In this document: positions 1 to 37,330 of the stretch, in pieces
How the letters are laid out: each line of letters begins with the position of its first letter
How positions within the stretch are numbered: position 1 is the stretch's first letter
Origin: Gammaproteobacteria bacterium
GTDB lineage: Bacteria > Pseudomonadota > Gammaproteobacteria > Ga0077536
Reading direction: 5' to 3'
Assembly (NCBI GenBank): GCA_030833185.1
Contig: JAURHQ010000014.1
Coordinates: forward strand, 1-37,330
Length of the DNA stretch: 37,330 nt
Notes under the pieces: model-generated
Database searches by the model: none
The model's input: the letters and a program-made list of their open reading frames with translations, nothing else
Told to the model about the DNA's origin: nothing
Translations under genes and position numbers: made by a program

Positions 1-1
1 T

Positions 2-388
2 GCACTGGCCGATGGCCGCCTGCGGCTTACGCCCAAGGCCAGCCGACCACTCACCGTGCAGGTGTTCGACAGTTGCGCCAGCCGGCGGCCCGGCGGGGCG
101 CCGGATCCGCTCCGCGACGCGCTGGCGGCGCTGGGGCAGGCGGTGGCCAATCCGCCACTCGAGGCCCGCTACGCCGTGTGCTGCGGGGCGGCCGGCAGCC
201 TGTCTGAACTTCATCCGCTCAGCGCGGCGCGCATGGCGGCGGCGCGGGTGCCAGCGGACGACCACCTGCCGGTGGTCGGCAGCGATCCGCGCTGCCTCGG
301 GCATCTTGCGGCCGGCGGGCAGGCCGAGCGCTATTACGGGCTGGCGGAATTTGTCCTTGCCGCTTTCGACGTGCAGGGGGCGGCATGA
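2..388 (+). CDS. (Fe-S)-binding CCG-domain protein, GlcF/HdrB-like, C-terminal part
   Basis: This is the C-terminal part of a protein whose start lies before the window; the frame is open from base 2 to the TGA at 386-388. It shows the remains of two cysteine-rich (CCG) modules: VFDSCASRR near the left edge, then YAVCCGAAGS followed by HPLSAARMAAARV, and a later Cys in DPRCLGHL. In the family (glycolate oxidase iron-sulfur subunit GlcF, heterodisulfide reductase HdrB, LutA) such cysteines bind an iron-sulfur cluster or pass electrons from a partner flavoprotein. The next gene encodes a GlcD-like flavoprotein and overlaps it by four bases (ATGA), which supports a two-subunit dehydrogenase. The substrate cannot be told, and the N-terminal ferredoxin-like part, if present, is outside the window. 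Confidence 0.75.
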   Translation, partial: ALADGRLRLTPKASRPLTVQVFDSCASRRPGGAPDPLRDALAALGQAVANPPLEARYAVCCGAAGSLSELHPLSAARMAAARVPADDHLPVVGSDPRCLGHLAAGGQAERYYGLAEFVLAAFDVQGAA

Positions 389-1809
389 GCGCGCCGGGCG
401 TGCTTGGTCCCTTGATTCGCGCGCCGGACGGCGCGCTGGTGCTGGAGGATCCGGTCGACCTGCTCGGCTATCAGCGCGACTGCTCGGCGCTGCCCGCCGG
501 GCGGGCCGGCATGGTGGTGCGCCCGCGCGACGCGGCGGACGTCGCCGAGGTGCTGCGCAAGGCCAGCGCCGAGCGGGTGCCGGTCTACGTGCGCGGCGGC
601 GGCACCATGTATGCCGGTGGCGTGAACCCGGCGGCCGGCGGCGTGGTGCTGGACATGACCGGTCTCGACCGGATTCTGGAACTCGATCTCGACGCCGGCG
701 TGGTGGTGGTGGAGCCGGGCGTGCGCTTCGGGGCCTTGAGCGCCGCGCTCGCGCCGCACGGTATGACCATCGGCATCATTCCCTCAACCTCGCCGGCGGC
801 AACCATCGGCGGCGCGGCGTCGGCCCACGCGCTGGGCACCGGGTCCACGCGTTACCAAAGCTTCGCCGACGAAGTGGTCGGACTGGAAGTGGTGCTGCCG
901 GACGGACAGATCCTGCGCACCGGCAGCGCGGCGGCCCGCGGCGGGCGCTTTTTCCACCGCTACGGCATGGGGCCGGATCTGAGCGGCCTGTTTCTGGGCG
1001 GCGATGCCAGCCTCGGCGTCATCACCGCCATCGCGCTGTGGCTGCGACCGCTGCCGGCGGCGCGGGCGACCGCGGTCTACGGTTTTCCCTCGGTGGCGGC
1101 GGCGACGGGCTTTGTGCTGGACGCCCAGCGCGGCGAGGCGCTCCGCAATGTCTGGTACGCCAGCGGCTATGAAAGCGCGACGATTCGCGGCCGGGTGGGC
1201 GCGGCGCGGCCGGATCTGGTACCGGAAGATCTGCCGGTTTTTTGCGTTGGCTGCGACTTTGGCGGCGAGGCGGATGAACTAGCGCGCGATCAGGCGCGGC
1301 TCCTCGCGCTCGCGCAGCGCCACGGCGGCGATGCCTTCCCGCTGTTCGACGAACTCTATTTCAACCGCCTGCGCGGCGAGCAGGTGTACTGGTATTCCTT
1401 CGCCGGCTATTTCGCCCGCTCGCGCTGCGGGATTCTGATGGCCTCGCTGCCCAGCACCCACCTGCCGGATTTCGTCGCCACGCTGGGCGCGATCCGCAGC
1501 CGCTACGCCGAGTTCCAGTGGGGCGGGGCGGTGGTGCTGTGCCGACGCGGTCTGCACGGCGGGGTGATGGGCTTCTACGACGAAGCGACGCAATGGCAGG
1601 CCGTGCAACCGGCGTTGCGCGAAGCCGCCGCCGCGCTGACCGCCGTCGGCTGTATTCCGTACAAAACCGGCAAGATCTGGGCGGCAGAAGTCGAGCAGAT
1701 GAGCGCCTGGCACGGCACGCTCGACCGCCTGAAACAGACTTTCGACCCGGCCGGCGTGCTGTCGCCGGGCAATCTTGGCCTGCCGCGCGGCGGCCGTAAT
1801 CCCACCTGA
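385..1809 (+). CDS. FAD-binding oxidoreductase, GlcD-like
   Basis: A 474-residue flavoprotein of the PCMH/vanillyl-alcohol oxidase superfamily. The N-terminal half carries the FAD_binding_4 fold: VVRPRDAADVAEVLRKA, the glycine-rich VRGGGTMY, and the pyrophosphate-binding stretch SPAATIGGAASAHALGTGST at about residues 132-151. The C-terminal half resembles the FAD-oxidase_C domain and ends with the characteristic FDPAGVLSPGNLGL. The family oxidises 2-hydroxy acids such as glycolate or D-lactate and hands electrons to a quinone or Fe-S partner. The ATG overlaps the TGA of the preceding Fe-S gene, so the two are probably translated together as subunits. No GlcE-like subunit is visible here. The substrate is unknown, so no gene symbol is given. 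Confidence 0.85.
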   Translation: MSAPGVLGPLIRAPDGALVLEDPVDLLGYQRDCSALPAGRAGMVVRPRDAADVAEVLRKASAERVPVYVRGGGTMYAGGVNPAAGGVVLDMTGLDRILELDLDAGVVVVEPGVRFGALSAALAPHGMTIGIIPSTSPAATIGGAASAHALGTGSTRYQSFADEVVGLEVVLPDGQILRTGSAAARGGRFFHRYGMGPDLSGLFLGGDASLGVITAIALWLRPLPAARATAVYGFPSVAAATGFVLDAQRGEALRNVWYASGYESATIRGRVGAARPDLVPEDLPVFCVGCDFGGEADELARDQARLLALAQRHGGDAFPLFDELYFNRLRGEQVYWYSFAGYFARSRCGILMASLPSTHLPDFVATLGAIRSRYAEFQWGGAVVLCRRGLHGGVMGFYDEATQWQAVQPALREAAAALTAVGCIPYKTGKIWAAEVEQMSAWHGTLDRLKQTFDPAGVLSPGNLGLPRGGRNPT

Positions 1810-1820
1810 GGAGACTGCTG

Positions 1821-2123
1821 ATGATCATCGCCCACGTGCGCTTCCCCACCGGCTCGGCCGACCGCAAGGCCTTCACCGAACGCCTGATGGCCACCACCCA
1901 CAAATACGAAAAACTCGACGGCCTGATCCGCAAGTACTACCTCATGAGTGAAGACGGCCAGACCGCCGGCGGCATTTATCTCTGGGAATCCAAAGCCAAG
2001 GCCGAGGCCTGGTACAACGCCGAATGGGTGAAGAACATGACCGCCGCCTGGGGCGAGGCGCCGATGCTGGAATATCTGGACTGTCCGGTGGTGGTCGATG
2101 CCGCCCGCGTCATTACCGGCTAG
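1821..2123 (+). CDS. YdhR-like small protein (dimeric alpha+beta barrel fold)
   Basis: A 100-residue protein that matches the YdhR/antibiotic-biosynthesis-monooxygenase-like dimeric barrel family, mainly through AGGIYLWESKAKAEAW, which parallels the AGGIYLF segment of E. coli YdhR, and through the short N-terminal strand IIAHVRF. Members are often annotated as putative monooxygenases, but many have no proven activity. The ATG at 1821 is preceded by GAGGAG about eight bases upstream and lies eleven bases after the stop of the flavoprotein gene, so the gene is probably in the same transcript. It may act on or protect a product of that oxidoreductase; this is inference from position only. Confidence 0.7.
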   Translation: MIIAHVRFPTGSADRKAFTERLMATTHKYEKLDGLIRKYYLMSEDGQTAGGIYLWESKAKAEAWYNAEWVKNMTAAWGEAPMLEYLDCPVVVDAARVITG

Positions 2124-2129
2124 CGCGGC

Positions 2130-2543
2130 ATGAGCGAGTTTGTCCTGCACCCGACGCTCGCCGCCGACAGCTATTTGCTGGGGCGGGTCGGCGCGGTGCA
2201 GGTGCTGCTTCACCGCAGCGCCCAGTTCCCCTGGTTCATGCTGGTGCCGGAAGACGCCGCCACCGAACTGCACGAGCTGCCGCCGGCGCTGCGCGCGGCC
2301 TTGCAGGCGCTGGCCGATCGCCTCGGGCGCTTCGTGCTGCGGCATTGGTCCTGCGCCAAGCTGAACGTCGCCGCGATTGGCAACGTGGTGCCGCAGCTGC
2401 ATTTGCATGTGATTGGTCGCCGACAGGACGACGCCCTGTGGCCACGGGTGGTGTGGGGGAACGTGCCGGCCGGGGCGCTGCGCAGCGCGGAGGAGGCGGC
2501 GGCGATTGCCGCGCGCCTGCGCGAGGCCCAGATTCTGGACTAG
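2130..2543 (+). CDS. HIT domain protein
   Basis: A 137-residue histidine triad protein. The core is VPQLHLHVIGR at about residues 89-99, a form of the HxHxHxx signature in which the first His is replaced by Gln (Q-L-H-L-H), as is common in this proteobacterial subgroup, where the central His acts as nucleophile. HIT proteins hydrolyse or transfer nucleotides from substrates such as AMP-lysine, Ap4A or adenylylated amines. The early segment FPWFMLVPE is typical of the N-terminal strand of the fold. It starts six bases after the YdhR-like gene, so it closes the first operon. Its physiological substrate cannot be read from the sequence. Confidence 0.85.
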   Translation: MSEFVLHPTLAADSYLLGRVGAVQVLLHRSAQFPWFMLVPEDAATELHELPPALRAALQALADRLGRFVLRHWSCAKLNVAAIGNVVPQLHLHVIGRRQDDALWPRVVWGNVPAGALRSAEEAAAIAARLREAQILD

Positions 2544-2557
2544 TGCGCTGCACTGTG

Positions 2558-2644
2558 TGGTAGCGGGAGCGGGACTCGAACCCGCACACTGTCACCAGCG
2601 GTGGATTTTGAGTCCACTGCGTCTACCAATTCCGCCATCCCGCC
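2558..2644 (-). tRNA. tRNA-Leu (anticodon CAA)
   Basis: An 87-base class II tRNA on the minus strand with the 3' CCA encoded (complement of 2558-2560). The anticodon stem GTGGA/TCCAC encloses the loop CTCAAAA, which gives anticodon CAA (codon UUG). The D arm contains GGCGGAATTGGTAGACGC, typical of bacterial tRNA-Leu, a long variable arm follows, and the T arm is GCGGG-TTCGAGT-CCCGC. The acceptor stem GGCGGGA pairs with TCCCGCT, so the first pair is G1-U72 rather than the usual G-C. The gene is divergent from queA and convergent with the HIT gene. Confidence 0.96.
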
Positions 2645-2654
2645 AAGGGGGCGC

Positions 2655-2684
2655 ATCCTAACACTGGCCCTTGGGCAGTGTCTG
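2655..2684 (-). promoter_or_regulatory. Putative sigma70 promoter of tRNA-Leu
   Basis: Read on the minus strand: a -35 CAGACA (2684-2679), an 18-base spacer and a -10 TAGGAT (2660-2655), each matching four of six consensus bases. Transcription would start near 2648, just before the tRNA. The bases after the -10 are GC-rich (GCGCCCCC), the kind of discriminator typical of stringently controlled stable-RNA promoters. Assignment rests on motif matching only. Confidence 0.45.
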
Positions 2685-2722
2685 CCCGTTGGCCCTGCAT
2701 TATTTGTCTGATTGAGCCGCCG

Positions 2723-4926
<2,204 letters not shown>

Positions 4927-4948
4927 ATGCCTGCGGCCGCAGACCCTG

Positions 4949-4957
4949 TGTCATAAT
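4949..4957 (+). promoter_or_regulatory. Possible extended -10 promoter before yajC
   Basis: TGT followed by CATAAT forms an extended -10 element 27 bases before the yajC ATG. No convincing -35 is seen at the right distance. It could allow yajC-secD-secF to be transcribed independently of queA-tgt. A Shine-Dalgarno-like GAGGGG lies just before the yajC start. Confidence 0.3.
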
Positions 4958-4984
4958 GCTGGCCGATTTTCGCGAGGGGTAACC

Positions 4985-5314
4985 ATGTCTTTCCTGATCA
5001 GCGACGCCTGGGCGCAAACCGCGCCTGCCACCACCCAACAGGGCCTACTCAGCTTTCTGCCGCTGGTCGCGCTGTTTGTGGTGTTCTACTTTTTCCTCAT
5101 CCGGCCCCAGATGCGCCGCCAGCGCGAGCATCAGGATTTGGTGAAGGGCCTCAGCAAGGGCGATGAGGTGGTGACCACCGGCGGGCTACTCGGGCGCGTC
5201 ACGGAAGTCGGCGACACTTTCCTCAAGGTGGAAATCGCCAAAAATCTTGAGGTGCGGGTCCAGCGTCATGCGATCAGCGCCATCATGCCCAAGGGAACCC
5301 TTAAGGAACTTTGA
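4985..5314 (+). CDS. yajC: Sec translocon accessory protein YajC
   Basis: YajC is a small inner membrane protein that associates with SecD and SecF in the holotranslocon. The 109-residue product has a short N-terminal region, one transmembrane segment (LPLVALFVVFYFFLI, about residues 26-40), then the hallmark RPQMRRQREHQDLV and the cytosolic KGDEVVTTGGLLGRV domain. The ATG at 4985 is preceded by GAGGGG at good spacing. It lies 58 bases after tgt and 39 bases before secD, the usual yajC-secD-secF arrangement. Confidence 0.96.
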   Translation: MSFLISDAWAQTAPATTQQGLLSFLPLVALFVVFYFFLIRPQMRRQREHQDLVKGLSKGDEVVTTGGLLGRVTEVGDTFLKVEIAKNLEVRVQRHAISAIMPKGTLKEL

Positions 5315-5317
5315 TCC

Positions 5318-5334
5318 CGGCGCCTCCGGCGCCG
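5318..5334 (+). other. Short perfect hairpin between yajC and secD
   Basis: CGGCGCC-TCC-GGCGCCG forms a 7-bp GC-only stem with a 3-base loop in the 39-base gap between yajC and secD. No T tract follows, so it is not a typical intrinsic terminator. It could slow readthrough or protect the upstream mRNA end; function is inferred only. Confidence 0.4.
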
Positions 5335-5353
5335 CGCAATCACTGAAAAAGCG

Positions 5354-7183
5354 ATGACTCAGAATCAATACCCGCTGTGGCGCTATTTGCTCGTGCTCGC
5401 GATTTCGGTGCTTGGCGCCCTGTACGCGTTGCCCAATCTCTATGGCTTTGACCCGGCGGTGCAGGTTAGCGCCAGACGCGCGGCGCCGGTCGATGCGGCC
5501 TTCGAGAAAAACCTCGCCGATGCGCTGAACAAAGCCGGCATCAGCCCGAAATCCAGCGAACTAAGCGACAACCGGCTCCTCATCCGGTTCAAGGACGACG
5601 CAGCGCGCGCCGCCGGCATGACGGCGCTACAGGCGGCGATCGATGCCAAGCAATACCTGGTCGCGCTAAACCTGGCGCCGGCGACCCCGGCGTGGCTGCG
5701 TGCGATGGGCGGCAAGCCCATGTACATGGGCCTTGATCTTCGCGGCGGCGTGCACTTTCTGATGCAGGTGGACGTTGATGAAGTGCGCAAACAGACCGAA
5801 GAGCGCTTCATCACCGAACTGCGCGGCGCGTTCCGTGAAAAGAAAATCCGCTTCCGGGCGGTCTCCCACGCGCCGTCTGGCGGGGTCGATGTGACCTTCC
5901 TTAACGCTGAGGCCAAGGCCGCCGGCGTCGACCTGATTGGCAAGGATTTCCCGGATCTGCTGCTGACCGATGGCGGCGATGTTGCCGATTTCCCGATACG
6001 CCTCGCGCCCAAGCCTGCGTTTGTGAGCGAAGCCCGCAAGACCGCCATCAAGCAGAACCTGACCACGCTGCGTAATCGCATCAACGAGTTCGGCGTCGCC
6101 GAGCCGGTCATCCAGCAGCAGGGCGATAGCCGCATCGTGGTGCAGCTGCCGGGTGTGGAAGACACCGCCGAGGCGAAAAAGCTGATCGGCGCGACGGCGA
6201 CGCTTGAGTTCCGCATGGTGGACGAGGCCGGCGACCTGAAAGCCGCCGCCGAAGGCAAGGTGCCGGCTGGCTCCAAGCTGTTCCAGCGCCGCACCGGCGA
6301 GCCGATTCTGCTCAAACGGCGGGTCATGCTGACCGGCGACTCCATCGTCGATGCGTCCTCCGGCGTCGAACAGCAAAACGGCGAACCCGCCGTGTTTATC
6401 ACGCTGGACGGCAAGGGCGCGCGCAGCTTCGCCCGTTCTACCCGCGAGGAAATCGGTCACCCGATGGCGGTGGTTTTCATCGAACAGGTGGAAGGCCGGC
6501 GGGTGGAAGAAGTCATTAACGTCGCGACCATCCGGGATGAGCTGGGCAAGCGCTTCCAGATTACCGGTCTCGACAGCGGCGACGAAGCCCGCGATCTGGC
6601 GCTGTTGCTGCGCGCCGGCGCGCTGGCGGCGCCGATGGAAATCATCGAAGAGCGAACCGTTGGCCCGAGCCTTGGTCAGGCCAACATCGACCGCGGGTTT
6701 ATGTCCTGCGTGGTCGGCTTCATCGCGGTCTGCATCTATATGCTGGTGTACTACCGGATGTTTGGCCTGATCGCCAACATCGGCCTCGCCTTGAACGTGG
6801 TGCTGCTAATCGCGCTGTTGTCGCTGCTGCAGGCCACGCTGACCCTGCCCGGCATCGCCGGCATTCTGCTGACGGTGGGTATGGCGGTGGACGCCAACGT
6901 GCTGATTAACGAACGCATCCGCGAGGAAATGCGCCGCGGGATGACGCCGCAGGCCAGCATTCACGCCGGTTACGAGCGGGCCTTTGCGACCATTCTGGAC
7001 TCCAACGTCACCTCGCTGATTGCCGCCGTGGTGCTGTTCAGCTTTGGTTCTGGCCCGGTCAAAGGCTTCGCGGTCTCGCTGTCGCTGGGCATCCTGACCT
7101 CCATGTTTACCGCCGTGACCTGCACGCGCGCCATGGTCAACCTTATGTTCGGCCGGCGCCGGCTGAAAAGCCTGTCGGTCTGA
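5354..7183 (+). CDS. secD: Protein translocase subunit SecD
   Basis: SecD, with SecF, uses the proton gradient to pull exported proteins through SecYEG at the periplasmic side. The 609-residue protein has an N-terminal membrane anchor (about residues 9-27), the D1 motif MGLDLRGGVHFLMQVD near residues 124-139, a large periplasmic domain with RNRINEFGVAEPVIQQQG and IVVQLPGVEDT, and a C-terminal block of five membrane segments from about residue 455 with GMAVDANVLINERIREE. These match long-form gammaproteobacterial SecD. secF follows after 17 bases and is surely cotranscribed. No recognised riboswitch precedes it. Confidence 0.98.
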   Translation: MTQNQYPLWRYLLVLAISVLGALYALPNLYGFDPAVQVSARRAAPVDAAFEKNLADALNKAGISPKSSELSDNRLLIRFKDDAARAAGMTALQAAIDAKQYLVALNLAPATPAWLRAMGGKPMYMGLDLRGGVHFLMQVDVDEVRKQTEERFITELRGAFREKKIRFRAVSHAPSGGVDVTFLNAEAKAAGVDLIGKDFPDLLLTDGGDVADFPIRLAPKPAFVSEARKTAIKQNLTTLRNRINEFGVAEPVIQQQGDSRIVVQLPGVEDTAEAKKLIGATATLEFRMVDEAGDLKAAAEGKVPAGSKLFQRRTGEPILLKRRVMLTGDSIVDASSGVEQQNGEPAVFITLDGKGARSFARSTREEIGHPMAVVFIEQVEGRRVEEVINVATIRDELGKRFQITGLDSGDEARDLALLLRAGALAAPMEIIEERTVGPSLGQANIDRGFMSCVVGFIAVCIYMLVYYRMFGLIANIGLALNVVLLIALLSLLQATLTLPGIAGILLTVGMAVDANVLINERIREEMRRGMTPQASIHAGYERAFATILDSNVTSLIAAVVLFSFGSGPVKGFAVSLSLGILTSMFTAVTCTRAMVNLMFGRRRLKSLSV

Positions 7184-7200
7184 GTCCGGGAGTTCGGCAA

Positions 7201-8136
7201 ATGCTTCAGTGGAAAACCCCCAATTACGACTTCATGCAGTGGCGGCGCCTGGGCCTGTGGCTGTCGAGCGCGATCAACATTGCAGCCATCGTGTCGTTGT
7301 TCACCATCGGGCTCAATTTCAGCATCGAGTTCACCGGCGGCACGGTGGTCGAACTTGCTTATAAAGAACCGGCGAAGCTCGAAGAAATCCGCCAGACGCT
7401 GTCAAAGTCTGACTTCCACGGCGGCGTGGTGCAGAACTTCGGTTCGCCCGAGAACGTGCTGTTGCGGCTACCGCCCTCGGAAGCGGCGACCGGCGCAGAG
7501 GCCGCGAGCAAGGACATTGGGCTGCGCCTGAACAAGCTCTTGCCGGAGGCTGAAGTCCGGCGCGTGGAGTTCGTGGGGCCGCAGGTCGGCGAGGAACTGG
7601 CTGAGGACGGCCTCATCGCCTCGCTGATTGCGATGGTCGGCATTCTGATCTACGTCATGTTGCGCTTTACCTTCAAGTTTGCGGTAGGCGCGATCGTGGC
7701 GACCGTGCACGACGTGCTGGTCATCATGGGCTTCTTTTCGCTCAGCCAGCTCGAGTTTGACCTGACCGCGCTGGCCGCGGTGCTGGCAATCATGGGGTAT
7801 TCGCTGAACGACACCATCGTTATCTTTGACCGGATTCGCGAGAACTTTCGCAGCATGCGCGTGGCGGAGCCAGTGAAGGTGATGAACACCTCGCTCAACC
7901 AGACGCTCTCCCGCACCATCAACACCCACGTGGTGACGATGCTGACCGTGCTGTCGCTGTATTTCCTCGGCGGCGCGCTGATCCACAGCTTTGCGACGGC
8001 GTTCATCATCGGCATTGTCGTGGGCACCTACTCGTCGATTTATGTGGCCAGCGCCTCGGTGCTCGCGCTGGGCGCGACCCGTCAGGACCTGTTGCCCATC
8101 CAGAAGGAAGGCGCGGACGTCGACGGCCGGCCTTGA
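7201..8136 (+). CDS. secF: Protein translocase subunit SecF
   Basis: The 311-residue partner of SecD. The first membrane segment (about residues 17-37) runs into the conserved LNFSIEFTGGTVVEL, followed by a short periplasmic domain ending in VEFVGPQVGEEL, and then five membrane segments. The conserved MGYSLNDTIVIFDRIREN and LNQTLSRTINTHVVTML motifs lie in the C-terminal half. Length and motif order match the family. The gene ends 34 bases before pdxB, so readthrough into pdxB-purT is possible. Confidence 0.98.
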   Translation: MLQWKTPNYDFMQWRRLGLWLSSAINIAAIVSLFTIGLNFSIEFTGGTVVELAYKEPAKLEEIRQTLSKSDFHGGVVQNFGSPENVLLRLPPSEAATGAEAASKDIGLRLNKLLPEAEVRRVEFVGPQVGEELAEDGLIASLIAMVGILIYVMLRFTFKFAVGAIVATVHDVLVIMGFFSLSQLEFDLTALAAVLAIMGYSLNDTIVIFDRIRENFRSMRVAEPVKVMNTSLNQTLSRTINTHVVTMLTVLSLYFLGGALIHSFATAFIIGIVVGTYSSIYVASASVLALGATRQDLLPIQKEGADVDGRP

Positions 8137-8170
8137 GCCAGCCGCTCGCCCAGGCGCGGCAAGTCCGCTC

Positions 8171-9289
8171 ATGAAACTGGTCGCCGACCGCGTGATGGTC
8201 GATGCGGCCGAAGCTTTCGGCGACTTTGGCGATCTGTCGCTGGTAGACGGACGCAGTCTGGCGCCGTCTGATCTCGCCGATTGCGACGTGTTGCTGGTCC
8301 GTTCCGTCACCCGCGTCAATCAAGCCCTGCTGGCTGATAGTCCGGTGCGCTTTGTCGGCACCGCGACCGCCGGCACTGACCATATCGACCTTGACTACCT
8401 CGCCGGGCAGGGCATCGCGTTTGCGGCCGCGCCGGGCTGTAACGCGCGCGCGGTGGGGGAATATGTGCTCGCTTGCGTGCTGGCCCTGCACCCGGTGCGA
8501 GCGCTGGACGGCCTGCGCTGCGGCATCATCGGGCTTGGTCACGCCGGTAGCGCCGCCGCGCGCCTGCTGGCGGCCGCTGGAGTAAGTTGCATTGCCTGCG
8601 ACCCGCCGCGCGCCGCGGTCGAAGGCGAGCAGGGCTTTGTGACGCTGGCGGCGGCGCTCGACGCCGACATCGTGAGCCTGCACGTGCCTTTGCGAGATGA
8701 CGGCCCGTGGCCAACGCGTCACCTGCTGGGAGCACCTGAATTGGACCGGATGCGCCCGGGCGCTTTGCTGATCAACGCGGCCCGCGGCGGGGTGGTCGAT
8801 GAGACCGCCTTGCATACCGCGCTCACCGCCGGTCGCCTGCGCGCGGTGCTCGATTGCTGGATGAACGAGCCGGCCGTGGCGCCCGCCCTGCTGGCGCGGG
8901 CCGAGGTCGCGACCCCGCATATTGCCGGGCACGCCCGCGAGGCCCGGGCCCGCGGCACCTCGCAGTTACGGGTCGCGCTGGCGGCGTATCTGGCGCGGGT
9001 GCAGCCCGCCGCCTTGGCGGGCTATCCGCCGGCACCGACGCTCGATCTGGGCGGCCAGCGCGGCTGGGCAGCCGTCCGCGCGGCCGTCCGCCATTGCGTT
9101 GATCCTCTCGCGCAAAGCGCGATTTTTCGTGCGGAGACCGCACGCCATGGCAGCGCCGTGTTTGATCGGCTACGCGCGCAGTTTGGTGAGCGTCGCGAGT
9201 TCGCCGCCCAGCCGGTTGCACTGCCGCAGGGCGATGCGGATACTGCGCGGCTCCTGCAACGCTTCGACTTTCCGGTACTGACGATATGA
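8171..9289 (+). CDS. pdxB: Erythronate-4-phosphate dehydrogenase PdxB
   Basis: PdxB oxidises 4-phospho-D-erythronate in the DXP-dependent route to pyridoxal phosphate. The 372-residue protein begins [16 protein letters not shown] and shows the D-2-hydroxyacid dehydrogenase layout: [10 protein letters not shown] and [17 protein letters not shown] in the substrate domain, the [13 protein letters not shown] nucleotide-binding motif near residue 120, [14 protein letters not shown], and the catalytic-His region HIAGHARE. The C-terminal PdxB-specific domain is present. The frame is open upstream into secF, but the ATG at 8171 gives the family N-terminus. It overlaps purT by four bases (ATGA), so the pair is probably coupled. 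Confidence 0.95.
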
Positions 9290-10497
9290 GCGCGGACACC
9301 AGCTCCCCGGCGCCCCTGCTGGGCACGCCCCTGACCGATACCGCCGTGCGCCTGATGCTGCTGGGGGCGGGTGAACTGGGCAAGGAAGTGGCCATCGAAG
9401 CCCAGCGACTGGGCGTTGAAGTCATCGCGGTTGACCGCTACGCCAACGCGCCTGCGATGCAGGTGGCGCACCGTGCACATGTCATCAACATGCTGGATGG
9501 CGATGCGCTGGAGGCGGTGATTCGGGCCGAGCGCCCGCACGTGATTCTTCCTGAAGTAGAAGCCATTGCCACCGACCGTCTGCTGAGGCTTGAGGCCGAG
9601 GGCTGGCGCGTCGCGCCGACTGCGCGCGCCGTGCGCCTGACGATGGATCGGGAAGGCATTCGCCGGCTGGCGGCGGAAGATCTGGGCGTCCCCACCTCAC
9701 CGTATGAATTTGCCGGCTCGGCCGCCGAGTGCGAGGCCGCTATTGCCCGCATCGGCATTCCCTGTGTGGTCAAGCCGGTGATGAGTTCATCGGGCAAGGG
9801 GCAGGTGGTGGTGCGCGATGCGGCAACCGCAGCCCAGGCCTGGGCCAGCGCTGTGGCGGGCGCGCGCGCCGCTGTGCCGCGTGTGATCGTCGAGGGTTTC
9901 ATCGAATTCGATTACGAAATTACCCTGTTGACGGTGCGCCACGTGGGCGGCACCAGTTTCTGTGCGCCGATTGGTCATCTTCAGATCGACGGCGACTATC
10001 GCGAGTCCTGGCAGCCGCAGCCGATGACCGAGGTGGCCCGTGCGCGCGCCGAAGATATCGCGGCCCGGGTGACCGCCGCGCTTGGCGGTCATGGCCTGTT
10101 TGGCGTAGAGCTTTTCATCCGCGGCGATGAAGTCATTTTCAGCGAAGTCTCACCGCGACCGCACGACACCGGCATGGTGACGCTGGTCGGGCAGGCCCTG
10201 TCCGAGTTCGCCCTGCACGTGCGGGCCGTGCTCGGTTTGCCAATCCCGGGCATTGAACACTGGGGGGCAGCCGCATCGGTCGCCATCCTCGGCGAGGGCG
10301 ACGGCAGCCGGATTACCTACGCCGGTGCGGCCACCGCGTTGGCTGAACCTTCAACCGAGTTACGCGTTTTCGGCAAGCCCGAAGTGCACGGCAAGCGCCG
10401 TCTGGCAGTAGCGCTGGCCCGAGGCGCTACTCTGGATGAGGCCCTGCGCCGCGCGCGTCAGGCCGCCGCCGCCATCGAAATCAACATACAATCCTGA
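9286..10497 (+). CDS. purT: Formate-dependent phosphoribosylglycinamide formyltransferase PurT
   Basis: PurT uses formate and ATP, instead of formyl-tetrahydrofolate, to formylate GAR in purine synthesis. The 403-residue protein is an ATP-grasp enzyme: [19 protein letters not shown] in the N-terminal domain, [18 protein letters not shown], the ATP loop MSSSGKGQ, and [16 protein letters not shown] with the metal-binding residues. The C-terminal [19 protein letters not shown] is typical of PurT rather than PurK. It overlaps pdxB by four bases. Whether a PurN is also encoded elsewhere cannot be seen. Confidence 0.96.
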
Positions 10498-10531
10498 CTT
10501 CTACCCCCGACAGGACCAGCGAGGAGCCCCC

Positions 10532-10927
10532 ATGCGACTGATGCACACCATGCTGCGAGTGACCAATCTTGATCACGCGCTAGCGTTCTATTGCGACGTG
10601 CTGGACATGAAACTCATCCGCCGCAAGGACTACCCGGAAGGGCGTTTTACGCTGGCCTTTGTGGGCTACGGCGACGAGATGGATTCCACCGTGCTGGAAC
10701 TCACCCATAACTGGGACACCAACGCCTACGAGATGGGCAGCGCTTACGGACACATCGCGATCGGCGTGAGCGATGTCTACGCCACCTGCGATCGGGTGAA
10801 AGCGCGCGGCGGTAAAGTGGTGCGCGAAGCCGGTCCGATGAAGGGCGGTAAGACCGTCATCGCCTTCCTTGAGGACCCGGACGGCTACAAGGTTGAGATC
10901 CTGCAGGACGAACCCAACGTCGGCTAA
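10532..10927 (+). CDS. gloA: Lactoylglutathione lyase (glyoxalase I)
   Basis: GloA isomerises the methylglyoxal-glutathione hemithioacetal to S-lactoylglutathione. The 131-residue product (start ATG 10532 after GAGGAG) shows the four metal ligands expected for the nickel-type bacterial enzyme: His5 in MRLMHTMLRV, a Glu in TVLELTHNW (about residue 56), a His in YGHIAIGV (about 74) and a Glu in KVEILQ (about 122). The motif DPDGYKVEILQ is diagnostic. It lies 34 bases after purT and may be read through from it. Confidence 0.97.
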   Translation: MRLMHTMLRVTNLDHALAFYCDVLDMKLIRRKDYPEGRFTLAFVGYGDEMDSTVLELTHNWDTNAYEMGSAYGHIAIGVSDVYATCDRVKARGGKVVREAGPMKGGKTVIAFLEDPDGYKVEILQDEPNVG

Positions 10928-10934
10928 TTACGGT

Positions 10935-10960
10935 CCGGCGCGCCTTGCGGGCGGCGCCGG
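10935..10960 (+). terminator. GC-rich hairpin after gloA, possible terminator
   Basis: CCGGCGC (10935-10941) pairs with GCGCCGG (10954-10960), and a few inner pairs can extend the stem. It lies eight bases after the gloA stop. Only a weak T-rich stretch (CTTTGTG) follows, so intrinsic termination is uncertain. Confidence 0.35.
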
Positions 10961-10975
10961 GCTTTGTGCTACAGT
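10945..10975 (+). promoter_or_regulatory. Possible promoter of mlaC-ibaG-murA
   Basis: TGC-TACAGT (10967-10975) is an extended -10-like element; a poor -35 TTGCGG lies 19 bases upstream. It would start transcription near 10982, about 78 bases before mlaC. A 6-bp hairpin, CGGCGG-TTTTTC-CCGCCG (10978-10995), sits at the expected start. Weak evidence. Confidence 0.25.
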
Positions 10976-11059
10976 GCCGGCGGTTTTTCCCGCCGCACTG
11001 CACTGCAATCTCTCTGTGTGCCCGCCAACCCGGGCGCGATGCTGATGGAGAACGTCCCG

Positions 11060-11674
11060 ATGAAACAGCAAGTCATGAGCAAGATTTTCCTTATTCTGTG
11101 CGTCCTGTTTGGCGCGAGCGCGGCGCAGGCCGAGGGCGATGCGCAGCAAATCGTGCAGACCACCACCGCCGAGGTGATGGCGCGGGTGAGAGCCGAGAAA
11201 GACACGCTACGCGCGCAGCCCGCGAAAATGTATTCGCTGGTCTCGGAGATGATTTTTCCGCACTTCGATTTCGCGATCATGTCGCAGTTCGTGCTGGGCG
11301 CGACCTGGAAAACCACGCCGCCCGAGAAGCAGGCGGCCTTCGTCGAACAGTTCCGCCGCCTGCTGGTACGCACTTACGCTACCGCGCTGCTCGAATACTC
11401 CGACCAGCGGGTGGAATATCCGCCGTCGCCGGCGGCCAATAATCCGAAAACCGCCACCGTCCGTCAGGACATCGTGCAGACCGTGGGCAAAGTCCTGCCC
11501 ATCGTTTACCGCCTGCACAACAAGACCGGCGAGTGGAAAGTATTTGACGTTGAAGTTGACGGCATCAGTCTGGTCAAGACCTTCAAGTCTTCGTTCGCGC
11601 AGATTCTCACCGACGGCGGCATCGACAAGCTGCTGGAAAATCTGACCTCCAAAAACAAGGACCTCGGCGCCTGA
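11060..11674 (+). CDS. mlaC: Periplasmic phospholipid-binding protein MlaC
   Basis: MlaC (Ttg2D) shuttles phospholipids between the outer membrane MlaA complex and the inner membrane MlaFEDB transporter. The 204-residue product has a Sec signal peptide (MKQQVMSKIFLILCVLFG, likely cut after SAAQA at about residue 24) and the family motifs YSLVSEMIFPHFDF, MSQFVLG, FVEQFRRLLVRTYATALLEY and KVFDVEVDGISLVKTFKSSF. The frame is open upstream, but the ATG at 11060 has GGAG at nine bases and gives a proper signal peptide. In the usual operon mlaF-E-D-C-B precedes ibaG-murA; here gloA lies upstream and no mlaB lies downstream, so the transporter subunits must be elsewhere or missing. Confidence 0.92.
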   Translation: MKQQVMSKIFLILCVLFGASAAQAEGDAQQIVQTTTAEVMARVRAEKDTLRAQPAKMYSLVSEMIFPHFDFAIMSQFVLGATWKTTPPEKQAAFVEQFRRLLVRTYATALLEYSDQRVEYPPSPAANNPKTATVRQDIVQTVGKVLPIVYRLHNKTGEWKVFDVEVDGISLVKTFKSSFAQILTDGGIDKLLENLTSKNKDLGA

Positions 11675-11710
11675 GGCGCCGGGCTCATCGACAAGGCGCC
11701 GAACACGCTC

Positions 11711-11968
11711 ATGCGTAAAGAAGAGATCAAGACGCTGCTGGAAGCCGGCCTTGCCGGCGCGGAAGTGGCGGTGGATGGCGACGACGGCGTGCATTTCGCT
11801 GCCCGCGTGGTCTATCCGGGCTTTGGTGGACTGAATCCGGTCAAGCGGCACCAGCTGGTTTACCGCGCGCTGGGCGATCGCATGCAACAGGCTATCCACG
11901 CGCTGTCATTGCAGACTTTCACCCCTGAAGAGTGGGAACGCCAGAAGCCCTTCGCGAATCTCCAGTAG
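11711..11968 (+). CDS. ibaG: BolA family protein IbaG
   Basis: An 85-residue BolA-like protein. The fold's signature is seen in VYPGFGGLNPVKRHQLVYRAL, with the conserved His-containing helix, and in the C-terminal LSLQTFTPEEW typical of IbaG/YrbA. Such proteins bind monothiol glutaredoxins with a shared [2Fe-2S] cluster and take part in iron-sulfur handling or acid response. It lies 36 bases after mlaC and nine before murA, the conserved neighbourhood of ibaG in gammaproteobacteria. Confidence 0.92.
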   Translation: MRKEEIKTLLEAGLAGAEVAVDGDDGVHFAARVVYPGFGGLNPVKRHQLVYRALGDRMQQAIHALSLQTFTPEEWERQKPFANLQ

Positions 11969-13237
<1,269 letters not shown>

Positions 13238-13268
13238 GCGGGCCGACCGCAGTTGAGCGCCAATCGCC

Positions 13269-13937
13269 ATGAATCATCTCTCGAATAGCGACCAGCTGAT
13301 TGTCGCGGTCTCCAAGGGACGCATCCTCAAGGACGCGCTGCCCTTGCTGGCCAAAGTCGGCGTGACGCCGCTCGAAGATCCGGGCGTCTCGCGCAAGCTC
13401 ATTCTGGAGACCACCGACCCCGCCATTCGACTGGTGGTGGTGCGCGCCAGCGACGTGCCGACCTACGTTGAATACGGCGCTGCCGATGTCGGTGTCGCCG
13501 GCAAGGACACGCTGCTGGAATATGAGGGTGACGGCTACTACGAGCCGCTGGACCTCAAGATTGCCCGCTGCCGCTTGATGGTCGCAGGGCCGGTAGCGCC
13601 CGGCACGCCGCCTGCCCGCCTGCGCGTGGCCACCAAATACGAACACATTACCCGTCGCTGGTACGCCGAGCAGGGGGTGCAGGTCGAAGTCATCAAACTG
13701 TACGGCTCGATGGAACTTGCGCCGCTGGTGGGATTGGCGGACCGCATCGTCGACTTGGTGGACACCGGGAATACCCTGAAGGCCAACGGCCTTGCGCCGC
13801 TTGAGCACCTCTGCGACATCAGTTCGCGCCTGATCGTGAACAAGGCCTCGATGAAGACCAAACATGCCCGGGTCACGGCCTTGATCGGTGCGCTGGCGGA
13901 GGCCGTAGGCGAAAGCTCACCGTGGTCGAACCCATGA
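13269..13937 (+). CDS. hisG: ATP phosphoribosyltransferase HisG, short form
   Basis: HisG starts histidine synthesis by joining ATP and PRPP. This product is 222 residues, the short form that lacks the C-terminal regulatory domain of the roughly 300-residue E. coli enzyme. Motifs seen: [43 protein letters not shown] and the PRPP-binding [15 protein letters not shown]. In other bacteria the short form needs HisZ, a HisRS-like subunit, for activity and feedback; no hisZ lies in the window. It overlaps hisD by four bases and follows murA by 31, an order common in beta- and gammaproteobacteria. Confidence 0.97.
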
Positions 13938-15244
13938 GCCGGCCACTGGCGCGACTGTCGACCAGCGCCGCCGACTTCGACCAGCGCCTGCGCGAACTGC
14001 TGGCCTTTGATCAGGACACCGATGTGGCCGTACAGGGCACAGTGCGTGAGATTCTGGCGGCCGTCCGCACGCGCGGCGACGCTGCCCTGCTGGAATATAC
14101 CAATCGCTTCGACCGGCGCGCGCTGGCGAGTGCTGCCGAACTTGAAGTGCACGACCTGAACCGTTTTCGCGCTCAGGTCCCCACCGACGTGTTGGCCGCG
14201 CTGTCCGCTGCGGCCGAACGCATTCGCGATTACCACCAGCGCCAGCGGCAAGTCTCCTGGGAATACACGGACGGCGATGGCACCGTGCTGGGACAGCAAA
14301 TCACGCCGCTCGATAGGGCCGGCGTTTACGTGCCGGGCGGCAAGGCGACCTATCCGTCCTCGGTGCTGATGAATGTGATGCCGGCCAAGGTGGCAGGCGT
14401 ACGCGAAGTGATCATGGTGGTGCCTGCCCCGCAGGGTCTGATTGAGCCGGTGGTGCTGGCGGCGGCCGCGATCGCCGGCGTAGACCGGGTGTTCTCTATC
14501 GGCGGGGCCCAGGCCGTCGCCGCGCTGGCCTACGGCACAGCGACCGTGCCGGCGGTCGACAAGATCGTCGGACCGGGCAATATCTATGTGGCCACTGCCA
14601 AAGCGCAGGTGTTTGGCCGCGTCGGCATCGACATGATCGCGGGGCCGTCGGAAATTCTGATCGTCTGCGATGGCGGTACCGACCCGGACTGGGTGGCGAT
14701 GGATCTTTTCTCGCAAGCCGAGCACGACGAACAGGCGCAGTCCATTCTGATTTGTCCGGATGCCGGGTTTCTGGATCAGGTGGAGGCCAGCATCCGGCGG
14801 CTGCTGCCGGGTATGGAACGCGCCGCCATCATCGCCGAATCGCTGGCGCGCCGTGGCGCTTTGATTGACGTGCGCGACCTCGATGAAGCGGTTGAACTCA
14901 TCAATCGCATCGCGCCCGAACATCTTGAACTCTCGGTCGCCGAGCCTCGGCAACTGCTGCCGGGTATCCGGCACGCCGGGGCCATTTTCATGGGCCGCTA
15001 TGCCAACGAACCGCTGGGCGATTACTGCGCAGGGCCTAATCACGTGCTGCCGACTGCCGGCACCGCGCGATTTTCTTCGCCCCTCGGGGTCTACGATTTT
15101 CAGAAGCGCTCGTCGATTATCGAGCCTTCAGCCGACGCCGCCGGGCGTCTCGGACTGCTTGCCTCCACGCTCGCGCGGGCCGAAGGCCTGACCGCTCATG
15201 CGCGTTCGGCCGAGTTTCGGATCAGACCCGACCAGAAGGCCTGA
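13934..15244 (+). CDS. hisD: Histidinol dehydrogenase HisD
   Basis: HisD oxidises histidinol to histidine in two NAD-dependent steps. The 436-residue product shows [40 protein letters not shown], the zinc ligands in [10 protein letters not shown] (Gln and His), the catalytic pair in IAPEHLEL, and the C-terminal zinc His in LTAHARS. The start is taken as ATG 13934, whose last bases overlap the hisG TGA; an in-frame GTG at 13922 is possible but less likely. hisC, which often follows hisD, is not here: a promoter region and petA come next. Confidence 0.97.
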
Positions 15245-15258
15245 GACCCGTCTGTCGA

Positions 15259-15291
15259 AGCCCGCAAAGGCGGGCTGTCAGCCAATTTTTT
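15259..15291 (+). terminator. Probable terminator after hisD
   Basis: A 7-bp stem AGCCCGC-AAAG-GCGGGCT (15259-15276) lies 14 bases after the hisD stop and is followed, after nine bases, by TTTTTT at 15286-15291. The gap between stem and T tract weakens the call. The T tract also lies inside the spacer of the petA promoter. Confidence 0.45.
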
Positions 15292-15302
15292 GATGCTATA
15301 CT
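15275..15302 (+). promoter_or_regulatory. Promoter of petABC-sspAB, extended -10
   Basis: The -10 TATACT (15297-15302) is directly preceded by TGC, an extended -10. A -35-like CTGTCA (four of six matches) lies 16 bases upstream at 15275-15280. Transcription would start near 15309, leaving a leader of about 136 bases before petA. This leader (15309-15444) holds no gene that I can recognise; only an AGGAGA ribosome site near its end is clear. Confidence 0.6.
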
Positions 15303-15444
15303 CGCCGACGATCCGCGCCGTGCTGGATACGGTCTTCCGTGCCTGTCGGGTATCGATGACGCCGCAGATCTGCTTTGAGTCAAGACGGGGCCGCCGCCAG
15401 CCAGCGCTGCGGGGGTTGCCCAGCAACAGGAGACTTTTCAGACC

Positions 15445-16044
15445 ATGAGTGACGACGCCGTCGATCCTCGCAGACGCCGCTTTCTCACCGGCACGACAGT
15501 CGTGATCGGTGGAATTGGCGCTGCTTTCACCGCCGTGCCCTTTCTGTCTTCCTTCCAGCCGAGCGCGAAAGCCAAAGCCATTGGCGCGCCGGTTGAAGTG
15601 GACATCAGCAAACTTGAACCCGGTCAACGCGTGGTCCAGAAATGGCGCGGCAAGCCGGTGTGGGTGGTACGCCGCACCCCCGAGATGCTGGAAAATCTGA
15701 AAAGTTTTGACGCCAGCGCGCTGCGCGATCCGAAGTCCGAGAAGTCTGAACAGCCGGAGTACGCCAAGAATGACTGGCGTTCCGACAAGCCCGAATACCT
15801 GGTGCTGGTCGGCATCTGCACCCATTTGGGTTGCTCGCCGAGCTTCATCCCCGAAGCAGGTGCCCCGGAAGTCGGTGCGACCTGGAAGGGCGGCTTTTTC
15901 TGCCCCTGCCACGGTTCGAAGTTCGACCTCGCTGGCCGGGTGTTCGCCGGGGTGCCGGCACCATCCAATATGGTGGTACCGCCGTACCGCTTCCTCACCG
16001 ACACCAAACTGATTGTGGGTGAAGACAAAGGAGCTGCGGCATGA
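15445..16044 (+). CDS. petA: Ubiquinol-cytochrome c reductase Rieske iron-sulfur subunit
   Basis: The Rieske subunit of cytochrome bc1 takes the first electron from ubiquinol. The 199-residue protein starts with DPRRRRFLTG and a hydrophobic segment (about residues 18-36), a twin-arginine-type signal anchor. The cluster motifs are CTHLGC (Cys125, His127, Cys130) and CPCHGS (Cys153, Cys155, His156); by family analogy Cys125, His127, Cys153 and His156 bind the [2Fe-2S] cluster and Cys130-Cys155 form a disulfide. The ATG is preceded by AGGAGA. It overlaps petB by four bases. Confidence 0.97.
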   Translation: MSDDAVDPRRRRFLTGTTVVIGGIGAAFTAVPFLSSFQPSAKAKAIGAPVEVDISKLEPGQRVVQKWRGKPVWVVRRTPEMLENLKSFDASALRDPKSEKSEQPEYAKNDWRSDKPEYLVLVGICTHLGCSPSFIPEAGAPEVGATWKGGFFCPCHGSKFDLAGRVFAGVPAPSNMVVPPYRFLTDTKLIVGEDKGAAA

Positions 16045-17285
16045 GCAACAAACTGACAGCCTTGCGTGACTGGGTCGACGACCGCTTCCCGCTGATGACG
16101 CTGTGGAACGACCACCTCGCCAAGTACTACGCCCCGAAGAATTTCAACTTCTGGTACTACTTCGGCGCCCTGTCGCTGGTGGTGTTCGTGATCCAGATCC
16201 TCACCGGGATCTGGCTGGTGATGAACTACAAGCCGGACGCCACGCTGGCCTTCGGCTCCGTCGAATACATCATGCGCGACGTCGACTGGGGCTGGTTGAT
16301 TCGCTATATGCATTCAACCGGCGCGTCGATGTTCTTCGTGGTGATCTACCTGCACATGATGCGGGCATTGCTGTACGGCTCGTACAAGCAACCCCGGGAA
16401 CTGGTGTGGATCCTCGGCATGTGCCTCTACCTTGCGCTGATGGCGGAAGCCTTCATGGGCTACTTGCTGCCCTGGGGTCAGATGTCTTTCTGGGGCGCAC
16501 AGGTGATCATCTCGCTGTTTGGCGCTATCCCGGTGATTGGCGGCACGCTGGCGGAATGGATTCGCGGCGACTACGTGGTGTCCGACATCACCCTCAATCG
16601 CTTCTTCTCGCTGCACGTCATTGCGCTGCCTTTCGCGATCGCCGGGCTGGTGTTCCTCCACATCATCGCCTTGCATGAGGTGGGCTCCAATAACCCCGAC
16701 GGCGTTGAAATCAAGAAGAAGAAAGATGCCGACGGCAAGCCGCTCGACGGGATCCCCTTCCACCCGTACTACACGGTGAAGGATCTTGTGGGCCTGACCG
16801 TCTTCCTGATGATCTTCTCTGCCGTGGTGTTCTTCGGGCCGGAAATGGGTGGCTATTTCCTCGAAGCGAATAACTTCATTCCCGCCAATCCCATGAGCAC
16901 GCCGCAGCACATCGCGCCGGTGTGGTACTTCACGCCCTACTACTCAATCCTTCGCGCCAACACCATCAATTTCCTGTGGATTGATGCCAAGGTGTGGGGG
17001 GTGGTTTTCATGGGCCTCGGCGTCTTGTCGTTCTTCTTCCTGCCCTGGCTGGACCGCAGCCCGGTAAAGTCCATCCGCTATCGCGGTGTGCTGTACAAGG
17101 GCGCGCTCAGCATCTTTGTGGTGTGCTTCCTGATCCTGGGCTATCTGGGTCTGTTGCCGCCGACGGAAGGCCGGACGCTGGTTGCGCAGATTTGCACCGT
17201 AACCTACTTCCTGTTTTTCCTGCTGATGCCGATTTACACCAAATTAGACAAGACCAAGCCGGTTCCGGAACGGGTGACGATGTGA
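16041..17285 (+). CDS. petB: Cytochrome b subunit of the bc1 complex
   Basis: Cytochrome b holds the two b hemes and both quinone sites of complex III. The 414-residue protein is the full-length fused type (N- and C-terminal domains). Visible: the first helix region after NFNFWYYFG, the heme ligand helices MHSTGASMFFVVIYLHMMRAL and FSLHVIALPFAIAGLVFLHIIALHEVGS, and GYLLPWGQMSFWGAQV near the Qo site; the late segment APVWYFTPYYSILRA corresponds to the usual PEWYFLPFYAILR. A charged insertion KKKKDADGKPLDGIPFHPYYTVKD follows the second pair of histidines, as is usual in proteobacteria. It overlaps petA by four bases and petC by one. Confidence 0.97.
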   Translation: MSNKLTALRDWVDDRFPLMTLWNDHLAKYYAPKNFNFWYYFGALSLVVFVIQILTGIWLVMNYKPDATLAFGSVEYIMRDVDWGWLIRYMHSTGASMFFVVIYLHMMRALLYGSYKQPRELVWILGMCLYLALMAEAFMGYLLPWGQMSFWGAQVIISLFGAIPVIGGTLAEWIRGDYVVSDITLNRFFSLHVIALPFAIAGLVFLHIIALHEVGSNNPDGVEIKKKKDADGKPLDGIPFHPYYTVKDLVGLTVFLMIFSAVVFFGPEMGGYFLEANNFIPANPMSTPQHIAPVWYFTPYYSILRANTINFLWIDAKVWGVVFMGLGVLSFFFLPWLDRSPVKSIRYRGVLYKGALSIFVVCFLILGYLGLLPPTEGRTLVAQICTVTYFLFFLLMPIYTKLDKTKPVPERVTM

Positions 17286-18025
17286 TGCGTACCTTGCTCG
17301 CAACTATTTTTCTGGCGGCCTTTACCCAGTTTGCCGTGGCAAGCGAGTCGGGCCTGAAGTTAATGAACGCAAAAGTCGATCTGCACGACAAAGCCTCCCT
17401 GCAACGGGGCGCCAAGATGTTCGTGAACTACTGCGTCAGCTGCCACTCGGCGCAGTACATGCGCTACAACCGCGTGGCGGCAGATCTGGGCATCCCCGAA
17501 GACGTCATGAAGGCGAATCTGATGTTCACCACCGACAAGGTCGGTGAACCGATGACCGTCGCCATGCGCCCGGAAGACGGCCAGACCTGGTTTGGGGTCG
17601 CGCCGCCGGATCTGTCGGTGGTGGCCCGCTCCCGCGGCGCCGACTGGCTGTACAGCTACCTCAACGGGTTCTATGTCGATGCCACCCGTGCTTCTGGCGT
17701 CAACAACCTGTATTTCCCGGGCGCGGCCATGCCGCACGTGCTGTGGGAACTTCAGGGCCTGAAGCGGGCGGTGTTCGCCACCGAAACCACGCACGACGGC
17801 GCGACTCATCAGGTATTTGAACGCTTCGAGACCGCGCGCCCAGGCGTGTTAAACGAGGTGGAATACCAGCGCGCGACGCGCGATTTGGTGAACTTCATGG
17901 TCTACGTCGGTGAGCCCGCCAAGCTGGTTCGCTATGCGCTGGGCATCAAGGTCATTGGGTTCCTCTGCATTTTCTTCATTGCTGCGTATCTCCTGAAACG
18001 CGAGTACTGGAAAGACGTACATTGA
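17285..18025 (+). CDS. petC: Cytochrome c1 subunit of the bc1 complex
   Basis: Cytochrome c1 passes electrons from the Rieske protein to soluble cytochrome c. The 246-residue product has an N-terminal signal peptide (MRTLLATIFLAAFTQFAVAS), the heme c site CVSCH at residues 50-54, the PPDLSVVARSRGADWLYSYL region, a likely axial Met in FPGAAMPHVLWEL, and a C-terminal membrane anchor (VIGFLCIFFIAAYLL) ending KREYWKDVH. Its ATG overlaps the petB stop by one base (TGATG). sspA begins one base after its stop. Confidence 0.97.
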   Translation: MRTLLATIFLAAFTQFAVASESGLKLMNAKVDLHDKASLQRGAKMFVNYCVSCHSAQYMRYNRVAADLGIPEDVMKANLMFTTDKVGEPMTVAMRPEDGQTWFGVAPPDLSVVARSRGADWLYSYLNGFYVDATRASGVNNLYFPGAAMPHVLWELQGLKRAVFATETTHDGATHQVFERFETARPGVLNEVEYQRATRDLVNFMVYVGEPAKLVRYALGIKVIGFLCIFFIAAYLLKREYWKDVH

Positions 18026-18026
18026 G

Positions 18027-18650
18027 ATGACGTCTACGGCAAACCGGCGGTCAGGACTCACGCTTTATGTGGACGCCGCCGATCTTGCCGGGCACGCCGT
18101 CCGTCTGGTGCTGGCGGAAAAATCGCTAAGCGCCGACATCCACTACGTCACGCCGGAAACCTGTCCGGAAGACCTTTACGCGCTCAATCCCTACCACCAG
18201 ATCCTGACGCTGCTCGATCGGGAACTGGTGCTCTATGACCAGCCCATCATGCTGGAGTATCTGGATGAGCGTTACCCACATCCGCCCTTGATGCCTACCG
18301 ATCCCATGTCCCGCGCCAACAACCGACAACTGCGCGGGCGCATCAGCCGGGAGCTGCTGGAGGCGACGGGGGGATTCAAAGGCGGGACCGCTGCGGTGAA
18401 TCAGGCTCGGCGGGTGATCAGCGACAATCTCCACGCGATTGCGCCCATCTTTTCGCACCGCAAATTCTTCATGTCAGACGAATTCTCGCTCGCGGACTGC
18501 TGCCTTGCGCCGCTGTTGTGGCGCTTGCCGGTCTATGGGGTAAATCTGGCGCCCGAGGCCAAGCCGCTAGCCCGCTATGCCGACGCCATTTTTTCGCGCC
18601 CCGCATTCCGCCACAGCCTGTCCGCCGTGGAACGCACGATGCGGGCCTGA
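18027..18650 (+). CDS. sspA: Stringent starvation protein A (GST-like)
   Basis: SspA is an RNA polymerase-associated protein with a glutathione S-transferase fold, involved in stationary-phase and acid-stress gene expression. The 207-residue product shows the thioredoxin-like N-terminal domain (LTLYVDAADLAGHAVRLVLAEK, LNPYHQILTLLDRELVLYDQPIMLEYLDERYPHPPLMP) and the helical C-terminal domain with SLADCCLAPLLWRLP. As in the family, residues needed for glutathione binding are not evident. It starts one base after petC, so it is probably transcribed with petABC, an arrangement common in beta- and gammaproteobacteria. Confidence 0.95.
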   Translation: MTSTANRRSGLTLYVDAADLAGHAVRLVLAEKSLSADIHYVTPETCPEDLYALNPYHQILTLLDRELVLYDQPIMLEYLDERYPHPPLMPTDPMSRANNRQLRGRISRELLEATGGFKGGTAAVNQARRVISDNLHAIAPIFSHRKFFMSDEFSLADCCLAPLLWRLPVYGVNLAPEAKPLARYADAIFSRPAFRHSLSAVERTMRA

Positions 18651-18655
18651 CAGCC

Positions 18656-19078
18656 ATGACCGAGCCAACCGGCATGTCGCCGACCAAACCCTATCTGCTC
18701 CGTGCGATCTACGAATGGATCGTCGATAACGGCATGACACCGCATCTGTTGGTCAACACGGAAGATCCACAGGTCCGCGTGCCCACGCAGTTCGTCAAGG
18801 ACAACAGCATCGTGCTCAATATTTCGCCGGGCGCGGTGCGTGATCTGCTGTTGCGGAATGACTTCATCAGCTTCAGCGCCCGCTTTGGCGGCGTGCCGCA
18901 TGAGGTTCTGGTGCCACTCAGCGCGGCCCGCATGATTTACGCGCGGGAGAATGGACAAGGCATGACGCTACCGGACGACGCGCCAGCCGGCGCCGAAGCA
19001 GGTGTCCAGCCGCCAGAACCGCCGCCTTTGGGCGGCGGGGCGCCGCCCAAAGGCGCTCATCTGCGCCGAGTGAAGTAG
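18656..19078 (+). CDS. sspB: ClpXP protease specificity-enhancing factor SspB
   Basis: SspB delivers ssrA-tagged proteins to ClpXP. The 140-residue product has the substrate-binding domain (KPYLLRAIYEWIVDNGMTPHLLVNT, SIVLNISPGAVRDLLL, FSARFGGVPHEVLVPLSAARMIYARENGQGM), a flexible proline- and glycine-rich linker, and a C-terminal ClpX-binding tail ending HLRRVK, comparable to LRVVK in E. coli. The tail being intact predicts that the adaptor works. The start at 18656 lies five bases after the sspA stop; an in-frame ATG at 18674 is the alternative. Its 3' end carries a strong hairpin and converges on dolP with a six-base gap. Confidence 0.95.
   Translation: MTEPTGMSPTKPYLLRAIYEWIVDNGMTPHLLVNTEDPQVRVPTQFVKDNSIVLNISPGAVRDLLLRNDFISFSARFGGVPHEVLVPLSAARMIYARENGQGMTLPDDAPAGAEAGVQPPEPPPLGGGAPPKGAHLRRVK
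19023..19055 (+). repeat. Perfect 14-bp inverted repeat within the 3' end of sspB
   Basis: Bases 19023-19036 are exactly complementary to 19042-19055, with a five-base loop GGGGC. The stem is GC-rich with a central TTTGGG/CCCAAA. It encodes the Pro-Gly linker of SspB (PPLGGGAPPKG). There is no T tract after it on either strand. It sits about 20 bases before the convergent sspB/dolP junction, where it could act on mRNA ends or limit readthrough. Confidence 0.8.
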
Positions 19079-19084
19079 GGGCGC

Positions 19085-20307
<1,223 letters not shown>

Positions 20308-20336
20308 TCACCTGACTGCCTGCGGAGCGAGGTCGA

Positions 20337-20708
20337 TTATGCCGTAAACGCGGCCTTGATCCATGCGATACGACAACTCTCGCCGACGCCCTCGATCCCC
20401 ACCACATCAAAGCGACAAGGGCGAGTCCCCTGCGCCGGGTTGCGCTGTAACCAGCAGGCCGCAGCGTGCAGGACGCGCCGCTGTTTGCTCGGGGTAACGC
20501 TTTCAAGTGCGCCCACGAAACGGTTGCTGGCGCGAAACCGAACCTCGACGAAGACCAGCGCCGGTCCGTCTTCCATGATGAGGTCGAGTTCCCCGCCACG
20601 GGCCGTGAAATTGCGGGCCAGTGGCCGCAGGCCTTGCGCCACCAGCCAATGCTCGGCCTGTATTTCGTAGGTTTTACCGCGGAGCCGGGTGTTCAGCGCC
20701 TTCAGCAT
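20337..20708 (-). CDS. yraN: UPF0102 family protein YraN
   Basis: A 123-residue protein of the UPF0102 family, which has an endonuclease-like (PD-(D/E)XK type) core of unproven function. The core is GGELDLIMEDGPALVFVEVRFR, with the acidic residues of the nuclease-like site and Arg where many nucleases have Lys, as is common in this family. Other family segments are GKTYEIQAEHWLVAQGLRPLARNF and CRFDVVGI. The frame is open further upstream, but the ATG at 20708 gives the normal start (MLKALNTRLRGKTYE) eight bases after the lpoA stop. Confidence 0.92.
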   Translation of the reverse strand: MLKALNTRLRGKTYEIQAEHWLVAQGLRPLARNFTARGGELDLIMEDGPALVFVEVRFRASNRFVGALESVTPSKQRRVLHAAACWLQRNPAQGTRPCRFDVVGIEGVGESCRIAWIKAAFTA

Positions 20709-20716
20709 GGCCGCGC

Positions 20717-22552
20717 TTAGGGCAGCAGTCGCGCTTGGCCGCCCGAGAACTGCGCCCATGCCAGACGGCGGTGAATCATGCCTTGCTCATCGATCCACAG
20801 TTCGCCGGTCAGACCCGACAGGCTTTGGGCTGGATCGCCGCGCAACTGACGCAGCTTGCCGATCAGTCGCCAGGCATCGGCGCCGAAAGCAAACAAGCGC
20901 TGCTCGGCCGGGGGCATTTTCCAGTACTTGCGCGCGGCGGCGTGGAGGGCGGCATCGCCCTGCGCCAGCGTCCAGGGCGTATCGCCAAACATCACGCCGT
21001 CCAGATCTTTGTCCGCCCGGGTGTTAGCAGTCCCCTCGTGGATGAGCGACGTAGCGTAGATCGCGACCGCGTCGGTTCCAAAGTACCGAAACTGGGGCAG
21101 GATTTGCCGGGCATCGACTGGTTCGGCAGCCATGATCACGGCGTCGACGTCGTCGCGTGTTTGCATGTCAAAGGCAACCGCTCGCCCGAGCAGCCGCTGG
21201 AGCGCGCTCGCGCGCGTCTGGCTTTCGCTCAGGCCGAACAAGCGTTTCACCGATTCGCCGTAGGAGCCGACGTTCCGGTTGAAGCGTGCCGAGCCCAGCA
21301 CCTCGCCGCCCAGCGCCTGCCAGCGCGCTTCGAAGGCCCCCAGTAGCCGGGTGCCCAGATCGGTATTGGGCACCAGCACCACCGGGCGCCGGCGGTTCTC
21401 GCGCCACGCGCGGTCGGCGGCGTCGATGACTTCATCTTCCGGTCGCAGGCCGAACTGGTAGAAGTCGGGGCCTGCGGTGACTTTGCCCTCGCTCGCGTTG
21501 AGCGCCAGCACCGGTACCTTCAATGCGGCCTGCGCCCTAAGGGCTTCCACCGCGGATTTTTCCAGTGGGCCGACGATGAAGTCAGCACCCTCCTGCAACG
21601 CGCGTTCGACAACGGCCGCCAGCGTTGCGGGTGTGGTGGCATAGCAAACAACACTGGCCTGTTCGCCGTTCGTGATGTCCTGAAAGCGGGCGGCCAGGAA
21701 GCCGTCCTGGATGGCGCGCGCCACCCGGCTGAGTTTGCCTTCAAAGGGCAGCAGCAACGCAATGCGTCGCGGAGCGGTCGTGTGCGGCGCCTCCTCGGCT
21801 TGTTCCAGCAGTTCATCGATCAGCAGCAGATGCGCCGGATGCGTCGGAAACCGGCTTTGCCAGTCGGTCAGCGCGGTAGTGAACGCGGTCCCATGCCGCG
21901 CCCCGGGGCCGGCCACTTCGAGCAGGGCGAGCCAGCCGGCAGCATGCGGGGCATCCGGCTTGAGGGTGGTTTTGAGCGCTTCGATGTGCGCGCCGTTCAG
22001 GGCCTGCCAGATCGCATAGGTCAGGCTGGTTCGACGCTTGGCGGGCAGGGGATAGCGCTCGGCCAGGGTGAGATTGACGGCCGCAGAGTCGGCGTCCCCG
22101 GCGCCAAGTTGCGCGGCACCGAGCGTGCGGAGGTACAGGCCGCGCGCGTAAGTATTGAAGTCTTTGGTGCCGCTCGCGGGCAGTGCGCGCAGCGCCTTGA
22201 CGGGGTCGTTTGCCTGCAAGGCCTGCTGCCCCCGTAACAGGCCAAGCAGCGCAGGGTCCGCGGCCTCAAATTGGCCAGCAACGGCCTCGCCCAGGTCAGC
22301 GCGAATGAGCGCCGCCTGCAGTTGCCAGCGCTGCCCGTCGGCGGCCCCGCCCAGACGGCTGAAGGCGTCGGCTGCCCCGGTAAAGTCGCCTTCGGTGAGT
22401 TTGGCTTCAGCGCGGGCTACCGGATCTTCCACCGGCGGCGCTGGCGTTGGCGCCGGTTGAGGTTGCGCGCACCCGGCGAGGATAATCAGCAGGCCTAAGC
22501 CCCACCCACGCCCTGTCCAGGAAGCCTTGCCAGTCACCATGTCGCCATTCAT
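20717..22552 (-). CDS. lpoA: Penicillin-binding protein activator LpoA
   Basis: LpoA is an outer membrane lipoprotein that reaches through the peptidoglycan to stimulate PBP1A. The product (611 residues from the chosen start) has a lipoprotein signal, GLGLLIILAGC, an N-terminal helical TPR-like domain, and a C-terminal LppC domain of the periplasmic-binding-protein type starting near PRRIALLLPFEGKLSRVARAIQDGF and including IVGPLEKSAVEAL, VLALNASE and FQFGLRPEDE-like segments. The start could be 22552 or 22540; both are close to rsmI starts on the other strand. It leads the operon with yraN, diaA and dolP and is divergent from rsmI. Confidence 0.92.
   Translation of the reverse strand: MNGDMVTGKASWTGRGWGLGLLIILAGCAQPQPAPTPAPPVEDPVARAEAKLTEGDFTGAADAFSRLGGAADGQRWQLQAALIRADLGEAVAGQFEAADPALLGLLRGQQALQANDPVKALRALPASGTKDFNTYARGLYLRTLGAAQLGAGDADSAAVNLTLAERYPLPAKRRTSLTYAIWQALNGAHIEALKTTLKPDAPHAAGWLALLEVAGPGARHGTAFTTALTDWQSRFPTHPAHLLLIDELLEQAEEAPHTTAPRRIALLLPFEGKLSRVARAIQDGFLAARFQDITNGEQASVVCYATTPATLAAVVERALQEGADFIVGPLEKSAVEALRAQAALKVPVLALNASEGKVTAGPDFYQFGLRPEDEVIDAADRAWRENRRRPVVLVPNTDLGTRLLGAFEARWQALGGEVLGSARFNRNVGSYGESVKRLFGLSESQTRASALQRLLGRAVAFDMQTRDDVDAVIMAAEPVDARQILPQFRYFGTDAVAIYATSLIHEGTANTRADKDLDGVMFGDTPWTLAQGDAALHAAARKYWKMPPAEQRLFAFGADAWRLIGKLRQLRGDPAQSLSGLTGELWIDEQGMIHRRLAWAQFSGGQARLLP
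22457..22486 (+). promoter_or_regulatory. Putative promoter of rsmI inside lpoA
   Basis: TTGAGG (22457-22462), an 18-base spacer and GATAAT (22481-22486) match sigma70 consensus at nine of twelve positions. The start would be near 22493, some 46 bases before the rsmI ATG. The element lies within the signal peptide region of lpoA on the opposite strand. Confidence 0.45.
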
Positions 22553-23420
22553 GCCGGATTCGGGCCCCAGTGTAACAATCGAGCGGCCCTGCTTATACCT
22601 TGTGGCTACCCCGATCGGGAATCTGGCTGACCTCGGTTTTCGCGCGCGACAGGTCTTGGCCGACGCCGACCTGCTGCTGGCCGAGGACACCCGGATGACG
22701 CAGCGCTTACTGGATCACTATGGCATCGCCCGCCGCGCTCAGGCCCTGCACGAGCACAACGAGCGCGAAGTCGCCTCGGGCATCGTGCGGCGTCTGCTCG
22801 AGCAGCGGCAGACGGCCGCGCTGGTCAGCGATGCGGGCACGCCTTTGCTGTCGGACCCTGGATTTCCGCTCGTCCAGGCCGCGCTGGCCGCAGGTTTGGC
22901 CGTGCGTGCGGTGCCCGGCGCCAGCGCCCTGCTGGCCGCCCTGAGCGTGGCCGGCCTGCCGACGGACCGGTTTGCGTTCGAGGGCTTTCTGCCACCGCGC
23001 GAACAGGCCGCGCGCCAACGCCTCGATGCGCTGGCCGACAAAGACCATACGCTGGTGTTTTACGAGTCGCCGCGGCGGGTGTTGCGCACCCTTGCCCTCA
23101 TGCGTGAAAGCATGGGGGACGAGCGGGCTTGCTGTGTCGCTCGCGAGTTGACCAAGCTGCACGAAACCCACTATCGCGGCAGCTTGGCCGACGTCGCGCA
23201 GACTCTGACGGACGACCCGTTCGGCGAGGCAGGTGAATTTGTCATCCTGCTGGGGCCGGCGCCTGCGGCGGCCGCCGCAACCGGTGAAATCCAGCGGGTG
23301 CTGGCGCTGCTGGCCCCACACGTGTCGCGCCGGACGGCCGTCGACCTGACTGCGAGCCTGCTGGCGCGCCCGCGCAATGAGGTCTATGCGCTCGCCCTGC
23401 GCAGCCAGGACGACGAATAA
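22539..23420 (+). CDS. rsmI: 16S rRNA (cytidine-1402-2'-O) methyltransferase RsmI
   Basis: RsmI methylates the ribose of C1402 in the decoding centre of 16S rRNA. The product (293 residues from this start) has the tetrapyrrole-methylase fold typical of the family: LYLVATPIGNLADL, LLAEDTRMTQRLL, HEHNERE, LVSDAGTPLLSDPG, VPGASALLAAL, FEGFLPPRE and FYESPRRVL. Three starts are possible, TTG 22527, ATG 22539 and ATG 22551; AGGAAG at 22519-22524 precedes the first two. It is divergent from lpoA, as in E. coli yraL-yraM, and rnpB follows it. Confidence 0.93.
   Translation: MSPFMPDSGPSVTIERPCLYLVATPIGNLADLGFRARQVLADADLLLAEDTRMTQRLLDHYGIARRAQALHEHNEREVASGIVRRLLEQRQTAALVSDAGTPLLSDPGFPLVQAALAAGLAVRAVPGASALLAALSVAGLPTDRFAFEGFLPPREQAARQRLDALADKDHTLVFYESPRRVLRTLALMRESMGDERACCVARELTKLHETHYRGSLADVAQTLTDDPFGEAGEFVILLGPAPAAAAATGEIQRVLALLAPHVSRRTAVDLTASLLARPRNEVYALALRSQDDE
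22592..22621 (-). promoter_or_regulatory. Putative promoter of lpoA inside rsmI
   Basis: On the minus strand, TATAAG (22597-22592) is a good -10, and TTCCCG (22621-22616) is a weak -35 at 18 bases. Transcription would start near 22585 and reach lpoA after about 33 bases. It lies within the start of rsmI, so the two putative promoters face outward across each other's genes. Confidence 0.35.
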
Positions 23421-23453
23421 ACGCAGGGACCGGTGTCAGGCCGGCCGGGTTTC

Positions 23454-23482
23454 TTTCAATTCACGATCGCGCGGGGGATACT
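23454..23482 (+). promoter_or_regulatory. Putative rnpB promoter
   Basis: A -10 GATACT (23477-23482) lies about eight bases before the expected 5' end of RNase P RNA. The -35 region TTTCAA (23454-23459) at 17 bases is weak. The position fits the RNA start well, so the -10 is likely real. Confidence 0.5.
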
Positions 23483-23490
23483 CGGCTTGG

Positions 23491-23866
23491 CGAGTCGGTC
23501 AGACGGTCGCTGGGGCGTTAAGCCCTGGAGGAAAGTCCGGGCTCCACAGGACGGGATGCCAGGTAACACCTGGGGGGCGTGAGCCCACGGAAAGTGCCAC
23601 AGAAAAGATACCGCCCGCGGCCTCAGGGCCGAAGGTAAGGGTGAAATGGTGCGGTAAGAGCGCACCGCGCCGGTCAACGCCGGTGGCAGGGTAAACCCCA
23701 TCCGGAGCAAGACCAAATAGGGAAGCAAGCCGCTTCGAGCGGTAAAGCGCGGTCCGCGTGGGCTTCCGGGTAGGTTGCTTGAGGCGTTCGGTGACGAACG
23801 TCCCAGAGGAATGACCGTCACCGCTTCACCGCGGGACAGAACCCGGCTTATCGACCGACTCGCCCC
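23491..23866 (+). ncRNA. rnpB: RNase P RNA (bacterial class A)
   Basis: The catalytic RNA that trims the 5' ends of pre-tRNAs. The 5' end CGAGTCGGTC pairs perfectly with GACCGACTCG near the 3' end (23853-23862), forming P1. Diagnostic conserved regions are GGAGGAAAGTCCGGGCTCC (23527-23545), the downstream AGAGGAATGACCGTC, and ACAGAACCCGGCTTAT near 23837-23852, which pairs with the first to form P4. The order of elements matches the A type known from E. coli. Exact ends are estimated to within a few bases. Its place between rsmI and mraZ is shared with Pseudomonas and relatives. Confidence 0.96.
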
Positions 23867-23908
23867 TTCTTCAGGGCTAATCAGCAGCTCTCCCCTAACC
23901 GAGGTTTC

Positions 23909-23947
23909 ACGCTTAGGTTTTTGAACCTGAAGCGTTTAATGCTTTTT
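23909..23947 (+). terminator. Intrinsic terminator downstream of rnpB
   Basis: ACGCTTAGGTT (23909-23919) pairs with AACCTGAAGCGT (23924-23935) with one bulged base and a TTTG loop. TTAATGCTTTTTGTT follows. It lies about 43 bases after the mature 3' end and separates rnpB from the mra promoter. The stretch from here to 24025 holds nothing else I recognise. Confidence 0.65.
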
Positions 23948-24025
23948 GTTCCGTCGAGATTTTGGCGCCCCCCACGGCCTCGCCCTAAGTTGCTGTTCGC
24001 AAAGCAAGAATCTGCGCTTCATTCC

Positions 24026-24055
24026 TTGACACCTTTCCAAGGCGATTCGTATAGT
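24026..24055 (+). promoter_or_regulatory. mra promoter of the dcw cluster
   Basis: A perfect -35 TTGACA (24026-24031), an 18-base spacer and a -10 TATAGT (24050-24055) form a near-consensus sigma70 promoter. Start is expected near 24062, leaving a leader of about 119 bases before mraZ. It is the only strong promoter visible before the mraZ-to-murB gene run. Confidence 0.8.
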
Positions 24056-24063
24056 GCCTCGCG

Positions 24064-24096
24064 TGGGGAATAGTGGGTGACAGTGGGGATTCGGGG
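24064..24096 (+). promoter_or_regulatory. MraZ operator: TGGGN direct repeats
   Basis: TGGGG (24064), TGGGT (24074) and TGGGG (24084) recur at exactly 10-base intervals, the spacing known for MraZ boxes in other bacteria. A degenerate fourth copy with GGGG follows at 24093-24096. The array begins at the predicted transcription start, so MraZ binding would block initiation or escape of its own operon. Confidence 0.82.
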
Positions 24097-24103
24097 ACAT
24101 TCT

Positions 24104-24136
24104 GGAGCAAAAACACCCGCCAAAGCGGGGGGCTCC
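24104..24136 (+). other. Nested hairpin in the mraZ leader
   Basis: GGAGC (24104-24108) pairs with GCTCC (24132-24136), and inside it CCCGC-CAAA-GCGGG (24116-24129) forms a second stem. It lies in the predicted untranslated leader between the MraZ boxes and the mraZ start. The segment from 24137 to 24180 shows no further motif and only a weak ribosome site. Confidence 0.4.
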
Positions 24137-24180
24137 GTAGCGAACCAGAAGACCCTCGAACAACGCGAGCAGCAGCGCAA

Positions 24181-24639
24181 ATGTTTCGGGGTTTCAACGC
24201 AGTAACGATCGACGCGAAGGGGCGGCTGGCAGTGCCAGCGCGCTTCCGCGAACTGCTGGCTGCGCGCAACGTCGACACCCTCATCATGACCATCAGCCCG
24301 TGGGACCGATGCATCTGGGCCTATCCCCTCCCCGAGTGGGAAGGCATCGACAGCAAGCTCCACGCCCTGCCTGCCGCCGACCCGGAAGCCCGCATGGCCA
24401 AACGGGTCGTGCTTGGCCACGCCACCGACTGTCAGTTCGATGCTCAGGGCCGGGTCCTCGTGCCCCAGGAGTTGCGCGATCTGGTCCACATCGACCGTCG
24501 CACGGTGGTGCTGGGGCAGGGCAACAAACTGGAACTGTGGGACGACGAGTCCTGGCAGCGTCGACGTGGCGAATGGCTGCAGGAAGTCGCCTCCGGCTCC
24601 ACGCCGACCTCCAACGTGCTGGCGTCCCTGTCGTTGTAA
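24181..24639 (+). CDS. mraZ: Transcriptional regulator MraZ
   Basis: MraZ is an AbrB-like DNA-binding protein that forms rings and represses the dcw promoter. The 152-residue product has the two repeated SpoVT/AbrB-type halves: FRGFNAVTIDAKGRLAVPARFRE at the N-terminus and DCQFDAQGRVLVPQELRD in the middle, each with the DxxGRxxVP signature; GNKLELWDDESWQ follows. The frame is open upstream but would run through the operator, and ATG 24181 gives the family start MFRG. Its boxes lie about 95 bases upstream, consistent with autoregulation. Confidence 0.96.
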   Translation: MFRGFNAVTIDAKGRLAVPARFRELLAARNVDTLIMTISPWDRCIWAYPLPEWEGIDSKLHALPAADPEARMAKRVVLGHATDCQFDAQGRVLVPQELRDLVHIDRRTVVLGQGNKLELWDDESWQRRRGEWLQEVASGSTPTSNVLASLSL

Positions 24640-24645
24640 TGGCGG

Positions 24646-25557
24646 GTGGAAACCGGTGCCCACATCCCCGTCCTCCTTGATGAAGTGCTTGAACAGCTCG
24701 CGATTCGTCCGGGCGGCAGTTACCTCGATTGCACCTTTGGGCGGGGCGGCCATTCCCGGCAAATCCTGCGCCGGCTTGGGCCGACAGGGCGCCTGTTGGC
24801 CTGTGACCGCGACGCGACGGCCGTTGCGGCAGGGGCCGACCTGCAGGCCGATCCGCGCGTGACGCTGGTTCAGGCCAGATTTTCGACCATCACCAGCGCG
24901 CTAGGCGCCGAGCGGCTGCAAGCCGGGCTCGATGGCGTCTTGCTTGACCTCGGGGTGTCGTCCCCGCAGTTCGATGAGGCCCAGCGGGGATTCAGCTTCC
25001 AGCACGACGGCCCGCTCGACATGCGGATGGACACCACCCGCGGCGAATCGGTTGCCGACTGGCTGGCGCACGCCGAACAACACGAGATCGAGCGCTGTCT
25101 GCGCGACTACGGGGAAGAGCGCCACGCCCGGCGCATTGCGCGTCGCCTGTGCGACACGCGGATGCGTGAGCCCCTCCGCACGACCGCCCAGCTGGCGGCC
25201 GTGATCGCCGGCGCGGTGCCGCGCAGCGGCGAGCGGATTCATCCGGCCACCCGCAGCTTTCAGGCCCTGCGCATCCAGATTAACGATGAACTGGGGGAAC
25301 TTGAGCGCGCCCTGCCGGTGCTGCGCGACGCGTTGGCACCCGCGGGCCGCCTCTGCGCGATTGCCTTTCATTCGCTGGAAGACCGCATCGTGAAGCGTTA
25401 CTTCCGTGATTCGGCGCGGGCGCCGGAGTTTGGGCAGGCGCCCGGACCACGGTTTGCACTCGTCACCCGCAAGCCCATTTACCCCGCTGAGGCGGAATGT
25501 GCGGCCAATCCCCGCGCCCGCAGCGCGCGCCTGCGGGTGCTGGAGCGGGCGGCATGA
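24646..25557 (+). CDS. rsmH: 16S rRNA (cytosine-1402-N4) methyltransferase RsmH
   Basis: RsmH methylates N4 of C1402, the same nucleotide whose ribose RsmI (22539) methylates, so both enzymes of m4Cm1402 are in this window. The 303-residue protein starts HIPVLLDEVLEQL, has the SAM motif YLDCTFGRGGHSRQIL, GVLLDLGVSSPQFDEAQRGFSF, DMRMD, and the C-terminal ERIHPATRSFQALRIQIN and AFHSLEDRIVKRYF. The start must be the GTG at 24646, because the in-frame TAA of mraZ lies nine bases upstream and no other start codon lies between. It overlaps ftsL by four bases. Confidence 0.97.
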   Translation: METGAHIPVLLDEVLEQLAIRPGGSYLDCTFGRGGHSRQILRRLGPTGRLLACDRDATAVAAGADLQADPRVTLVQARFSTITSALGAERLQAGLDGVLLDLGVSSPQFDEAQRGFSFQHDGPLDMRMDTTRGESVADWLAHAEQHEIERCLRDYGEERHARRIARRLCDTRMREPLRTTAQLAAVIAGAVPRSGERIHPATRSFQALRIQINDELGELERALPVLRDALAPAGRLCAIAFHSLEDRIVKRYFRDSARAPEFGQAPGPRFALVTRKPIYPAEAECAANPRARSARLRVLERAA

Positions 25558-25820
25558 GAGCGCTGATTCCCGTCGCGCTGGTCAGCGTTCTGATCTTCGC
25601 CAGCGCCTTGCAACTGGTGATGACGCGTTACGAGAGCAAGCGGCTCTACATGGAATTGCACGGCCTGCGACTGGCACGCGACAACCTCGATCGCGAGCGT
25701 GGCCAGTTGCTGCTGGAACAAGGCACCGCAGGCGCCCACCTGCGCGTCGAGGCCATTGCGCGCCAGAAACTCGACATGACGGTCCCCAATAAAGAACAAA
25801 TCATGAGGGTCTATCCATGA
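25554..25820 (+). CDS. ftsL: Cell division protein FtsL
   Basis: FtsL is a bitopic septal protein that joins FtsB and FtsQ and activates FtsWI. The 88-residue product has a very short cytoplasmic tail, one membrane segment (LIPVALVSVLIFASALQLVM, about residues 4-23) and a periplasmic coiled-coil-like helix (ESKRLYMELHGLRLARDNLDRE) ending with RVEAIARQKLDM. Sequence is weakly conserved, so the call rests on size, topology and the place between rsmH and ftsI. It overlaps both neighbours by four bases. Confidence 0.93.
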   Translation: MRALIPVALVSVLIFASALQLVMTRYESKRLYMELHGLRLARDNLDRERGQLLLEQGTAGAHLRVEAIARQKLDMTVPNKEQIMRVYP

Positions 25821-27598
25821 GCAGGAAAAAACAGGGAAGTGTGTTCGCCAGGCTGCGTCCGAAGTGGATGCCGCAGTCCTCGATGACGCGGCAACAGTTC
25901 GTGCTGGGCATGTTCGCGCTAGTGGCCGCCGCGCTGTGCTGGCACGCGGTCCATCTGCAGCTGGATAAAGGCGAGTTCCTGATTGGGGAGGGCGAGGATC
26001 GCTACGAGGCGCGCATTCAGACCGACGCACACCGTGGCATGTTGACCGACCGTAACGGCGAGCCCCTCGCGATCAGCACCCCGGTGAACTCGGTGTGGGT
26101 GAATCCGCGCGAACTCGTCAAGCACCGCGACCGCTGGCCGGAGCTGGGCAAACTGCTGGCTTACTCGCCGGAGTATCTCGAAGCCACGCTAGAACCACGG
26201 GCCGAGCGTTCGTTTCTCTACCTGAAGCGTCAGGCCAGCCCGGAGCTGGCTGAGGCGGTGAGAAAAGCGCGCATCCCCGGCGTGCACCTGACCGATGAAT
26301 ACCGACGCTACTACCCGGCGGGTGAAGTCGCAGCGAACCTGATTGGCTTCACCAACGTCGATGACCTGGGGCAGGAAGGTGTCGAATTGAGCTTTGATGC
26401 CGCCTTGCGCGGGGTCAATGGCGAAAACCGCGTGATTCGCGACCGACTTGGTCGGGTGGTGGAACACGTCGAGCGCATCAAGGACGTGCAGCCAGGCCGC
26501 GATCTGGCATTGAGCATCGACCGGCGCCTGCAGTACGTCGCCTACCGCGAGCTGAAAGCAGCGGTTGAGAAGCACAACGCCGTGGGCGGCCTGATGGTGG
26601 TGCTGAATGCGGAAACCGGCGAACTGCTGGCGATGGTCAATCAGCCCGCGTACAACCCGAATAACCGCAGCGAAGCGAAGCGGGAAAGTTTCCGCAATCG
26701 CTCCCTTACCGACCTGTTCGAACCCGGCTCGACCATCAAGCCGTTCACGGTGGCGGCCGGGCTGGAATCCGGGCGCTTCAAGCCAACGACCGTCATCGAT
26801 ACCTCGGGCGGCGTCTTTCGGGTCGGCACCACCACCGTCCGGGACGTCCACGCCTACGGGCCCCTGACCTTGGCCGGCATCATTCAAAAATCCAGCAACG
26901 TCGGGGTGACCAAAATCGCGCTGGCGATTGAGGAAAAGCTGTTTTGGCAGGTGTTAGACGGGGCTGGCTTCGGGCACACCAGCGGCGTCGAGTTGCCGGG
27001 TGAAACGGCGGGCCAGCTCGACTCCTGGCGCAACTGGGGGAAAGCCGACCACGTCACGCTGTCGTTTGGCTATCACACCAACATGACCGCCGTGCAGCTG
27101 GCCCGCGCTTACGGCGTCTTCGCCTCCGGCGGATTGCTGCGCCCGGTCAGCGTCCTGAAGCAGGCCGAGACCCCCGCCGGCACGCGCGTGATCTCGCAGG
27201 CCACCGCCGATGCCGTGCGCGACATGATGAAGCTGGTCACCGAAAAAGGCGGCACCGCCGAAAACGCCGCCGTGCCTGGCTACACCGTTGCCGGCAAGAC
27301 CGGCACCGTCAAGCGCGCTTCCGCCAAGGGCTACAACGACAGCGGCTACCGCGCGCTGTTCGCCGGCTTTTTGCCGGCCAATGCGCCGAAGCTGATCGGC
27401 GTGGTGGTGATCGACGACCCCAAGGGCAAGGAATATTACGGGGGGCTGGTGGCGGCGCCGGTGTTCTCCAACGTGATGCAGGAAGCCGCGCGGATTCTCA
27501 ATCTCACGCCTGACCGCCCGGAAGATGCGACCACCGTGCCGCAGCGTTTCGCGGCGTGGGCGCCGCCGATGCAGCAGGTGGCGTCGAAAAATCCATGA
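25817..27598 (+). CDS. ftsI: Septal peptidoglycan transpeptidase FtsI (PBP3)
   Basis: FtsI crosslinks septal peptidoglycan together with the glycosyltransferase FtsW. The 593-residue class B PBP has a short cytoplasmic tail, one membrane anchor (about residues 30-50), a non-penicillin-binding domain with RGMLTDRNGEPLAIST, and the transpeptidase domain with SxxK at Ser305-Lys308 (PGSTIKPF), SxN at Ser359-Asn361 (KSSNVG) and KTG at 494-496. The spacing is almost the same as in E. coli PBP3. The C-terminus lacks a long extension. It overlaps ftsL and murE by four bases each. Confidence 0.98.
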   Translation: MSRKKQGSVFARLRPKWMPQSSMTRQQFVLGMFALVAAALCWHAVHLQLDKGEFLIGEGEDRYEARIQTDAHRGMLTDRNGEPLAISTPVNSVWVNPRELVKHRDRWPELGKLLAYSPEYLEATLEPRAERSFLYLKRQASPELAEAVRKARIPGVHLTDEYRRYYPAGEVAANLIGFTNVDDLGQEGVELSFDAALRGVNGENRVIRDRLGRVVEHVERIKDVQPGRDLALSIDRRLQYVAYRELKAAVEKHNAVGGLMVVLNAETGELLAMVNQPAYNPNNRSEAKRESFRNRSLTDLFEPGSTIKPFTVAAGLESGRFKPTTVIDTSGGVFRVGTTTVRDVHAYGPLTLAGIIQKSSNVGVTKIALAIEEKLFWQVLDGAGFGHTSGVELPGETAGQLDSWRNWGKADHVTLSFGYHTNMTAVQLARAYGVFASGGLLRPVSVLKQAETPAGTRVISQATADAVRDMMKLVTEKGGTAENAAVPGYTVAGKTGTVKRASAKGYNDSGYRALFAGFLPANAPKLIGVVVIDDPKGKEYYGGLVAAPVFSNVMQEAARILNLTPDRPEDATTVPQRFAAWAPPMQQVASKNP

Positions 27599-29094
27599 TG
27601 GCAGCCGTGCAGTCTTCGTCGGTACGCCTTGCGGATCTGGTGCGCGGTCTGGTCGCGCGCCCCTACGGCGGCGACTGCACGCTAACCGGGCTTGCGATTG
27701 ATAGCCGTTTGGTGCGCCCGGGCGACTGCTTTCTGGCCTACGCCGGCACGCGCGAAGACGGCGCCCGCTATATTCGCGCCGCGGCCGCCGCCGGCGCGGT
27801 AGCGGTGCTGACGGAAGCGGCCGATGTGCTGCCTGCACCGGGCATCCCGGTGCTCGGTATTCCCGGCTTGCGCGAACACCTGCCCACCCTCGCACGCCGC
27901 TTTTACGGCGACCCGGCGCAACACATGCGGCTGATTGCGATTACCGGCACCAAGGGTAAAACCACCACCGCCCACCTTTGCGCGCAGGCCCTGCAGACGA
28001 TTTACGGGCGCAGCGGCTATTTCGGCACGCTGGGCTATGGCGCGCTGGACGCGCTTGAGTCCGGGCCCAATACCACGCCTGATCCGGTGACCTTTCAGCG
28101 GGTGCTGTCGTCGCTAGCAGCAGAAGGCTGCGGGCATGTGGCGCTCGAAGCGTCCTCGCACGCCCTCGACCAAGGGCGCCTTGCGCAACTGCCGGTTGCG
28201 GTGGCCGTCTTCACCGGACTGGGCCACGACCATCTCGACTACCACGGCAGTCTGGCCGCCTACGGCGAAGCCAAACAAAGTCTGTTCCGCCTGCCGGGCT
28301 TGCAGGCCGCCGTGGTCAACGCCGACGACTCTTATGCGCCCCAGATGCTGGCGGCCCTGGCGCCGGGCACCCCCGCCTACACCTTCAGCCTCCGAGCCGA
28401 TGGCGCGCCGGTGGCGGTGCAGGCGCTGGCGGTGCGTTGTTCGCGCGAAGGCAGTGAAGTTGACCTGCGGACCTGGCAGGGCGAGTTCAGCTTGCAGAGC
28501 CCGCTGCTTGGCGAGTTCAACGTGCAGAATCTGTTGGCCGCGCTGACCGCGTTGATGGCCGCGGGCACGCCGGCCGCGACGGCAGTCGCCGCGCTGGCCA
28601 AGGCGCATCCCGTGCGCGGACGCATGGAACTCATCACCGGGACGTCGAACCAGCCGCTGGTCTGCGTGGATTACGCCCACACGCCCGACAGTCTGGAACG
28701 GGTGTTGCGCGCTTTGCGTCTGCCCGGTGTGGCGCGCCTGATCTGCGTGTTTGGCTGTGGCGGCGACCGCGACCGCAGCAAGCGCGGCCCCATGGGCGGC
28801 ATCGCCGAGCGCGACGCCGACCGCGTCATCGTCACCGCCGATAACCCGCGCAGCGAGGACCCCGCCACCATCGCCCATGAAATTTGCGCCGGCATGCGCG
28901 AGCCTGCGCGGACGCTGGTGGTGCTTGATCGGGCGGCGGCCATTCGTACTGCGCTGATGGAGGCCGGGCCGGCGGACGTGGTGCTGATTGCCGGCAAAGG
29001 TCATGAAAGCACGCAAACAGGCGGCGGCGCGGTGGTGGCATTTGACGACGTAGCGGTGGCGCGGGCCTTGTTGCAGGAGCTTGCCAATGCTTGA
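27595..29094 (+). CDS. murE: UDP-MurNAc-tripeptide synthetase MurE (meso-DAP adding)
   Basis: MurE adds the third amino acid to UDP-MurNAc-Ala-Glu. The 499-residue ligase has the ATP loop GTKGKTT at residues 118-124, EASSHALDQGR, DYAHTPDSLE, and the specificity motif DNPR at residues 416-419, which marks meso-diaminopimelate as substrate. This agrees with a Gram-negative wall. The start is ATG 27595, whose bases overlap the ftsI stop; an adjacent ATG at 27598 is also possible. It overlaps the murF start by eight bases. Confidence 0.98.
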   Translation: MMAAVQSSSVRLADLVRGLVARPYGGDCTLTGLAIDSRLVRPGDCFLAYAGTREDGARYIRAAAAAGAVAVLTEAADVLPAPGIPVLGIPGLREHLPTLARRFYGDPAQHMRLIAITGTKGKTTTAHLCAQALQTIYGRSGYFGTLGYGALDALESGPNTTPDPVTFQRVLSSLAAEGCGHVALEASSHALDQGRLAQLPVAVAVFTGLGHDHLDYHGSLAAYGEAKQSLFRLPGLQAAVVNADDSYAPQMLAALAPGTPAYTFSLRADGAPVAVQALAVRCSREGSEVDLRTWQGEFSLQSPLLGEFNVQNLLAALTALMAAGTPAATAVAALAKAHPVRGRMELITGTSNQPLVCVDYAHTPDSLERVLRALRLPGVARLICVFGCGGDRDRSKRGPMGGIAERDADRVIVTADNPRSEDPATIAHEICAGMREPARTLVVLDRAAAIRTALMEAGPADVVLIAGKGHESTQTGGGAVVAFDDVAVARALLQELANA

Positions 29095-29233
29095 AGGCAC
29101 ACTGGCCTGGGTGGCGGAGGCGACCGGCGGCGAGTTGCAGGGTGCGGACCTGCGCTTCGCCGGCCTCGGAACGGATACGCGCAACCTGAATGCCGGGCGA
29201 TCTGTTCGTGGCGCTGCGCGGCGAGCGCTTTGA
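29087..29233 (+). pseudogene. murF: N-terminal fragment of murF, out of frame with the rest
   Basis: The true murF start is the ATG at 29087, eight bases inside the end of murE. The frame encodes MLEGTLAWVAEATGGELQG and then FAGLGTDTRNL, the normal MurF N-terminus, but after CTG (29186-29188) it reads NAGRSVRG and stops at TGA 29231-29233. Skipping one base (A29189) continues in the frame [17 protein letters not shown], which is what MurF should have after TDTRNL. The fragment is therefore the first 34 codons of murF separated by a one-base insertion or a sequence error. Confidence 0.85.
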
Positions 29234-30461
29234 CGCCCACGAACTTGTCGCCGAGGCGCAAGCCCGCGGGGCCGTCGCGGCAGTGGTGGACCGGCCGGTA
29301 CAGGCGCCGGGTTTACCGCTGATCGTGGTGGCCGACACCCGCCGCGCGCTGGGCGATCTGGCGCGCGCCTGGCGCCGCCGCTTCGCCATTCCCGTCATCG
29401 CCATCACCGGCAGCAACGGCAAGACCACGACCAAGGAAATGGTCGCCAGCATTCTCCGCCAACAGGGCGCAACGCTGGCGACGCTGGGCAATCTGAACAA
29501 CGACATTGGCGTGCCCCTGACGCTCTTCAGGCTGGCCGCCAGCGATCGCTATGCGGTGATTGAAATGGGCGCCAACGGCCCCGACGACATCACGTCGCTG
29601 GTGGCAATCGCCGAACCGACCGTTGCGCTGGTCACCATGTGCGGTCCTGCGCATCTGCAGGGCTTCGGCTCGCTGGACGGCGTTGCCCGGGCCAAGGGCC
29701 AGATTTACAGCCGACTGAATTCGACGCATACGGCCTTGATCAACGTCGACGACCCGCATCACGCGCGCTGGCAGACCACGGCGGGCGCGGCCCGCATCCT
29801 GTGTTTTGGCCTGGGCGCGGACGCCACCGTCACGGCGACCGACATCCAGCCCGGCGGCCTTGGTGCCGGGTCGCAGTTCAGGCTGCGGGTAGGCGACGAG
29901 GCCGCGATGGTCACGCTGCCGCTCGACGGGTTGCACAACGTTCGCAACGCCTTGGCCGCTGCCGCCGTCGGCGCCGCGCTTGATTTGCCGATCGCCGTGA
30001 TCAAGGCCGGCCTCGAAGCGGTACCGCCGGTGAAAGGACGCCTCAACGTGCGCCGCCTGCCCACCGGCGCGACCCTGATCGACGATACCTACAACGCCAA
30101 TCCGGCCTCACTGGCCGCCGCGCTTGATTTGCTCGCGACCCAGCCGGGGGCCCGCTGGCTGGTGCTGGCGGATATGGGCGAACTTGGACCCTCGGCAGTT
30201 GAGTTGCACCGCGCGGCCGGACTGGCCGCACGGGGGGCCGGGGTGAGCCGACTGTTTGCCATCGGGCCGCTGACCGCCGCCGCCGCAGAGGCCTTTGGCG
30301 CGGACGGCTTGCGCTTTGCCACGCGAGACGACGCGCTCGCCGCGCTCCGCGAACAATTGACCGGGGACGTCACCGTGCTCTGCAAGGGCTCGCGTTCCAT
30401 GCAACTCGACCTGCTGGTAAAGGCCTTGCTGACGCCCGCTGAGGGGGCCCTATGCTGTTGA
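29190..30461 (+). CDS. murF: UDP-MurNAc-tripeptide:D-Ala-D-Ala ligase MurF, main reading frame (frameshifted)
   Basis: MurF adds D-Ala-D-Ala to complete the UDP-MurNAc-pentapeptide. This 423-residue frame holds the rest of the protein: [19 protein letters not shown], the ATP loop [52 protein letters not shown] and [11 protein letters not shown]. Joined to the 34 upstream codons it would give 457 residues, close to the 452 of E. coli. As it stands, the ATG at 29190 lies within a conserved motif and lacks a ribosome site, so it is not a natural start. Either the gene is mutated or one base has been wrongly added. It overlaps mraY by ten bases. Confidence 0.9.
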
Positions 30462-31534
30462 TGCTGGCCGAGTGGCTCGCGCAGTACGAGTCGGGATTCC
30501 GCGTATTTCAGTACCTGACCTTGCGCACGGTGCTGGCGGCCTTGACCGCGCTCTTCATCGCGCTGCTGGTGGGTCCCGAACTGATTAAACGCCTCACGCT
30601 GCGCCAGATTGGACAGACCGTCCGCGACGATGGCCCCAAGTCGCATCTTTCCAAGGCCGGCACGCCGACCATGGGTGGCGCGCTGATTCTGGTCTCGATT
30701 TCGCTCAGCACGCTGCTCTGGGGCAATTTATCCAACCGCTTCCTGTGGCCGGTGCTGCTGACCACGCTGGGCTTCGGCGTGATTGGCTGGGTTGACGATT
30801 ACCTCAAACTCTCGCGCAAGAACCCGAAGGGACTCGCCGCCCGCTACAAGTATTTCTGGCAGTCGGTCATCGCGCTGGCGGTGGCGACGCTGTTGTTCAA
30901 CACCGCGCTGGTCCCGGCTGAAACGCGACTCATCGTGCCGTTTTTCAAAGGCGTGTCGATTGAACTCGGGCTTCTCTATATCGCGCTGACCTACTTCGTC
31001 ATCGTCGGCACCAGCAACGCGGTCAACCTGACGGACGGACTCGATGGCCTTGCGATCCTGCCGACCGTGCTGGTGGCCGGGGCGCTGATCGTGTTCGCCT
31101 ACGTCACGGGCAACGTCAAGTTTTCGCATTACCTGGGTCTGCCGTATGTGCCGGGAGCGGGCGAAATGGGCGTCTTTTGCGGCGCGATCGTGGGCGCTGG
31201 GCTGGGCTTCCTGTGGTTCAACACCTATCCCGCGCAGATTTTTATGGGCGATATCGGCGCGCTCGCGCTGGGCGCGGCCTTGGGCATCGTGGCGGTGGTG
31301 GTCCGGCAGGAACTGGTGCTGTTCCTGATGGGCGGCGTGTTTGTGGCCGAGACGGTGTCGGTCATCCTGCAGGTCGCCTCCTTCAAGATGACCGGCAAGC
31401 GCATTTTCCGCATGGCGCCGCTGCATCATCACTTTGAGCTCAAGGGCTGGCCGGAACCGCGGGTCATTGTGCGGTTCTGGATTATCACCGTGGTGCTGGT
31501 GCTGGCCGGCCTTGCCACCTTGAAGCTGCGATGA
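30452..31534 (+). CDS. mraY: Phospho-MurNAc-pentapeptide transferase MraY
   Basis: MraY attaches phospho-MurNAc-pentapeptide to undecaprenyl phosphate, forming lipid I in the inner membrane. The 360-residue protein has about ten membrane segments and the active-site motifs [17 protein letters not shown] (the Asp pair), [27 protein letters not shown] and the histidine-rich [11 protein letters not shown]. The start at 30452 aligns [16 protein letters not shown] with E. coli MLVWLAEHLVKYYSGF. It overlaps both murF and murD. Confidence 0.98.
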
Positions 31535-32886
31535 GCGCGACTCAGCCCATCCCCGCCATCTATGCCGGGCAGCATTGGGGCGTGTTCGGCCTCGGGCTGA
31601 CCGGCCTGTCCTGCGCCCGTCATCTGTTGGCGCGGGGCGCGCGACTGACCTGCGTCGACACGCGAGCGGCCCCGCCGCTGCTGGACGCCGTGCGCGCGCT
31701 CTCCCCGGACATCGCGACCCGCTGCGGCGAGTTGCCGGCGGATGTTTTCGGCGCCTGCGACGACGTGGCCGTCAGTCCGGGCGTGCCGCTGGACCATCCG
31801 TCACTGCTGGCGCGCACCGGCCCGCTGCTGGGCGATATTGCCCTGTTTCGGCGTGCGGCCAACGCCCCGCTGCTGGGCATTACCGGCTCGAACGGCAAGA
31901 GCACGGTGACCACCCTGGTCTGGCAGATGCTGGCCCGCGCAGGGCAGGTGGTGCGGGCTGGCGGCAACCTCGGCACGCCGGCGCTCGACCTGCTGGAAGG
32001 GCAGGCGCCCGACTGCTATGTGCTGGAACTTTCCAGCTTTCAGCTCGACCTGACCCCCGATCTGGCTGCCGAAGTCGCGTGCGTACTCAACCTGTCGGCC
32101 GACCATCTTGATCGGCATGGCAGCCTTGAGGCCTACGCTGGCGCCAAGGCGCGCATTTTGCGCGGCGCGCGGCACCTGGTGCTGAATGCTGACGACCCGC
32201 TGGTGGTCGCGATGGCGCCAAGGGGGCAGACCGTGCGCTGGTTCGGCAGCCACCGCGCGCAGGCTCACTATCATCTGGCCGAGCACGCGGGGCAGCGCTG
32301 GCTGTGCTGCGGCGACGAGCCCGTGATCGCGGCCGCCGAACTCGGCATCAAGGGCCAGCACAACGAGCTCAACGCCCTGGCTGCCTTGGCCATGACCGAC
32401 TGCATGGGGCTCGCACGCGACGCCCAGTGCGCGACGCTGCGCGAGTTCACGGGGCTGGAACACCGCTGCCGCGAAGTCGCCACGCATGCTGGCGTCAGCT
32501 GGTACGACGATTCCAAGGGCACCAATATCGGCGCGGCCAGCGCCGCGATCGCCGGCATCATGCACGGGCGGCGCGGGGTGCTGATTGCCGGCGGTCAGGG
32601 CAAGGGCGCTGACTTTCGCGAACTGCGCGAGGCCGTTGCCGGCCGGGTGCACACGCTGGTGCTGATTGGCGAAGACGCCCCGCTGCTCGCCAACGCGCTG
32701 GGCGATCTGGCGCAGATCGAATTCGCCGCCAGCATGCCGCAGGCGGTGGCGCTGGCCGCCGCCGCCGCACGGCCGGGTGACGCCGTACTGCTAAGCCCGG
32801 CCTGCGCCAGCTTCGATATGTTTGAGGGCTACGCCCATCGCGGCCGGGTCTTTGCCGCAGCGGTGGAGGCGCAGATCAGCGCATGA
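31531..32886 (+). CDS. murD: UDP-MurNAc-L-alanine:D-glutamate ligase MurD
   Basis: MurD adds D-glutamate to UDP-MurNAc-L-Ala. The 451-residue ligase shows [17 protein letters not shown] (UMP-binding Rossmann motif), the ATP loop [59 protein letters not shown], and [22 protein letters not shown] at the C-terminus. All are typical, and the length is that of the family. It overlaps mraY and ftsW by four bases each. Confidence 0.98.
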
Positions 32887-34103
32887 CTCAGGCGGTTCGC
32901 AAACCCGTGCCCGTGATGCGCATCCACGATGAGCCGCGCTTTGACCCGTGGTTTGTTTTCGCGCTGGTGACCTTGGTCGCACTCGGCATCGTGATGGTCG
33001 CCTCGGCCTCAATCGCGCTCGGCGCCCGGAATCACGGCACGGAGTTTTATTACGCCAAGCGCCACCTCTTTTCGCTGAGCATGGGCAGCCTTTTCGGCTA
33101 CATGCTCTACCGCGCCGGGCTCGATACCATCCGGCGCTACAGCGTCTACGGGCTAGGGATTTCAATCCTGTTGTTGATGGCGGTGCTGGTGCCGGGCATT
33201 GGCCATCGCGTCAACGGCGCCTGGCGCTGGCTGTCGATCGGCGGTGTGACCGTTCAGGCCTCCGAAGTCGCCAAGCTCGGCATCATCGTGTATCTGGCGG
33301 GCTATCTGGTGCGCCATCAACTGCAGGTCCAGCAGCATCTGTGGGGCTTCGCGAAGCCGATCGGCGTGTTTGGGATCATCGCCCTGCTGCTACTGGCCGA
33401 GCCCGATATGGGGACCACCATCGTGCTGGCGGCGACGACGCTGGGCATGGTGCTGCTGGCCGGCGCGCCAATCCCCACGTTCATCGGGGCGGGCTCGATT
33501 CTGGCAACGCTGGTCGGTGTCCTGATCGTGATGGAACCCTACCGCCTCGCCCGTTTGAGCAGCTACCGCAACCCTTTCGAGCATGCCGAGACCTCGGGCT
33601 ACCAGCTCGTGCAGTCGCTGATCGCCTTCGGGCGCGGCGAGTGGACCGGTGTCGGACTCGGCAACAGCGTGCAGAAGTTGTTCTATCTGCCGGAAGTGCA
33701 CACCGACTTTATTTTCGCCGTGATCGGTGAAGAACTTGGCCTTGCCGGCACGGTGTCGGTGATTCTGCTGTTCCTGTTTCTGGTCTGGCGCATCTTTCGC
33801 ATTGGTGAACGGGCCGAGCGGATGGGCCAGACCTATGGCGCCAATCTGGCCTACGGCGTGGCCTTGCTGGTGGGCCTTGAGTCCTTCATCAACATCGGCG
33901 TGAACATGGGCTTCTTCCCGACCAAGGGACTGACCTTGCCCTTCATCAGCTATGGCAACAACAGCACCATGGTGCTTTGTGCGGCGATGGCGCTGGTGCT
34001 GCGGGTGGCGCATGAATCGCGTACCGACCGCTCGGCGGTCACGCCGCCCGCCGAGCCGCCGCCCGTCATCGACGGGCCACCCACGGAGCTTGCGCATGGC
34101 TAG
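32883..34103 (+). CDS. ftsW: Septal peptidoglycan glycosyltransferase FtsW
   Basis: FtsW, a SEDS polymerase, links lipid II into glycan strands at the septum together with FtsI. The 406-residue protein has about ten membrane segments; motifs seen are GHRVNGAWRWLSIGG, LAEPDMGTTIVL, FIFAVIGEELGLAG and NIGVNMGFFPTKGLTLPFISYG. The last motif continues NNSTMV where most family members have GGSS or a similar small-residue run, a modest deviation. The C-terminal tail is long and proline-rich. It overlaps murD by four and murG by eight bases. Confidence 0.97.
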   Translation: MTQAVRKPVPVMRIHDEPRFDPWFVFALVTLVALGIVMVASASIALGARNHGTEFYYAKRHLFSLSMGSLFGYMLYRAGLDTIRRYSVYGLGISILLLMAVLVPGIGHRVNGAWRWLSIGGVTVQASEVAKLGIIVYLAGYLVRHQLQVQQHLWGFAKPIGVFGIIALLLLAEPDMGTTIVLAATTLGMVLLAGAPIPTFIGAGSILATLVGVLIVMEPYRLARLSSYRNPFEHAETSGYQLVQSLIAFGRGEWTGVGLGNSVQKLFYLPEVHTDFIFAVIGEELGLAGTVSVILLFLFLVWRIFRIGERAERMGQTYGANLAYGVALLVGLESFINIGVNMGFFPTKGLTLPFISYGNNSTMVLCAAMALVLRVAHESRTDRSAVTPPAEPPPVIDGPPTELAHG

Positions 34104-35172
34104 GCGCGTACTGATTCTTGCGGGCGGCACCGGCGGGCATATCTATCCCGCGCTGGCGGTGGCCGACGTGCTGCGTCAGCAGGATGTGGGCCTGCGCTGG
34201 CTGGGTGCGGCCGGCGGCATGGAAGGCCGCATCGTGCCCGGTGCCGGCATCGAACTGGTTGAGATGGTGGTCTCCGGGCTGCGCGGACGGGGCTGGCGCG
34301 GCTGGTTGCTGGCGCCATTCACGCTGCTGGTGGCGACCGCGCGGGCGGTGACGGCGATACGCGCATTCCAGCCCGGCGTGGTGCTGGGGATGGGCGGCTT
34401 TGTCAGCGGCCCCGGCGGGCTTGCGGCCTGGCTGTGCCGGCGCCCGCTGGTGATTCATGAACAAAACGCCATCCCGGGCCTGACCAACCGTTTGCTGGCG
34501 CGACTCGCGACCCGCGTGCTGGAGGCCTATCCGGGCAGCTTCAGCGCCGCGCATCGCGCGCTGACCACCGGCAATCCGGTGCGTGCCGCAATCGCCGCGC
34601 TGGCCGGGCAGATTCGCGCCTCGCGTCCGGCCGGAGCGCCCCTGCGGGTGCTGGTGCTGGGCGGCAGTCGCGGTGCGCGCCGACTCAACACCGTGCTGCC
34701 GGCAGCGCTTGCCCGTCTGGCGGCGCAGCCGCTGGAAGTCTGGCATCAAACCGGTGAGGTCGACCTCGCGAGCACCCGCGCGGCCTACGCGGCGGCGGTG
34801 CCCGGCGCGCGCGTGGACCCCTTCATCACCGACATGCCGGCCGCCTATCAATGGGCCGATGTGGTGGTGTGCCGGGCCGGCGCCATGACGATTGCGGAAC
34901 TGGCCGCCGCGGGGCTGCCAGCGGTGCTCGTGCCATTCCCGCACGCGGTCGACGACCACCAGACGGCCAATGCGCGTTATCTGGCAGACGCCGGTGCGGC
35001 CGTGCTGATGGCCGATGCCGCGCTGACCGCCGAAGACTTGGCGGCGCAACTCCAACGCTGGGCCGCGGACCGCGACCTGCTGACGCAGATGGGCGCCAAG
35101 GCGCGCGCGCTGGCGCAACCAATGGCGGCCGACACGGTCGCCCATCACTGTCTGGACCTGCTCCATGCATAA
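34096..35172 (+). CDS. murG: UDP-GlcNAc:lipid I N-acetylglucosaminyltransferase MurG
   Basis: MurG converts lipid I to lipid II at the inner face of the membrane. The 358-residue GT28 enzyme has the glycine-rich LAGGTGGHIYPALAVA near the N-terminus, a second G loop region GMGGFVSGPGGLAAWL, HEQNAIPGLTNRLLA, VLGGSRGARRLN, and the UDP-binding VVCRAGAMTIAELAAAGLPAVLVPFPHAVDDHQTANA. The ATG at 34096 overlaps the ftsW stop (34101-34103); the frame is open further upstream but this start gives the family N-terminus. Confidence 0.98.
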   Translation: MARRVLILAGGTGGHIYPALAVADVLRQQDVGLRWLGAAGGMEGRIVPGAGIELVEMVVSGLRGRGWRGWLLAPFTLLVATARAVTAIRAFQPGVVLGMGGFVSGPGGLAAWLCRRPLVIHEQNAIPGLTNRLLARLATRVLEAYPGSFSAAHRALTTGNPVRAAIAALAGQIRASRPAGAPLRVLVLGGSRGARRLNTVLPAALARLAAQPLEVWHQTGEVDLASTRAAYAAAVPGARVDPFITDMPAAYQWADVVVCRAGAMTIAELAAAGLPAVLVPFPHAVDDHQTANARYLADAGAAVLMADAALTAEDLAAQLQRWAADRDLLTQMGAKARALAQPMAADTVAHHCLDLLHA

Positions 35173-36577
35173 GCCCGAGACGCTGCCGATGCACAACGTC
35201 CGACGCATCCACTTTGTGGGCGTCGGGGGTGCCGGGATGAGCGGGCTGGCCGAGGTGTTTCATAACCTGGGCTATGCCATTTCGGGCTCTGATCAGGCGT
35301 CGAACCGGATGACGGAGCAGCTCGCGCGTCTGGGCGTCGCGATTTCGGTGGGCCACGCGGCCGAACACGCGGCGCAGGCCGACGTGGTGGTCTATTCCAG
35401 TGCCATCCCGGCTGACAATCCGGAACTGCTGGCCGCGCGGGCGCGCCGGGTGCCCATCGTGCCGCGCGCCGAAATGCTGGCCGAACTGATGCGTTTTCGC
35501 AGCGGCATTGCCATCGCCGGCACCCACGGCAAAACGACGACCACCAGCCTCATGGCCAGCGTGCTGGCCGAGGGCGGGCTTGACCCGACCTTTGTCATCG
35601 GCGGGCTCTTGCACAGCGCCGACTCGCACGCCCGCCTGGGCACCGGCCACTATCTGGTGGCGGAAGCCGATGAGAGCGATGCGTCCTTCCTGCTCCTCAA
35701 TCCCCTGATGGCGGTGTTGACCAACATCGACGCCGACCACATGGACACCTACCAGCAGGATTTCGAGCGCCTGCGCGGCAGCTTTCGCGATTTCTTCCGC
35801 CGCTTGCCGTTTTACGGGGTGGCGGTGATTTGCGCCGACGACCCCAACGCCGCGTCGCTGGTCGACCAGTTACACACGCGGGTCATCACCTATGGCCAGC
35901 AGCAGGACGCGGACATCCAGGGTTATGACATCGAATTACGCGGCACCCGGTCGCGCTTTCGCGTGCGTCGCCGCGGCGTGGCCGACGATTTTGAAGTCAC
36001 CCTCAATATGCCCGGACGGCACAACGCGCTGAATGCGTTGGCGGCCATTGCGGTCGCCGGCGAGCTGGGCATTTCCGATGCGGCGGTCGCGCGCGCCCTG
36101 GGGAGTTTTCAGGGCGTGGGCCGGCGCTGCCAGGTGCGCGGCCGCACCCGCTTTGGCAACGCGCTGGTGACGGTGATTGATGATTACGGCCATCACCCGC
36201 GCGAACTCGCCGCGATGATCAGAACCGCCCGCGAAAGCTGGGCCGGGACCCGCTTGGTGCTGGCCTTCCAGCCCCATCGTTACAGCCGTACGCGCGACTT
36301 GTTTGAAGATTTTGCCGAGGTGCTGAGCGGCGTCGACGTGTTGCTGCTCCTCGACATCTACAGCGCCGGTGAGAAGCCGCTGCCGGGCGCCGACGCCCGC
36401 GCGCTGTGCCGATCGATTCGCGCCCGCGGCGCCGTCGACCCGGTGTTTGTATCCGGGCCGGACAAGCTGCCTGAAGCGCTGGCCGGCGTGGTCAGGGATG
36501 ACGACCTGGTAATGCTGCTGGGCGCCGGCAGTATCGGCCGCGTCGCCGAGCGTCTGCACTACGAGGCGGACGCCTGA
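35165..36577 (+). CDS. murC: UDP-MurNAc:L-alanine ligase MurC
   Basis: MurC adds L-alanine to UDP-MurNAc. The 470-residue ligase has IHFVGVGGAGMSGLAEVFHNLGY, the SGSDQ motif, the ATP loop GTHGKTTTTSLMA, AEADESDASFLLLNP, NIDADHMDTY, GRHNALNALAAIAVA, DDYGHHPREL and FQPHRYSRTRDLFEDFAEVL. The ATG at 35165 overlaps the end of murG by eight bases; an internal ATG at 35189 (MHNVRRIHFVG) is the alternative and gives the more usual N-terminus. murB starts two bases after its stop. Confidence 0.97.
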   Translation: MHKPETLPMHNVRRIHFVGVGGAGMSGLAEVFHNLGYAISGSDQASNRMTEQLARLGVAISVGHAAEHAAQADVVVYSSAIPADNPELLAARARRVPIVPRAEMLAELMRFRSGIAIAGTHGKTTTTSLMASVLAEGGLDPTFVIGGLLHSADSHARLGTGHYLVAEADESDASFLLLNPLMAVLTNIDADHMDTYQQDFERLRGSFRDFFRRLPFYGVAVICADDPNAASLVDQLHTRVITYGQQQDADIQGYDIELRGTRSRFRVRRRGVADDFEVTLNMPGRHNALNALAAIAVAGELGISDAAVARALGSFQGVGRRCQVRGRTRFGNALVTVIDDYGHHPRELAAMIRTARESWAGTRLVLAFQPHRYSRTRDLFEDFAEVLSGVDVLLLLDIYSAGEKPLPGADARALCRSIRARGAVDPVFVSGPDKLPEALAGVVRDDDLVMLLGAGSIGRVAERLHYEADA

Positions 36578-36579
36578 AG

Positions 36580-37254
36580 ATGAACAGACGCGAGGCAACC
36601 GCGAGGGCAATGCAAGTGGCTGAGGGTGAAGAAGCAAGCGTGCTGAACAGTCCGGCGTGGCTGACGGGGCTGTCCTTGCGTGGGCGACTGCGGTCGCATG
36701 AGCCCATGTCCAGGCACTGCACCTGGCGGGCCGGCGGCGCGGCCGAGCGGCTGTTCGAGCCGGCCGATCTGGCGGATCTGGTGAGCTTCCTGCAGGCGGC
36801 GCCGCTGGCCGAGCCGCTGACCCTGATTGGTTTTGGCAGCAATCTGCTGGTGCGTGACGGCGGCCTTCCCGGCACGGTCATCCTGACCGCCGGCGTCTTC
36901 GGCCAGTTGCGTTGGCTGGACGAGCGGCGGGTAGAGGCAGGCGCTGGTGTCGCCTGCGCCAAGGTGGCTCGTCAGGCCGCCCGCCGCCAGTTGGGCGGCG
37001 GTGAATTTCTGGGCGGCATTCCGGGCACGATTGGCGGCGCGCTGGCAATGAACGCGGGCGCCTTCGGGCATGAAATCTGGTCGCTGGTCGAGGCGGTAGA
37101 AACCCTTAGCCGCGGCGGTCGCGTGCAGCGTCGCCCGGCGGCTGAATTCCGCGCCAACTATCGGCAACTGGAAGGCCTGAACGAAGAATGGTTTGTCTCG
37201 GGCACGCTGCGCTTTGACGTCGACGCCAGCACCACCAACTTCCAGCAACCTTGA
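36580..37254 (+). pseudogene. murB: UDP-N-acetylenolpyruvoylglucosamine reductase MurB, truncated at the C-terminus
   Basis: MurB reduces the enolpyruvyl group made by MurA to give UDP-MurNAc, using NADPH and FAD. This frame encodes 224 residues: HCTWRAGGAAERLFEPADL, IGFGSNLLVRDGGLPG, GGGEFLGGIPGTIGGALAMNAGAFG and EWFVSGTLRFDVDA, that is the whole FAD domain and the start of the substrate domain. It then stops at 37252, where intact MurB would continue for roughly 80 more residues including the GSVFRNP-type motif with the catalytic Ser and the C-terminal Glu. No other frame in the remaining 76 bases restores that domain. The break may be a real insertion or an assembly join. Confidence 0.8.
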
Positions 37255-37261
37255 GACCTTT

Positions 37262-37329
37262 GTTGACGCGATCGCGAGGCGAAGCTCGGGATGTGCCAGT
37301 TCCCTTAGCTCGCGAAATCGCGTGACAAC
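37262..37329. repeat. Imperfect inverted repeat after truncated murB
   Basis: GTTGACGCGATCGCGAG (37262-37278) matches the complement of 37309-37329 at all 17 bases with two 2-base gaps; the loop is 30 bases. The sequence is less GC-rich than the neighbouring genes and encodes nothing I recognise. It could be the end of an inserted element or a structured spacer; the window ends one base later. Confidence 0.55.
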
Positions 37330-37330
37330 C

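Follow-up and report, generated by a model that had tools for sequence, protein, structure and literature searches.

The window analysed here is the complete contig C55 (37,330 bases) of the draft genome G000, and the feature of interest lies at its right end. G000 comprises 4,395,899 bases in 743 contigs, with a completeness of 93.2% and an estimated contamination of 2.81%. The right end of C55 carries a complete murC gene and, beginning three bases past it, a frame of 224 residues (36580–37254) that ends at a TGA codon (Table 1). The product of this frame matches the FAD part of MurB alone (PF01565, E 4.5e-17), and residues 33–216 align with positions 12–196 of 303 in the NF010480 profile. 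The N-terminal FAD-binding part of MurB is present, and the two profiles bear out the original prediction, made from the sequence of the window, that the frame ends after this domain. The prediction also held that the remaining bases encode the MurB C-terminal domain in no frame; none was found in their six-frame translation (read by eye), and Pfam searches of the frames tested from them gave no MurB_C match.

Seven same-genus genomes match the murB frame, and their homology to it ends at residues 213–218 of 224. This corresponds to positions ~37227–37242, ahead of the stop codon. The change to unrelated sequence after murB, originally placed at the last 76 bases, is therefore confirmed, but its length is not: the foreign part begins at ~37228–37242, before the stop codon, and measures ~91–103 bases.

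Table 1. Features at the right end of contig C55 (window positions).
Feature	Positions	Strand	Evidence
murC, complete	35165..36577	+	TIGR01082, E 8.5e-164, residues 14–464 on profile positions 1–448 of 449; murB adjacent in 19/19 relatives compared
murB, start codon and FAD-binding part with clear homology	36580..37227	+	PF01565; NF010480 to residue 216; 54–71% identity to same-genus murB
Junction zone, with the end of murB somewhere inside	37228..37242	+	Spacing of murB parts in relatives (e.g. L005, L008); junction alignment; first base of C32 at ~37243
TGA stop, probably within the foreign tail, in which case it is not the true murB end	37252..37254	+	Sequence; position past the end of homology
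Foreign tail at contig end, probably a wrong join	37243..37330	.	No convincing relative in the collections searched

The second half of murB

A search of the genome with the MurB_C profile gave a single match (112.5 bits) above the family cut-off, at bases 1–285 of contig C32. The frame is open from the first base of this contig and covers profile positions 6–99 of 99. C32 begins in murB, with no foreign bases ahead of it, and continues with ddl, ftsQ, ftsA, ftsZ, lpxC, secA and argJ, ftsQ lying between ddl and ftsA. The missing end of murB, ddlB and ftsQ, which the original prediction had expected beyond the end of the window, are thus found on C32 in the expected order. As expected of a contig-end artefact, the gene resumes at the edge of a second contig in the assembly, base 1 of C32. 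G000 contains one murB FAD part only and no second MurB_C above the cut-off, the sole further match being a sub-threshold one on C727 (12.4 bits, E 0.55). Since both halves of murB are in the bin, the concern that loss of the gene would be lethal unless another reductase were present falls away, and a second MurB is not needed. The two contigs do not overlap; their longest common word is 11 bases, and they share no 20-base word.

Of the 35 other genomes with a murB match, the 19 best were used to compare the parts of murB. The adjacency comparison took in all 19, and the junction alignment 10 of the 19 loci, as the motif used gave no frame at the other nine. All 19 relatives compared have MurC, the FAD part and the C part in this order on one strand, and Ddl follows in 18 of them, with no match in L021. 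In the same-genus locus L005, the part matching residue 215 of the window frame and the part matching residue 1 of C32 are 18 bases apart, and L008 agrees. From this spacing, the first base of C32 corresponds to ~37243 of the window, and the gap from the last clear murB base in C55 to base 1 of C32 would be no more than some 15–18 bases. C55 and C32 are probably neighbours on the chromosome. The nearest relative, G008, does not contain this region (no murB match, and just a 62-base match to window positions 32883–37330), so it cannot show an intact murB. The closest named records with a related murB are gammaproteobacterial metagenome bins. A record titled as a Klebsiella pneumoniae MAG (CAMCQE010000011.1) has a murB 71% identical to that of the window, and its name is probably wrong.

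If murB were naturally divided into two separate genes in this species, the GTG with which C32 happens to open could serve as a start codon. However, the C32 frame stays open right up to the first base of the contig, the break falls where two contigs end, and the relatives have the two parts near each other on one strand, with murB frames stop-free over 301 residues or more in the genomes listed; natural fission is extremely improbable. Alternatively, C55 and C32 could derive from separate strains or organisms placed in one bin, C55 carrying a real minority-strain variant of murB. Metagenome bins do mix strains, and the contamination estimate of this bin leaves some room for it, but the FAD part and the C part of murB each occur just once in the bin, and the identities to L008 (MurC 90%, FAD part 71%, C part 79%, Ddl 74%) are in the range expected for one genome. 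We consider such a mixture highly unlikely.

The terminal sequence

The last 76 bases of C55 have a GC content of 59.2%, compared with 65.5% for the contig, a level that 18% of the contig's 76-base stretches match or fall below; over the last 103 bases the GC content is 57.3%, and 8.7% of stretches are equally low. The tail also contains a gapped inverted repeat with two arms of ~20 bases and a score that 91 of 1000 dinucleotide shuffles and 179 of 1007 contig windows equal or exceed. Both the lower GC content and the imperfect inverted repeat described in the original prediction therefore exist, but both are within chance. RNA folding of the tail is not unusual (z = -1.36, with 17 of 200 shuffles folding at least as well), and Rfam has no match within it, its sole hit (E 2.5) lying outside, at 36968–37049; an RNA or other structured element was accordingly rejected. 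As a coding fragment the tail gave nothing either: three of its frames have no Pfam match. Its longest open minus-strand frame found nothing meaningful among plasmids (E 3) or in the PDB (E 0.7).

When the tail was compared with the rest of G000, as had been proposed for the last 76 bases, no other copy was found at E <= 0.001, and at E <= 1 there were two 19-base matches only (E 0.21). In 57 other relatives the matches were limited to short words, the best outside the genome itself being 21 bases long (E 0.023). The tail was not found in 368 other genomes of the class, and neither phages nor E. coli genomes gave a match. A plasmid search returned one partial match of 33 bases, from Paraburkholderia (E 0.07). 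An exact 20-base piece of the tail is absent from the viral contigs and genome contigs searched, a collection from which the window's own or a very near genome may be missing.

These results bear on the possibility, raised in the original prediction, that a mobile or repeat element is truly inserted in murB; the tail would then be its left end. The tail is foreign, the break is abrupt and a weak inverted repeat is present, all of which would suit such an element. However, it was rejected for want of any second copy: the genome holds no other, neither phages nor E. coli match, and the plasmid match is partial. Nor is the inverted repeat of the kind expected of a multi-copy insertion sequence, since it does not exceed chance, and the element's other end is not found beside the second half of the target, as C32 starts inside murB. 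Nine tails compared among the contig ends of this assembly share only words of 11–14 bases. In addition, murB is expected to be essential, and the bin has no other MurB_C above the cut-off. An insertion of this kind is very unlikely.

The manner of assembly is a further consideration. Contig C29 (L063, 11,202 bases) has an exact terminal direct repeat of 77 bases (1–77 and 11126–11202). It is probably a circular element of ~11.1 kb, a plasmid or phage, in the bin, and from C29 alone a de Bruijn assembly with k = 77 may be deduced. A break caused by a repeat in such an assembly would put ends of the element on both contigs, so that C32 should open with the other end; C32 has none and opens in murB, and the C55 tail, which is unique, exceeds 77 bases. 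A repeated mobile element in murB is therefore disfavoured. A single-copy, undescribed element, present in the species or in part of the population, with murB functioning as two pieces or through intact copies that other cells carry, is very unlikely. Were the tail a real insertion, the question would arise of how the cell lives with an interrupted murB; the evidence points elsewhere.

Tails at other contig ends

To place the C55 end among others of the assembly, 42 of the 743 contigs (three in part only) were sampled, giving 81 ends, of which the best 50 by codon score, the right end of C55 included, were examined; the sample is thus non-random. Half of these (25 of 50) were uninformative, either having no family at the thresholds used or containing a gene that is complete before the end. 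The 25 informative ends comprise seven clear tails, two probable tails, 15 clean ends and one (C41 right) in neither class. Similar foreign tails, as expected if the C55 tail is a contig-end artefact, therefore occur elsewhere, with six clear and two probable cases among the other 24 informative ends.

Besides the right end of C55, in murB, the clear tails are those at C8 left (~122–131 bases), C19 left (~111–126 bases), C5 right (82 bases, in the trigger factor gene tig), C12 right (106 bases, in lepA), C22 left (~118 bases, in ysxC) and C32 right (up to 108 bases, by HMM). C36 right and C24 left have probable tails. At the clean ends, homology extends to the contig end or nearly so; these are C3 left, C3 right (10 residues over), C7 left, C11 left, C12 left, C14 right, C15 right, C23 left, C24 right, C27 left, C28 left, C34 right, C35 right, C39 right and C40 left. 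The unrelated tails in this assembly typically measure ~80–130 bases and cut into conserved genes such as lepA, tig and ysxC. As the nine tails compared share nothing beyond words of 11–14 bases, they do not represent one repeat. The C22 left tail (L056) contains a palindrome-like stretch of 36 bases (16–50, 89%).

Comparison with same-genus genomes confirms the tails in lepA and ysxC. The alignment of LepA (C12) starts at residue 36 of 499 in all six matches, and that of YsxC (C22) ends at residues 198–199 of 238 in all eight. For both proteins the best match is G008, with 98% identity as far as the break and an intact frame in each case. The right end of C32 is less sharp, with four of seven relatives stopping at residues 252–256 of 288 and the other three reaching 269, 273 and 277. 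The N-terminal part of LepA was not found elsewhere in the bin, the match on C179 being another elongation-factor GTPase. Outside the sample, the trigger factor is split between C5, with the first 119 profile positions, and C598, with positions 147–410; the end of C598 carries ~300 bases unlike trigger factor.

Contig C179 (L087, 1–165) suggests what these tails may be. Its elongation-factor GTPase domain ends at residue 151 of 206 and the frame runs on into a continuation weakly similar to a 2-hydroxyacyl-CoA dehydratase protein (34.5% identity over 55 residues, E 3e-5). This is a probable false fusion at a contig end, and it suggests that contig-end tails are pieces of unrelated genes.

A probable contig break within an intact murB

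The best explanation is that murB is intact in the organism and divided by the break between two contigs, the C55 side bearing a wrongly joined tail. We assign a probability of about 0.93 to this ordinary assembly flaw. A wrong join at the end of a contig was one of the origins first proposed for the junction, and it is supported by the missing half of murB at base 1 of C32 and by the similar unrelated tails at other contig ends. The observations that speak for the break are the split itself, the missing half on C32, which continues the frame and the gene order, and the unrelated tails that recur at other contig ends. Counting against an artefact, 15 of the 25 informative ends are clean, so that tails are frequent without being the norm. 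The truncation is very probably not a real feature of the genome but an ordinary contig-end artefact.

The assembly would have lost the thread inside an intact murB at ~37227–37242. C55 would then continue into ~100 bases that do not belong there, most likely by way of a chimeric read or a wrong path in the assembly graph, while C32 would begin within a few codons of the break and carry the rest of murB together with the cell-division cluster. A coverage break where C55 ends, combined with a chimeric read or wrong path from which we infer the tail to have come, would explain why the tail is unique, why the overlap is missing and why such tails recur at unrelated genes.

Split genes in draft metagenome-assembled genomes likewise have their two parts at the ends of two contigs in one bin, and such artificial splits at contig ends are mentioned in a passage of the MIMAG standard (PMC6436528). 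The present case differs from a plain contig-end split in that one side adds ~100 bases of unrelated sequence. In a passage on truncated contigs, chimeric reads are named as a possible cause; they are described there as lying over contig edges more often than other reads, with an effect judged not substantial (PMC6162917). That passage concerns amplified single-cell genomes, whereas G000 is a metagenome bin, for which we infer the cause.

The case is a caution only: where a metagenome contig appears to end in a truncated gene, the remainder of that gene may lie on a different contig. In this assembly the last 80–130 bases of contigs are often untrustworthy, and in this bin tails have produced false truncations of murB, lepA, tig and ysxC. 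Flagellin N- and C-terminal parts lie at C15 right (L049) and C35 right (L068), meeting near profile position 180; these two ends share no 20-base word, and flagellin is possibly another gene split between contigs.
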